Below, piece after piece: positions 1 through 52,616 of a stretch of 52,616 nt of DNA (positions are counted from its first letter, which is position 1; every line of letters starts with the position of its first letter). The DNA comes from Clostridia bacterium (GTDB lineage: Bacteria > Bacillota > Clostridia > Oscillospirales > Acutalibacteraceae), in the NCBI GenBank assembly GCA_017397105.1, contig JAFQKF010000034.1, forward strand, positions 1-52,616. The letters run 5' to 3'. Made by a program: the position numbers and the translations under genes. The notes below the pieces were generated by a model. The model was not told the DNA's origin. It saw nothing but the letters and a program-made list of their open reading frames with translations, and searched no databases.

Positions 1-754
<754 letters not shown>

Positions 755-1558
755 TTAATTGCCGCTGCCTGCTACGATTTCCGTGATTTCCTGAGTGATT
801 GCACCCTGCCTTGCACGGTTGTATTCAAGCTGTAAATCATTTATCATCTGCTGAGCGTTCTTGCTTGCGGAATCCATAGCCATTCTGCGTGCGGATACCT
901 CGCTTGCAAAGCTTTCCCTTGCGCACACGGTGATTATGCCTGCCACGTATTCACGGGCAACATTATTGAGCACCGTAAGGCAGTCAGGCTCAAAAATCAT
1001 GCCTGCCGCGCCGGAAGCTTCGCTTTTCTTAAAGGGAAGAATCCATTTTATATACGCTTCCTGACTCATTACGGAATGATATCTTGTTGAGATTATTCCG
1101 AGGGAGTCAAACTTTTCCTCTGCAAAGTCGGAGCACAGCTCATCCGCAAGCTTTGCGGCATCGTCAAACGAAAAAAGCTCCGATGAGATATAAGGTTTTT
1201 CATATCTGTCACAGGCTCTTTTGCCGATGGGGATAATTTCCGCATCGGGATACTGCGCCGCAAGGCGGAAAACGTTTGCGTTGTAGCCGCCTGCAAGACC
1301 TCTGTCACCTGCGATAACAATAAGCCTTGTTCTTGAGGTTTCACGTTCCTTCATGTAAGGACTCTTGAGGCTTTCACGGTCCGCCGCAAGAACGTTGACT
1401 GTACTCTCAAGCGCCGCCGCAAAATCTCTGCCCTTCATCATCGCTTCGTTTGCTCGGCGGATTTTTGAAGAGGCAACAAGACCCATTGCGTTGGTCAGCT
1501 GCATTGTGGAGTTTACGCTCTTTATGCGCACTCTGAGTGCTTTCGTATTCTGTGACAT
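755..1558 (-). CDS. atpG: F-type ATP synthase gamma subunit
   Basis: The gamma subunit is the central rotor shaft joining the c-ring to the alpha/beta hexamer. The 267-residue product, somewhat shorter than the usual 285-290, starts with S-Q-N-T-K-A-L-R-V-R-I-K-S-V and ends with A-R-Q-G-A-I-T-Q-E-I-T-E-I, the two long terminal helices of the coiled-coil shaft and the most conserved parts of the family. It lies between atpA (6 bases upstream) and atpD, and must be co-transcribed with them. The identification is secure. Confidence 0.97.
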   Translation of the reverse strand: MSQNTKALRVRIKSVNSTMQLTNAMGLVASSKIRRANEAMMKGRDFAAALESTVNVLAADRESLKSPYMKERETSRTRLIVIAGDRGLAGGYNANVFRLAAQYPDAEIIPIGKRACDRYEKPYISSELFSFDDAAKLADELCSDFAEEKFDSLGIISTRYHSVMSQEAYIKWILPFKKSEASGAAGMIFEPDCLTVLNNVAREYVAGIITVCARESFASEVSARRMAMDSASKNAQQMINDLQLEYNRARQGAITQEITEIVAGSGN

Positions 1559-1564
1559 AGCAAA

Positions 1565-3055
1565 TTACCTCTGCATTTCGGCAAGAACAGCTTTGAGGGC
1601 TTCCTCATCCTGTTCATCGAAATAACCTGCTTCAATTCTTTCAAGCCACTTGCCGTTTTCATTTTCAAGCTTTGCAAACAGCTTTTTCTCATATTCGGGT
1701 ACTCCTGCAACGGCAACGTGGTTGAGGTAACCCTTGGTTACCGCATAAACGATTGCAACCTGGCAGCCTACGCGTACGGGAGCATTTCTGCCCTGCTTGA
1801 GCACTTCAACGATTCTTTCGCCAAGGGCAAGTCTTGCCTTTGTGTCGGCATCAAGGTCGCTGCCGAACTGCGCAAATGACTGCAACTCACGGTACTGCGA
1901 ATAGAGGAGCTTAAGCTCACCCGAAACCTTTTTCATACCCTTAAGCTGAGCCGAGCCGCCTACACGGCTTACGGAAATACCGGGGTTGATAGCAGGCATA
2001 ATACCTGAGTGGAAAAGCTCGGTTTCAAGGAAAATCTGACCGTCGGTGATTGAGATAACGTTTGTGGGAATGTAAGCGGAAACGTCGCCTGCCTGAGTTT
2101 CGATAATGGGCAGAGCGGTGATTGAGCCGCCGCCGTATTCCTTTGAAACGCACGCCGCACGCTCAAGAAGTCTTGAATGAAGATAGAAAACGTCGCCGGG
2201 GTAAGCTTCACGTCCGGGTGGACGGCGGATGAGCAGAGAAAGTGCACGGTATGCAACCGCATGCTTGCTCAGGTCATCGTAAATTATAAGAACATCCTTG
2301 CCCTGCTCGCGGAAATACTCTGCCATTGCGCAGCCGCTGTAAGGGGCAATATACTGCAAGGGTGCGCTTTCGGCGGCGCTTGCGGATACGATGATTGTGT
2401 ATTCCATAGCGCCGTTGCGGAGGAGCTCGTTTGCAAGCTGGGCAACCGAGGTGCTCTTCTGGCCGATTGCAACGTAGATGCAGATAACGTCCGAATTCTT
2501 CTGGTTGATAATGGTATCAACGGCAATTTCGGTTTTACCCGTCTGTCTGTCGCCGATAATAAGCTCACGCTGACCTCTGCCGATGGGAATCATGCTGTCA
2601 ATAGCCTTGATACCCGTCTGAAGAGGTACGCTTACGCTTTCCCTCTCAATAATGCCGGGGGCTTCGGATTCAATGGGTCTTGTGCCGCTGTATTCAACGG
2701 GACCCTTACCGTCAATGGGTTCACCAAGAGCGTTTACAACTCTTCCGAGGAGTTCTTCGCCTACGGGAACGGATAAAACCTTACCCGTTCTGTGAACGTT
2801 TGTACCTTCGCGGATATTATCCTTATCCGAAAGAACGGCAACCGAAACGGTTTCCTCCTCCAGATTCTGCGCAACGCCGAAGCTGCCGTCGTCAAACTCA
2901 AGCAGTTCGTTTGCCATGCAGTTGCGAAGTCCGTAAACACGGGCAATACCGTCACCTACAAGGATAACCTTGCCTGTTTCGGTCATGTCGATTTTTGCTT
3001 TATAATTTTTAATCTGATTTTTGATTATATTGCTGATTTCTTCGGGTCTGTTCAT
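1565..3055 (-). CDS. atpA: F-type ATP synthase alpha subunit
   Basis: The alpha subunit is the non-catalytic nucleotide-binding subunit of F1. The 496-residue protein has the Walker A loop G-D-R-Q-T-G-K-T at residues 168-175 and the alpha-specific stretch [17 protein letters not shown]. The N-terminus ([12 protein letters not shown]) contains the helix that binds the delta subunit. Its start overlaps the end of atpH by 4 bases (ATGA type), which implies translational coupling. Length is normal for the family (about 500). Confidence 0.97.
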
Positions 3056-3591
3056 GAGTTCATCACATCCTTAATCTCGCCCAGGCGGTGCTTGATGCTT
3101 GAGTCGAAGGTTTTTCCGTCAACCTCAACCTTGATGCCGCCTATCAGTGATTCATCAATAATATAAATGGGGTCAATGCTCTTTGCCGTAAGCTTTTCAA
3201 GCTTTTTGCAAACCGAGCTTTTCTGTTCTTCGCTCAGTGCTACAGCGGAATAAACCGTTGCAACTGCTCTGTTGGAGAATTCTCTTGCAAGCTTTATGAA
3301 TTCGTCAATGCAGCCGGTAACGGTGCGCATCTTTCCGTTTTCACAAAGCACCTTAAGAAACGAAACAACGTATTCGGGCAGATTCCCCTCAAATGCTTCG
3401 TCGATTGATGCGAGCCTTTCGCTGAGAGCGATTGCGGGGGAGTTGAGAAACTCGGCATAATCGGGATTCTCATCAAAAAGCTGCCTGAGCATACCGAGCG
3501 AGTCAAGAAATTCCTGAGTTGCGTTTTCCTCTGCCGCAAGAGTAAACAAAGCCTCTGCGTATTCACGTTCAGTCTGAATCATTTTCATCAC
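3052..3591 (-). CDS. atpH: F-type ATP synthase delta subunit
   Basis: The delta subunit links the peripheral stalk (b dimer) to the top of F1. The 179-residue frame is typical in length and ends with the conserved pattern [20 protein letters not shown]. Several starts are possible: GTG-ATG-AAA-ATG all lie in frame near 3591. The AGGTG ribosome binding site 6 bases before the third one favours a start at M-I-Q-T-E-R-E (about 3582), which trims three residues. In either case the gene overlaps the end of atpF and its end overlaps atpA, so the three are translationally coupled. Confidence 0.94.
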
Positions 3592-4081
3592 CTATGCTTT
3601 CAATAAATGAATCAATGAAGCGCTGATGGTCCTCGGCGGAAATCTCCCTTTCGAGCACCTTTTCTGTGAGAAGAGAGGAAACCTCAACAATTTCTTTCTT
3701 AACCGCATCCTCGGCCTTTTTGCGCTCAAGGATTGCCTCGTTTTCAGCCTGACGGACAATACCGTCCGCTTTGACTCTGGCTTCGGCGATTATCTCCTTT
3801 TCACGCTCGGTTGCAACGCTTACGGCGGATTTGATTACTTCGTCCGCCTCTGCCTTTGCGCCGAGAAGCTTTTCTTCATATTTTACTTTGTCAGAATAAG
3901 CCTGTTCCTTTGCCTGAGCCGCCGCATCGTAATCACCCTGAATGGTGTTCTGACGCTGCTCAAGCATCTTTTTTACAGGCTTGTATAAGAACTTTTTCAC
4001 CATCAGAAACAGCAGAACAAGATTCCCGAGGGAAGCAAGCATCTGCCATATATTGACGGAAATAACATCTAATGTTTGCAT
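3569..4081 (-). CDS. atpF: F-type ATP synthase b subunit
   Basis: The b subunit is the membrane-anchored peripheral stalk that stops the alpha/beta hexamer from turning with the rotor. The protein (170 residues from the chosen start) has one N-terminal membrane helix (about residues 10-28) followed by the expected long charged helix rich in K, E, A and Q. An in-frame GTG exists at 4090, but the GGAGTG ribosome binding site overlaps it and sits 6 bases before the ATG at 4081, so the product starts M-Q-T-L-D-V. It lies between atpE and atpH and overlaps the latter. Confidence 0.94.
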   Translation of the reverse strand: MQTLDVISVNIWQMLASLGNLVLLFLMVKKFLYKPVKKMLEQRQNTIQGDYDAAAQAKEQAYSDKVKYEEKLLGAKAEADEVIKSAVSVATEREKEIIAEARVKADGIVRQAENEAILERKKAEDAVKKEIVEVSSLLTEKVLEREISAEDHQRFIDSFIESIGDENDSD

Positions 4082-4105
4082 TGGTTTCACTCCGATGTTA
4101 AGAAA

Positions 4106-4411
<306 letters not shown>

Positions 4412-4420
4412 TTAATATTT

Positions 4421-5314
4421 TTATGATTTATTTTTTGCACTTTTACGTGCTTTTTTCTTTTCGTAGGTTTCTATATCGAATGCGCCTGCAACGTACATCA
4501 TTGTAAGCATTGCGAAAATGAATGCCTGCAAGCAGCCGCTGAAAACGTCGAAATAGATTGAAAGAACGGCGGGGATGCCTACCTGGAAAAGCGGAATATC
4601 CGCAAGGAATCCGGGCAGCCAGCCGAGCAGCTTGGATGAAACTCCGCCGAGAGCGGAGCCTAAAAGCACTGAGATAACAGTTCCCGAAAGCACGTTGCCG
4701 TAATGACGGAATGCCATTGAAACGGGAGTTGCAACCTCGCTGATAAGGTTAATCGGCGTAAGAAGCGCAACGGGCTGGGTAAAGCTCTTCAAGTAATTTA
4801 TCGGGCCGCACTTCATCTTATAGTAAGTTATGAGAACGAATACAAGCACTGCCCAGCCGCCGACGATGTTGATATCCGAAGTGGGCGGATAAAGACCGAA
4901 AAGCGTAAGCAGGCTTGAAAACGCGGAAAGAGCGAGTATTGCAATAATGAACGGCGAGAAGCCCTTGAAGTATTCGCCCATATTCTCGTTTACGAGCGAA
5001 TCCACCTTTTCAACTATCATCTCTGCAAAGTGCTGACGCTTAAGGTCGATTTTTTCCGTCATACCGTGAGTGATGAACAGACAGAAAAACAGAATTACAA
5101 TCAGCACTAAAGCGGAATTGACCTGCGATTCGGTAACGGGAAGGTCCTGAATCGGCAAGGGGATTGTGAAATAGACTCTTGCACCCGTTATGGATATTCC
5201 TTCGGATGCAGGTGTGGTGAGCACCTTGAGGATTATTCCGAACACAATCGGAATAATCATCATTGCAATGAAGAAGATATCCGCAATTTTAAATTTGAGG
5301 CTTGTTTTTTTCAA
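4421..5314 (-). CDS. atpB: F-type ATP synthase a subunit
   Basis: The a subunit is the membrane stator that provides the ion half-channels beside the c-ring. The 297-residue protein has about six hydrophobic segments. The essential stator arginine is R203 in the motif F-R-H-Y-G-N-V-L-S-G-T, equivalent to Arg210 in E. coli (where the motif reads L-R-L-F-G-N). The C-terminus is a basic tail rich in Lys and Arg. The gene is 27 bases before atpE and 11 bases after atpI in transcription order. Confidence 0.95.
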   Translation of the reverse strand: MKKTSLKFKIADIFFIAMMIIPIVFGIILKVLTTPASEGISITGARVYFTIPLPIQDLPVTESQVNSALVLIVILFFCLFITHGMTEKIDLKRQHFAEMIVEKVDSLVNENMGEYFKGFSPFIIAILALSAFSSLLTLFGLYPPTSDINIVGGWAVLVFVLITYYKMKCGPINYLKSFTQPVALLTPINLISEVATPVSMAFRHYGNVLSGTVISVLLGSALGGVSSKLLGWLPGFLADIPLFQVGIPAVLSIYFDVFSGCLQAFIFAMLTMMYVAGAFDIETYEKKKARKSAKNKS

Positions 5315-5325
5315 TTCATATCACC

Positions 5326-5712
5326 TCATCCCTTTTTCTTTATTGAAATCGCACGCAGGGCAACGGCGATGCGCGGAAATACGTAAGGAATAACTACCGT
5401 AAGCAGGCTGAATACGGGGGCAACGTGACCTATAACCGCAATGATGAACATAATCAGGGTGCGCAGCATCTGCGAAAGCTTCATGCGGCTTTTTGCCTCC
5501 TTGGCTTCAAGTCCGAGTGCGGACTGTACAGTAAGACCCATAAAAAAGAAATTGCACACTGCGGCAACTGCGCCCAGAACGTTACCCAACAGCACGGTGT
5601 AATTCCATTTGCCGAGCACAAGAAAAACGGACTGCATAAGCACGCTGAGGATAAGAGTTACCAATGCAACGTATGCTGTTTCTTTTAATACAGTCGAATC
5701 AACTTTTTTCAA
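5326..5712 (-). CDS. atpI: ATP synthase subunit I-like membrane protein
   Basis: This small hydrophobic protein of 128 residues has about four predicted membrane helices and heads the ATP synthase operon, the position of AtpI, which helps assemble the c-ring in several bacteria. The assignment rests on position, size and hydropathy more than on a strict motif. The frame can be extended to an ATG at 5757, but that ATG overlaps the -10 box of the operon promoter (5748-5753) and so cannot be in the transcript. The TTG at 5712, ten bases after AAAGG, is the first usable start (L-K-K-V-D-S-T-V-L-K). Confidence 0.75.
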   Translation of the reverse strand: MKKVDSTVLKETAYVALVTLILSVLMQSVFLVLGKWNYTVLLGNVLGAVAAVCNFFFMGLTVQSALGLEAKEAKSRMKLSQMLRTLIMFIIAVIGHVAPVFSLLTVVIPYVFPRIAVALRAISIKKKG

Positions 5713-5747
5713 ATCAACCAGACCTTTATACAAAAATATTATTTTTA

Positions 5748-5776
5748 ATGATAACATAAATATAAAGAATTTTCAA
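5748..5776 (-). promoter_or_regulatory. Sigma-A promoter of the ATP synthase operon
   Basis: On the minus strand TTGAAA (5771-5776) and TATCAT (5748-5753) are separated by 17 bases. Transcription would start near 5741, about 30 bases before the atpI TTG codon. No other promoter of this quality is seen before atpD, so it probably drives the whole operon. Confidence 0.75.
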
Positions 5777-5858
5777 TCATTACGAGAAAGAAAAAATATT
5801 TTTGTTGTGTTTTTTTGAATGGGAGAAACCGGGTTTTTCGTAAGGACCAAGCAGAACA

Positions 5859-6107
5859 CTAAGAATCTTCTGATTCATTTGTAAGAAGATATTCCAAAGA
5901 AACATTATAGAATCTTGCAGATGCAAGCAGAACATCATACGGAACTGTTCTTGTTCCGGATTCGTATTTGGTATACGTGTTTCTTGCAATTTGAAAACCG
6001 CTTTTTCTCAATTTTTCGCAAAACTGATTTTGAGTTAAATGATTTTTTAATCTTAATCTTTTAAGATTCCGGGCAATTATCAGATTTATGTTTTTACAAG
6101 AAGCCAT
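5859..6107 (-). CDS. Small XRE-family helix-turn-helix regulator
   Basis: This 82-residue protein is essentially one Cro/CI-type DNA-binding domain (about residues 8-65): R-N-L-K-R-L-R-L-K-N-H-L-T-Q-N-Q-F starts the first helices, and the recognition region follows with N-T-Y-T-K-Y-E-S-G-T-R-T-V-P. There is no room for a ligand domain. AAAGGA lies 7 bases before the ATG. It is divergent from a second small regulator at 6200, and its promoter is overlapped by an inverted repeat (6124-6170), which suggests autoregulation. A hydrophobic patch follows (V-L-L-A-S-A-R-F-Y-N-V-S-L-E-Y-L-L), as is usual for this domain. Targets are unknown. Confidence 0.88.
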   Translation of the reverse strand: MASCKNINLIIARNLKRLRLKNHLTQNQFCEKLRKSGFQIARNTYTKYESGTRTVPYDVLLASARFYNVSLEYLLTNESEDS

Positions 6108-6123
6108 AACGTCATCCTTTGTT

Positions 6124-6170
6124 TTATGGGGATTATATCCCCTTAATAAAAGAGATTATAATCCCCATAA
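6124..6170. promoter_or_regulatory. Operator-like inverted repeat between divergent XRE genes
   Basis: A perfect 14-base inverted repeat has arms TTATGGGGATTATA (6124-6137) and TATAATCCCCATAA (6157-6170), with arm centres 33 bases apart, about three helical turns. Each arm extends into a near-palindrome of its own (GGGGATTATATCCCC at 6128-6142; GAGATTATAATCCCC at 6152-6166). The right arm covers the -10 box of the minus-strand promoter. This is the expected form of paired repressor sites, but binding by either neighbour is inferred. Confidence 0.7.
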
Positions 6171-6183
6171 TAATTGCTGTCAA
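6155..6183 (-). promoter_or_regulatory. Consensus promoter for the minus-strand XRE gene
   Basis: TTGACA (6178-6183 on the minus strand), a 17-base spacer and TATAAT (6155-6160) match the sigma-A consensus exactly. The -10 box lies inside the right arm of the inverted repeat, so a bound repressor would block it. Confidence 0.8.
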
Positions 6184-6199
6184 TATGGGGGTGCATTTT

Positions 6200-6400
6200 A
6201 TGATTGTTTACGACAAACTGTGGCAGCTGATGAAAGAGAAAAACGTTTCCACGTATCAGCTCAGGGAGAATTGCGGGATTGACAGCAAGACCGTAAGAAG
6301 GCTCAGAGCTAACGAAAATACCGAAACCAAAACCCTGAATAAGCTGTGTGCTTTTCTGCAGTGCCGCTTAGAGGATATTGCCGAATATATTGAAGATTAA
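6200..6400 (+). CDS. Small Cro/CI-type regulator (YozG-like)
   Basis: This is a 66-residue DNA-binding protein of the compact Cro/CI type: M-I-V-Y-D-K-L-W-Q-L-M-K-E-K-N-V-S-T-Y-Q begins helix 1, the recognition helix lies in D-S-K-T-V-R-R-L-R-A-N, and the tail L-N-K-L-C-A-F-L-Q-C-R-L-E-D-I is typical of the YozG-like subgroup. The frame is open back to 6119, but the upstream part encodes an unlikely run of isoleucines across the operator. The ATG at 6200 follows GGGGGTG and gives the usual family start. It is divergent from the XRE gene at 6107. Confidence 0.85.
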   Translation: MIVYDKLWQLMKEKNVSTYQLRENCGIDSKTVRRLRANENTETKTLNKLCAFLQCRLEDIAEYIED

Positions 6401-6408
6401 AAATATGC

Positions 6409-6452
6409 AACGCCTGCTTGCGGATTTTGCCGCGGCAGGCGTTAAATTTTTC
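6409..6452 (+). terminator. Intrinsic terminator
   Basis: AACGCCTGC (6409-6417) pairs perfectly with GCAGGCGTT (6435-6443) and is followed by an A/T stretch ending in TTTTTC. It closes the small regulator gene. Confidence 0.8.
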
Positions 6453-6471
6453 TTGTATCCTGCGGTTAAAG

Positions 6472-6480
6472 TGTTATAAT
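6472..6480 (+). promoter_or_regulatory. Extended -10 promoter of the serine hydrolase gene
   Basis: TGTTATAAT is a full extended -10 element (TGnTATAAT); only a weak TTGTAT -35 lies 16 bases upstream (6453-6458). It precedes the ATG at 6517 by 36 bases. Confidence 0.65.
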
Positions 6481-6516
6481 GGAAATATAACAAAATTACC
6501 GACAGGGGGCACAGCT

Positions 6517-8040
6517 ATGGTAAAGACGGATAAACTCTCGTGCAAAAGGCTTTATGAATTTTACCGTGAGCTTGAAAACAGAGGGATTGAAAACCATTCC
6601 CTTATTATAATGCAGCACGGCGAAACCTTGTTTGAAGAATATGCCGCACCGTATTCGGCGGATATGCCGCACACTATGTTTTCGGTAACAAAATCAATTG
6701 TTGCCACGGCGGCTGGCTTTGCGATAGAAGAGGGGCTTTTTTCGCTCGAGTCAAAAATTCTGCCCATTTTCCCCGAGTATGAGCATTGCGAAAGCGGGCA
6801 GTGGGAGGAAACCACGGTGCGCTCCGTGCTTACCATGCAAAGCAATAAGGAATTCAGCTTTCTGCAGGATATGACGGGGGATTATGTTGAGATTTTTATG
6901 AAAGCGCCGTTCCGTAAGAATAAAGGCTTCCTTTACAGCAATAACGATGCGCATATGGTGGCGGCAATTATACAGAAGCTTTCGGGCGAAAACCTTGTGG
7001 ATTACCTTATGCCGAGGCTTTTTGAACCCTTGGGGATTGAAAGACCCTTCTGGGAAACCAACGAAAAAGGCGAATGCATAGGCGGCACGGGCGTTTACCT
7101 TAAACTGCGCGACGTTGCAAAAATCTGCCAATGCTATGCCGACGGCGGCAGGTATAACGGCAGGCAGATAATCCCCGAATGGTGGACGAGGGAGGCAACC
7201 GCACTTCAGGTTGACTTTGACGGCAAAGGCAAAAACGGCTACGGATATCTTTTCTGGCTTGAAGGCGGATGCATCTGTATGTCGGGAATGTTCGGGCAGT
7301 TTGCAGGATATTTTCCGCAATACGATGCGGTTGCGGTTGGCTTCAACTGCGTTGTTGACGATAATAAAAACACTTCCCTTATGGAAAAAGAGTTAATGAA
7401 AGTTTTTGAAGGACCTGACGGTGAAGAGTGGGAAGAAAAGCTTTCAGATTACCTTGCATCAAGGGGAGAAAAGCCCGTTATATGTGACGGTATTCCCGAT
7501 ATACCGACGGGCAGAGTTTTCCGTTTAACTGCTTTTTCGGATATAATTGCAAAGCTTTTGTTCCCTGCAAGCCTTATTCCGCGCTCTCTCACCTCCAGCT
7601 TTGCCCGCAGACCCAAAAAAAATCTTGACAGAGTATCGTTTGAACTCAATGGCGCAGAGCTTGAAATCAAGTGGTATGAGGAAGAGGATGAGGTGGTTAT
7701 TAAATGCGGTCTTGACGGCGTGCCCCGTACTTCTTATTGTTCAATCAAGGGCTATCCTTACACAATCCGCTCTTATGCGTATATGCAGGGCGGCAAGCTC
7801 AATGCGGTGATAAAGCCGCTCAATACGCTTTCCACGCAGTATGCAGCCTTTGATTTTGCAAAGGATTCGGTGAAAATTCAGCTTAAAGGAACACCGAGTT
7901 TTCCTGAATTTATATGCCGCAACGCAAACCACAGCGATATTATCCGCAACCACCCGAAGCTCAGACCCATAATGATGAAATGCCTGAATTTTGTGCTTTC
8001 CACCACCGAAATGCCCATGAAATTCAGAGCGGTAAAATAA
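6517..8040 (+). CDS. Serine beta-lactamase-family hydrolase (PF00144), cytoplasmic
   Basis: This 507-residue protein belongs to the class C beta-lactamase / penicillin-binding esterase superfamily. The nucleophile motif S-V-T-K is at residues 56-59 and the second catalytic motif Y-S-N at 140-142. The first ~330 residues are the enzyme fold and the last ~170 form a beta-rich extension shared with the paralogue at 45655. No signal peptide is present, so it is probably not a cell-wall enzyme; a cytoplasmic esterase or peptidase is more likely. The ATG at 6517 follows AGGGGG; the open frame further upstream crosses the promoter and terminator. The substrate cannot be read from the sequence. Confidence 0.85.
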   Translation: MVKTDKLSCKRLYEFYRELENRGIENHSLIIMQHGETLFEEYAAPYSADMPHTMFSVTKSIVATAAGFAIEEGLFSLESKILPIFPEYEHCESGQWEETTVRSVLTMQSNKEFSFLQDMTGDYVEIFMKAPFRKNKGFLYSNNDAHMVAAIIQKLSGENLVDYLMPRLFEPLGIERPFWETNEKGECIGGTGVYLKLRDVAKICQCYADGGRYNGRQIIPEWWTREATALQVDFDGKGKNGYGYLFWLEGGCICMSGMFGQFAGYFPQYDAVAVGFNCVVDDNKNTSLMEKELMKVFEGPDGEEWEEKLSDYLASRGEKPVICDGIPDIPTGRVFRLTAFSDIIAKLLFPASLIPRSLTSSFARRPKKNLDRVSFELNGAELEIKWYEEEDEVVIKCGLDGVPRTSYCSIKGYPYTIRSYAYMQGGKLNAVIKPLNTLSTQYAAFDFAKDSVKIQLKGTPSFPEFICRNANHSDIIRNHPKLRPIMMKCLNFVLSTTEMPMKFRAVK

Positions 8041-8045
8041 AAAAT

Positions 8046-8092
8046 ACGGTACGTTGCCAAAGAGGAAAATCTCTGCAACGTACCGTTTTTTG
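8046..8092. terminator. Bidirectional terminator
   Basis: ACGGTACGTTGC (8046-8057) pairs with GCAACGTACCGT (8075-8086), with an inner AGAG/CTCT extension. T-rich tracts leave the stem in both directions, so it can serve both the hydrolase gene and the converging GH95-like gene. Confidence 0.88.
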
Positions 8093-8095
8093 TTG

Positions 8096-10765
8096 TTATT
8101 TAAGCTTGAACTGCCTGGTATAGCTTTCGCCTGCGCGGATGGTTATTGTTTCGCTTTCATCTGAGAGTCCGCAGGAAACGGTTACCGTCTGGTCAATATC
8201 GGAGGTAAAGGTTACGCTTGCGGTGCCTTCGTTGAGGTCCCATTCAATTTCATCAACAACGGCATTTGTTCTTGCTCTGAGACCCTCAATGCTTCCTGCT
8301 TCAAAGCCTGTTGCAGGGATTGCGGGAAGAATTTCAATTTTGCCGGTGTTGGAGTAAAGCAGGCTTTCGTTTACGATTCCGAGGTAGCCTATGCCGTAGT
8401 CCGTGCAGTAGCAGCTGCTGCGGTCATAATCGTGGTTTGTCATAAGTGAATCGTAATAAATCCAATGGTTCATAAGCTTTGTAAGGGCATCCGTAACGCT
8501 TGCTCTGTCCTTGAGCCTTGCACTGATGAGTGCTCTGTGAATGAGTGCGTGGCTTGCCTCGTTTTCGCTTGCTCTGTTATCAATCGCCTTGATGCAGGCG
8601 GCGGCAAGCTCGGCATTTTCCTGAGTTTCAAATACGGGCCATGCGCAGTAAAGATGGCTGAGATGACGGTGAAGGTTGTTTTCCGTAAAGTCAACGGTTG
8701 CCCACTCCTTGAGTGCTCCGGTTTCATCATAAAGATAAACAGGGAGTTTGGACATCAGATATTCCCAGTGGGAGGTGTCAGCCTCGGGGTCAACGCTCTT
8801 CATAACGTTGATGAGCATTTCAAGGTTGCTCTTGCAGGCGGCAATGTCAATAGCGGTGTTTGCGGTGGAGGGGCTGGGATAGTTTTCGGGATTGTTTTCG
8901 GGTGAATAGCCGGGGAGAAGAGTATAGGTTTCACCATCGTTGAGAGCTGTTTTACCCTGCTGATAATGCATCTTGCCCTCGGCATCGGTATAATATTCGG
9001 GGCTTACCATCTGGTCCCAGTAGTTAGCGGCTTTTGTGAGGAGAGGAAGAAGAATCTGGCTTCTTAAATCAAGATATCCCTGAGCCTCAAGGGCTGCGAT
9101 TTCTTCATCGGTAAGATCCTCGTCTGCTACCGAGAGCACGGATCTGAGTTCGTTCAAATCGTATTCACCGTTTATGGGAATTTCAACGTCGCCGTAGCAC
9201 TGAAGGGTTTCGTAAAGGGGAAGAAGCATCCAGCTTGCGCCTGCGTTCCAGTAGCGGAAGGGATAAGAATAGCAGGTTTCAAGCACGGCTGCATTGTCAC
9301 CGTCAGAGTGGCCGGGAGCCTGAATTGCTTCGGTGAATCCGTGGGTTGCAAAGGCATTTTCCTCCCAGTCGTCAACCTGACGCAGGATAAATGAAGCGTA
9401 GCCGATATAAGTGCTCTCCATATTGCTTGTATTCATTGAGGAGGTCTGGAGGTTTACGTTGGCATCCATGGTGTATTTTGCACCCCAGCCGGGCTGCCAT
9501 TCACCCGTCCACATACCGTAAAGACGGGGCACGGAAACGCCCGAAGCGCACAGATAAGAATATCTGCCGGAGTAGTAGGTGCGCTGAGCAAGCTGAGAGT
9601 TGATTTTGCTTTTAAGATGCTGTGAAAGCACAAGCTTTTCGTTGGGCTCGGTTGAAGCCTCGCCGAGGTCGAGAGTTACTGCGTTGTACTCGGGGGTGAA
9701 GATTGCGGTGTGAGCGGCAAGAGCGGCATCGTAATCGAAGCCTGCGCCGTCAGCGTATTTGTCGGCAACGGCCTTTGTTTTTGCAACAAGTGAATCAACA
9801 AGTGCATAGCTTGTTGCACTTTCAAAATCCGAGTATTTGCCCATATCAAAGGTTCTGTCGGATGCGGCGATAAGGTAAACGGAATTCGCATCGGTTATCT
9901 TTACCTGAGGATTTACAGAGGCGCAGTACTGGTCGTCACGAACGGAACCGCCGTTTACAACCTCTTTGTTGCCGCCGTCGCAAACTATGTAGATTACGGT
10001 TGAATAACCGCCGTTTTTAAGCTCGCTCTTTTCATAATCGGGGTAATGGGCAACGAATGCGAGGTATTCGCCGTTGTCACCTGCGAGCTTTTTATATCTG
10101 AAGTCAACCTCCTGAGCGTTGCCGTAGTTGGCAAAAGCGGAGATATTATCAATTGAGAGGGTGAGGTTTACCTTTGTTCCGAGGGAGGAAGAGCCGATTT
10201 CGGTAATTGTAACGTCATCAGCCTTTGAGGTGAAGGTGGTGCGCTCCCAGGTGCCGTTGAAATCGGTGTATCTTACGCCGACCTGAGCGGTTTCGTAATC
10301 CGTGTAGCGGGCATAGCCTATATTAAGACTCTTTTTCTGCTTGATGCGAACGGCGCCGCCGGGATGAAACTCATAAAGAGCAGTATAGGGGAACGGGTCG
10401 CTGATATCTTCGCCTGCAACAATACTCTGCTTTACCCCCTCAAGGTCCTGAGAAGAAACGGGGGCGGTACGGTCGTTTTCGTTGGGCGTGTTGAAATGCA
10501 TATTCTGATAAATCAGGCTGTCGTTGTAGGGCGAACCGCTGGTGATAACGCCCTGAATACCGTTGCCTGAAATCATACCCTGACGCCAGGATTCGGTATT
10601 GTTGCCGCTTTCGCTCAGTTCATAGAAAAGCTCGGAGTAAGCGGCTTTTGAATTGTCGGAGAATTTCTCTTCAATCTCCGAGTAAACGTCCACGGGGGAT
10701 AGAAAAGAGAAAACGGTTGAAAAGATGATAACGATTGTGCAAAGAATGCGGATAACCACGTTCAT
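8096..10765 (-). CDS. Exported GH95-like glycoside hydrolase (alpha-L-fucosidase family)
   Basis: An 889-residue protein with an N-terminal hydrophobic segment (about residues 4-22, then S-P-V-D) that acts as a signal peptide or membrane anchor. The body fits glycoside hydrolase family 95. Asparagine pair N-V-N (about 433-435) stands where the family has its catalytic Asn residues, R-H-L-S-H-L-Y (about 697-703) is the family signature, and an Asp in C-T-D-Y-G (about 787) stands at the general-base position usually written Q-I-D-G-N. The C-terminal L-P-A-I-P and G-L-R-A-R motifs also fit. Members cleave alpha-L-fucose or alpha-L-galactose from glycans. AAGGAG lies 9 bases before the ATG. Several active-site neighbours differ from typical enzymes, so the substrate is uncertain. 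Confidence 0.82.
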   Translation of the reverse strand: MNVVIRILCTIVIIFSTVFSFLSPVDVYSEIEEKFSDNSKAAYSELFYELSESGNNTESWRQGMISGNGIQGVITSGSPYNDSLIYQNMHFNTPNENDRTAPVSSQDLEGVKQSIVAGEDISDPFPYTALYEFHPGGAVRIKQKKSLNIGYARYTDYETAQVGVRYTDFNGTWERTTFTSKADDVTITEIGSSSLGTKVNLTLSIDNISAFANYGNAQEVDFRYKKLAGDNGEYLAFVAHYPDYEKSELKNGGYSTVIYIVCDGGNKEVVNGGSVRDDQYCASVNPQVKITDANSVYLIAASDRTFDMGKYSDFESATSYALVDSLVAKTKAVADKYADGAGFDYDAALAAHTAIFTPEYNAVTLDLGEASTEPNEKLVLSQHLKSKINSQLAQRTYYSGRYSYLCASGVSVPRLYGMWTGEWQPGWGAKYTMDANVNLQTSSMNTSNMESTYIGYASFILRQVDDWEENAFATHGFTEAIQAPGHSDGDNAAVLETCYSYPFRYWNAGASWMLLPLYETLQCYGDVEIPINGEYDLNELRSVLSVADEDLTDEEIAALEAQGYLDLRSQILLPLLTKAANYWDQMVSPEYYTDAEGKMHYQQGKTALNDGETYTLLPGYSPENNPENYPSPSTANTAIDIAACKSNLEMLINVMKSVDPEADTSHWEYLMSKLPVYLYDETGALKEWATVDFTENNLHRHLSHLYCAWPVFETQENAELAAACIKAIDNRASENEASHALIHRALISARLKDRASVTDALTKLMNHWIYYDSLMTNHDYDRSSCYCTDYGIGYLGIVNESLLYSNTGKIEILPAIPATGFEAGSIEGLRARTNAVVDEIEWDLNEGTASVTFTSDIDQTVTVSCGLSDESETITIRAGESYTRQFKLK

Positions 10766-10800
10766 AACTGTGCACTCCTTCCCTAAAATTTAACTTATAC

Positions 10801-10829
10801 ATTATATATCTTTTGGCCTTGATTGTAAA
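10801..10829 (-). promoter_or_regulatory. Promoter of the GH95-like gene
   Basis: On the minus strand TTTACA (10824-10829), 17 bases and TATAAT (10801-10806). It lies back to back with the promoter of the histidine phosphatase; the two -35 boxes are 24 bases apart, so a regulator bound between them could affect both genes. Confidence 0.78.
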
Positions 10830-10853
10830 TAGCCCGGACCGTTTTATTTAAAG

Positions 10854-10882
10854 TTGAAAATTTTTTCGTCAGGATGTATACT
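10854..10882 (+). promoter_or_regulatory. Promoter of the histidine phosphatase gene
   Basis: TTGAAA (10854-10859), 17 bases, TATACT (10877-10882). The open frame upstream of 10911 overlaps these boxes, which supports the later start. Confidence 0.7.
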
Positions 10883-10910
10883 TAAACCAAATGAACAAGG
10901 AGGCGGCGAT

Positions 10911-11552
10911 ATGGCAGAGGAACCCGTTTTGCAGGTCTATTTTGTAAGGCACGGCGAATCTTACGGCAACGTTTCGTATGAGTGCCCCGTTGAATACGGC
11001 AGGGATGACCCACCGCTTACCCCTGAGGGCAGAATGCAGGCTCAGGCGCTCGGAGAATATTATTCAGCCCTGCAGTTTGATGCGATTTTTGCAAGCCCTC
11101 TCACCCGTGCGGTTGAAACAGCCCATGCCGTCGCACAAAGGCAGAAAAATGCAGTAAAGGTTCAGCTTCTGCGTGACCTCGTTGAAACGGGTACAGAGGG
11201 CGAGGGCTGCCCTGATGAGGTGCTGAAAAAAGAATATCCCCTTGCCGTGCCGTGCGAGGATAAAAGCGCTTTTGAAAACGAAACCCATGAATCCGCTCAT
11301 GAGAGAGGGCTGAGGGTTGTTGATTTCATAATCAGGAATTACAAAAACGGCGAAAGGGTAATGCTTGTATCCCACGGCGGATTTTTCGGGTACGTTATAC
11401 GCAATTTCGTGGGGCTCGGATTGCAGGATGATTTCCGCTGGAAGGTGAGCAACACCGCCGTTACTAAAATCAGCTTTTATCCGAATGAAAAGCCGAAACT
11501 GTGCTTTGCCAATAATCTTGCACATTTACCGGGCAAGGATTTGCTGGAATAA
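10911..11552 (+). CDS. Histidine phosphatase superfamily protein (phosphoglycerate mutase-like)
   Basis: A 213-residue protein of the branch 1 histidine phosphatases. The phosphate-accepting histidine is H14 in V-R-H-G-E-S; the second conserved histidine is in V-S-H-G-G-F (about residue 161), and an E-T-G-T-E-G segment supplies the expected acid residue. The size and motifs fit broad-specificity phosphatases (CobC/GpmB type) better than the 250-residue glycolytic mutase. The ATG at 10911 follows AGGAGGCGG closely. It is a single gene, divergent from the GH95-like gene and followed by the aldolase, which has its own promoter. Confidence 0.87.
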   Translation: MAEEPVLQVYFVRHGESYGNVSYECPVEYGRDDPPLTPEGRMQAQALGEYYSALQFDAIFASPLTRAVETAHAVAQRQKNAVKVQLLRDLVETGTEGEGCPDEVLKKEYPLAVPCEDKSAFENETHESAHERGLRVVDFIIRNYKNGERVMLVSHGGFFGYVIRNFVGLGLQDDFRWKVSNTAVTKISFYPNEKPKLCFANNLAHLPGKDLLE

Positions 11553-11567
11553 TATACTTTTTGTCAG

Positions 11568-11596
11568 TTGACAATTGAACTGTGTAAATGTATAAT
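11568..11596 (+). promoter_or_regulatory. Consensus promoter of the aldolase gene
   Basis: TTGACA (11568-11573), 17 bases, TATAAT (11591-11596): an exact sigma-A consensus, as expected for a strongly expressed glycolytic gene. Confidence 0.88.
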
Positions 11597-11634
11597 ACAT
11601 ACGGTAACTTTAAGAAAAATCAGGAGGAATTATC

Positions 11635-12582
11635 ATGCCACTTGTAACCACTAAAAAAATGTTTGAGCACGCATACAACGGCGGCTACGCTGTAGGTGCA
11701 TTCAACGTCAACAACATGGAAATCATCCAGGGTATCGTTCAGGCAGCAGAGAAGCTTGAATCCCCCCTCATTCTTCAGGTTTCCAAGGGCGCAAGAAATT
11801 ACGCTAACCACACTTACCTTGTAAAGCTTGTTGAGGCAGCTATCGAATCCAGCGGTCTCCCCATCGCTCTTCACCTTGACCACGGTGACAGCTTCGAGCT
11901 TTGCAAGAGCTGCATTGACGGCGGCTTTACCTCAGTTATGATTGACGGCTCCAGCAAGTCCTATGAAGATAACGTAGCTCTTACCAAGAAGGTAGTTGAG
12001 TACGCTCATGCACACGGCGTTGTTGTTGAAGGCGAGCTCGGCACTCTTGCAGGCGTAGAGGATGAAGTTTGCGTTTCCGCTGAGGATTCCTCCTACACCA
12101 AGCCCGAGGAAGTTTACGATTTCGTAACCCGTACCGGCGTTGACTCCCTTGCAATCGCAATCGGTACAAGCCACGGCGCTTTCAAATTCAAGCCCGGTCA
12201 GGATCCCAAGCTCCGCCTCGATATTCTTGAAGAAGTATCAAAGCAGCTTCCCGGATTCCCCATCGTTCTTCACGGTTCATCCTCCGTTCCTCAGGAATTT
12301 GTTAAGCAGATCAATGCTAACGGCGGCAAGATGGACGATGCTATCGGCATCCCCGAGAGCGAGCTTCGCAAGGCTGCTGAAAAGGCTGTTTGCAAAATCA
12401 ACATCGACTCCGATCTTCGTCTTGCAATGACCGCTGCTGTAAGAACTTACTTCGCAGAGAATCCCGGTCACTTCGATCCCAGACAGTATCTTACTCCTGC
12501 CCGTGCAGCTATTGAAGAAATGGTTGCTCACAAGATTAAGAACGTTCTCGGCTGTGACGGCAAGGCAAAGTTTGCTCTTTAA
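11635..12582 (+). CDS. fba: Class II fructose-bisphosphate aldolase
   Basis: This enzyme cleaves fructose 1,6-bisphosphate into dihydroxyacetone phosphate and glyceraldehyde 3-phosphate, using zinc. The 315-residue protein begins M-P-L-V-T-T-K-K-M, has the zinc/catalytic motif H-L-D-H-G-D (about residues 80-85), a later ligand in G-T-S-H-G-A, and the phosphate-binding L-H-G-S-S-S. The length and spacing match the Fba/GatY class II family. AGGAGG precedes the ATG. Codon use is biased toward preferred codons, like serC, serA and the PEP carboxykinase gene. It has its own consensus promoter and a terminator after it. Confidence 0.95.
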   Translation: MPLVTTKKMFEHAYNGGYAVGAFNVNNMEIIQGIVQAAEKLESPLILQVSKGARNYANHTYLVKLVEAAIESSGLPIALHLDHGDSFELCKSCIDGGFTSVMIDGSSKSYEDNVALTKKVVEYAHAHGVVVEGELGTLAGVEDEVCVSAEDSSYTKPEEVYDFVTRTGVDSLAIAIGTSHGAFKFKPGQDPKLRLDILEEVSKQLPGFPIVLHGSSSVPQEFVKQINANGGKMDDAIGIPESELRKAAEKAVCKINIDSDLRLAMTAAVRTYFAENPGHFDPRQYLTPARAAIEEMVAHKIKNVLGCDGKAKFAL

Positions 12583-12601
12583 TTAAATAATATCGGTTTA
12601 T

Positions 12602-12637
12602 ACGGGCCGTTGCGAAAGCTTCGGCTCGTGCTTTTTT
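12602..12637 (+). terminator. Terminator after fba, overlapping the next ribosome binding site region
   Basis: ACGGGCCG (12602-12609) pairs with CGGCTCGT (12622-12629) with one G-U pair, then a run of six T (12632-12637). The next gene has no clear promoter of its own, so it may depend on readthrough. Confidence 0.72.
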
Positions 12638-12648
12638 CGGAGGATAAA

Positions 12649-13527
12649 ATGTCAAGGCATCTTGAGTTTACCGTTACAAGTGAATATGACGGCGAAAAAA
12701 CCGTTTACTTTCTCAGGAAAGAATGCGGTCTTTCCGCGCGCCTTGTTGCGTCGCTCAAGTGCGTTGAGGGCGGAATTACAAAAAACGGCGAGCACGTGCG
12801 CACGATTGACCGAATAAAGACGGGCGACGTAATAGGCGTTACAATCCCTGACGATAAAAACCTGCCCGAGCCTCTTGCGGCTGATATTGACGTTATCTAT
12901 GAGGATAACGACATCCTCTGCATCAACAAATCACCGTTTATGGCGATGCATCCGAGCCACAATCATCAGGGTGACACCCTTGCGAATGCGGTTGCCGCTT
13001 ACCTTGCAAATCAGGGCAAGGCAATAGCTTTCAGGGCTGCAGGCAGGCTTGATAAGGGTACATCGGGCGTGGTGGTGTGCGCTCTTAACAAATTCGCCGC
13101 CGCAAAGCTCAACGGAAAAATTGAAAAGGAATACCTTGCCCTTGTACAGGGAGTGCTTGAGGGGGAGGGCAGTATAGACGTACCTATCTACCGTCCCGAC
13201 CCGATGAAGACTCTGCGTGCGTGCTCATATGAGCTTGGCACGGAATCTGCTCTTACACATTGGAGGGTTGAGAAAAGCTTCGAAAACGCAACGCTTGTCA
13301 GGGTGAAAATCGAAACGGGCAGAACTCATCAGATAAGGGTGCATTTTGCTTTTACCGGTCATCCGCTCGCAGGGGACACCATGTACGGCGATTTCTTGCC
13401 CGATGCGGGGCATCAGCTTCTTCACTGCGAGGTGTGCAGATTTATTCATCCCGTCAGCGGTGAGGAGATGGTTTTCAGGGCATCCTTGCCCGAAAGCTTT
13501 GAAAAAACCTTGAAAAAAATGAAATAA
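12649..13527 (+). CDS. RluA-family 23S rRNA/tRNA pseudouridine synthase
   Basis: A 292-residue enzyme that converts uridine to pseudouridine in structured RNA. Residues ~15-75 form an S4-type RNA-binding domain (L-V-A-S-L-K, I-T-K-N-G, G-D-V-I-G-V), followed by the RluA-type catalytic domain. The catalytic aspartate is D135 in G-R-L-D-K-G-T-S-G; the usual first residue of this motif is His, here Gly. The R-T-H-Q-I-R-V-H motif and G-D-x-x-Y-G are present. The ATG at 12649 follows CGGAGG. The specific RNA target (RluD-like or other) cannot be decided. Confidence 0.9.
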   Translation: MSRHLEFTVTSEYDGEKTVYFLRKECGLSARLVASLKCVEGGITKNGEHVRTIDRIKTGDVIGVTIPDDKNLPEPLAADIDVIYEDNDILCINKSPFMAMHPSHNHQGDTLANAVAAYLANQGKAIAFRAAGRLDKGTSGVVVCALNKFAAAKLNGKIEKEYLALVQGVLEGEGSIDVPIYRPDPMKTLRACSYELGTESALTHWRVEKSFENATLVRVKIETGRTHQIRVHFAFTGHPLAGDTMYGDFLPDAGHQLLHCEVCRFIHPVSGEEMVFRASLPESFEKTLKKMK

Positions 13528-13551
13528 TATTCATTTCGCTATTTATAAAGG

Positions 13552-13581
13552 TTGACTTTAAAGCGTTTTTAATGATATAAT
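13552..13581 (+). promoter_or_regulatory. Promoter of the amino-acid ABC transporter operon
   Basis: TTGACT (13552-13557), 18 bases, TATAAT (13576-13581), 31 bases before the binding-protein ATG. Confidence 0.75.
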
Positions 13582-13612
13582 AACTGTATCTTTTTACAGG
13601 AGGATAAATAAA

Positions 13613-14362
13613 ATGAAAAAATACTTAAGAGTTCTCAGCATCGTTCTTGCTCTTGCTCTTGCAATCTGCGGCCTTTGCGCTTGCACTGCAACCAAAGAGG
13701 GCGACAATAAGCTTATCATGGCTACCAACGCAGCATTCCCTCCCTATGAGTATTATGAGGGTGAAACTATCGTAGGTATTGATGCTGAAGTAGGCGCTCT
13801 TATTGCTGAAAAGCTCGGCATGGAGCTTGAAATCGTTGATATGGATTTCAACGGCATCCTCGGTGCTATCCAGAGCGGTGTTGCAGATATCGGCCTTGCA
13901 GGCATGACCGTTACCGAAAAGAGACTTGAAAGCGTTAACTTCTCAGTCAGCTACGCTAAGGGCGTTCAGGTTGTTATCGTTAAGGAAGACTCTGCAATTG
14001 CAACTCTTGATGACCTTGCAGGCAAGCTTATCGGTGTTCAGGAAGCAACCACAGGCGACATTTACGCTACCGATGAATTCGGCGAGGATAAGATTAAGAG
14101 ATATCAGAACGGCGCAGCTGCAGTTGAAGCTCTTCAGAGCGGCATAGTTGATGCTGTTATTATCGATAATGAGCCCGCAAAGGCATTTGTTGCTGACCAG
14201 CAGGGTCTTACAATCCTTGAAACTGCTTATGCTGACGAAGATTACGCAATAGCAGTAGCAAAGGAAAACACAGAGCTTCTTGATAAAATCAACACTGCTC
14301 TCGGCGAGCTTATTGCAGACGGCTCTGTTGAAAAAATCGTAAACAAGTATATCCCCGCATAA
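13613..14362 (+). CDS. ABC transporter substrate-binding lipoprotein, polar amino acids
   Basis: The 249-residue protein captures an amino acid outside the membrane and delivers it to the permease encoded next. A lipoprotein signal peptide ends in L-C-A-C with the lipidated cysteine at C24. The mature part is a family 3 periplasmic-binding fold: A-T-N-A-A-F-P-P-Y-E-Y, I-V-G-I-D-A-E-V, and G-M-T-V-T-E-K-R. This pattern fits polar amino acid receptors (HisJ/GlnH type), but the exact ligand cannot be read. A hairpin follows the gene before the permease gene. Confidence 0.92.
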   Translation: MKKYLRVLSIVLALALAICGLCACTATKEGDNKLIMATNAAFPPYEYYEGETIVGIDAEVGALIAEKLGMELEIVDMDFNGILGAIQSGVADIGLAGMTVTEKRLESVNFSVSYAKGVQVVIVKEDSAIATLDDLAGKLIGVQEATTGDIYATDEFGEDKIKRYQNGAAAVEALQSGIVDAVIIDNEPAKAFVADQQGLTILETAYADEDYAIAVAKENTELLDKINTALGELIADGSVEKIVNKYIPA

Positions 14363-14377
14363 AAAACACACAGCTTC

Positions 14378-14410
14378 AAGGGCAAGCCTTGGCTTGCCCT
14401 TTAATTTTTT
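14378..14410 (+). terminator. Intercistronic terminator inside the ABC transporter operon
   Basis: AAGGGCAAGCC (14378-14388) and GGCTTGCCCTT (14391-14401) form a perfect stem followed by a run of six T. No promoter is seen between it and the permease gene, so it probably lowers permease/ATPase transcription relative to the binding protein. Confidence 0.85.
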
Positions 14411-14438
14411 ACAAACTACGGAAGGTCGGTGAAGTGCC

Positions 14439-15299
14439 GTGAGAGATTTTTTAACCTCAAAAAAGACAGTGATTGCGTTAATCGTTGTTTTATCGGCAGC
14501 TATTATCGTAAGCTTTACGCTGCCTGTGTTTGCACAGGTGCAGGATACTGCGGAGAGTGTCGGCTTTATTGAAGCGGTCAAGGAGATTCCCGTTGCAATC
14601 AAGGACGGTTTTGTTGACCTGAAAGACGATATTTACAGCGTGCTTATTGAGGATGACAATTACAAGCATATTACAAACGGCTTGGGAGTTACGCTTGAGA
14701 TAACCTTTTTTGCGTTGATTATCGGTCTTTTACTGGGATTTGCGGTGGCAATAGTCCGCTCAACCTATGATAAAACAGGCAAGCTTAAGCTTCTTAATGC
14801 AGTTTGCAAGCTTTACCTTACGGTTACAAGAGGAACACCCGTTATTGTTCAGCTGCTTATAATTTATTATCTGTGGCTCGGAAAAATGGGCGTGTCCGAA
14901 ACCGCTACGGCTATTATTGCTTTCGGTCTCAACTCCGGTGCTTACGTTGCGGAAATCGTCCGCTCGGGCATTATGTCCATAAACAACGGTCAGTTTGAGG
15001 CAGGCAGAAGCCTTGGTCTTTCCTATTTCAGAACGATGATTTACGTTATTCTTCCTCAGGCATTCAAAAACGTTCTGCCTGCGCTTGCAAATGAATTCAT
15101 CGTTCTTCTTAAGGAAACTTCCGTTGCAAGCTTCATTGCAGTTAAGGATATGATGAAGGGTGCAAACGCACTTGTAGGCTTTACGTACAATATGAACATC
15201 CCCTACATCACCGTTGCGCTTATCTATCTTGTTCTTGTTCTTGCGCTTCAGAAGCTTGTAGGAATCCTTGAAAGGAGGCTTCGTAACAGTGAACACTGA
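14439..15299 (+). CDS. ABC transporter permease, polar amino acid type
   Basis: A 286-residue inner-membrane permease. The C-terminal two thirds hold the usual four or five helices with the EAA-type coupling loop ([13 protein letters not shown]) that docks on the ATPase. The N-terminus is longer than usual: an extra hydrophobic segment (about residues 9-32, ending P-V-F-A-Q) and a 40-residue soluble stretch precede the first core helix. The start is a GTG after GGAAGG. It overlaps the ATPase gene by 11 bases. Confidence 0.92.
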
Positions 15300-16035
15300 G
15301 AATAACACCATCATCAAGGTTACGGGCCTTGAAAAAAGCTTCAAAAGCGTTGAAGTTCTTAAGGGAATTGATACCGAAATAAAGCAGGGCGAGGTTGTTG
15401 TGGTCATCGGTCCGTCAGGCTCAGGTAAATCAACCTTCCTGCGTTGCCTCAATCTGCTTGAGATGCCTACGGGCGGCAGCGTTGAATTTGACGGTGTAAA
15501 CATAACCGATAAGCACGTTAACATCAATAAGCACAGGGAAAAAATGGGCATGGTTTTCCAGCAGTTCCATCTTTTTGATAACCTCACCATTCTCAAAAAT
15601 ATAACTCTTGCCCCCGTCAAGCTCAAGCGTATGAGCAAAAAGCAGGCAGAGGAAAAGGCCATGGAGTTGCTCAGAAGAGTCGGCCTTGAGGATAAAGCAA
15701 ACGCTTACCCCGCTCAGCTTTCGGGCGGCCAGAAGCAGAGAGTTGCAATAGTGCGTGCTCTTGCGATGAATCCCAAGGTAATGCTCTTTGATGAGCCCAC
15801 CTCCGCGCTTGACCCCGAAATGGTAGGCGAGGTGCTTGACGTAATGAAGGAGCTTGCAAGAGAGGGTATGACAATGGTAGTTGTTACCCACGAAATGGGC
15901 TTTGCGAGAGAAGTTGGCACAAGGGTAGTTTTCATTGATGAAGGTATTATTATGGAGGAAAACGAGCCTGAAGAATTCTTTGCAAACCCCAAATCTCCAA
16001 GGCTTAAAGAGTTCCTTTCAAAGGTAATAGTATAA
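15289..16035 (+). CDS. ABC transporter ATP-binding protein, polar amino acid type
   Basis: A 248-residue ATPase that powers the amino acid importer. It has Walker A G-P-S-G-S-G-K-S (about residues 40-47), the Q-loop in V-F-Q-Q-F, signature L-S-G-G-Q, Walker B V-M-L-F-D-E-P and the switch histidine in V-T-H-E-M-G. The open frame begins at 15268 with a TTG that lies in front of the AAAGGAGG ribosome binding site; the GTG at 15289 (V-N-T-E-N), 10 bases after AGGAGG, is the better start. It closes the operon and is followed by a terminator. Confidence 0.94.
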
Positions 16036-16043
16036 TGAAATCA

Positions 16044-16077
16044 GGGGCTTTGGCATCACGGCTGAAGCCTCGTTTTT
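16044..16077 (+). terminator. Terminator of the ABC transporter operon
   Basis: GGGGCTT (16044-16050) pairs with AAGCCTC (16065-16071), with one G-U pair, followed by GTTTTTG. Confidence 0.68.
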
Positions 16078-16132
16078 GCTTATTTGTCAATAAATTTTCA
16101 ATAAAAACCAATATCTTTATGCAATGGTAACA

Positions 16133-16161
16133 TTGTCAAAAAAATTTAAGTGTTATATAAT
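16133..16161 (+). promoter_or_regulatory. Promoter of serC-serA, with a short dyad at the -35 box
   Basis: TTGTCA (16133-16138), 17 bases, TATAAT (16156-16161). A small inverted repeat CAATG-gtaa-CATTG (16122-16135) overlaps the -35 box and could be a regulator site; five-base arms are weak evidence. Confidence 0.75.
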
Positions 16162-16197
16162 ACTAATAACTATAAAACCATCAGTGGGGGTATATCC

Positions 16198-17280
16198 ATG
16201 TCAAGAGTATTCAATTTTTCAGCAGGTCCTTCCATGCTGCCCGAAAGTGTTCTCAACAGAGCAGCAGCAGAAATGCTTAACTATAAAGGCAGCGGTCAGT
16301 CCGTAATGGAGATGTCACACCGCTCCAAGATTTACGAATCAATTATCAACGAGGCTCAGCAGATTTTCCGTGAGGTTCTCGGCATTCCCGATAATTATAA
16401 GGTCCTCTTCCTTCAGGGCGGCGCATCAACTCAGTTTGCAGCTATCCCTCTCAACTTCATGAACGGCTCCAAGAAGGCTGACTACGTTCTCAGCGGCCAG
16501 TTCTCCACCAAGGCTTACAAAGAGGCTCTTAAGTTCGGCGGCGACGTAGCTGTTGCAGGTTCTTCAAAGGATAAGAACTTCTCCTACATCCCCAAGCTCA
16601 CCAGAGCTGATTTCCGCCCCGATGCAGACTATGCTTACATCTGCTTTAACAACACCATCTACGGCACAACCTATAAGTATATTCCCGATACAGGCGACGT
16701 TCCTCTTATGGCTGACGTTTCATCCTGCTTCCTTTCCGAGCCTATGGACGTTTCCAAGTTCGGTCTTATCTACGGCGGCGCTCAGAAGAATATCGGCCCC
16801 GCAGGTCTTACCGTTGTAATCGTTCGTGAGGATCTTCTCGGCAACTGCCCCGAAAACGTGCCCACCATGCTTGATTACAAGGTTATGGCGGATAACGATT
16901 CAATGTACAACACTCCTCCTTGCTGGTCAATCTACGTATGCAAGCTTGTTCTTGAGTGGATACGTGATCTCGGCGGTCTTGAAGCAATGAAGCTTCACAA
17001 TGAGAAGAAGGCATCCATTCTTTACGATTATCTTGACACCAGCAAGATGTTCATTGCTCCCGTTGTTAAGGAAGACCGTTCCATGATGAACGTTACCTTC
17101 GTAACCGAGAGTGACGAGCTCAACAAAAAGTTCGTTGCCGATGCAACAGAAGCAGGCTTTGTAAACCTCAAGGGTCACCGTTCAGTAGGCGGCATGAGAG
17201 CTTCCATCTACAACGCAATGCCCATCGAAGGCGTTGAGAAGCTTGTTGACTTCATGGCTAAGTTCGAAAAATCCAACTGA
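16198..17280 (+). CDS. serC: Phosphoserine aminotransferase
   Basis: SerC converts 3-phosphohydroxypyruvate to 3-phosphoserine with glutamate as donor, using pyridoxal phosphate. The 360-residue protein starts M-S-R-V-F-N-F-S-A-G-P-S, the typical SerC opening. The PLP lysine is K197 in G-G-A-Q-K-N-I-G-P-A-G, and the phosphate-binding arginine motif G-H-R-S-V-G-G-M-R-A-S is near the C-terminus. The frame extends upstream to 16150, but the GTGGGGG ribosome binding site supports the ATG at 16198. It is 19 bases before serA, which supplies its substrate. Confidence 0.96.
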   Translation: MSRVFNFSAGPSMLPESVLNRAAAEMLNYKGSGQSVMEMSHRSKIYESIINEAQQIFREVLGIPDNYKVLFLQGGASTQFAAIPLNFMNGSKKADYVLSGQFSTKAYKEALKFGGDVAVAGSSKDKNFSYIPKLTRADFRPDADYAYICFNNTIYGTTYKYIPDTGDVPLMADVSSCFLSEPMDVSKFGLIYGGAQKNIGPAGLTVVIVREDLLGNCPENVPTMLDYKVMADNDSMYNTPPCWSIYVCKLVLEWIRDLGGLEAMKLHNEKKASILYDYLDTSKMFIAPVVKEDRSMMNVTFVTESDELNKKFVADATEAGFVNLKGHRSVGGMRASIYNAMPIEGVEKLVDFMAKFEKSN

Positions 17281-17299
17281 TCAAAGGGAGTTTCTTATT

Positions 17300-18448
17300 A
17301 TGTATAACATTCTTACTTTAAATAAAATTTCAAAGTTCGGCCTCGATAAGCTCGATGCTGCAAAGTACACCTGCTCTGATGACTGCGCAGCCCCCGATGC
17401 TATCATGGTACGCTCCGCAAAGATGCACGATTTTGCTTTTGCTCCCGAAACCGTAGCGGTTGCAAGATGCGGTGCAGGCGTTAACAACATCCCCGTTGAT
17501 GCTTGCGCTAAGGCAGGTATCGCTGTTTTCAACACCCCCGGTGCCAACGCAAACGCAGTTAAGGAGCTTGTAATTGCTTCCCTCTTTATGGCTTCAAGAA
17601 AGATTGCCGATTCAATCGACTGGTGCAAGACTCTTTCGGGTAAGGGTGCTGAGGTTGGCGCTCTTGTAGAAAAAGGCAAAAGTGCATTCGCAGGCCCTGA
17701 AATTTACGGCAAAACTCTCGGCGTTGTAGGCCTCGGCGCTATCGGCGCTATGGTTGCAAACGCTGCAAAGGCTCTCGGTATGAGCATTGTAGGCTACGAT
17801 CCCTTCCTTTCTGTTAAGGGTGCTCTTGCTCTTGACCCTGCAGTAAAGGTTGTTTCTGACCTTGATGAGCTTTTTGCTGTTTCTGATTATATCTCCCTTC
17901 ACGTTCCGCTTAACGATTCCACAAGAGATACCGTAAGCGCTGATTCACTTGCCAAGATGAAGGACGGCGTAAGAATCCTCAACTTTGCAAGAGGCGAGCT
18001 CGTAAACGAGCAGGCAATCCTTGAGGCTCTTGAGAGCGGCAAGGCTGCAGCCTACGTTACCGACTTCCCCACCGACGCACAGATTGGTGCAAAGGGTGTT
18101 ACCGCAATTCCTCACCTCGGCGCATCCACTCCCGAAAGTGAAGATAACTGCGCTGTTATGGCAGCTGACGAGCTTGTTGATTACATCGAAAAGGGCGTAA
18201 TCACAAACTCCGTAAACCTTCCCAACGTTGCTCTTCCCGCATCCTTCAAAACCAGAGTATGCATCATCTATAACGCTCAGGACGGTATGGCAGCAAAGAT
18301 TTCCGCAGCATTTGAAGGCTCGGCAGTAACTTCTCTTGTAAGCGCAGAGAAGAAGGGCATCGGCTACACCGCAGTTGACGTTGACTGCGCTCCCGATACC
18401 GCAAAGCTTGAAGCTATTGACGGTGTAATCAGAGTAAGAGTTCTTTAA
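17300..18448 (+). CDS. serA: D-3-phosphoglycerate dehydrogenase
   Basis: SerA oxidises 3-phosphoglycerate to 3-phosphohydroxypyruvate with NAD+, the first step of serine synthesis. The 382-residue protein has the NAD-binding motif V-G-L-G-A-I-G (about residues 143-149), the arginine of F-A-R-G-E, and the histidine of H-L-G-A-S-T. The 70-residue C-terminal part (V-C-I-I-Y-N-A-Q onward) resembles a reduced ACT-like domain in place of the full regulatory domains of long SerA proteins. AAAGGGAG precedes the ATG. It forms a two-gene operon with serC. Confidence 0.94.
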   Translation: MYNILTLNKISKFGLDKLDAAKYTCSDDCAAPDAIMVRSAKMHDFAFAPETVAVARCGAGVNNIPVDACAKAGIAVFNTPGANANAVKELVIASLFMASRKIADSIDWCKTLSGKGAEVGALVEKGKSAFAGPEIYGKTLGVVGLGAIGAMVANAAKALGMSIVGYDPFLSVKGALALDPAVKVVSDLDELFAVSDYISLHVPLNDSTRDTVSADSLAKMKDGVRILNFARGELVNEQAILEALESGKAAAYVTDFPTDAQIGAKGVTAIPHLGASTPESEDNCAVMAADELVDYIEKGVITNSVNLPNVALPASFKTRVCIIYNAQDGMAAKISAAFEGSAVTSLVSAEKKGIGYTAVDVDCAPDTAKLEAIDGVIRVRVL

Positions 18449-18465
18449 TCTATAAACAAAAAACA

Positions 18466-18507
18466 AAAGATATCGGTTGCGTTTTTACAGCCGATATCTT
18501 TTTTTGT
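18466..18507. terminator. Bidirectional terminator between serA and dus
   Basis: AAAGATATCGG (18466-18476) pairs with CCGATATCTTT (18491-18501). T-rich tracts follow on both strands, so it ends serA and the converging dus gene. Confidence 0.88.
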
Positions 18508-18508
18508 T

Positions 18509-19474
18509 TTACTTGTTTGCTTCTATAACCTTTTCTGCGAGAGTTTTAAGCTCATCCATAGTGGTGAGGGTGCCTATTTCATTTCTGTATTTTGCCGCAC
18601 CTCTTATATCACGGATATACCAGGCGGCGTGCTTGCGCGCTTCTCTCATACCGATGTAGTCGCCCTTGTATTCGCAAAGCTTATCGATATGGCGCAGCAT
18701 TACGGACATACGCTCTTCAATCGGAGGCTCAGGAAGAATTTCACCCGTGGCAAAATACGTGTTAATCTGAGTGAAAACCCACGGTCTGCCGAGTGCGCCT
18801 CTGCCTACCATAACGAGATCACAGCCTGTTTCCTTGAACATTTCCTCTGCACTCAGCGCGTCGGTAACGTCGCCGTTGCCTATGACGGGCACGTTGACCG
18901 CCTGCTTCACTTCACGGATGATATCACGGTTTACGGGAGGGGCATACATCTGCTGCCTTGTGCGCCCGTGCACGGTAATTGCGGCTGCTCCTGCCTGCTC
19001 GCAGAGCTTTGCAAGCTCAACTGCGTTTATATGTTCATCGTCCCAGCCGGAGCGCATTTTTACAGTAAGTGGCAAGGTGATAGCCTTTACACACTCGTTT
19101 ACAATCTCGGCTGCAAGCTCCGGGGTCTTCATAAGCGCGGAACCGTTGCCATTATTAGAGATTTTGGGTGCGGGGCATCCCATATTTATGTCAATTATAT
19201 CGCAAGTAAAGGTGGATGCCTTTACGGCTGCAGCTGCCATAGTCTGCGGATTGTCGCCAAAAATCTGAATGGCGGCAGGCCGTTCTTTTTCAGAAATCTG
19301 CATGAGAGAATCGGATTTTTTATCATGCATGGTTGTGCCCTTGGAGCTTACCATTTCACCCACAACGTAAGCGGCGCCGTATTCCACGCAAAGCTCGCGG
19401 AAAGCCATGTCTGCCACACCTGCCATGGGGGCAAGCGCTGCAAGTCCGTTTATATTGACGTTACCGATTTTCAT
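18509..19474 (-). CDS. dus: tRNA-dihydrouridine synthase (DusB-like)
   Basis: This flavoenzyme reduces uridine to dihydrouridine in the D-loop of tRNA. The 321-residue protein has a TIM-barrel start (A-A-L-A-P-M-A-G-V-A-D), the catalytic cysteine C100 in N-M-G-C-P-A-P-K, the motif V-H-G-R-T-R-Q-Q-M-Y, and the phosphate-binding I-G-N-G-D-V and V-G-R-G-A. The layout and C100 position match DusB. AGGAGGCGG lies just before the ATG. It is a single gene, divergent from polA. Confidence 0.95.
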   Translation of the reverse strand: MKIGNVNINGLAALAPMAGVADMAFRELCVEYGAAYVVGEMVSSKGTTMHDKKSDSLMQISEKERPAAIQIFGDNPQTMAAAAVKASTFTCDIIDINMGCPAPKISNNGNGSALMKTPELAAEIVNECVKAITLPLTVKMRSGWDDEHINAVELAKLCEQAGAAAITVHGRTRQQMYAPPVNRDIIREVKQAVNVPVIGNGDVTDALSAEEMFKETGCDLVMVGRGALGRPWVFTQINTYFATGEILPEPPIEERMSVMLRHIDKLCEYKGDYIGMREARKHAAWYIRDIRGAAKYRNEIGTLTTMDELKTLAEKVIEANK

Positions 19475-19573
19475 TTTCCGCCTCCTGAGTTATTTAACTT
19501 TAAATATGCTAACATGACCGAAAAATAAATGCAATGAATTTTTTTAAAATTTAGTGAAATCTTTTAATATATA

Positions 19574-19582
19574 TGTTATAAT
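19574..19582 (+). promoter_or_regulatory. Extended -10 promoter of polA
   Basis: TGTTATAAT, a complete extended -10 element, lies 21 bases before the polA ATG; no strong -35 box is seen in the A/T-rich sequence upstream. Confidence 0.65.
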
Positions 19583-19603
19583 TTCTCTTTGAGGTGATTT
19601 TGA

Positions 19604-22177
19604 ATGAAGATGCTCATAATTGACGGCAACAGCATACTCAACAGAGCTTTTTACGGAATAAAGCTTTTAACCACCAAGGACGGCCGTTTTACCAATGCTA
19701 TATACGGATTTATGAATATACTCCTCAAGCTGAAAGAGGAGGTTACCCCTGATGCGGTTGCCATAGCGTTTGACGTTAAGGCTCCCACTTTCAGGCATGA
19801 GATGTATTCGGGCTACAAGGCAAACCGCAAAGGTATGCCGCCTGAGCTTGCTCAGCAGCTGCCCGTGCTTAAAAAATTACTTACGGCGCTCGGTTATCAC
19901 CTCATTGAGCAGGCAGGCTGGGAGGCTGATGACCTGCTGGGCACTCTTGCAGGCGCGTGCGGCGCAGATGATTTCTGTTTTGTTGCAACGGGGGACAGAG
20001 ACTCCCTTCAGCTTGTAAGAAGCTCCGTAAACGTTTTGCTTGCCTCTACCAAAATGGGCAGGGCGCAGAGTGTGCGTTACGACGTGGAGAAAATCAAGGA
20101 AGAATACCTTGTTGAGCCCCAAAAGCTCATTGATATAAAAGCCCTTATGGGTGACACTTCGGACTGTATCCCCGGTGTTGCCGGAGTGGGTCAGAAAACA
20201 GCATCCGATTTAATCAGCCGTTTCGGCACCATTGAAGAGATTTACGAAAATCTTGAAAATCTTGAAATCAAGCAGGGTGTAAAGGATAAGCTTGCCGCAG
20301 ATAAGGAAATGGCTTTCCTGAGCAAAACTCTCGGCACTATCCGCACGGATGCTCCCATTGAAACGGATTATGAAAGCTACGTGCCGAAGAATGCCGACGT
20401 GTACGAGGTTACGAGAATTCTCTCAGACCTTGAAATGTTCAAAATGATAGAAAGGCTTTCACTCGAGCCTGTTACAAGACCTGAGGCGAAGGCTGAAGAA
20501 GTCAAAAGGCAGAGTAAGCTTTTTGATATTGACGATACACAGCTTTTGCTCAACACAATGCGCAAGGCGGGCAAGGCATACTTTATTCTTGAAGATAACA
20601 GCTTTTACTTTGCGCTTGAAAACGGTGTAGGCAGGGTTGCGCCGCTCAACTTCGGCTATGAGTCATTCTGCGACGATTTCCTTTTCGACAAGGAAATTGC
20701 GAAATATACTTACAATTCAAAAGCGGTTTATGCGCTCGGATTTGAAAACGGCTACGAGGTAAACGGAATCTGCGGCGATGCGATGCTCAGCGCATATCTG
20801 CTCAATCCCTCCTCGGGCGATTATTCCGCCCACCGCATTATTCAGGAATACACTCAGGTGCAGAAGGGTGAGGATGAGAGCGAGGATGCGGCATTTACGG
20901 CATCCTGCCTGCCTCTGCTTTTTGAACAGCTTGAAAAGCTGGTGGATGAAAACTCTCAAAGGCGTCTGCTTGAGGAGATTGAGCTTCCTCTCGCAAAGGT
21001 GCTCGCTTCAATGGAGCATATCGGCTTTGAAGTGGACAGAGGCGGAATATCTCAGTTCGGAATAATGCTTGAAAAGAGGATTGCAGAGCTTACCGCAAGT
21101 ATTTACGAACAGGTAGGCGGTGAATTCAATATCAATTCTCCCAAGCAGTTGGGTGAGGCACTGTTTGAAAAAATGGGTCTGCCCGCAAAGAAAAAGACGA
21201 AGAGCGGATATTCCACGGATGCAAAGGTGCTTGAGGCACTTGCCGATGAACATCCCGCGGTAGCTCAGATTCTCGAATACAGAAGCTATTCAAAGCTTAA
21301 ATCAACCTACTGCGACGGTCTGCTTAAAGCAATCGGAGATGACGGCAGAATCCGTTCAACCCTCAATCAGGTTGAAACGAGAACCGGCAGAATTTCCTCT
21401 GCAGAGCCAAATTTGCAGAATATTCCCGTGCGCTCCGAGCTTGGCAGGCAGATGAGAAAATTCTTCAGGGCGGGCGAGGGCAACGTGCTCGTTGATGCCG
21501 ACTATTCGCAGATTGAGCTGCGTGTGCTCGCTCACATTGCCAATGATGAAACAATGCTTGAAGCGTTCAACAACAATGAAGATATACACACGATAACGGC
21601 ATCTCAGGTATTCAATATGCCTGTTGAGATGGTGACTCCTCTTATGAGAAGCAGAGCAAAGGCGGTTAATTTCGGTATAGTTTACGGAATCGGAGCCTTT
21701 TCGCTCGGCAAGGATATCGGCGTAACGAGGGCCGAGGCTGACAGTTACATCAAAGGCTACCTTGCCCATTACCACGGTGTGGCGGATTATATGAGCAGCA
21801 TTGTGGATAAAGCCAAGGAGCAGGGATACGTTGAAACCGTTTTTGCAAGAAGAAGATATCTGCCCGAGCTTTCCTCATCCAACGGAATGCTCAGAGCCTT
21901 CGGTGAAAGAGTGGCGCTCAATATGCCCATTCAGGGTACGGCGGCGGATATAATCAAAATTGCAATGGTAAGGGTTTACGAAAGCCTTAAGAATCAGGGT
22001 ATGAAGGCAAGGCTTATTATGCAGGTGCACGATGAGCTGATTGTTGAAGCGCCCGAGGATGAAGCTGCTCTTGCTTGCGAGATAGTTAAAAGAGAAATGG
22101 AAAGTGCAGTAAAAATGCGCGTTTCGCTTCTTGCCGACGTAGGTACGGGCAAAACGTGGTATGATGCAAAGGGATAA
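19604..22177 (+). CDS. polA: DNA polymerase I
   Basis: An 857-residue repair and primer-replacement polymerase. Residues 1-290 are the 5' nuclease (I-D-G-N-S-I-L-N-R-A-F-Y-G, with acidic D-D-L-L-G and D-R-D-S-L motifs). Residues ~300-460 occupy the 3'-5' exonuclease position but lack the catalytic D-x-E motif (F-I-L-E-D-N-S-F stands there), so proofreading is probably absent, as in Bacillus and Thermus enzymes. Residues ~460-857 are the polymerase: motif A D-A-D-Y-S-Q-I-E-L-R (about 631), motif B R-S-R-A-K-A-V-N-F-G, motif C Q-V-H-D-E-L (about 807). GAGGTGA precedes the ATG. It leads a cluster of four genes ending in tsaD. Confidence 0.97.
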   Translation: MKMLIIDGNSILNRAFYGIKLLTTKDGRFTNAIYGFMNILLKLKEEVTPDAVAIAFDVKAPTFRHEMYSGYKANRKGMPPELAQQLPVLKKLLTALGYHLIEQAGWEADDLLGTLAGACGADDFCFVATGDRDSLQLVRSSVNVLLASTKMGRAQSVRYDVEKIKEEYLVEPQKLIDIKALMGDTSDCIPGVAGVGQKTASDLISRFGTIEEIYENLENLEIKQGVKDKLAADKEMAFLSKTLGTIRTDAPIETDYESYVPKNADVYEVTRILSDLEMFKMIERLSLEPVTRPEAKAEEVKRQSKLFDIDDTQLLLNTMRKAGKAYFILEDNSFYFALENGVGRVAPLNFGYESFCDDFLFDKEIAKYTYNSKAVYALGFENGYEVNGICGDAMLSAYLLNPSSGDYSAHRIIQEYTQVQKGEDESEDAAFTASCLPLLFEQLEKLVDENSQRRLLEEIELPLAKVLASMEHIGFEVDRGGISQFGIMLEKRIAELTASIYEQVGGEFNINSPKQLGEALFEKMGLPAKKKTKSGYSTDAKVLEALADEHPAVAQILEYRSYSKLKSTYCDGLLKAIGDDGRIRSTLNQVETRTGRISSAEPNLQNIPVRSELGRQMRKFFRAGEGNVLVDADYSQIELRVLAHIANDETMLEAFNNNEDIHTITASQVFNMPVEMVTPLMRSRAKAVNFGIVYGIGAFSLGKDIGVTRAEADSYIKGYLAHYHGVADYMSSIVDKAKEQGYVETVFARRRYLPELSSSNGMLRAFGERVALNMPIQGTAADIIKIAMVRVYESLKNQGMKARLIMQVHDELIVEAPEDEAALACEIVKREMESAVKMRVSLLADVGTGKTWYDAKG

Positions 22178-22181
22178 GGAT

Positions 22182-22619
22182 ATGAAAATACTGTTTGTAT
22201 GCACGGGCAACACCTGCCGCAGTCCCATGGCAGAGGGCATTTTCAGAAAGATGCTCAGCGATAAGGGGACAGACGGCGTGGAATGCTCAAGCGCAGGTCT
22301 TTTTGCCTGCACGGGCTCGCCTGCAAGCGAGAATGCGGTCAGTGCGGCTGCGTGCTTCGGGGCGGATATTTCTTCCCACAGAGCAAGAAGAATTACCGCA
22401 TACCTGCTGGAAGAAACTGATTTGTTCGTCTGCATGACGAGGGAGCACGCGTATTCTCTTACTCTTTACGTGGATGAAAGTAAAATCTGCGTGCTCGGCA
22501 ACGGGATATCGGACCCGTTTTCGGGCGATACCGAGCGGTATATGAAATGCGCTAATGAAATAAAAACGGCGCTTGAAGCGCAGTTTGATGAAATTATCGG
22601 TGGCAAAAATGAAAATTGA
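22182..22619 (+). CDS. Low-molecular-weight phosphatase, YwlE-like (probable protein-arginine phosphatase)
   Basis: A 145-residue cysteine phosphatase with loop C7-T-G-N-T-C-R13-S and general-acid aspartate D111 in D-P-F. Tyrosine phosphatases of this family usually have Ile at the fifth loop position; here it is Thr11, the residue that gives B. subtilis YwlE its preference for phosphoarginine, with the same numbering. The function is therefore inferred to be removal of phosphate from arginine, the reverse of the McsB kinase. The chosen ATG at 22182 follows AAGGAT and matches the family start M-K-I-L-F-V-C; it is a few bases after polA, so the two are co-transcribed. Confidence 0.85.
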   Translation: MKILFVCTGNTCRSPMAEGIFRKMLSDKGTDGVECSSAGLFACTGSPASENAVSAAACFGADISSHRARRITAYLLEETDLFVCMTREHAYSLTLYVDESKICVLGNGISDPFSGDTERYMKCANEIKTALEAQFDEIIGGKNEN

Positions 22620-23055
22620 AATACTCAATATGAGCGAAAGCCATACAGACGGCGTGGAAAAGCTTGAAAAGGAATGTTTTTCAAGGCCGTGGAGCAGGCA
22701 AGGCATAGAAGAAGAGCTTTCAAACGAAAACGCACATTTCCTTGTAGCGTGCGTTGACGGCGAGACGGTGGGATATATAGGAATTCTTGAATTCTTTGAA
22801 AGCTGTGAAATTACCAACGTCGCCGTTACCTCGGCAATGCGCCGCAGAGGCGTTGCCAAAGCTCTTATAGAAGCGGCTGAAAGGGGCGCAAAAGAGCGCG
22901 GCAGAGAGTTTATCACTCTTGAGGTGCGTCCGTCAAATACGGGAGCGCTCAGTCTTTATGAAAAACTCGGCTTCACTCAGCAGGGCAGGCGTAAGAATTT
23001 TTACAGCGACCCCGTTGAAGATGCGCTGATTATGACCAAATATTTTGAGGAATGA
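22609..23055 (+). CDS. rimI: Ribosomal protein S18 alanine N-acetyltransferase (RimI-like)
   Basis: A 148-residue GNAT-family acetyltransferase. The acetyl-CoA site is seen in M-R-R-R-G-V-A-K-A-L (Q/R-x-x-G-x-A type), and the C-terminal L-E-V-R-P-S-N-T-G-A-L-S-L-Y-E-K-L-G-F is the RimI hallmark (E-V-R-x-S-N-x-x-A). Position directly before tsaD is the usual place of rimI in Firmicutes. The start overlaps the end of the phosphatase gene by 11 bases, with GGTGG as ribosome binding site. Another N-acetyltransferase substrate remains possible. Confidence 0.9.
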   Translation: MKIEILNMSESHTDGVEKLEKECFSRPWSRQGIEEELSNENAHFLVACVDGETVGYIGILEFFESCEITNVAVTSAMRRRGVAKALIEAAERGAKERGREFITLEVRPSNTGALSLYEKLGFTQQGRRKNFYSDPVEDALIMTKYFEE

Positions 23056-23061
23056 TAATTT

Positions 23062-24069
23062 ATGAGAATACTTGCAATTGAATCTTCCTGCGATGAAACC
23101 GCAGCAGCCGTTGTTGAGGACGGCCGTAAGGTTTTATCAAGCGTTATAGCAACTCAGATAAAAGAGCATATAATATACGGCGGAGTTGTGCCGGAGATTG
23201 CTTCAAGAATGCACACTCAGGCAATAAGCGGCGTTGTTGACCGTGCGGTAAGCGAGGCGGGGCTCGGCTATTCCGACCTTGATGCCATTGCCGTAACCTA
23301 TGCGCCCGGTCTTATCGGCGCGCTTCTGGTAGGAGTCAATTTTGCTAAGGGACTTTCGATGTCAACGGGTCTTCCGCTTATCCCCGTGCATCATCTGCGC
23401 TCCCACATAGCCTCCAACTATATCACTCACCCCGACCTTGAGCCTCCGTTTTTGTGCCTTGTGGTTTCGGGCGGTCACAGCCATATAGTGGAAGTCAGAA
23501 GCTATACGGATTTTTCCGTAATCGGCAGAACAAGGGATGATGCCGCAGGCGAATGTATGGATAAAGCGGCAAGGGCGATGGGTCTGCCTTACCCCGGCGG
23601 AGTCAACCTTGATAAGATTTCCGTTTCCGGCAATCCCGAGGCCTACGTGCTGCCCAGACCCAGAGTGGATTCGAGCGAGTATGATTTCAGCTTTTCGGGT
23701 CTCAAAACGGCGGTTATAAATCTTATACATAAGGCATCACAGAAGGGTGAGGAAATCAACGTGCCCGACCTCGGCGCATCCTATATTTCGGCGGTTGTAA
23801 GATGCCTTTGCGATAATACTTTCAAGGCGGCTGAAACCTTCGGATATAAAAAGATTGTGCTTGCAGGCGGCGTAAGCGCAAATTCGGTTTTAAGGCGCAG
23901 GATGCAGGAAATGTGCGCCGAGCGCTCAATGCAACTGTATATGCCGGAGCTTTCTTTGTGCGGTGACAATGCCGCAATGGTTGGCGCACAGGCTTATTAT
24001 GAATTTTTGAACGGAAATATTGCAGGATTAAACCTCAACGCTTGCGCAACAATGCCGATTGAAGATTGA
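23062..24069 (+). CDS. tsaD: tRNA threonylcarbamoyladenosine transferase TsaD
   Basis: TsaD moves the threonylcarbamoyl group from its adenylate onto A37 of tRNAs that read ANN codons. The 335-residue ASKHA-fold protein starts M-R-I-L-A-I-E-S-S-C-D-E-T, and the metal-binding pair H111-L-R-S-H115 has the same spacing and numbering as in E. coli. The G-G-H-S and late G-D-N-A-A-M motifs are present. The partners TsaB and TsaE, often next to it, are not in this window; the enzyme that makes its substrate is encoded by the fusion gene at 34492. It follows rimI by 6 bases. Confidence 0.96.
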   Translation: MRILAIESSCDETAAAVVEDGRKVLSSVIATQIKEHIIYGGVVPEIASRMHTQAISGVVDRAVSEAGLGYSDLDAIAVTYAPGLIGALLVGVNFAKGLSMSTGLPLIPVHHLRSHIASNYITHPDLEPPFLCLVVSGGHSHIVEVRSYTDFSVIGRTRDDAAGECMDKAARAMGLPYPGGVNLDKISVSGNPEAYVLPRPRVDSSEYDFSFSGLKTAVINLIHKASQKGEEINVPDLGASYISAVVRCLCDNTFKAAETFGYKKIVLAGGVSANSVLRRRMQEMCAERSMQLYMPELSLCGDNAAMVGAQAYYEFLNGNIAGLNLNACATMPIED

Positions 24070-24130
24070 AAATGTGCAAATTATGCATAATTTTGCTTTT
24101 GGACTTGCAAAATATATAAATAAATACACA

Positions 24131-24158
24131 TTGACATTTTATTAAAAAAATGTATAAT
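24131..24158 (+). promoter_or_regulatory. Promoter of the PEP carboxykinase gene
   Basis: TTGACA (24131-24136), 16 bases, TATAAT (24153-24158). The region between tsaD and this promoter holds only a weak A/T-rich dyad (AAATTAT-gc-ATAATTT, 24078-24093) before TTTT, a possible poor terminator. Confidence 0.8.
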
Positions 24159-24223
24159 ACTAAATACATACTTTGATTTGGTTTTAATTTAGTCACTTTT
24201 CATATAAAGAGAGGAGTAAAACA

Positions 24224-26014
24224 ATGGAAAAAATGACTGAGAACAAAAGTGTTATCTCCTGGATTGAAGACAAAATCGCCCTCGTCAAGCCCGAAAAGAT
24301 AGTATGGATTGACGGCAGCGAGGAGCAGATTGAAGCTCTTCGTGCAGAGGCTTGCAGCACCGGCGAAATGGTAAAGCTCAATCAGGAAAAGCTCCCCGGC
24401 TGCTACCTTCACCGCACAGCTGTAAATGACGTTGCAAGAGTTGAAGGCAGAACCTTTATCTGCACAAAGACCAAGGCTCAGGCGGGCCCCACCAACAACT
24501 GGATGGATCCCGATGAAGCTTATAAAATGCTCTATGATATAGCTGCTGACAGCTACAAGGGCAGAACTATGTATATCATCCCTTATTCAATGGGTCCCGT
24601 TGGCTCAAAGTTCTCCAAAATCGGCATTGAGCTTACAGACTCAATCTACGTTGTTCTCAACATGGTTATCATGACCAGAGTTGGTCTCAACGTTCTTGAA
24701 GCTCTCGGCGACAGTGAGGACTGGGTAAGAGGTCTCCACTGCAGATGCGAAATCGATGAGGAAAAGAGATATATCTGCCAGTTCCCTCAGGACAATACCA
24801 TCATTTCCGTTAACTCCGGTTACGGCGGAAACGTTCTTCTCGGCAAGAAGTGCTTTGCTCTTCGTATAGCTTCCTATCAGGGCCGCCACGAGGATTGGCA
24901 GGCTGAGCATATGCTTATTCTCGGCCTCCAGAAGCCCGACGGTGACGTAAGATACATCTGTGCTGCATTCCCCTCAGCCTGCGGTAAAACAAACCTTGCC
25001 ATGCTTATTCCTCCCGAGGGATATTACAGCAAGGGCTACCGCGTATGGTGCGTAGGTGACGATATTTCCTGGATAAGAAAGGGCGCAGACGGCAGACTTT
25101 ATGCTATCAACCCCGAAAACGGCTTCTTCGGCGTTGCTCCCGGCACCAACGAAAAGTCAAACCCCAACGCTCTTGCTTCCACAAAGAGCGGCACTATCTT
25201 CACAAACGTTGCTCATAACCTTGATGATAATACAGTCTGGTGGGAAGGTCTTGATAAGAATCCTCCCGCAAATGCAATCGAATGGAAGGGCAATCCCTGG
25301 AACGGCAAGGAAAGCGACGAAAAGGGCGCTCATCCCAACAGCCGCTTCACTGCTCCCGCAAAGAACTGCCCCTGCATCAGCTCCGAGTTTGAGAATCCTG
25401 ACGGTGTTCCGATTTCAGCATTCGTATTCGGCGGCAGAAGAGCAAAGCTCGCTCCCCTCGTTTATCAGTCAAGAAGCTGGAACCACGGTGTATTCGTAGG
25501 CTCAATCATGGCTTCCGAAACCACAGCTGCAGCTTCCGGCGCAGTAGGAGTTGTTCGCCGTGACCCCATGGCAATGCTTCCCTTCTGCGGCTATGATATG
25601 GCTGATTACTGGCAGCACTGGATTAACATCGGCGCTGAGCTTGACCCTGAAAAGGCTCCCAAGATTTTCAACGTTAACTGGTTCCGCAAGGATGACGAAG
25701 GCAACTTCCTGTGGCCCGGTTTCGGCGATAACCTCAGAGTTCTTGACTGGATTATCGACCGCTGCGAAGGCAAGGTAGATGCAGTTGAAACTCCCATCGG
25801 CTTTGTTCCCAAGGCTGAGGATATCTGCCTTGACGGTATTGAGGATGAAGTAAGTGATGCACAGCTTGCTGAAATTCTCAGCGTTGATAAGGCTCTCTGG
25901 CAGGATGAGGTTGCAGGAATTGATGAATTCTACAAGAAGTTCACAGATTTCGGTTCAACCGTTCCCGCTGAGCTTGTAGCTGAGCTTGAAACCCTCAAGT
26001 CCAACATTCAGTAA
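24224..26014 (+). CDS. pckG: Phosphoenolpyruvate carboxykinase (GTP)
   Basis: This enzyme interconverts oxaloacetate and phosphoenolpyruvate using GTP/GDP. The 596-residue protein is of the GTP class: F-P-S-A-C-G-K-T-N (about residues 249-257) holds the P-loop with the reactive cysteine, followed by the PEPCK-specific G-D-D-I-S-W and the class signature P-E-N-G-F-F-G-V-A-P-G-T. The ATP-class enzyme is shorter (about 530) and lacks these. In fermenting gut Clostridia it may run in the direction of oxaloacetate formation, which is inference. AGAGGAG precedes the ATG; a strong terminator follows. Confidence 0.96.
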   Translation: MEKMTENKSVISWIEDKIALVKPEKIVWIDGSEEQIEALRAEACSTGEMVKLNQEKLPGCYLHRTAVNDVARVEGRTFICTKTKAQAGPTNNWMDPDEAYKMLYDIAADSYKGRTMYIIPYSMGPVGSKFSKIGIELTDSIYVVLNMVIMTRVGLNVLEALGDSEDWVRGLHCRCEIDEEKRYICQFPQDNTIISVNSGYGGNVLLGKKCFALRIASYQGRHEDWQAEHMLILGLQKPDGDVRYICAAFPSACGKTNLAMLIPPEGYYSKGYRVWCVGDDISWIRKGADGRLYAINPENGFFGVAPGTNEKSNPNALASTKSGTIFTNVAHNLDDNTVWWEGLDKNPPANAIEWKGNPWNGKESDEKGAHPNSRFTAPAKNCPCISSEFENPDGVPISAFVFGGRRAKLAPLVYQSRSWNHGVFVGSIMASETTAAASGAVGVVRRDPMAMLPFCGYDMADYWQHWINIGAELDPEKAPKIFNVNWFRKDDEGNFLWPGFGDNLRVLDWIIDRCEGKVDAVETPIGFVPKAEDICLDGIEDEVSDAQLAEILSVDKALWQDEVAGIDEFYKKFTDFGSTVPAELVAELETLKSNIQ

Positions 26015-26029
26015 TATATTCTAATTTTG

Positions 26030-26065
26030 TCAGGCACGGCTTTTGCCGTGCCTGATGTATTTTTG
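26030..26065 (+). terminator. Terminator after the PEP carboxykinase gene
   Basis: TCAGGCACGGC (26030-26040) pairs perfectly with GCCGTGCCTGA (26045-26055) around a TTTT loop, followed by TATTTTTG. Confidence 0.9.
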
Positions 26066-26195
26066 TATATAATTTCTTATCAAAACAAAGGATTGTTTGT
26101 TTTATATTGACATATTTTAAAAATTATGGTACTGTTTTTTTACAAATGCCGTGCACCGATAATGTGCTGCGGTAAAATTTTTGGAGGGATTTTTT

Positions 26196-27899
26196 ATGCT
26201 TAACACCCGCAAAAGAAGAATCCTCGCTGTTATAATGATGATTTCGCTCCTCTTCTCAGCATTTGCATTCACCTGCTTTGCTGACGGCGAAGAAGTAGCT
26301 GAAATCTCCGAAGAAATGGTTCTGCTTTCCGCTGATGCAACCGAGGTTGTTGAAGAAGAAGCTAACCGCTTTGTAAACACAGCGTGGGCATTGCTTCCTC
26401 CCGTGGTAGCAATTATTCTTGCTCTCATTACCAAGGAAGTTTATTCATCGCTCTTCATCGGAATTCTGGTAGGCGGTCTGCTTTATTCCGGTTTCAGCTT
26501 TGAAGGTACCATTGTTCACGTTTTCAGCGACGGTTTCATCGCAAGCGTTGCCGATTCCTACAATATGGGTATCATCATCTTCCTTATTGTTCTCGGCGCA
26601 CTTGTTGCAATGATGAATAAGACCGGCGGCTCCGCTGCTTTCGGCAGATGGGCATCAAAAAGAATCAAGACCAGAGTAGGCGCTCAGCTTGCAACAATTC
26701 TTTTCGGCTGCCTTATTTTCATTGACGACTATTTCAACTGCCTCACCGTAGGCTCGGTTATGCGTCCTGTTACCGACAAACATAAGATTTCCAGAGCAAA
26801 GCTTGCTTATCTCATTGATGCCACGGCAGCTCCCATTTGCATTATTGCTCCCATTTCATCCTGGGCAGCAGCAGTTGCAGGCTTTGTTGCAGAGGAAGAA
26901 GTAAGCGGCTTCCAGCTTTTCCTTAACGCTATTCCCTACAACTTCTATGCACTTCTTACCATTCTTACAATGGTTGCTCTTGCAGTTCTTAAGGTTGATT
27001 TCGGTCCTATGAGGGTTCACGAAAGAAACGCAATGGAAAAGGGCGATCTGTTCACCTTTGATGCAGAGAGCTTTGCAAACTCATCAGATGATGAAGCTAA
27101 CCCCAAGGGTAAGGTTATAGACCTTGTTCTCCCCGTTGTAATTCTTATCATTGCCTGCGTTATCGGTATGATTTATTCAGGCGGATTCTTTGATGCAACA
27201 AGTGATGCATATCACGATTTCATCGTTTCCTTCTCATGTTCAGATGCTTCTGTAGGTCTTGTTTACGGTTCCTTCTGCACCCTTATTATTGCTGTTATCT
27301 ACTTTATGATTCGCAGAGTTATCTCCTTCAAGGATTGTATGTCAGCTATACCTGAGGGCTTTAAGGCAATGGTTCCCGCTATTATGATCCTTGCCTGCGC
27401 ATGGACTCTTAAGGCTATGACTGACAGCCTCGGCGCAAAAGAATTTATTGCAGGCGTTGTTGAAAACACAGCAGGCAGCTTTGCAAGCTTCCTTCCTGCA
27501 ATCATTTTCCTTATTGCTGTTGGCCTTTCCTTTGCAACAGGTACTTCATGGGGTACTTTCGGAATTCTTATCCCCCTCGTGCTCAACGTATTCCCCTATG
27601 AGTCAGGCCCCATCTCCATTATCGCAATTTCAGCCTGCATGGCAGGTGCGGTTTGCGGTGACCACTGCTCACCCATTTCCGATACCACTATTATGGCATC
27701 TGCGGGCAGCCAGAGTAACCACATCAACCACGTTTCAACTCAGCTTCCCTATGCTCTTATGGTAGCAGGAGTTTCATTTGTATCTTACATTATCGCAGGC
27801 TTTGTACCCAAGGTTTACATTGCCCTTCCCATCGCAGTTGTTCTTATGCTTGCAACAGTAGCTGTACTTAAGTTCACCGTTGGCAGAAAAGCAAAATAA
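26196..27899 (+). CDS. NhaC-family Na+/H+ antiporter-like transporter with an N-terminal signal sequence
   Basis: A 567-residue membrane protein with about 11-13 hydrophobic segments. The core matches NhaC-type antiporters: G-T-S-W-G-T-F-G-I-L-I-P, and G-D-H-C-S-P-I-S-D-T-T-I near the C-terminus. Unusually, a signal-peptide-like stretch (residues 1-30, ending A-F-T-C-F-A-D) and a 30-residue acidic segment rich in Glu precede the first core helix. TTGGAGGG lies before the ATG at 26196. Upstream are a weak TTGACA/TACTGT promoter (26107-26135) and a bulged hairpin in the leader (CCG-t-GCAC / GTGC-tg-CGG, 26149-26172). It would export Na+, or a carboxylate/amine with cation, and fits the Na+-type ATP synthase. 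Confidence 0.85.
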   Translation: MLNTRKRRILAVIMMISLLFSAFAFTCFADGEEVAEISEEMVLLSADATEVVEEEANRFVNTAWALLPPVVAIILALITKEVYSSLFIGILVGGLLYSGFSFEGTIVHVFSDGFIASVADSYNMGIIIFLIVLGALVAMMNKTGGSAAFGRWASKRIKTRVGAQLATILFGCLIFIDDYFNCLTVGSVMRPVTDKHKISRAKLAYLIDATAAPICIIAPISSWAAAVAGFVAEEEVSGFQLFLNAIPYNFYALLTILTMVALAVLKVDFGPMRVHERNAMEKGDLFTFDAESFANSSDDEANPKGKVIDLVLPVVILIIACVIGMIYSGGFFDATSDAYHDFIVSFSCSDASVGLVYGSFCTLIIAVIYFMIRRVISFKDCMSAIPEGFKAMVPAIMILACAWTLKAMTDSLGAKEFIAGVVENTAGSFASFLPAIIFLIAVGLSFATGTSWGTFGILIPLVLNVFPYESGPISIIAISACMAGAVCGDHCSPISDTTIMASAGSQSNHINHVSTQLPYALMVAGVSFVSYIIAGFVPKVYIALPIAVVLMLATVAVLKFTVGRKAK

Positions 27900-27909
27900 G
27901 TAACGAAAA

Positions 27910-27948
27910 GTGCCGCCTCTGAAAACAGAGGCGGCACTGATACTTTTA
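27910..27948 (+). terminator. Terminator after the NhaC-family gene
   Basis: GTGCCGCCTCTG (27910-27921) pairs perfectly with CAGAGGCGGCAC (27926-27937) around AAAA; TACTTTTAT follows. Confidence 0.88.
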
Positions 27949-27956
27949 TAAAAAAT

Positions 27957-27999
27957 ACGGCACATCACGGGGATAAAACCTTGGTGATGTGCCGTTTTA
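27957..27999 (-). terminator. Terminator for the converging XRE gene
   Basis: ACGGCACATCAC (27957-27968) pairs with GTGATGTGCCGT (27984-27995). On the minus strand the stem is followed by ATTTTTTA, and on the plus strand by TTTTAT, so it may work both ways. Confidence 0.85.
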
Positions 28000-28004
28000 T
28001 TGAT

Positions 28005-28253
28005 TTATTTATCTGTTCCGAGGAGTTCGTTTACGCTTATGCCGAGGATTTCTGAAAGCGCTTTAAGCTCAAAATCAGTTACGTATCTGAGCTGGCCTTC
28101 AAGTTTGGAAAGACCTGAAGCGTTAAGGTCAATGCCCTTTACCTGAAGCTGAGTAAGAAGATCCTTCTGCTTCATGTTGATAGCCTTGCGTCTTGCTTCT
28201 ACCTTGGCGCCGATGATGTTTCTGTCACCGAGAGCCTGTTTTCTGATTCTCAT
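28005..28253 (-). CDS. Small XRE-family helix-turn-helix protein
   Basis: An 82-residue single-domain DNA-binding protein: G-A-K-V-E-A-R-R-K-A-I-N-M-K-Q-K-D-L-L-T begins the first helices, the recognition helix lies in N-A-S-G-L-S-K-L-E-G, and L-S-E-I-L-G-I-S-V-N-E-L-L-G closes the fold. This pattern is common in Clostridia regulators of unknown target. AGGAGG precedes the ATG. A TATACA-gat-TGTATA palindrome upstream (28298-28312) overlaps A/T-rich promoter-like sequence and is a likely self-binding site. Confidence 0.87.
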   Translation of the reverse strand: MRIRKQALGDRNIIGAKVEARRKAINMKQKDLLTQLQVKGIDLNASGLSKLEGQLRYVTDFELKALSEILGISVNELLGTDK

Positions 28254-28297
28254 CTTAAATTACCTCCTGTTATCTTTTCGTCACTCATATATTTTAC

Positions 28298-28312
28298 TAT
28301 ACAGATTGTATA
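28298..28312. promoter_or_regulatory. Palindromic operator candidate upstream of the XRE gene
   Basis: TATACAGATTGTATA, six-base arms around a 3-base centre, 45 bases upstream of the XRE start codon. It includes -10-like hexamers (TATACA, TATAGT on the minus strand). The 288-base interval 28254-28541 otherwise holds only A/T-rich sequence and the pncB promoter. Confidence 0.45.
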
Positions 28313-28472
28313 ATTTATCGGGATAAAAGAACGTAAAATGTAAAAAAACGACCTTTTTTTGTTGCTGAAGCCATTTTAACACATCAATTAGAAAAAAGCA
28401 ATACATATTTATATTATTCATTGATTTTTATTTGATATTTTTTTGATTTTAATACAAATGAAAAATTAGGGA

Positions 28473-28501
28473 TTGAAAAAAGCGCCTGTGTGGTGCATAA
28501 T
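28473..28501 (+). promoter_or_regulatory. Promoter of pncB
   Basis: TTGAAA (28473-28478), 17 bases, CATAAT (28496-28501). The open frame upstream of 28542 begins on this -35 box, which argues against the longer protein. Confidence 0.65.
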
Positions 28502-28541
28502 AATACTGTTAATCTGTTTTTTGTATTTTGGAGGTAATTGT

Positions 28542-29984
28542 ATGAAATCTCTGATTGACCGCAACCTTACAATGCTTACCGATTTTTATGAGATCACAAT
28601 GGCAAACGGATATTTCAGCCACGGTCACAAGGATACAATTGCATATTTTGATATGTTCTTCCGCCAGATTCCCGATTCAGGCGGATTTGCCGTAATGGCA
28701 GGCGTTGAGCAGCTTGTTGATTACCTTGCAAACCTCAAGTTTTCCGAAGAGGATATTGATTATCTGCGCACCAAGGGCTTCGGCGAGGATTTTCTTGATT
28801 ATCTGAGGAATTTCAAATTCTCCTGCGACGTGTGGGCAGTGCCCGAAGGTACTCCCGTTTTTCCCGGTGAACCCATTGTAAAGGTGAGGGGTCCCATTAT
28901 TCAGGCGCAGTTTATTGAAACAATGGTGCTTATCTGCATCAATCATCAGAGCCTTATTGCCACCAAAGCCAACAGAATAGTAAGAGCTGCAGAGGGCAGA
29001 CCCGTTATGGAGTTCGGTTCACGCAGAGCGCAGGGCTTTGACGGTGCAGTTTACGGAGCAAGGTCGGCTTATATCGGCGGTTGTGCAGGTACCGCATGCA
29101 CAATAAGCGATGAGCTTTTCGGCGTTCCCGCTCTCGGCACCATGGCTCACAGCTGGGTGCAGATGTTTGACAGTGAGTATGACGCTTTCTGCGCTTATGC
29201 AAAAAGATATCCTGACAGTTGTACCGTTCTTATTGATACATACAACGTTCTCAAATCCGGCGTACCCAACGCTATCAGAGCGTTCAATGATGTTCTTGTT
29301 CCCATGGGCAAGCGCCCCAAGGGTGTAAGAATTGACAGCGGCGATATCACGTATCTTTCCAAAAAGGTAAGAAAGATGCTTGATGAAGCAGGCTTTGAGG
29401 ATTGCGGAATTGTTGCTTCAAACTCCCTTGACGAATATATTATCCGAGATATGCTGATTCAGGGCGCGAAGGTAAGCTCCTTCGGCGTTGGCGAAAGGCT
29501 TATCACGTCGTCCTCCAGCCCTGTTTTCGGCGGAGTTTACAAGCTGTGCGCAGTTGAGAAGGACGGTCAGATTGTGCCCAAAATCAAGCTCAGCGAGAAC
29601 GTTGCCAAAATCACCACCCCCGGTTCCAAAAAAGTTTACAGACTCTTTGACCGTGAGAGCGGCAAGGCAATGGCAGACTTGATTACTCTTGATACCGAAA
29701 CGGTTGATGACAGCAAGCCCTACGAGCTCTTTGACCCGAACTTCACATGGAAGCGTAAGGTTATAGAGAATTATGAAGCAAAGGAATTGCTTGAGCCTCT
29801 TTTCATTAAAGGCGAGTGCGTATTCAACCGCAAGCCCGTAAAGGAGATTCAGGATTACTGCAAGGCGCAGATTGATACTTTGTGGGATGAGGTGCTGCGT
29901 TTTGAAAATCCGCATACGTATTACGTTGACCTTTCTCAGGAGCTCTGGGATATAAAGGATTCTTTACTGAAGTCCAGAAAATAA
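28542..29984 (+). CDS. pncB: Nicotinate phosphoribosyltransferase
   Basis: PncB joins nicotinic acid and phosphoribosyl pyrophosphate to give nicotinate mononucleotide, salvaging NAD precursors. The 480-residue protein has the family opening L-T-M-L-T-D-F-Y-E-I-T-M-A, the substrate-site stretch E-F-G-S-R-R-A-Q-G, and V-R-I-D-S-G-D in the C-terminal half of the barrel. The ATG at 28542 follows GGAGG; an upstream extension of 23 hydrophobic residues is an artefact overlapping the promoter. It stands alone between an XRE gene and a PHP gene. Confidence 0.95.
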   Translation: MKSLIDRNLTMLTDFYEITMANGYFSHGHKDTIAYFDMFFRQIPDSGGFAVMAGVEQLVDYLANLKFSEEDIDYLRTKGFGEDFLDYLRNFKFSCDVWAVPEGTPVFPGEPIVKVRGPIIQAQFIETMVLICINHQSLIATKANRIVRAAEGRPVMEFGSRRAQGFDGAVYGARSAYIGGCAGTACTISDELFGVPALGTMAHSWVQMFDSEYDAFCAYAKRYPDSCTVLIDTYNVLKSGVPNAIRAFNDVLVPMGKRPKGVRIDSGDITYLSKKVRKMLDEAGFEDCGIVASNSLDEYIIRDMLIQGAKVSSFGVGERLITSSSSPVFGGVYKLCAVEKDGQIVPKIKLSENVAKITTPGSKKVYRLFDRESGKAMADLITLDTETVDDSKPYELFDPNFTWKRKVIENYEAKELLEPLFIKGECVFNRKPVKEIQDYCKAQIDTLWDEVLRFENPHTYYVDLSQELWDIKDSLLKSRK

Positions 29985-30001
29985 AGCACGGAAAATAAAA
30001 T

Positions 30002-30042
30002 CATCGGCTTGCACAAAGAAGTGTAAGCCGATGTTGTTTTTT
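30002..30042. terminator. Terminator between pncB and the converging PHP gene
   Basis: CATCGGCTT (30002-30010) pairs with AAGCCGATG (30025-30033), with an inner CAC/GTG extension, then TTGTTTTTTAATT on the plus strand. Confidence 0.82.
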
Positions 30043-30045
30043 AAT

Positions 30046-30906
30046 TTATTTTGCGGCAGCCGCCATGCGTTTTTTCATTTTTGATTTATAGCTCATAAGA
30101 GCCTTTACGTTTGCATCAGGGGTGCTGATATCACCAACGCTGCGTACACCCTTTGAGTACATTCCTCTGAAATCCGTGCCGCCTATTGAAAGAAGACCGT
30201 TTTTCTTGGCTATTGCCGCAAGCTCTGCAACCTGCTGCTCCGTGTGAGAGGGATGCCATACCTCGATACCGTCAAGTCCGAGGGGGATAAGCTCCTCAAT
30301 AAGCTCTATGTTTGAACGCTTGCCGGGGTGAGCAAGAACAGCGATTCCGCCTGCCTCGTGTATAGCTTCAAGCACCTCTGCAGGCTCCTTATACTTAGCC
30401 TGAACTATTACGTTTTCGGGGCTTTCGGGGTTGAAAAGCTCTTCGTAAAGCTCGCCGTAAATCTCATTGGTAAGACCGCACTCCATAAGAGCGTGCATGA
30501 TATGCTGCTTGAATACCGAGGTGGATCCGGTAGCGCACTGAACAACAAGCTCGGGTGTGATGGGATATTTGCGGGCAATTTTAAGTGTCATGAATTGGCT
30601 CGCTTTTTTTGTTGCAAGAGTATTGTGGCGGCAGAGACCTTCAAGACGGTCAGGGCTGTCGCTAAGATAGCAGAGGATGTGAGCCTGCTCGTTTCTCTTG
30701 GTATCCGTGCACGAAAGCTCAACGCCGGGTATAACGTTAATTCCTCTGCGCTTGCCTATAATTTTACCCCTTACCGCACCTGCCTGACAGTCACGGTCGG
30801 TGATAGCTATAGTATTAATTTCTCTGTTTTTCGCAAGCGCGATGAGGTTATCGATACCCATTGAGCTAAGCGATAATTTTGTATGACAATGTAAATCTGC
30901 GCCCAT
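30046..30906 (-). CDS. PHP-domain protein with altered metal ligands
   Basis: A 286-residue protein of the PHP phosphoesterase superfamily, similar in layout to TrpH-type AMP/RNA phosphatases. It keeps D-L-H6-C-H8 at the N-terminus, E63, H76 and H193 in A-H-P, and D245. Three usual ligands are changed: the Asp of the S-D-G motif is missing (L13), T-D-H-D reads T-D-R38-D, and S-D-F-H reads T-D-F-R247. It may bind fewer metals or be non-catalytic. The start ATG at 30906 lies 11 bases after AGGAG; the GTG at 30918 overlaps that site. The gene converges with pncB and is divergent from mnmA. Confidence 0.85.
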   Translation of the reverse strand: MGADLHCHTKLSLSSMGIDNLIALAKNREINTIAITDRDCQAGAVRGKIIGKRRGINVIPGVELSCTDTKRNEQAHILCYLSDSPDRLEGLCRHNTLATKKASQFMTLKIARKYPITPELVVQCATGSTSVFKQHIMHALMECGLTNEIYGELYEELFNPESPENVIVQAKYKEPAEVLEAIHEAGGIAVLAHPGKRSNIELIEELIPLGLDGIEVWHPSHTEQQVAELAAIAKKNGLLSIGGTDFRGMYSKGVRSVGDISTPDANVKALMSYKSKMKKRMAAAAK

Positions 30907-30952
30907 AATCCAATTCACTCCTAAAACGCCGCATTTGCCTCGATTTAATCAA

Positions 30953-30981
30953 ATTATATACCATCAAGTCAAGATTTTCAA
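30953..30981 (-). promoter_or_regulatory. Promoter of the PHP-domain gene
   Basis: On the minus strand TTGAAA (30976-30981), 17 bases, TATAAT (30953-30958). Confidence 0.75.
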
Positions 30982-30999
30982 TAGATTTAAAGAAAAATA

Positions 31000-31028
31000 T
31001 TGACAAAACTCATACTCTCCACTAAAAT
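31000..31028 (+). promoter_or_regulatory. Promoter of mnmA
   Basis: TTGACA (31000-31005), 17 bases, TAAAAT (31023-31028). Its -35 box is 18 bases from that of the divergent PHP gene. Confidence 0.75.
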
Positions 31029-31071
31029 ATGATGTTATCTTGAACACGGTATTTTTTCAGGAGGTGCAAGA

Positions 31072-32118
31072 ATGAAGAAAGTAATGCTTGGCATGAGCGG
31101 CGGAGTGGATTCCTCTGCGGCGGCGGTGATGCTGCTGGAGCAGGGCTTTGAAGTGAGCGGAGTAACGCTGATTCTCAAGGACGGCGAGCAGACTCTCAGG
31201 GACGTTGAGAGCGCGCACAACGTGGCTGAAGCTCTGGGAATTGAGCATCATACGGTTGACCTTCGTGAAAAATTCAGGGATGAGGTTATTGCAAACTTTG
31301 CCTCGGAGTATAAAAACGGGCGCACTCCCAACCCTTGCTGTGTCTGCAATATGAAAATAAAATTCGGCGCAATGCTTGATTTTGCTCTGGAAAACGGAGC
31401 GGACGGGATTGCTACGGGTCATTACGCAAAGCTTAAAAAGGATGAAGAAAGCGGAAAAACTCTGCTTATGAGAAGCGAAGGACCCAAGGACCAGAGCTAT
31501 TTCCTTTACGGACTCAATGAGTTTCAGCTTTCGCACAGCATCTTTCCGCTTGAGAATGCAGGCGGCAAGGATGAAATAAGAGCAATCTGCGCCGCAAAGG
31601 GGTTAAGTGTTGCAAGCAGGGGCGACAGTCAGGAAATCTGCTTCGTGCCCGATGACGATTATGTTTCTTTCCTTTCTGCAATGGGCGTTGAATCCAAGGC
31701 GGGCAACTTTCTTGATATGCAGGGTAACGTCATTGGCAGGCACGAGGGCATAATCCGTTACACGGTGGGTCAGCGCAAGGGTCTTGGTGCTTTCGGCAAG
31801 CCGATGTTTGTAACCTCAATAAATGCGCAGGAGAATTCCGTTATTCTCGGCGAAAACGGCAGCCAGTACAGTAAAGGACTTGTTGCGGATTCTCTTAATC
31901 TTATCAGTATCGATTCCCTTGATGCACCTCTGAGGGCTCAGGTGAAAATCCGTTTCAGAGCAAAGGAGCAGTGGGCTACCGTTAATCCCGTGGGCGCAGG
32001 CAGAGTTGAAGTGATTTTTGATGAGCCTCAGCGCTCCGTAACTCCCGGTCAGGCGGCTGTTTTTTATGACGGTGATACTGTTATCGGCGGAGCGAGAATT
32101 ATATCGCAGATTAATTAA
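31072..32118 (+). CDS. mnmA: tRNA-specific 2-thiouridylase
   Basis: MnmA puts sulfur on U34 of tRNAs for Lys, Glu and Gln. The 348-residue enzyme has the PP-loop S-G-G-V-D-S-S (residues 9-15), the cysteine motif N-P-C89-C90-V-C92-N, and the second conserved cysteine C190 in Q-E-I-C-F-V. Cysteine at 89 in place of the Asp of E. coli MnmA (N-P-D-x-x-C) puts it among variants for which an iron-sulfur cluster has been proposed; C90 is an extra cysteine. AGGAGG precedes the ATG. Its stop codon overlaps the stop codon of the converging S1 gene. Confidence 0.94.
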   Translation: MKKVMLGMSGGVDSSAAAVMLLEQGFEVSGVTLILKDGEQTLRDVESAHNVAEALGIEHHTVDLREKFRDEVIANFASEYKNGRTPNPCCVCNMKIKFGAMLDFALENGADGIATGHYAKLKKDEESGKTLLMRSEGPKDQSYFLYGLNEFQLSHSIFPLENAGGKDEIRAICAAKGLSVASRGDSQEICFVPDDDYVSFLSAMGVESKAGNFLDMQGNVIGRHEGIIRYTVGQRKGLGAFGKPMFVTSINAQENSVILGENGSQYSKGLVADSLNLISIDSLDAPLRAQVKIRFRAKEQWATVNPVGAGRVEVIFDEPQRSVTPGQAAVFYDGDTVIGGARIISQIN

Positions 32119-33041
32119 AAAACGGTTTCCACCACTCTCTGACAGTCGGAGGGTGAATACTGCCAGCGGTCGATGTGCCCCTCGGTGATGAAGTATTTCA
32201 GCTCGCTTGCAGGGTAATCGGCATCGAATGAATCAACGATTATCAGCTTGATTTTCATTTTCTGAGTAAGGATACTTTTTATATATACCCCGGCATGGCT
32301 TCCCGGAGTGATTCCCTGAGTATACTCGGCAAGCCCCGCAAGGTTGGGCGCAAGCTCAACGAATATTCCGTATTTCTCCACGGAGCGTACGATACCCGGC
32401 ACGGTTTCGCCTATGTTGAGCGAAGCCGTGTTTTCTTCCCACGTGCCGAGCAATTCCTTGTGTGAGAGGGTGAGCCTGCCCATTTCGTCAATGCTTTTTA
32501 CAACCGCTTTGATTCTTTGCCCCGTATAAAAGCGTGCACTCGGGTGGGGGATTCTGGAAACGGAAATGCTGTCTATTGGCATAAGGGCGTTTATTCCTGC
32601 TCCGATATCGCAGAAAACTCCGAAGTTTTCAATGTGGGAAACGGTAGCATCGATTATATCGCCCGGAACAAGGCGGCTGATGTATTTATCGGCACATTCC
32701 GCCTGAACCGCTTTTCTGCTGAGCACGGCGCAGGGCTGAGCGTTGGAATCGGCTGAAAATCCTGTAATTTTAAAAACAACGGGCTTGTTGACCCGTGAGA
32801 TAAGAGCAATGTCACGGGTTGTGCCGTCGTCAATTCCGCACGCACCCTGTGAACGGGGGATTATTCCTTTCATGCAGCCGAGGTCAACGTACAGATTGTG
32901 TTCGCTGTCGCAGCGGATTACACGGGCTTCAAGTGCAATCGAGTTGTAAAAGGCTTCACGCAGGCTTGAGTGGCAGGAGAGATATTTTTTGTTTTCATGG
33001 GTGTGGATAAGTTCGCCTTCGGGTTTATACATATTGTTCAT
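32115..33041 (-). CDS. S1 RNA-binding domain protein (ribosomal protein S1-like)
   Basis: A 308-residue protein with three S1-type beta-barrel repeats: about residues 35-110 (V-D-L-G-C-M-K-G-I-I-P, somewhat degenerate), 125-200 (G-V-F-C-D-I-G-A-G-I-N-A-L-M-P) and 210-285 (G-I-F-V-E-L-A-P-N-L-A-G-L-A-E). It lacks the four to six repeats of true S1, and resembles the short S1-like proteins of Firmicutes that bind RNA or the ribosome. GGTGG lies 7 bases before the ATG. It converges with mnmA with no hairpin between them. The binding target is unknown. Confidence 0.88.
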   Translation of the reverse strand: MNNMYKPEGELIHTHENKKYLSCHSSLREAFYNSIALEARVIRCDSEHNLYVDLGCMKGIIPRSQGACGIDDGTTRDIALISRVNKPVVFKITGFSADSNAQPCAVLSRKAVQAECADKYISRLVPGDIIDATVSHIENFGVFCDIGAGINALMPIDSISVSRIPHPSARFYTGQRIKAVVKSIDEMGRLTLSHKELLGTWEENTASLNIGETVPGIVRSVEKYGIFVELAPNLAGLAEYTQGITPGSHAGVYIKSILTQKMKIKLIIVDSFDADYPASELKYFITEGHIDRWQYSPSDCQRVVETVF

Positions 33042-33146
33042 TCTAAAACCACCATTCTGTTTACGTTGTTACAGTATATGTATGCAAAGTTTTTTTCATT
33101 CAAAAGTAAAAAGTATTAAAAGCGTGTTTTCAAACTCGGAATAATA

Positions 33147-33155
33147 TGCTATAAT
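33147..33155 (+). promoter_or_regulatory. Extended -10 promoter of the DUF951-prfA operon
   Basis: TGCTATAAT, a complete extended -10 element, about 60 bases before the first ATG; the -35 region is weak. Confidence 0.6.
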
Positions 33156-33216
33156 TAATATGTATATATAAACGGTGTTGATTTTTAATAATTATTGGCT
33201 CATTGGAGGAAGTTTA

Positions 33217-33405
33217 ATGGATGTCCGTATAGGCGACAGGCTCATAATGAAAAAAAAGCACCCCTGCGGTGCGGATAGTTTCCTTGTGCTTCGCATAGGA
33301 GCGGATTTCAGAATCCGCTGCGAGGGCTGCGGCAGGGAGATAATGAACGAAAGAGTCAAGGTTGAAAAGAATATCAAGAAAATAATCAGGGAAGAAACTG
33401 ACTGA
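33217..33405 (+). CDS. DUF951 family protein
   Basis: A 62-residue protein of the DUF951 family, widespread in Firmicutes and of unknown role. The family pattern is clear: D-V-R-I-G-D near the start, M-K-K-K-H-P-C-G, then [14 protein letters not shown]. The His and three Cys residues could hold a metal ion, which is inference. GGAGG precedes the ATG at 33217. It leads a tight operon with prfA, the sua5-coaE fusion and an M18 aminopeptidase, which suggests a link to translation. Confidence 0.92.
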
Positions 33406-33419
33406 TTAACGGAGGATTT

Positions 33420-34490
33420 ATGCTCGATAAGCTTAAAGATATTGAAGAAAAATTTGAAGATATAAATGCGAAGCTCTTTGACCCCGAGATTGTTTCGGAT
33501 ATTGAGCAGTATAAAAAGCTCATGCGTGAGCAGAAAAAGCTTGCGCCCGTGGTTGAAAAATACCGTGAATTCAAGGGCGTGCAGGCGACGTACGAGGAAT
33601 CAAAGCAGCTGCTTGACACAGGCGGAATGGATAAGGATTTCCGTGAAATGGTGGAGGAAGAGTACGTAGAATCCGCAGAGAAGCTTGAAAAAATCAAGGA
33701 TGAGCTCAAGGTGCTGCTCCTTCCCCGTGACCCCAACGACGATAAAAACGTTATTGTTGAAATCAGAGGCGGCGCAGGCGGAGAGGAAAGTGCTCTGTTT
33801 GTAGGCGTGCTTTTCAGAATGTACTCAATGTATGCCGAATCAAGAGGCTGGAAGAGTGAAATCCTCAGCGCAAATGAAACGGGTCTCGGCGGCTACAAGG
33901 AAATCAGCTTTATGATTGAGGGCGACGGCGCATATTCACGCTTCAAGTTTGAGGGCGGAGTGCACAGAGTACAGAGAGTGCCCGAAACCGAAAGCCAGGG
34001 CAGAATTCACACCTCAACCGTAACTGTTGCAGTTTTGCCCGAGGCAGAGGAGGTTGACGTTGAAATCAACCCTGCCGATTTGCAGATTGACACCTTCCGC
34101 TCAAGCGGCGCAGGCGGTCAGCACATCAACAAAACGGAATCAGCTATCCGCATCACCCATATACCCACGGGTACAGTGGTTGAATGTCAGGATGAAAGAA
34201 GCCAGCATAAAAATAAAGACAGAGCCATGAGCATCCTGCGTTCAAGAATCCTTGAGCAGGAGAGGCAGAAGAGCGTTGATGCCATTGCAGGCGAGCGCCG
34301 TCTGCAGGTCGGTACGGGTGACAGAAGCGAAAGAATCCGCACCTATAACTACCCTCAGGGCAGAGTTACGGACCACAGAGTCGGCCTGACTCTTTACAGA
34401 ATAGAAGCCATTCTCAACGGTGACCTTGATGAAATTATTGATACTCTTATAACCGTTGATACGGCAGAAAAGCTTAAAAGTGAGAACTGA
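33420..34490 (+). CDS. prfA: Peptide chain release factor 1
   Basis: RF1 ends translation at UAA and UAG codons. The 356-residue protein has the catalytic G-G-Q at residues 232-234 ([18 protein letters not shown]) and the RF1 codon-recognition tripeptide position P-E-T in the [13 protein letters not shown] segment, which has P-x-T as in RF1 rather than S-P-F of RF2. GGAGG lies before the ATG. It is followed by one base and then the sua5-coaE gene. The usual neighbour prmC is not present. Confidence 0.95.
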
Positions 34491-34491
34491 T

Positions 34492-36126
34492 ATGCAAACC
34501 GAAATAATTAAAATTGAAGATTTAAGCAGGGATGCGGCGCTTATCGAAAAAGCAGGTGAGGTGCTGCGCTCGGGCGGTCTTGTTGCGATACCGACGGAAA
34601 CGGTTTACGGGCTTGCGGCAAATGCGCTTGACGGCGAAGCGGTTAAAAAAATCTTCCTTGCAAAAGGCAGACCGCAGGATAACCCCCTCATAGTTCACGT
34701 TGCCGATATATCGCAGATACCGCCGCTTGTGAAAAAGATGGATGAAAGAGTCTACGCTCTTGCAGAAAAATACTGGCCCGGTCCGCTTACGGTTATAATG
34801 GAAAAATCCGCAATTATACCCGATGAAGTGAGCGCAGGGCTTGATACCGTGGCGGTGAGAATTCCGTCAAATCCCGTAGCAAATGCCGTAATCAGAGCGG
34901 CAGGCGTGCCTCTTGCGGCGCCGAGTGCGAATTCTTCGGGTAAGCCGAGCCCCACGAGAGCAAGCCACGTTATTGAGGATATGGACGGAAAAATCGATAT
35001 GATAATCGATGCAGGAAAGAGTGAAATCGGCGTTGAATCAACCGTTGTAACCCTTGCCGAGGGTAAGCCCCGTTTGTTAAGACCCGGCGGAATCACCCTT
35101 GAGCAGCTTGAAGATGTGCTTGGTGAAACGCTTGTGGATAAGGCGGTTTTTTCAAAGCTCGGCGGCGGAGAAAAGGCATCCTCGCCCGGCATGAAATATA
35201 AGCATTATGCGCCGAAAGCGGAGGTCACAATTCTCAAGGGCAGCCTTGAGAGTGCGGCGGAGTTTGTCAATTCTCTCAATGAGGATTCCTGCGTTATGTG
35301 CTTTGACGGTGAGAGCAGCCGCTTTAACTGCAGATGTATTGAATACGGAGCTGAGAATGACAGCCTGAGTCAGGCGGAAAAGATTTTTGATGCTCTGCGC
35401 AGGGTGGATGAAACGGGCTGCGAAAAGGCTTACGTCAGATGCCCGAGCGCAAACGGAGTAGGGCTTGCTGTGTATAACAGATTGCTCCGCTCTGCGGCAT
35501 TCAGGGTTAAAAATCTTGAAAGCAGAATGCCCGTAATCGGTCTTACAGGGCAGACGGGAGCGGGCAAAACCACGGTTTCCGCTTACCTTGCAGAGCAGGG
35601 CTTTTACGTTATAGATACCGATATTCTTGCAAGAAAAGCGGTTGAGAATAAGGATGTGCTTTTAAGCCTTTGCGAGGAATTCGGCAACGATATTCTTTTA
35701 CCGGACGGCTCGCTTGACCGTAAAAAAACCGCTCAAAGAGCGTTTGCATCAAAGGAAAAAACAAAAGCGTTAAACGATATCACTCATCCCGTAATCACCG
35801 CAATGGTACATATTGAGCTTGAAAAGGCTCAGGCGCAGGGCGCAAAGGGAGCGGTGATTGATGCGGCGGCGCTGCTTGAAAGCCCTATAACACAGCTTTG
35901 CACCGTTACCGCAAGCGTCATGGCGCCGCTCGAGGAGCGCCTTGAGCGCATAATAAAGCGTGACGGTATTACCCGTGAGCAGGCAATGCTCAGAATTTCG
36001 GCACAGTATCCGGATGAATATTACAAGGAAAAAACGGATATCATTATAGAAAACGCAAACAACTCCGATTACAAAAAAGACGTGGCAAGGCTTATACGCC
36101 TGTGCTGCAAAGGAAAGGATGAATAA
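34492..36126 (+). CDS. Fusion of threonylcarbamoyl-AMP synthase (Sua5) and dephospho-CoA kinase (CoaE)
   Basis: A single 544-residue frame joins two enzymes. Residues 1-~340 are Sua5, which makes threonylcarbamoyl-AMP for t6A: P-T-E-T-V-Y-G-L, K-G-R-P-Q-D-N-P-L and A-P-S-A-N-S-S-G of the YrdC domain, then the smaller Sua5 domain starting near K-Y-K-H-Y-A-P-K. Residues 346-544 are CoaE, which phosphorylates dephospho-CoA: P-loop G-Q-T-G-A-G-K-T (353-360), then V-I-D-T-D-I-L-A-R. The second part has the full length of CoaE (about 200). The junction is a short linker with no stop or obvious frameshift. An internal ATG at M346 lacks a good ribosome binding site, but a separate CoaE product is not excluded. 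Confidence 0.92.
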   Translation: MQTEIIKIEDLSRDAALIEKAGEVLRSGGLVAIPTETVYGLAANALDGEAVKKIFLAKGRPQDNPLIVHVADISQIPPLVKKMDERVYALAEKYWPGPLTVIMEKSAIIPDEVSAGLDTVAVRIPSNPVANAVIRAAGVPLAAPSANSSGKPSPTRASHVIEDMDGKIDMIIDAGKSEIGVESTVVTLAEGKPRLLRPGGITLEQLEDVLGETLVDKAVFSKLGGGEKASSPGMKYKHYAPKAEVTILKGSLESAAEFVNSLNEDSCVMCFDGESSRFNCRCIEYGAENDSLSQAEKIFDALRRVDETGCEKAYVRCPSANGVGLAVYNRLLRSAAFRVKNLESRMPVIGLTGQTGAGKTTVSAYLAEQGFYVIDTDILARKAVENKDVLLSLCEEFGNDILLPDGSLDRKKTAQRAFASKEKTKALNDITHPVITAMVHIELEKAQAQGAKGAVIDAAALLESPITQLCTVTASVMAPLEERLERIIKRDGITREQAMLRISAQYPDEYYKEKTDIIIENANNSDYKKDVARLIRLCCKGKDE

Positions 36127-36127
36127 A

Positions 36128-37531
36128 ATGTCTGAAAAGAATAAAACCGAGCTTTTGAAAGAAGAGCTTTTCAGCAATACCAAGAGTGCCCCTGCAAAGA
36201 TGAGCGAGCAGGAGCTTGAGCAGGCATTCGATTTTTGCGAGGGATACAAAGCCTTCCTTAATTCCTGCCGTACGGAGCGTGAAGCGGCGGCTTTTACCGT
36301 AGCAAAGGCAATTGAAAACGGCTATACAGAGTTTGATGCATCCTGCAAATATTCCGCAGGCGACAAGGTGTATTTCAATAACAGGGGCAAGTCTGTGATT
36401 CTTTGCACCTTCGGCAAAAAGAGCATTGAAAACGGCGTTAAAATCGTTGCATCTCATATCGATTCTCCCCGCCTTGATTTAAAGCCCAATCCGCTCTATG
36501 AGGATTGCGAGCTTGCATATTTCAAAACCCACTATTACGGCGGAATCAAAAAGTATCAGTGGACTGTTATCCCCCTTGCGCTTCACGGCGTAATCGTTAA
36601 GAAAAACGGCGAAAGCGTAAACGTTTCAATCGGAGATGCTCCCTCTGACCCCCGATTCGTAATTACCGATTTGCTTCCTCATCTTGACAGAAATATGTCA
36701 AAGAGAACACTCGATACAGCCATTCCCGGAGAAACTCTCAATATTCTCATAGGCTCTCTGCCCTTCAAGGGTGACGAAACAAGCGAGCTTGTAAAGCTCA
36801 ATATTCTCAATATTCTTCACGAAAAGTACGGAATTGTTGAGGATGATTTCAGAACCGCTGAGCTTGAAGCCGTGCCTGCAATAGAGGCTTATGATATCGG
36901 CTTTGACAGAAGCCTTATCGGCAGCTACGGTCACGATGACCGCGTTTGCGCATATCCTTCCGTTATTGCGGCTTTTGATGCCGAAAATCCCGAATACACC
37001 ACCGTTACCGTTATAACCGATAAAGAGGAAACGGGCTCGGACGGTAACACGGGTCTTAATTCCGCATATCTTGAGCATTTCATTTACGATATCGCAAGCT
37101 GTTTCGGTGCAAACGGCAGGGACGTTATAAGAAAGAGTGAATGCCTTTCCGCAGACGTAAACGCAGGCTTTGACCCCAACTTCCCCGACGTGCACGACAG
37201 ACTCAATGCCGCATACCTCAACAAGGGCATTGTTGTTACAAAGTATACCGGTCACGGCGGTAAGGGCGGCACCTCGGATGCAAGCGCAGAGTTTGTGGGC
37301 AAGGTAAGCCGTGTGTTCAACGATGCAGGCGTTATCTGGCAGACGGGCGAACTCGGCAAGGTTGACGAAGGCGGCGGCGGAACCGTTGCCAAATACGTTG
37401 CAAACCTCGGCATGGACGTTGTGGACGTAGGCGTTCCCATGCTTTCAATGCATGCTCCCTTTGAGCTTGCAGCTAAGATTGACGTCTACATGGCATACAA
37501 GGGCTTCAAGGCATTCCTTGAGCAGAAATAA
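36128..37531 (+). CDS. M18-family aminopeptidase
   Basis: A 467-residue metallo-aminopeptidase that trims acidic or neutral residues from peptides in the cytoplasm. M18 motifs are seen: A-S-H-I-D-S-P-R-L-D (first zinc histidine), D-K-E-E-T-G-S (catalytic glutamate), G-H-G-G-K-G-G-T-S-D, and the final zinc histidine in S-M-H-A-P-F-E. An ATG at 36119 is in frame, but AAGGA sits 8 bases before the ATG at 36128, and the first one overlaps the end of the fusion gene; the operon is tightly packed either way. Confidence 0.93.
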   Translation: MSEKNKTELLKEELFSNTKSAPAKMSEQELEQAFDFCEGYKAFLNSCRTEREAAAFTVAKAIENGYTEFDASCKYSAGDKVYFNNRGKSVILCTFGKKSIENGVKIVASHIDSPRLDLKPNPLYEDCELAYFKTHYYGGIKKYQWTVIPLALHGVIVKKNGESVNVSIGDAPSDPRFVITDLLPHLDRNMSKRTLDTAIPGETLNILIGSLPFKGDETSELVKLNILNILHEKYGIVEDDFRTAELEAVPAIEAYDIGFDRSLIGSYGHDDRVCAYPSVIAAFDAENPEYTTVTVITDKEETGSDGNTGLNSAYLEHFIYDIASCFGANGRDVIRKSECLSADVNAGFDPNFPDVHDRLNAAYLNKGIVVTKYTGHGGKGGTSDASAEFVGKVSRVFNDAGVIWQTGELGKVDEGGGGTVAKYVANLGMDVVDVGVPMLSMHAPFELAAKIDVYMAYKGFKAFLEQK

Positions 37532-37540
37532 TTAAAAATC

Positions 37541-37584
37541 AAGGCTGTTCGGGCAAGGGTATACTTTGCCTGAAACAGCCTTTT
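37541..37584 (+). terminator. Terminator of the prfA operon
   Basis: AAGGCTGTT (37541-37549) pairs with ACAGCCTT, and the inner GGCAA with TTGCC, giving a long imperfect hairpin ending in TTTT. A second hairpin with AGAGTG/CACTCT arms (37591-37617) follows without a T-run. Confidence 0.7.
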
Positions 37585-37637
37585 GCGGTTAGAGTGGCGG
37601 ATTATTCCCGTCACTCTATCAGCAGGGAGGGAGAAAA

Positions 37638-38300
37638 ATGAAAAAATTAAAAAAGTTTTTAGCCGCAGTTTTATGCATTGCGATTTTGTGCGGTGCGGCG
37701 GTGTTGGGAATAAATTATTACGTGATTGCAAGCGCAAGCCCGTATATCCTTGAAGCAGATAACGCAGGCGAGGGGTATGACTGTATACTTATCCTCGGCT
37801 GCGGAGTAAACGGGGACGTCCCCAGTCATATGCTTGAGGACAGGCTTCTGCAGGGCATAGAGCTTTATCATAACGGTGTTGCGCCTAAAATAATTATGAG
37901 CGGCGACCACGGCAGGGAGGATTACGACGAGGTAAACGTAATGAAGAATTTTGCCGTTGAACGCGGAGTTGAATCTTCGGACGTTTTTATGGACCACGCA
38001 GGCTTTTCCACATATGAAAGTATGTACAGAGCAAAGGAGATTTTCGGGGCGGAGAAAATTCTTGTTGTTACGCAGAAATATCATATTTTCAGGGCGATTT
38101 ACGATGCCCGTGCGCTCTCGCTTGATGCTTACGGAGTGGCGTCCGACCCACGCACCTACGTCGCTCAGCTTTACAGAAGCGCCCGTGAGGTGCTTGCAAG
38201 AAACAAGGATTTCATTTACACGTCGGTAAAGCCGGAGCCTACATATCTGGGCGAAAAGATCCCGTTGAGCGGCAGCGGCGATATTACGAACGATAAATAA
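37638..38300 (+). CDS. SanA/YdcF-like membrane-anchored protein (DUF218)
   Basis: A 220-residue protein with one N-terminal membrane helix (about residues 8-28) and an extracytoplasmic DUF218 domain: I-L-I-L-G-C-G-V, R-L-L-Q-G-I-E-L-Y, K-I-I-M-S-G-D-H-G, and S-T-Y-E-S-M. SanA affects vancomycin tolerance and envelope permeability in E. coli; the molecular reaction in this family is not settled. GGGAGG lies before the ATG. No promoter was clear upstream, and no terminator follows. Confidence 0.87.
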   Translation: MKKLKKFLAAVLCIAILCGAAVLGINYYVIASASPYILEADNAGEGYDCILILGCGVNGDVPSHMLEDRLLQGIELYHNGVAPKIIMSGDHGREDYDEVNVMKNFAVERGVESSDVFMDHAGFSTYESMYRAKEIFGAEKILVVTQKYHIFRAIYDARALSLDAYGVASDPRTYVAQLYRSAREVLARNKDFIYTSVKPEPTYLGEKIPLSGSGDITNDK

Positions 38301-38306
38301 TTTCTC

Positions 38307-38335
38307 TTGTAAAATATACTGATTGCAGGTATAAT
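38307..38335 (+). promoter_or_regulatory. Promoter of the ceramidase-like gene
   Basis: TTGTAA (38307-38312), 17 bases, TATAAT (38330-38335). Confidence 0.68.
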
Positions 38336-38363
38336 TGATATAACTTCTTAAGGAGGATTTGTT

Positions 38364-39803
38364 ATGGATATTATGGACCTTGCCTCAAAAGGCATAGTTG
38401 CTATTACGAAAAGATTCGGCAATAAAATCAAAAAGAACGAAACCGCACCCGTAATTCCTCAGGAAAAACCGCAGATAATCAGCGGCGCAGGCTACCGTGC
38501 AGGCTTTGCAACGGCGGAAATTATGCCGGATTTGACTAAGGGAAAGACCTATTACATCGCAGGTCACGGCTCAGGTCACGTAATGGAGGGTGTTATCACT
38601 CCCGTTTACATCAGCGCAGTATGGCTTGACTGCGGCGGTGACGAGGGTATGCTCTGGCTTGGTGCGGATATAGTAGGCCTCACAAGAGTTGAGGTAAACA
38701 AAATCCGCTCTATGATTCTTGCTTCTCCCGTTATCAGCGGCTGCAAATGCATCAACTTCAGCTGTACCCACAGCCACTCGGGTATTGATACCGTAGGCTA
38801 CTGGGGCAAGCCCAATCTTGTAAGTATCCCTTCAAACGGCAAGGATGCCGAATATATGGATATGCTCATGGAAACCGCCGTCAAGGTAAGCGAAGAGGCT
38901 TATAAATCAAGGAAGAGCGGTAAGCTCTATTCGGGAAGTATCGTTGCAAAGGATTCCCTTGTAAGCGGCAGAGTTTTTGCGGACAGGCACGAGGTTGTTT
39001 CAAGGCTCAGGTTTACGCCTGATGACGGCTCAAATGACATCTGGATTCTCAATTTCGGCGGTCATCCCAACTCACTCGGCGGCTCAAACCGTATGCTCAG
39101 CGGTGAATATCCGTACTTCATGCGTGAGGAAATCGCAAAGGCAAACGGAGCAAAAGTGCTTTTTGGCATCGGAGCAATCGGCGGCATGGATGCCGCAATG
39201 CTTGATGATGAGGACAGAGTAAACTGCGTAAAGCTTCAGGGCAAAATGGTTGCGGATGCGGCAATGGCAATTTCAAATGACAGAGAGCTTGAGCCTGTTA
39301 TCAAATTTATTCAGCAGCCCTTCTATCTCCCTGACGGTAACTACGTGCTTACCCTGCTTGCAATGAGGGGAGTCATGAGCTTCAAGGCTTACCCCTGCGA
39401 TGAAAGTGATATGGGAATAGCTCTTTTGACCGAGCTTACATATATGACGATAGGTGACCAGAAGCTTCTTTTCCTGCCCGGTGAAAGCTTTGTTTCCACC
39501 GTTTACGGCAGCTATAACGATGCTGAAACCTCCTCTACGGGAGAGGGACCCGAAGTCAACCCCTTGCCGCTTGCTGAGATAGCAGGGGACGATTCAATGA
39601 TAACCTTCGGTGTTTCAAACGATATGACGGGTTACGTTGTGCCCGTGAATGAATTTGTTCTCAATCCTACTCAGCCTTACCTCAACGGATACAGGGACAG
39701 ATTTGACAGAAACCATTACCACGAAACAAACTCAATGGGTCTGCTTACCCAGAAGACCATTGCGGATGCTTTTGCGGCGGTGGTAAAGAGCTTTAATTCG
39801 TAA
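38364..39803 (+). CDS. Neutral/alkaline ceramidase-like protein without signal peptide
   Basis: A 479-residue protein related to the N-terminal domain of neutral ceramidases (PF04734). The family opening A-G-F-A-T-A-E-I-M-P is at about residue 50, T-H-S-H-S-G holds the first zinc histidine and G-G-H-P-N-S the second. The stretch equivalent to G-D-V-S, with the catalytic serine of known ceramidases, appears as G-A-I-G-G-M-D here, so ceramide hydrolysis is doubtful. There is no signal peptide, unlike the secreted enzymes. Distant homologues in Clostridia are unassigned. AAGGAGG precedes the ATG. The substrate is unknown. Confidence 0.75.
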   Translation: MDIMDLASKGIVAITKRFGNKIKKNETAPVIPQEKPQIISGAGYRAGFATAEIMPDLTKGKTYYIAGHGSGHVMEGVITPVYISAVWLDCGGDEGMLWLGADIVGLTRVEVNKIRSMILASPVISGCKCINFSCTHSHSGIDTVGYWGKPNLVSIPSNGKDAEYMDMLMETAVKVSEEAYKSRKSGKLYSGSIVAKDSLVSGRVFADRHEVVSRLRFTPDDGSNDIWILNFGGHPNSLGGSNRMLSGEYPYFMREEIAKANGAKVLFGIGAIGGMDAAMLDDEDRVNCVKLQGKMVADAAMAISNDRELEPVIKFIQQPFYLPDGNYVLTLLAMRGVMSFKAYPCDESDMGIALLTELTYMTIGDQKLLFLPGESFVSTVYGSYNDAETSSTGEGPEVNPLPLAEIAGDDSMITFGVSNDMTGYVVPVNEFVLNPTQPYLNGYRDRFDRNHYHETNSMGLLTQKTIADAFAAVVKSFNS

Positions 39804-39812
39804 ATAAAAATC

Positions 39813-39851
39813 GGCTTGTGCAGGATTTTACATCCCGTACAAGCCTTTTTT
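39813..39851 (+). terminator. Terminator after the ceramidase-like gene
   Basis: GGCTTGT (39813-39819) pairs with ACAAGCC (39839-39845), with inner GGAT/ATCC; TTTTTT follows. It lies between converging genes and may serve both. Confidence 0.82.
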
Positions 39852-39860
39852 GTTAATGGT

Positions 39861-40718
39861 TTATACTGTACCGGTAACGGTCAGTGTGACTGTGCCGGGG
39901 GCAACACTCCAGGCTCCTGTTTCGGGGTCCTGAGTGAAGGTGGCAGCAGGTACGGTAATCTGACCGGGGACTGTTGCAAATGCACCCGTTGCGGGATTGT
40001 AAGTGTAATTTACGTTTTCTGTCCATGTTACTCCTTCGTAGGTTACTGTTATGGGGTTGAGTATGGGGTCAAAATTATCGGTTACGGTAACGTTATCGGT
40101 TGCAATCGCAGGTGCAGAGCCGCTGTTATAGATTGTAAAGGTGTAGGTGAGCTGGCCGTTTTCCGTTACCGAGGTGGGCGAAAGAGCCTTACTGATTGTA
40201 AGAATAGGCTCATCTGATGAGCTTATGGTTTCGTCTGCGGTTACGCTCTGGGCAAGGCCGTCGCCGCTGATTGTAACCGTGTTGGTGATTTGCGCAGCTT
40301 CTTCAATCGGCGCAAAGGTGTTGGCGGTGACGGAGTATGCCACCACAGTGTCGCCGTTTGCAGGCACGTTTATGCCGCTTATTACAAGATTGCCGTCGGT
40401 AACTGTTACGGCGGGTGACGGCTGTAAAACACCGTCAGCGTAGTACTTTACGGAGGTGTCAACGTAGGTCAGCGGCACGAGTGTATCGGTGCCGAAAGCG
40501 TAGGCGCCAAGGTCATCGGTGAGCGTGAGTCCTGTAAGAGGGGCTGCGCCCGAGTTTACAATGCTTATTATATAAGTCACGGTTGAGCCGTTTGTGTAGG
40601 AATCAACCACGGCGGTTTTTGCTGCCGATATTGCTTCCACAAGCTCGCCCTGAACGATGTTGGAGCCGGTTACCGTGTTGTTGTAGGACAGTGTTGCCTG
40701 ATTATAAAAGGTTGGCAA
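39861..40718 (-). CDS. DUF11 repeat protein without signal peptide
   Basis: A 285-residue protein made of two beta-sandwich repeats of the DUF11 (conserved repeat domain) type: residues ~25-135 (T-Y-I-I-S-I-V-N-S-G-A-A-P-L-T-G-L-T-L-T-D) and ~160-270 (Y-T-F-T-I-Y-N-S-G). It is Thr/Val-rich and low in charged residues, typical of surface adhesins, yet has no signal peptide or anchor. The start is a TTG at 40718, 7 bases after AAAGGAGG, giving L-P-T-F-Y-N-Q-A-T-L-S-Y-N; this opening is known from other leaderless DUF11 proteins of Clostridia. Upstream codons belong to the promoter. Its role is unknown. Confidence 0.82.
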   Translation of the reverse strand: MPTFYNQATLSYNNTVTGSNIVQGELVEAISAAKTAVVDSYTNGSTVTYIISIVNSGAAPLTGLTLTDDLGAYAFGTDTLVPLTYVDTSVKYYADGVLQPSPAVTVTDGNLVISGINVPANGDTVVAYSVTANTFAPIEEAAQITNTVTISGDGLAQSVTADETISSSDEPILTISKALSPTSVTENGQLTYTFTIYNSGSAPAIATDNVTVTDNFDPILNPITVTYEGVTWTENVNYTYNPATGAFATVPGQITVPAATFTQDPETGAWSVAPGTVTLTVTGTV

Positions 40719-40742
40719 AGAAAAACCTCCTTTTTTGTGATG

Positions 40743-40769
40743 TGAGAGAACTTCTCTCAGCCCATTATA
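40743..40769 (-). promoter_or_regulatory. -10 box and start-site palindrome of the DUF11 gene
   Basis: TATAAT on the minus strand (40764-40769) is followed by a perfect palindrome TGAGAGAA-n-TTCTCTCA (40743-40759) that spans the expected transcription start near 40757. It could be an operator or a 5' hairpin. The -35 region is weak. Confidence 0.55.
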
Positions 40770-40874
40770 TGCACCGTGCGGGGACGTTGACAGAGCAAAA
40801 ACAACAAACGTCACAAAAAATCCGCTTCGTAATTGTCAGATTCTACAAATCGCTTTAAAGTGCAAAAGTTTCTC

Positions 40875-40903
40875 TTTACTTTTGCGATTAAAAGTGGTAT
40901 AGT
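40875..40903 (+). promoter_or_regulatory. Promoter of the tyrA leader
   Basis: TTTACT (40875-40880), 17 bases, TATAGT (40898-40903), with an extended TGG-TATAGT. A dyad GCAAAAG (40862-40868) / CTTTTGC (40879-40885) overlaps the -35 box and may be an additional regulator site. Confidence 0.7.
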
Positions 40904-40926
40904 GTTAAAGAAAAGGAGCGGAAATT

Positions 40927-41004
40927 ATGAAAACTTTCGTTATTACAGCAGAATATTATTACGGCGCTGCATATTATTGCAGGGTCTGTTCTGCTGCGCT
41001 CTGA
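40927..41004 (+). CDS. Tyrosine-rich leader peptide of tyrA (attenuator peptide)
   Basis: A 25-residue open frame with AAGGAG 8 bases before its ATG. Residues 10-12 are Tyr-Tyr-Tyr and 16-17 Tyr-Tyr, so 5 of 25 codons are for tyrosine, plus one Phe at residue 4. It is immediately followed by a hairpin terminator and then tyrA. The composition, position and RNA pairing (see the attenuator) indicate that it is translated as a sensor of charged tRNA-Tyr and has no function as a protein. It is too short for usual gene-finding cut-offs. Confidence 0.87.
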   Translation: MKTFVITAEYYYGAAYYCRVCSAAL

Positions 41005-41061
41005 AGCTTAAGTAAACTTTAATTTTACGGCTTTGCAGCAGAAGCAAAGCCGTATTTTTTT
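40946..41061 (+). promoter_or_regulatory. Transcription attenuator controlling tyrA
   Basis: Four segments form mutually exclusive hairpins. Segment 1 CAGCAGAA (40946-40953) is complementary to segment 2 TTCTGCTGC (40989-40997). Segment 2 is also fully complementary to segment 3 GCAGCAGAA (41035-41043), which includes part of the 5' arm and all of the loop of the terminator. Tyr codons 10-12 follow segment 1 directly. A ribosome stalled there would cover segment 1, letting 2 pair with 3 and preventing the terminator; a ribosome that finishes at the stop codon (41002-41004) would cover segment 2 and allow termination. This is the classical logic of amino acid operon attenuators. Confidence 0.85.
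41027..41061 (+). terminator. Attenuator terminator upstream of tyrA
   Basis: ACGGCTTTGC (41027-41036) pairs perfectly with GCAAAGCCGT (41044-41053) around AGCAGAA, followed by A and seven T (41055-41061). It lies between the leader peptide and tyrA. Confidence 0.93.
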
Positions 41062-41081
41062 ATGGAAAAGGAGATTTTGTT

Positions 41082-41909
41082 ATGAAAATCGGAGTAGTTG
41101 GTCTCGGTCTTATAGGCGGTTCGGTTGCAAAAGCAATTAAAACTCATACAACCCACACTGTGTTGGGTGCTGATTTAAACGGTCAGGTAGTAAGCGATGC
41201 AATAAAAACAGGTGTGGCGGATGCTGAGCTTCTGCCCGAAAATCTCAGGGAATGCGAGGTTATATTTATTGCCCTCTACCCTCACGCAACCATTGATTTT
41301 GTGGAGAAGAATAAAACAAATTTCGGCTCTGCCACGGTGGTTGACTGCTGCGGCGTAAAGCAGATAGTGTGCGATGCGTGCGAAGTAATTGCAAGAGAAA
41401 ACGGATTTGTTTTCATCGGCGGTCATCCCATGGCAGGTATCGAAAAAACAGGATTTTACAATTCAAAGGGTGATTTGTTTGAGGGTGCGTCGATGATTCT
41501 CACCCCCTGCGAGGACGTACCCGAGGAGAATCTTGACAAGGTTTCCGCTGTTTGCACTCAGATGGGCTTCGGCTCAATTACGGTTTCCACTCCCGAGGGT
41601 CACGATAAAACAATCGCCCTCACCTCTCAGCTCGCTCACGTGCTTTCGAGCGCCTACGTTAAAAGCCCTGCTGCTCTGCTGCACACGGGATTTTCGGCAG
41701 GCAGCTTCAAGGATATGACGAGGGTTGCACGCCTTAACGAGGATATGTGGACGGAGCTTTTCTTCGATAATTCCTCTGCGCTTATTGAGGAGATTGACGG
41801 TCTTGTGCAGCGTCTTACGGAATACTCCGACGCTCTCAAAAACAATGACCGTGCAGGTATGCACGCTTTACTGGCAGAGGGTCACAGAATAAAGGAAATA
41901 GTAGGATAA
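41082..41909 (+). CDS. tyrA: Prephenate dehydrogenase
   Basis: TyrA converts prephenate to 4-hydroxyphenylpyruvate, the committed step to tyrosine, with NAD(P)+. The 275-residue protein starts with the dinucleotide motif V-V-G-L-G-L-I-G-G-S (residues 5-14). The substrate-site histidines are seen in G-G-H-P-M-A-G and S-Q-L-A-H-V. It is a bare dehydrogenase with no fused chorismate mutase or ACT domain, so feedback control by tyrosine may lie at the RNA level through the attenuator just upstream. AAGGAG precedes the ATG. Confidence 0.95.
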   Translation: MKIGVVGLGLIGGSVAKAIKTHTTHTVLGADLNGQVVSDAIKTGVADAELLPENLRECEVIFIALYPHATIDFVEKNKTNFGSATVVDCCGVKQIVCDACEVIARENGFVFIGGHPMAGIEKTGFYNSKGDLFEGASMILTPCEDVPEENLDKVSAVCTQMGFGSITVSTPEGHDKTIALTSQLAHVLSSAYVKSPAALLHTGFSAGSFKDMTRVARLNEDMWTELFFDNSSALIEEIDGLVQRLTEYSDALKNNDRAGMHALLAEGHRIKEIVG

Positions 41910-41915
41910 AAAATA

Positions 41916-41945
41916 CAGGACTGCTCAGCAGTCCTGTTGTTTTTT
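41916..41945. terminator. Bidirectional terminator after tyrA
   Basis: CAGGACTGCT (41916-41925) pairs with AGCAGTCCTG (41927-41936), with T-runs on both strands. It ends tyrA and the converging metallophosphoesterase gene. Confidence 0.87.
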
Positions 41946-42945
41946 AAATAAGCTTGAAGGTTTTATTGTAGCTGCTGTACCATATACGGCTTGCGTAGCT
42001 TCTCGGGCGCATGATTACTTCATCGTCATACACCTCAAACTGGAAGCCGAGTCCCGTTGCGGGTAATCCGTGATGGTTTGCAAACATAAAGCAGGGGAGA
42101 TTGATTTTGTGGAAAGAGCCGTCCGATTCGGCGGAGGAGTAGCCCCATTTTGCATGGTGCCTTTTGCCGCTGAGTCCCATATGGATATGACCGCTGAAAT
42201 AGAAAACGTTTTTATATTTCCGAAGGATAGCTTCAATTTCATCCGAGCTTACGCCGATACCGCCCTCCATGGGTTTTACAACGGAATCCTCTTTCCATTT
42301 CCTGCACCACGTAAAGGGCAGACCGTGGGTGACGTTGATGCTCTGGTGCATAAAAACAAATATGGGTTTGCCGTCCTTTGCGGCAAGCTCCATTTCATCG
42401 GCAAACCAATTTATCTGCTCCTGTGAAATGCTGGCATCAAGAGAGTCCTCCTCGCTTGCAAGCGATATAAGGGTGTAGCCGTTGATTTTTTGGGAAAAGT
42501 AAAGCTTATCAAGCTTTCTGCCGCTTACCTTTTCGCTGTATTCTTTAAAGAGCACATCAAAGGGCTTGGGCTCTTTTTCGTCAGTCCAGGAGTCGTGATT
42601 GCCGAGCACAAGGAAGATATTTTTTGCAGGCTTATGGGCGGCAAAAACCTCTTCAACCTTTTTCCAGTGCTCTTCATATCCGTGGTCGGTTGTATCACCA
42701 ACGCAGGCAAGCACGTCGTTTGGAGTTTTCGCATTTTCAAGGTCATAGAGTCCGTCATGCAGGCGTCTTATGCGGTCTTTTCTTGAATCGAGATGAATAT
42801 CGGACATCACAGCCATATTCAGCCTGATTTTTTCGGGGTTCATTGCTTTGTATGAGGCACCGAAATTGCCGAATACAGGCCTGAAGGCAAGGGAACAAAG
42901 CTTGATAGCAGGGGTTGAAACCGTCCTGAAAGCACGAAAAAGCAT
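41944..42945 (-). CDS. Calcineurin-like metallophosphoesterase
   Basis: A 333-residue member of the two-metal phosphoesterase superfamily with all five motifs: D-I-H (S-D-I-H-L-D), G-D (V-G-D-T-T-D), G-N-H-D, an isolated H in M-H-Q-S, and G-H-I-H. The first 40 residues are moderately hydrophobic (A-I-K-L-C-S-L-A-F-R-P-V-F-G) but do not form a clear signal peptide. Proteins of this type hydrolyse phosphodiesters or phosphomonoesters; the substrate cannot be assigned. GGCGGTG precedes the ATG. It is divergent from murD. Confidence 0.88.
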   Translation of the reverse strand: MLFRAFRTVSTPAIKLCSLAFRPVFGNFGASYKAMNPEKIRLNMAVMSDIHLDSRKDRIRRLHDGLYDLENAKTPNDVLACVGDTTDHGYEEHWKKVEEVFAAHKPAKNIFLVLGNHDSWTDEKEPKPFDVLFKEYSEKVSGRKLDKLYFSQKINGYTLISLASEEDSLDASISQEQINWFADEMELAAKDGKPIFVFMHQSINVTHGLPFTWCRKWKEDSVVKPMEGGIGVSSDEIEAILRKYKNVFYFSGHIHMGLSGKRHHAKWGYSSAESDGSFHKINLPCFMFANHHGLPATGLGFQFEVYDDEVIMRPRSYASRIWYSSYNKTFKLI

Positions 42946-43038
42946 AAGTACACCGCCAATCTTTTTGATGAATACATTATACCACGTTTTTCGTGCCTGT
43001 TCAACAAAAATTGAATTGTTACACTTTGCCCGTACATC

Positions 43039-43067
43039 TTGAATAAAGGAATTTAATTTGATATAAT
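43039..43067 (+). promoter_or_regulatory. Promoter of murD
   Basis: TTGAAT (43039-43044), 17 bases, TATAAT (43062-43067). Confidence 0.75.
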
Positions 43068-43119
43068 TACTATATATAAATATGCAAGCGGCAGTGCCGC
43101 ATCAGGGGGATACTTTATT

Positions 43120-44421
43120 ATGTTCAGTGAACTTATCAGTTATATTGAAGGCAGGGAGATACTTATTCTCGGCTTCGGCAGGGAAGGCCGCTCTACTTAC
43201 GAAATAATCCGCCGCCATCTGCCCGATAAGGTTATCGGCATAGCGGATTTGCGTGAGATTGAGCTTGAGGATGAAAACGTGCGCCTTTTCTGCGGCAAGA
43301 ATTATCTTGATAGTATTTCGCAGTTTGATACGGTTATAAAAACTCCCGGTATTTCAATGCGCTCTGTCAGCGTGCCCGACGGAGTTGAAATCACCTGCCA
43401 GACGGATTTGTTCCTGCGTTTTTCACAAGGCGTATGCATAGGCGTTACGGGAACAAAGGGTAAAACCACCACAACTACCCTCATTTATCAGATTCTTAAA
43501 ACCGCAGGTAAAAGAGTTTGCCTTATAGGCAATATGGGTATTCCCGTGCTTGACAGCCTTGAAAGAGGAGATTTCGACTATGCGGCTATCGAAATGAGCT
43601 CGCATCAGCTTGAGTTCACCACCGCATCGCCGCATATTGCCGTTGTTACAAATATTTACCCTGAGCATCTGGACCATTATAACGGATTTGAGGGCTACGT
43701 GCGCGCAAAGCTCAATATTTTCAAATATCAGCTGGGCTCGGATTATCTTGTATGCACCGCAAACCAGAATCTTAACGCATATTGCGATTTTTCCGTCGTT
43801 ATGCCGAGCGTTATAAAAGTGGGTATTGCCGAAAATGCAGGCGATGCTTCAATCCGCAACGCAATAGCATCAAACGAGCGCATGAGGGGAGTTCACAATC
43901 TTCACAACGCTCTCATGGCGGCAACCGTTGCACGATGCCTCGATATTGACGATGAATGCATTGCCGAAGCTTACAGGAATTTCAACGGCATAGAAAACAG
44001 AATGGAGCCCGTAGGTGAATACCACGGAATAAGATTTTATAATGATTCAATTGCCACAATTCCTCACGCAGTCGAATGCGCAGTGGGTGCACTTGAAGAG
44101 GTTGATTCCCTCATTTTCGGCGGAATGGATAGAGGCATTGATTACTCGGGCTTTATAAAATATCTTATGACCTGCCCCGTAAACAATCTTATCGGCTTGC
44201 CCGATACGGGCATTTCAATCTGCCGCACTCTCAAGGATATGGGCTGCACCAAGAATCTTGTAGAGGCTCACAATATGGAGGAAGCGGTGGATGCGGCATT
44301 CCGTTATACCGAAAAGGGCAAAATCTGCCTTATGTCCCCTGCGGCATCAAGCTACAACGTTTACCGCGATTTTGAAGAAAAAGGAAATCACTATAAAGAG
44401 TTGATTAAGAATTGGCAATAA
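43120..44421 (+). CDS. murD: UDP-N-acetylmuramoylalanine--D-glutamate ligase
   Basis: MurD adds D-glutamate to UDP-MurNAc-L-Ala in peptidoglycan precursor synthesis, in the cytoplasm. The 433-residue protein has an N-terminal Rossmann domain (I-L-I-L-G-F-G-R-E-G-R-S), the ATP loop G-V-T-G-T-K-G-K-T-T-T-T (about residues 108-119), T-N-I-Y-P-E-H-L-D-H-Y with the Mg-binding histidine, and C-terminal L-M-S-P-A-A-S-S-Y. Unusually it stands outside a mur/dcw cluster, with a small unknown gene overlapping its end. The ribosome binding site (GGGGG) is 10 bases from the ATG, somewhat far. Confidence 0.94.
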   Translation: MFSELISYIEGREILILGFGREGRSTYEIIRRHLPDKVIGIADLREIELEDENVRLFCGKNYLDSISQFDTVIKTPGISMRSVSVPDGVEITCQTDLFLRFSQGVCIGVTGTKGKTTTTTLIYQILKTAGKRVCLIGNMGIPVLDSLERGDFDYAAIEMSSHQLEFTTASPHIAVVTNIYPEHLDHYNGFEGYVRAKLNIFKYQLGSDYLVCTANQNLNAYCDFSVVMPSVIKVGIAENAGDASIRNAIASNERMRGVHNLHNALMAATVARCLDIDDECIAEAYRNFNGIENRMEPVGEYHGIRFYNDSIATIPHAVECAVGALEEVDSLIFGGMDRGIDYSGFIKYLMTCPVNNLIGLPDTGISICRTLKDMGCTKNLVEAHNMEEAVDAAFRYTEKGKICLMSPAASSYNVYRDFEEKGNHYKELIKNWQ

Positions 44422-44933
44422 ACGATATTCTCACCGAGGAAAAAGCAACGGGGCTTGAGATTGAGCGCCTTTGCATGAGCGATATTGAAGCCGCTCAGGC
44501 CATGGTGCAGGAGATTGCCCTTGAGGCGCTTGCTCTCGATAACACGGGCAGGGCGCAGTCTGCGGCATATGCAAGGCTGATATGCAGATTTCTGCTTCAT
44601 AAAAAATGCAAAAGCCGCCTTGCTCAGCTTCTCACGGAAAATGAAACGCTGACAACGGCGGTTTTCGGAAAACTCAATACTTATAAATACAGTATTATAT
44701 TCTTATTAAAACGCATCCTGAGGCTCAATAACACGGCTCTTACGCAAAGAGTGCTGGAGCTTATAAAGGAAAACCCTTTTGAAGATAGCGAAGCTAAGCC
44801 CTGGTCTGACCGCTTCAGCCTCGGCTTCATAATAACTCAGGCTCTTGAAGCGCCTGAGGATTACCTCAACTTAAGCGAAGAAAACAGGGCTGTTATAGAC
44901 AGTTTCCTCAATAATAACGGTAGCTCGCAATAA
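44412..44933 (+). CDS. Unknown protein downstream of murD
   Basis: A 173-residue frame beginning with TTG at 44412, overlapping the end of murD by 10 bases. I do not recognise the family. It is predicted to be largely helical, rich in Leu, Glu and Ala, with no membrane segment or signal peptide. The start is uncertain because no good ribosome binding site is visible; an ATG at about 44475 (M-S-D-I-E-A) is an alternative. The codon use matches neighbouring genes, and its 3' end overlaps that of lexA by 26 bases. Co-expression with murD by translational coupling is likely. Confidence 0.65.
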   Translation: MAINDILTEEKATGLEIERLCMSDIEAAQAMVQEIALEALALDNTGRAQSAAYARLICRFLLHKKCKSRLAQLLTENETLTTAVFGKLNTYKYSIIFLLKRILRLNNTALTQRVLELIKENPFEDSEAKPWSDRFSLGFIITQALEAPEDYLNLSEENRAVIDSFLNNNGSSQ

Positions 44934-45498
44934 CCTTACCGAGGATTATAACCTCAGTGCAGATAATGGGCTCAAAGGTATCGTTTTCGGGCTGAAGGCG
45001 GATATGGTCTTCCTCCCTGTAAAATCTTTTAACGGTGGCCTCGTCCTCAAGCAGAGCAACAACGATTTCGCCGTTTTCGGCAACGGGAGTTTTCTCAACT
45101 ATAACTATATCGCCGCTGAGGATGCCTGCGTTAATCATACTTTCGCCCCTTACACGCAGAGCAAAAAGCTCTTTGTTTGAAGCGCCCGTCTGGGAGAAGG
45201 GGAGATAGCCCTCAATTTCCTCAACGGTGAGTATGGGCATACCTGCGGTAACGGTACCGAGCAGGGGAACCTGAGTTACGTTATCCTGCATGGCGCAGAT
45301 TTTGATAACTCTTTTAAGCAGAGGGGGGCGCTCAATGTAGCCCGCAGCCTCGAGAGCGTCAAGGTTTGCCTGAACGGAGGACGTGGAGCGAAGCCCTACC
45401 GCAGCGCAGATTTCACGCACGCTGGGGGTAATTCCGTCCTTTGCTTTTTCAAGCAAAAATTCATAAATTTTCTTTTGGCTTTCATTGATTGGTTTCAT
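44908..45498 (-). CDS. lexA: LexA repressor
   Basis: LexA represses DNA damage genes and cleaves itself when stimulated by RecA. The 196-residue protein has an N-terminal winged helix (residues 1-65, T-P-S-V-R-E-I and S-T-S-S-V-Q-A-N-L), the cleavage site A85-G86, and the catalytic pair S120 (G-E-S-M) and K157 (A-T-V-K-R-F-Y), each one position from the E. coli numbering. The frame can be extended upstream, but AAGGAGG sits 6 bases before the ATG at 45498. Two LexA-box-like sites overlap its promoter. Confidence 0.95.
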   Translation of the reverse strand: MKPINESQKKIYEFLLEKAKDGITPSVREICAAVGLRSTSSVQANLDALEAAGYIERPPLLKRVIKICAMQDNVTQVPLLGTVTAGMPILTVEEIEGYLPFSQTGASNKELFALRVRGESMINAGILSGDIVIVEKTPVAENGEIVVALLEDEATVKRFYREEDHIRLQPENDTFEPIICTEVIILGKVIASYRYY

Positions 45499-45561
45499 AA
45501 AGAACCTCCTTGATGAATGAAAAAGCACAAAGTTTTATAAGAAAATGCTCTTCACAAGGGG

Positions 45562-45590
45562 ATTATAACACATTTGTTCGGAAAATGCAA
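45562..45590 (-). promoter_or_regulatory. Promoter of lexA
   Basis: On the minus strand TTGCAT (45585-45590), 17 bases, TATAAT (45562-45567). Confidence 0.68.
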
Positions 45591-45601
45591 ACATTTGTTT
45601 G
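45569..45601. promoter_or_regulatory. Two LexA-box-like operators in the lexA promoter
   Basis: CACATTTGTTCG (45569-45580) lies in the spacer and CAAACATTTGTTTG (45588-45601) overlaps the -35 box. Both resemble the Firmicute SOS box CGAAC-n4-GTTCG with one arm better than the other, and both share ACATTTGTT. Autoregulation of lexA is expected. Confidence 0.6.
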
Positions 45602-45654
45602 TAAATTTTTAAATTTTTTTCGGAATATTTAATTTTACGTAAGGAGGCATTGAA

Positions 45655-47250
45655 ATGGCAGTTAAGGACAAGTATGCAATCCCGAGGGCACGCTTCCCTG
45701 AACAGGTGGGCGTGGATTCAAAGGAGATAAAAGCACTGATTGAAGACTTTGAAGAAAATGAAATTGAAGTTCATTCAATGATGATTCTGCGCCACGGCAA
45801 GGTAGCCTATGAGGGATGGCGAAACCCATACTCTCCCGAATCACCGCATACCATGTATTCCGTAAGCAAGAGCTTTGTCGGCATTGCTATGGGATATGCC
45901 GTTGAGGAGGGTCTTGTGACCCTTGATACAAAGGTTATTGATATTTTCCCTGAATACCGTCCGAGGAAAAAGGATAAAAATCTTGAGGCGATGACGGTTT
46001 ATCATCTGCTTACAATGACCGCAGGCAAGGACGTAAGCGTGATGAGCGATAAGAAAAAGGAAGACTGGATTAAGGACTTTTTCAATTCCAGATGGGCTTT
46101 TGCTCCCGGTGAGGGTTGGCGCTACATAAGCGAAAATACCTATATGTGCTGCGCAATTATTCAGCGCCTGACGGGACTCACCGTAAGGGAATACCTTACG
46201 CCGAGGCTTTTCAAGCCCCTGGGATTTACAAGGACGCCCTTCTGGGAGGTTGACCATCACGGCCTTGAGGCAGGCGGCTGGGGTCTCTTCATAACAACGG
46301 AGGAGCTTGCAAGGTTCATACTCTGCTTACAGCAAAACGGTATGTATGCAGGTGAGCGCGTTATCCCCGAAAGCTGGGTTAAGCTTGCAACGGGTAATCT
46401 TGTTTCAAACGATCAGTATGAAGAACCCGACGCAAAGGCGGGCTACGGCTTTTTCTTCTGGCGCTGTGCGCTTGAGAATACGTACAGAGCAGACGGTATG
46501 TTCTCCCAGTTCGGCTACGTTTTCGGCGATTACGATGCCGCATTCATCATCACCGCAAGCGAGATAATTGAAGATAAGGCGAGAGTGGCAATAAACAGGC
46601 ATTTCCCGAAGATTTTCTGCAAGGAGCGCAGGATTTCGCCCAAGGATGCGTGCGACGATCTTGAGCTCAGCCCCATGCCCGTGCTCGAGGCGAAAAAGCG
46701 CAGCACTTATGAAAAACTCATCGAAGGAAGAAAAATCAACTTCCTTAAGAATCCCGTGCTCAATGCCGCGGGATGGCCGCTTTCTATGCTTACTCTGCCC
46801 GTGACGTATATGTCTGCGGAAAAGGGCGGAAACATTGATAACGTTGAGCTTAAGTTTAGTGAGAATGAGTGCACCTTTACCTGGGATGAGGGCAAGGAGC
46901 ACAATACGATTGTGTGCGGAATGGACGGTGAATACCGCAAATCCAAAATCCGCCTTGCAGGTATAGATTTCACAGCCGTGAGCTATGCTGCGTGGGAGAA
47001 TGAAAACACTCTTGAAATCTGGATGAGACCCCTTGAGTCCATTTGTGAAAGAAGAATAAAGCTTACCTTCAACGGTGATAACGTAAGGCTTATACCCGAA
47101 AGCTCGCCCAGTTTATCTGCAATAGCGGAGTATCTGAGCAGCCTTGTGCCTGCGTTTATTCCGAATGCCGCTGTTGCTCAGTTGGGTCAGAAGGCGATGA
47201 TGGGGCTTGATAAGATTCTCGAATTTCCTCTTTTCGGCTCAATGGAATAA
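45655..47250 (+). CDS. Serine beta-lactamase-family protein, second paralogue with altered second motif
   Basis: A 531-residue relative of the protein encoded at 6517, sharing the same fold and C-terminal beta-rich extension. The nucleophile motif S-V-S-K is at residues 69-72. The second motif, normally Y-x-N, reads Y157-I-S159 within G-W-R-Y-I-S-E-N-T-Y-M, so the asparagine is replaced by serine. As with the paralogue there is no signal peptide. AAGGAGG precedes the ATG. It may have a different substrate or reduced activity. The next gene follows 19 bases later and is likely in the same operon. Confidence 0.83.
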   Translation: MAVKDKYAIPRARFPEQVGVDSKEIKALIEDFEENEIEVHSMMILRHGKVAYEGWRNPYSPESPHTMYSVSKSFVGIAMGYAVEEGLVTLDTKVIDIFPEYRPRKKDKNLEAMTVYHLLTMTAGKDVSVMSDKKKEDWIKDFFNSRWAFAPGEGWRYISENTYMCCAIIQRLTGLTVREYLTPRLFKPLGFTRTPFWEVDHHGLEAGGWGLFITTEELARFILCLQQNGMYAGERVIPESWVKLATGNLVSNDQYEEPDAKAGYGFFFWRCALENTYRADGMFSQFGYVFGDYDAAFIITASEIIEDKARVAINRHFPKIFCKERRISPKDACDDLELSPMPVLEAKKRSTYEKLIEGRKINFLKNPVLNAAGWPLSMLTLPVTYMSAEKGGNIDNVELKFSENECTFTWDEGKEHNTIVCGMDGEYRKSKIRLAGIDFTAVSYAAWENENTLEIWMRPLESICERRIKLTFNGDNVRLIPESSPSLSAIAEYLSSLVPAFIPNAAVAQLGQKAMMGLDKILEFPLFGSME

Positions 47251-47269
47251 TTTGAAACGGAGTTAAAAA

Positions 47270-48154
47270 ATGAACGGACCCGAAACTGTAAAAACAGAAA
47301 AACCGAAGAAAAAAGGCGGCAAGGCAAAGAGTCTTATCACTGCAGGTGCGATTTTGCTTATCCTGATTCTTACGGGGATTCTCATAAGGAATGATTTGCT
47401 GTTTTTTGCAGGGGAAAGGTTGGCGGAAAGCAGGAATTTTACTGCGGCTGAAAAGGTGCTCGGCTATGGCAGTGATGAAAAATGCATGGCTCTTGCGCAG
47501 TATGCCGCTCTTCGTAACGATATCAATGCGAAATATCCGTTATTGCTTGAAAAATATGACGGCGATACCGTCAGCAGGTGGCGCACAAGCGTTGAGCTTC
47601 TCAATTCTCAGGGGCTGCTCAGGGATACTTCGGTAGAATCGGATATCCACTCTCTGGCGGTAAAGCTCAAATACATCTGCGATGCGGATGCAAGCTTTGA
47701 GCACACCGAGAATTTATTGCACGAGCTTATGGATGTTTTTCTTGAATACAACCGTCTGCATATTCATACAAACGGAATAAATACCCGTTTCACCGTGAAC
47801 GAGGAGCTTGCAAAGCTTGAAATGTGGCAGGCGAAGCTTGAGGAGATTACGGATTATGCGCAGTCACTTCCCGATTATGAGCAGATTTATCTGCTCAGCT
47901 ATGTAATCAAGGAGGCGAGGGGCGAGCTTGAGGAGCTGTATGACGCCATGCAGGCAGCGCTTGATGCAGGCTACGGACCCGATGAAGAAATCAGATACAG
48001 CGATAACTCGCGAAAGAGATTTCCGGTTACTGAAAATCAGAACGGAGTTTCCGTTTCGCTGATAAACAAGAGCGCTTATACGGAGCAGGTGAGGGTTGAG
48101 CTTCGTGAATATCTTGTGCAGTCACAGCTTGTTACGTACTATATAATCGATTAA
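47270..48154 (+). CDS. Unknown protein with one membrane helix
   Basis: A 294-residue protein I do not recognise. A lysine-rich cytoplasmic N-terminus (K-P-K-K-K-G-G-K-A-K) is followed by one membrane helix (about residues 24-44) and a helical, mostly acidic extracytoplasmic domain with A-L-A-Q-Y-A-A-L and L-E-E-L-Y-D-A-M-Q-A-A-L, which could be tetratricopeptide-like. The C-terminal 40 residues look like beta strands. A weak ribosome binding site (GGAG) precedes the ATG. It follows the serine hydrolase gene, and a strong terminator ends both. Confidence 0.7.
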   Translation: MNGPETVKTEKPKKKGGKAKSLITAGAILLILILTGILIRNDLLFFAGERLAESRNFTAAEKVLGYGSDEKCMALAQYAALRNDINAKYPLLLEKYDGDTVSRWRTSVELLNSQGLLRDTSVESDIHSLAVKLKYICDADASFEHTENLLHELMDVFLEYNRLHIHTNGINTRFTVNEELAKLEMWQAKLEEITDYAQSLPDYEQIYLLSYVIKEARGELEELYDAMQAALDAGYGPDEEIRYSDNSRKRFPVTENQNGVSVSLINKSAYTEQVRVELREYLVQSQLVTYYIID

Positions 48155-48166
48155 TAAAACATAAAC

Positions 48167-48205
48167 AAAAAGAGGCACAGAACGTGAAGTTCTGTGCCTC
48201 TTTTT
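48167..48205. terminator. Strong bidirectional terminator
   Basis: A 17-base perfect inverted repeat (48167-48183 with 48189-48205), ending in AAAAA and TTTTT, around GTGAA. It can end transcription on both strands. Confidence 0.92.
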
Positions 48206-48395
48206 GGATGGTTCTTAATTGTTGCTCACAATTTTAGATACCGAATAAAGGTTTAACCCTTTAACAAATACCAGTATATAGCAAACAAACCGGTAAGTCA
48301 AGAGCAATTTTGAATAATTTTCAAGTTTTATTCAAGATTATTTCAAGATTTTTTTACATCTGAACGGGAAAACGGTACCGTTGAGAAACTCAGGC
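48206..48395. other. A/T-rich intergenic region with phased TTCAAG repeats
   Basis: Apart from three TTCAAG copies at 48320, 48331 and 48342 (11-base period) and the palindrome AACGGTACCGTT near 48375, nothing recognisable is seen. No open frame or promoter of good quality was found. Confidence 0.5.
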
Positions 48396-49619
48396 TTATT
48401 CGACCGGGATAAGGAAGTCTGCGCTTACCCAGCCGCTTACCGAATTATAGGTGACGTAAGCCCAGCCTGCAATGCTCTTGGTAACTGTTACGGTAGTTGA
48501 GTTGGGAATTCTTTCAAGTATTTCGCTTTCGGTGTCTGCGCTCTCTCTGAGCCTTAGCGGGCTGCCGCCTGTTTTGACGGTGTATTCACCCTTTGAGAGT
48601 CTGCCTGCGTCGGAGGGATGCGTGGTGCTCACTTCAGGGGGAAGGGTAACTCCCTCAAGAGTCATAACGCCCCATTCACCGTCCTTCATGGCAATGAAGC
48701 TTCCCTTTTCGCCGGGGAGAATAATCTCAAATTCAAACTCAACAACGGTTTTACCTGCGGTGTCAACAATACCCATCACTTCGCCCTTTTTGACGGGAAC
48801 GATATCCTGATGGAATTTGAAGCAGAGGGGCTCGCCGCTTACGCTTAAATAGCCCGTGTCAACAAGGTCACCTTTGATTACAGCCTTGCCTTCGGTGTTG
48901 ATATAGCTCCAGCCTTCGTCGCTGAGCACTGCCGCAAGTCCGCAGGAGAAATCACCCGCCGCTTTATAAATAACGGGGATTTTGAGGACGAGATTATCGT
49001 CAATATAACCGTATTTTCCGCTGTCGGAGGAATCCGTTATGGGATAAAGACCGTTTTCGAGCGCAAGCTCCTCTGCGGAAGCCTCACCCTTGTAGCTGAT
49101 TGAATCAAACCACGCAAGAGCGTCTGAGGCATTGTCCCAACGGATATCGTCATATTCGAAAACGGTACCCTGATACTGCTTTATGTCGACCTTTTTTTCA
49201 TCAAGCTTTACAAGACGGGGATACTCCTCACCCTCGGGGTAAGCAATATAGGTTACAAACTCCCAGTTGTGGCGGATTTTTTCAAACTTTGTATAAAGAG
49301 GCTCGGTTGTTTTTGCGCCGTCCGAGGTCATAAGACCCTGAAGTCCTGTTTTTTCATCCGTATAAACAAGAAGTCCGTCAGCGAAAAACTTGACGTCGCT
49401 TACGCCCTCAAGCTTTTCGGTTTCCCAGCCGTAATCCTCGCAATAGAGGGCTGAGCGCCCTGCAAGCTCTTCAGCTCTGCGCTCTCTGAAGAACTTGACG
49501 CAGAGGAAGGAAACTACGGCAATTGCTGCAAGGGCAACCACAGCCGCAATTAAAATAAGAATCTTTTTACCTGATTTCGGCGGCTTTTTGCCTGCATAAA
49601 ACTGTTTTCTTTTAGCCAT
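48396..49619 (-). CDS. Membrane-anchored WG-repeat protein with C-terminal SH3b domain
   Basis: A 407-residue protein with a lysine-rich N-terminus, one membrane helix (about residues 18-42) and an extracytoplasmic part. The middle contains WG-type repeats (Y-G-Y-I-D-D, W-S-Y-I-N-T-E-G-K-A, M-G-I-V-D-T-A-G-K, W-G-V-M). Residues ~345-407 form a bacterial SH3 domain (L-R-L-R-E-S-A-D-T, G-W-A-Y-V, G-W-V-S-A-D), which often binds peptidoglycan. The job is probably at the cell wall, but no enzyme domain is present. The ribosome binding site (GGAGAAAG) is near the ATG. It may be co-transcribed with the GH27 gene upstream of it. Confidence 0.84.
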   Translation of the reverse strand: MAKRKQFYAGKKPPKSGKKILILIAAVVALAAIAVVSFLCVKFFRERRAEELAGRSALYCEDYGWETEKLEGVSDVKFFADGLLVYTDEKTGLQGLMTSDGAKTTEPLYTKFEKIRHNWEFVTYIAYPEGEEYPRLVKLDEKKVDIKQYQGTVFEYDDIRWDNASDALAWFDSISYKGEASAEELALENGLYPITDSSDSGKYGYIDDNLVLKIPVIYKAAGDFSCGLAAVLSDEGWSYINTEGKAVIKGDLVDTGYLSVSGEPLCFKFHQDIVPVKKGEVMGIVDTAGKTVVEFEFEIILPGEKGSFIAMKDGEWGVMTLEGVTLPPEVSTTHPSDAGRLSKGEYTVKTGGSPLRLRESADTESEILERIPNSTTVTVTKSIAGWAYVTYNSVSGWVSADFLIPVE

Positions 49620-49646
49620 ATCTTTCTCCAGTCCCTGTGGATTAAC

Positions 49647-50921
49647 TTATGATAATTCAAGCATAACGGCGCCGTGAGGCTCTATAACGAGGCTGATGCT
49701 GCCGTCTGCCTCAAGGTCGTCTTTGGTCCACAGATTGTGCACCTTTGCGCTCTTCATTTCAAAAAGCTCAAGGGGCAGTGAATATTCCTTGACCTCATCG
49801 CTTACGTTGAAAACGGCTGCAATGCAGGTCTCTTTTTCGCTTGTGCAGGTCCACACCTTTATTTCATCACCGTCAAGCACGGGATGAGCGGAGTGTGAAT
49901 TCTGATTAACGTCAATAACTTCTTTATTGGTTATGAGAGAGAGGGTCCAGTCATCATTTGCGGTAAGCTCGCCGCCGAAGATGAGGGGAGAGCGGAAAAC
50001 CGACCAGAGAGTCATAACCGTAACCTGCTCGGGCTTTGTGAAACGGGTGGGTCTGCCGCCGTCATCGTAAAGGGCGATTTTGCCCAGGGGGAGCATATCG
50101 CAGTCAGGCCAGCAGCCTTCCTTTACGTGAGGATACCACTTGCTGCAGCGCTCAAACATGGACAGAAGCTTATCCCATTCATCCCAGAAGTCGCCCGTCA
50201 TGCGCCACATATTAGCGTTTTCGCTCATGTGGTCAACCTTGTCAAGGCTTGCGGGTCCGGGGGAGAGGCTGAGCACCATATCTCTGCCGCAATTGTCGAT
50301 TGCTTTACGGATAGCTTCGATTTCCGCCGCTGCCGAGTAGGGATTTGCCTTGTTGAATTCGGTGTTGCAGATATCGTCAACCTTGATGAAGTCAACGTCC
50401 CAGGATGCGTAAAGCTCGAAGATGGAGTTGTAATATTCCTGAGCGCCTTCCTTGGAGCAGTCGATACCGTACATATCGGTGTTCCAGGGGCAAACCGAAA
50501 ACTGTGAGGCGATCTGACGGGCGGTACGGTCAGTACCCTTGATGGGTGTGTTGCGGTGAACTGCCTGACGGGGGATGCCTCTCATAATGTGAATTCCGAA
50601 TTTAAGGCCGAGTGCGTGGATTTTATCCGCAATAGGCTTGAAGCCTGCTCCGTTTGCCGCGCTGGGGAAACGCTTTACGGCAGGGATAAGGCGGGAGTAT
50701 TCATCCATTTCAAGCTCGGTAAAATTATTGTAAGCGGTGGAATAAGCGTTGGGCTCTGACCACTGAATGTCACACACAATGTAATCCCAGCCGTACTGCT
50801 TAAGATGCTTTGCCATATATTCTGCGTTGCCCATAAGCTGCTCTTCGTTTACGCTGGCACCGTAGCAGTTCCAGCTGTTCCAGCCCATCGGTGGCTTCAT
50901 TGCACAAAGGTTTTTATTCAT
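49647..50921 (-). CDS. GH27-family glycoside hydrolase (alpha-galactosidase-like)
   Basis: A 424-residue enzyme of glycoside hydrolase family 27, whose members cleave alpha-galactosides or alpha-N-acetylgalactosaminides. The opening P-P-M-G-W-N-S-W-N is the family hallmark. The nucleophile is D182 in F-I-K-V-D-D, and the acid/base is D244 in R-M-T-G-D. A C-terminal beta domain follows from about residue 340. There is no signal peptide, so it acts on imported oligosaccharides. AGGAG lies 8 bases before the ATG. Together with the exported GH95-like enzyme it suggests use of plant or host glycans. Confidence 0.92.
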   Translation of the reverse strand: MNKNLCAMKPPMGWNSWNCYGASVNEEQLMGNAEYMAKHLKQYGWDYIVCDIQWSEPNAYSTAYNNFTELEMDEYSRLIPAVKRFPSAANGAGFKPIADKIHALGLKFGIHIMRGIPRQAVHRNTPIKGTDRTARQIASQFSVCPWNTDMYGIDCSKEGAQEYYNSIFELYASWDVDFIKVDDICNTEFNKANPYSAAAEIEAIRKAIDNCGRDMVLSLSPGPASLDKVDHMSENANMWRMTGDFWDEWDKLLSMFERCSKWYPHVKEGCWPDCDMLPLGKIALYDDGGRPTRFTKPEQVTVMTLWSVFRSPLIFGGELTANDDWTLSLITNKEVIDVNQNSHSAHPVLDGDEIKVWTCTSEKETCIAAVFNVSDEVKEYSLPLELFEMKSAKVHNLWTKDDLEADGSISLVIEPHGAVMLELS

Positions 50922-50954
50922 AGCATATACTCCTGTATGTTAATATTATTATCT

Positions 50955-50983
50955 ATTCTATCATATAATACGCAACAAAACAA
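50955..50983 (-). promoter_or_regulatory. Promoter candidate of the GH27 gene
   Basis: On the minus strand TTGTTT (50978-50983), 17 bases, TAGAAT (50955-50960), about 35 bases before the ATG. Confidence 0.5.
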
Positions 50984-51017
50984 CACCGCATTTTCATTTT
51001 TTTACCTCAGGCTGAAT

Positions 51018-51046
51018 TTGACAACGGAGTATATATGGGGTATTAT
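51018..51046 (+). promoter_or_regulatory. Promoter of the FAD oxidoreductase gene
   Basis: TTGACA (51018-51023), 17 bases, TATTAT (51041-51046). Confidence 0.78.
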
Positions 51047-51078
51047 AGCTTTATAAGAAACAAATCAGGAGAGATAAA

Positions 51079-52122
51079 ATGGAAAATTACGATTTGTTGG
51101 TTTGCGGAGCAGGACCTGCGGGCTCAGCTTTTGCTATGACTGCGGAGAAAAGCAACTCAATCCTTGTGCTTGACGGGGCGGTGAATCCCAAGCCCTGCGG
51201 CGGATTGCTTGCGCCCGATGCGCAGAAAGCGCTTGCAGGCTTTGAACTTACTCTGCCCAAGGATATCCTTGTAAATCCGCAGATTTTTTCTGTAAGAACA
51301 ATTGATATGAAAACGGGCAACGTGCGCCGTTATCAGCGTATGTATATAAACGTTGACCGTGAAAAGTTTGATGCCTGGATGCTTTCACAGGCAGGCGGAA
51401 ACGTGGATATCAAAAAGGCACGTTTAGTAGCCTGCAAAAAAGTTGAAGGCGGATTTGAATCGCAGTGCAAGGGTGCGGACGGCGAGATTTTCAGCGTAAG
51501 AAGTAAAAATATTGTAGGCGCTGACGGGGCAAACTCCTTTGTAAGACGCACGTTTATGCCTGAGATTAAAACAAGGCGATACGTTGCCATTCAGCAATGG
51601 TTCAATATTGATGAAAACACACCTGACCCGTTTTATTCCTGCATTTTTGATCCCGACAGCAGCCGATGCTGCTCGTGGTCGATTTATAAAGATAACTACG
51701 TTATTTTCGGCGGTGCCTTTGAGCCTGAGAATTGCAGGGAGCGTTTTGAAACGCAGAAGGCGAAGCTGAAGGATTTCGGTCTCAATCTCAAGGACCCCGT
51801 AAAAACAGAGGGATGTATGGTGTTGCGTCCCGTTTCGCCTGCAAGTTTTTGCACGGGAAAGGACGGAGTTTTCCTTGTAGGCGAGGCGGCAGGATTTATA
51901 AGCCCCAGCTCTCTTGAGGGTATAAGCAGCGCTATAAACAGTGCAGTTGCGCTCAGCGATGCGATGAGAAAAGGCGGCAACGTGGAAAAGACTTATAAAG
52001 CCGCAACAACGGGGCTTCGCATAAAATTGCTTGCGAAGAATCTGAAATGTCCGTTTATGTATAATCCGCTGCTCAGGAGTATTGTAATGAGGTCGGGAAT
52101 ATCCTCGATAAAGCTCAAATAA
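51079..52122 (+). CDS. FAD-dependent oxidoreductase (geranylgeranyl reductase / CbrA-like)
   Basis: A 347-residue flavoprotein of the PHBH-fold type. The FAD-binding motif is V-C-G-A-G-P-A-G-S-A (residues 8-17), the second motif is G-A-D-G-A-N-S-F-V-R, and the third is G-V-F-L-V-G-E-A-A-G-F, with S-S-L-E-G-I following. The K-P-C-G-G motif near residue 40 is typical of the geranylgeranyl reductase/CbrA group. A role in reducing a lipid or a quinone-like compound is possible but not shown. CAGGAGAG precedes the ATG. It is a single gene with its own promoter, upstream of two tRNA genes. Confidence 0.87.
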   Translation: MENYDLLVCGAGPAGSAFAMTAEKSNSILVLDGAVNPKPCGGLLAPDAQKALAGFELTLPKDILVNPQIFSVRTIDMKTGNVRRYQRMYINVDREKFDAWMLSQAGGNVDIKKARLVACKKVEGGFESQCKGADGEIFSVRSKNIVGADGANSFVRRTFMPEIKTRRYVAIQQWFNIDENTPDPFYSCIFDPDSSRCCSWSIYKDNYVIFGGAFEPENCRERFETQKAKLKDFGLNLKDPVKTEGCMVLRPVSPASFCTGKDGVFLVGEAAGFISPSSLEGISSAINSAVALSDAMRKGGNVEKTYKAATTGLRIKLLAKNLKCPFMYNPLLRSIVMRSGISSIKLK

Positions 52123-52160
52123 GGGCGATAAAAAATCGTTTTATTTTGTTGATTTTTTTC

Positions 52161-52198
52161 TTGACAAACAGTGAAAGGTTTGTTATAATACCTTTCAC
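52161..52198 (+). promoter_or_regulatory. Consensus tRNA promoter with a dyad around its -10 box
   Basis: TTGACA (52161-52166), 17 bases, TATAAT (52184-52189), with TG at 52181-52182 completing an extended -10. A perfect nine-base inverted repeat, GTGAAAGGT (52171-52179) and ACCTTTCAC (52190-52198), brackets the -10 box. Confidence 0.87.
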
Positions 52199-52202
52199 AA
52201 GT

Positions 52203-52278
52203 GCGGATGTAGCTCATCTGGTAGAGCGCCACCTTGCCAAGGTGGAGGTAGCGAGTTCGAGCCTCGTCATCCGCTCCA
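52203..52278 (+). tRNA. tRNA-Gly (anticodon GCC)
   Basis: The 76 bases fold as a full cloverleaf: acceptor arms GCGGATG and CATCCGC, D-arm AGCTC...GAGC, anticodon stem CCACC/GGTGG with loop TTGCCAA (anticodon GCC), T-arm with GTTCGAGCC, and encoded CCA (52276-52278). It reads GGC and GGU glycine codons. It is followed directly by a hairpin terminator. Confidence 0.97.
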
Positions 52279-52280
52279 GA

Positions 52281-52309
52281 AAAAAGGACGGTGCAAAGCC
52301 GTCCTTTTT
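52281..52309 (+). terminator. Terminator after tRNA-Gly
   Basis: AAAAAGGACGG (52281-52291) pairs with CCGTCCTTTTT (52299-52309). It begins two bases after the CCA end. Confidence 0.9.
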
Positions 52310-52330
52310 AGTTCTATAAAAATTTAATAC

Positions 52331-52408
52331 CGAGGTGTAGCGAAGTTTGGCTATCGCACCTGCTTTGGGAGCAGGGGATCGGGGGTTCGAATCCCTTCAC
52401 CTCGACCA
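52331..52408 (+). tRNA. tRNA-Pro (anticodon UGG)
   Basis: A 78-base cloverleaf with acceptor arms CGAGGTG and CACCTCG, anticodon loop TTTGGGA (anticodon TGG) between CCTGC and GCAGG, T-arm GGGGGTTCGAATCCC, and encoded CCA (52406-52408). It reads CCN proline codons, mainly CCA and CCG. No separate promoter is seen; it lies behind the tRNA-Gly terminator. Confidence 0.97.
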
Positions 52409-52417
52409 AAAGATGAT

Positions 52418-52463
52418 AATCCGAACCCTCTCTTCAAAGTAGGAGATGCGTTCGGATTTTTCA
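52418..52463 (+). terminator. Terminator after tRNA-Pro
   Basis: AATCCGAAC (52418-52426) pairs with GTTCGGATT (52450-52458), followed by TTTTC. Confidence 0.82.
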
Positions 52464-52483
52464 TTTCTTACAGTATTTTAGAA

Positions 52484-52513
52484 TGAGAAAACGGGGATGA
52501 AAATTCATCCCCG
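52484..52513 (-). terminator. Terminator of the partial minus-strand gene at the window end
   Basis: CGGGGATGAA (52492-52501) pairs with TTCATCCCCG (52504-52513); on the minus strand TTTTCTCATT follows the stem. Confidence 0.78.
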
Positions 52514-52530
52514 CCGAATTAAGATTTATA

Positions 52531-52616
52531 TTAATCTGTACTTCGTTCTCTTTCGGCTTTCCACTTTTCAAAAGCTTCTTTGCCTTCTTCGCTTTCGTAG
52601 AATGCCCTGATTTCCG
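52531..52616 (-). CDS. 3' end of an unidentified gene (partial)
   Basis: The minus strand is open from the window edge to a TAA at 52531-52533 and encodes 27 residues, charged and probably helical (E-I-R-A-F-Y-E-S-E-E-G-K-E-A-F, then E-K-W-K-A-E-R-E-R). The codon use and the terminator placed just after the stop support a real gene whose body lies outside the window. The family cannot be named from this fragment. Confidence 0.6.
   Translation of the reverse strand, partial: EIRAFYESEEGKEAFEKWKAERERSTD

Follow-up and report, generated by a model that had tools for sequence, protein, structure and literature searches.

The window analysed here, a 52,616 bp contig of a Clostridia bacterium genome (JAFQKF010000034.1), carries a tyrA gene that is preceded by a short ORF rich in Tyr codons and by an intrinsic terminator (Table 1). 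The TyrA protein scores below the NCBIfam equivalog cut-offs, with prephenate dehydrogenases as its best-scoring models, and its Pfam domains point to an enzyme that makes the amino acid of the leader codons. The nearest gene to the left with Pfam matches (39861-40814) lies on the opposite strand to tyrA, and therefore the terminator is most likely part of the leader transcript. The product of this divergent minus-strand gene matches DUF4183, TRAP_beta and DUF11-type models weakly; elsewhere in the window an ORF of 556 aa (34456-36126) has Pfam matches to both Sua5 (threonylcarbamoyl-AMP synthase) and CoaE (dephospho-CoA kinase), an apparent fusion.

Table 1. Features of the tyrA leader region, in positions of the window
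Feature	Position	Strand	Remarks
Promoter-like TTTACT-17-TATAGT	40875..40903	+	TG before second hexamer; consensus match 9/12
Shine-Dalgarno AAGGAG of leader ORF	40913..40918	+	
Leader ORF MKTFVITAEYYYGAAYYCRVCSAAL	40927..41004	+	ATG at 40927; 25 sense codons, five of them Tyr; aligns with leaders of L044-L046
Segment 1 CAGCAGAA	40946..40953	+	directly 5' of Tyr codon 10; pairs with segment 2; pairing conserved in relatives
Tyr codons 10-12	40954..40962	+	proposed first stall site (constrained folding)
Tyr codons 16-17	40972..40977	+	proposed second stall site (from sequence)
Segment 2 TTCTGCTGC	40989..40997	+	partner is segment 1 or segment 3
Leader stop codon TGA	41002-41004	+	
Antiterminator extension GAAGCT	41003..41008	+	pairs with 41029-41034, G-U included
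Intrinsic terminator	41026..41061	+	11-bp stem (41026-41036 with 41044-41054), 7-nt loop, T7 at 41055-41061
Segment 3 GCAGCAGAA	41035-41043	+	inside terminator, mostly loop
tyrA, prephenate dehydrogenase, 275 aa	41082..41909	+	no aroF beside it; PDH_N and PDH_C domains (Pfam)

The original prediction for this DNA was a ribosome-mediated tyrosine attenuator with a 25-codon leader, its own AAGGAG site, Tyr codons 10-12 and 16-17, and three alternating segments. All of these were found at exactly the positions given for them, with the Tyr codons directly following segment 1 and the stop codon just past segment 2. The terminator has the seven T residues described, on a stem of 11 bp rather than 10. 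The nine-base pairing of segments 2 and 3 likewise holds, with the correction that segment 3 is mostly terminator loop and shares just two bases with the 5' arm, which is entered by six further pairs. The locus thus combines a short ORF with a Shine-Dalgarno site and tandem codons for the pathway product, whose translation is predicted, with an intrinsic terminator between this ORF and the gene. The promoter-like site is weak by itself, because two sites of this quality occur in 351 bases and shuffles give 0.8.

Left unconstrained, the leader is predicted to fold into a 1:2 hairpin plus the terminator (-54.3 kcal/mol), and the 158-nt fold has a z of -5.9, with 0/200 shuffles as good. Folding with and without a ribosome, proposed together with the original prediction as a check, bore it out. 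A ribosome on Tyr codons 10-12 was modelled by masking the first 69 nt, footprints here being rough choices; the antiterminator then becomes the minimum fold (-25.3) and the terminator is absent, whereas a ribosome at the stop codon restores the terminator (-30.9). The mean terminator pair probability accordingly passes from 0.99 in the free RNA to 0.28 in the stalled state and back to 0.99 at the stop; with a shuffled spacer the stalled state gives 0.93. The predicted antiterminator has 15 pairs, nine at segment 2:3 and six more between 41003-41008 and 41029-41034, so that the 5' arm of the terminator is invaded. In the window, then, mutually exclusive 1:2 and 2:3 pairings are predicted in the positions suited to stalls at the codons and at the stop. 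When one strand was shuffled, the antiterminator duplex was matched in 101/5000 trials and the 1:2 pairing in 107/5000; the relatives weigh far more than these single-sequence statistics.

Relatives were drawn from several searches. Within the genus, a search of 45 genomes (the window's included) detected TyrA in 34 of them at E 1e-30. In L012-L025, the 14 most similar apart from the window itself, tyrA is always preceded by a DAHP synthase gene, aroF, and leaders such as MKNNVFTAAYFYFYFIK stand in front of aroF-tyrA; the other 19, being more distant, were left out of further analysis. A scan of named genome contigs supplied the best 80 of 587 relatives, labelled mostly as Clostridia, Clostridiales, Ruminococcus and Oscillospiraceae-type MAGs (Treponemataceae and Fretibacterium labels among them look misplaced). 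The family-level search gave 61 TyrA matches in 398 genomes, all of which were read, and the order-level search 139 in 345 genomes, of which 70 were read. Once identical TyrA and six truncated loci had been removed, the set comprised 197 distinct loci whose upstream DNA was readable, a sample ranked by likeness to the window TyrA and not an unbiased census.

The tyrA genes of these Clostridia mostly lie downstream of aroF (150/197 distinct loci), and 142 of these 150 loci have an aromatic leader containing codons for both Phe and Tyr, in 132 distinct peptides (the leaders of L067 and L078 were set by hand). We call a tyrA 'lone' where no aroF match ends within 500 bases upstream; 12 of the 47 lone loci have a leader and 35 have none by the rule used. 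That rule matches 154/197 upstream regions, 4/197 reverse strands and 159/3940 shuffled upstream regions, so that one or two chance matches among the 47 lone loci would be unsurprising; both the rule and the 'first six aromatics of the run' measure used below were fixed after leaders had been seen. Judged by sequence, the window leader is a member of an unannotated family of aromatic leaders that stands before aroF-tyrA operons, a relationship the original prediction had missed.

Several members show features of their own. The L025 leader MATYNCTVEYFWYGFYFTIENSRVNLRCK, upstream of aroF on the minus strand of its locus, has a Trp codon within the Phe/Tyr run, and Trp occurs in the scored stretch of 7/101 aroF leaders, one of them through a mis-set start (L067); some Trp-containing leaders may sense all three aromatic amino acids. 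Upstream of aroF in L012-L021, L023 and L024 the leader stop falls within a short inverted repeat that varies slightly around TATCAAGTAATTTGATA, and these loci have the terminator loop AAATTTA in common. Eight aroF-tyrA loci have no aromatic leader by the rule (L095, L109, L111, L218, L220, L222, L227, L233); other control is possible there.

Terminators above the score used follow 63/71 leaders in an early set and 102/110 in a later one, the window included. From the 63, 30 leaders less than 70% alike were taken for a pairing test in which cognate segments were compared with permuted ones. Cognate pairing was stronger both for segment 2:3 (-13.49 vs -11.48; z -4.4; 0/20000 permutations; n=30) and for segment 1:2 (-13.92 vs -10.88; z -6.4; 0/20000 permutations; n=30); the terminator arms, as a positive control, gave z -17. 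When base composition was controlled for by dinucleotide shuffling, z was -6.6 and -6.3, with 0/300 sets each. The signal is not uniform: the cognate pairing beats the non-cognate mean in 23/30 leaders for 2:3 and 24/30 for 1:2 (no better in 7/30 and 6/30), and per-locus shuffle tests are weak, with p under 0.05 for 20/63 antiterminators and 14/63 1:2 pairings. Related genomes keep both the Tyr codons and the pairing, the joint loss of which had been named in advance as counting against the original prediction.

Full-length equilibrium folding gives a complete switch in only 2/102 leaders, of which the window is one, because the terminators of the relatives are too strong, and the relatives would therefore have to work kinetically. 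A second fold test used RNA that ended just short of the terminator 3' arm, a form chosen after the full-length test had failed, and in this kinetic form the exclusive pairing is found in the relatives as well. Engagement of the terminator 5' arm and loop with upstream sequence in the 102 cut leaders is 0.75 when stalled, 0.50 when free and 0.42 with the ribosome at the stop; with a shuffled spacer the stalled value falls to 0.48. Stalled engagement exceeds that of a leader's own shuffles in 99/102 leaders (28/30 dissimilar ones, Wilcoxon p 3.5e-8), and exceeds free engagement by over 0.05 in 70/102 but not in the other 32. Two lone tyrA loci may be added here: L110 has a family-like leader and terminator, but no usable antiterminator pairing was found in it, possibly because another register is used, and L221 has a leader and terminator that resemble the family.

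Two FastTree trees of TyrA place the window beside L044-L046 (support 98 and 99), to which it is up to 62% identical, compared with 44-54% for the same-genus L012-L025. L044-L046 are all aroF-tyrA loci with leaders like MDRFTMTAAYYYYGFAYFYGKAYVAVAAKRDFP, and their promoter region, leader and terminator align with those of the window in DNA. Where they read GGC TTT GC(T/G) (Gly-Phe-Ala), the window reads GGC GCT GCA (Gly-Ala-Ala), turning GFAY into GAAY, and the window leader also lacks the second Phe found in the L044 run. No synteny was seen, none of nine window proteins being matched in six loci (L044-L046, L182-L184), which is compatible with loss of aroF on the spot as well as with a move of tyrA away from it.

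Runs with no Phe among their first six aromatics occur in 0/142 aroF-tyrA leaders and in 6/12 lone-tyrA leaders, namely those of the window, L141, L144, L153, L154 and L212, which correspond to three changes on the tree, in three lineages. The window run has five aromatics in all; those of L141, L144, L153 and L154, which belong to one genus, have six Tyr each. Phe codons do occur 5' of the run in the window, L141, L144, L153 and L154, and 3' of it in L144, L153 and L212. A Phe-free run, read from the codons, is thus not unique to the window: two other lineages contribute five lone tyrA genes with one, which the original prediction had missed. An earlier and cruder measure, Phe anywhere in a 12-codon stretch, shows a weaker contrast, the window alone being Phe-free among 9 lone-tyrA leaders and 0/101 among aroF leaders. 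The other six lone tyrA genes with a leader have mixed Phe/Tyr ones (L110, L142, L145, L176, L196, L221); the leader of L142 differs little from those of L165 and L172, members of its genus that have kept aroF, and the locus looks like the outcome of a recent aroF loss.

The Tyr-only run looks like a state derived from a mixed Phe/Tyr one, a direction of change suggested by the sequences compared. Its association with lone tyrA gives a Fisher p of 5.5e-8 when kinship is ignored; among independent pairs, two or three point in the expected direction, none in the opposite one, and three or four show no difference (sign test, median p 0.25). On these comparisons a link between operon loss and a Phe-free run is suggestive, not proven. 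What else the window genome holds is seen incompletely: the assembly is 1.85 Mb and 76% complete. The tyrA locus has no aroF, and the absence of aroF from the genome as a whole is uncertain. One DAHP synthase was detected, with no cross-match to the aroF of tyrA operons, in a shikimate cluster whose genes were identified by eye as aroA-aroC-pheA-aroE/K-aroQ-DAHP synthase (pheA and DAHP synthase supported by Pfam also). Crude scans for a leader before this cluster turned up nothing in L043 except ORFs that lie within or overlap coding genes, and no aromatic-rich ORF in the upstream stretches L193 and L041. In eight genomes with lone tyrA, one of which has no tyrA leader, scans of ~1.4 kb upstream of the DAHP synthase genes likewise detected no leader; as the loci cover only that distance, the operon start may lie outside.

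The anatomy, the constrained folding and the conservation in relatives together support the ribosome-mediated attenuation originally proposed, and we consider it highly probable, from sequence and modelled folds, that the window leader is a Tyr-specific attenuator of tyrA derived from an aromatic aroF-tyrA attenuator by loss of the Phe codons of its run. With ample Tyr-tRNA, a ribosome translating the leader would reach the stop codon and cover segment 2, letting the terminator form; were the leader untranslated or vacated, segments 1 and 2 would pair and the terminator would stay. With Tyr-tRNA scarce, the ribosome would stall at Tyr codons 10-12 (or 16-17) and cover or cut off segment 1. With segment 1 blocked, segment 2 would pair with the loop and 5' arm of the terminator and transcription would continue into tyrA. 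The Phe codons of the run would have been lost in the lineage in which tyrA stands without aroF.

The reading that survives best beside this one, if still an improbable one, is a general aromatic or translation-stall attenuator, in which the Tyr codons are simply inherited and a shortage of Phe or Cys, or slow translation, would also relieve termination. It is in keeping with the 142 aroF-tyrA leaders, whose runs all have at least one Phe and one Tyr within their first six aromatics, and with the one Phe codon (codon 4) and two Cys codons left in the window leader. Against it, the run of the window leader has lost its Phe codons, and a ribosome at Phe codon 4, taking a footprint of ~28 nt, would be expected to cover only the start of segment 1. 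Also in its favour is the Phe-Tyr-Phe leader aroR, before aroF of Corynebacterium glutamicum, for which a response to Phe but none to Tyr has been reported (PMC11802643, PMC4046766).

Far less probable than even that reading is a T-box or another ligand- or protein-sensing leader, with the small ORF incidental. The window genome itself yields 10 T-box matches (E 0.001), of which 4 exceed the curated cut-off; they lie before genes read by eye as pheS, cysE-cysS, aspS, trpB, thrS, alaS, valS, ileS and two acyl-CoA-ligase-like genes. At gathering scores, however, neither a T-box (RF00230) nor any other non-tRNA Rfam family was found over the whole window, the Phe, Trp, His, Thr, Leu and other leader families included; relaxed scores gave nothing credible, and the leaders of nine relatives had no match at gathering score, the highest being 30.6 bits for Thr_leader in L022, where the cut-off is 55. 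A T-box or other Rfam element was therefore rejected as the identity of the leader, and conservation of the ORF and its aromatic codons in relatives speaks against an incidental ORF. We give as little credence to a chance ORF before an unregulated terminator, constitutive or leaky: the single-sequence pairing is matched by about 1 in 50 shuffles, but leader, pairing and terminator are all homologous in relatives.

The Tyr-specific attenuator favoured here belongs to a class of mechanism, trp/his/phe-type attenuation, that is already known; what would be new are its specificity for Tyr, the bacterial group that hosts it and the change of codons. Attenuators of this class have a leader ORF with tandem codons for the end product, 1:2 versus 2:3 pairing, an intrinsic terminator and a biosynthetic gene downstream. 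The window leader resembles the trp, his and phe leaders of Proteobacteria in all of these, and differs in its Tyr codons, its tyrA gene, its clostridial host, a segment 3 that lies largely in the terminator loop, and the lack of a Rfam leader match at gathering score. Leader attenuators described in the literature include trpL and pheL of Proteobacteria (PMC11802643) and the his leader (PMC9413887). His leader peptides are also described in Firmicutes (PMC2965389, PMC9413887), placing leader-peptide attenuators outside Proteobacteria and Actinobacteria too, but with His codons and his genes. By description, the closest precedent is C. glutamicum aroR, an aromatic leader peptide before a DAHP synthase operon with ribosome-mediated attenuation, which differs from the window in its actinobacterial host, its Phe-Tyr-Phe codons and its place before aroF rather than a lone tyrA. 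The uORFC-13-1 motif, which combines a uORF carrying Phe codon(s) with a terminator before aroF, likewise resembles the window family by description; it comprises 24 sequences, only from Acholeplasma and the environment, and its section mentions no Tyr codons (PMC8632094). T-boxes are the control usually assigned to tyrosine genes of Firmicutes. A survey of Actinobacteria lists tyrosine under T-boxes (PMC1262725), and the accessible text of PMC4833913 has nothing on tyrosine.

The original prediction had called a tyrosine codon leader for a lone tyrA unusual in Firmicutes and had named no described case. The open full-text literature of PMC yielded no Tyr-specific ribosome-mediated attenuator. 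Nor did the PMC open full texts yield an attenuator for the aroF-tyrA of these Clostridia.

Taking the family as a whole, we lean towards the broader view that an unannotated aromatic attenuator family governs aroF-tyrA across an order of Clostridia, and that its sensing codons shift along with the operon, the mixed Phe/Tyr run having repeatedly become Tyr-only at lone tyrA genes, in three lineages, giving what may be the first Tyr-specific ribosome-mediated attenuators. The leaders form a natural series, from mixed on aroF-tyrA through mixed on lone tyrA to a Tyr-only run on lone tyrA, in which a change of the amino acid sensed by an attenuator can be tested directly. Such a family would also give a regulatory role to a short ORF that stands before aroF or tyrA in many Clostridia, including those of the gut.
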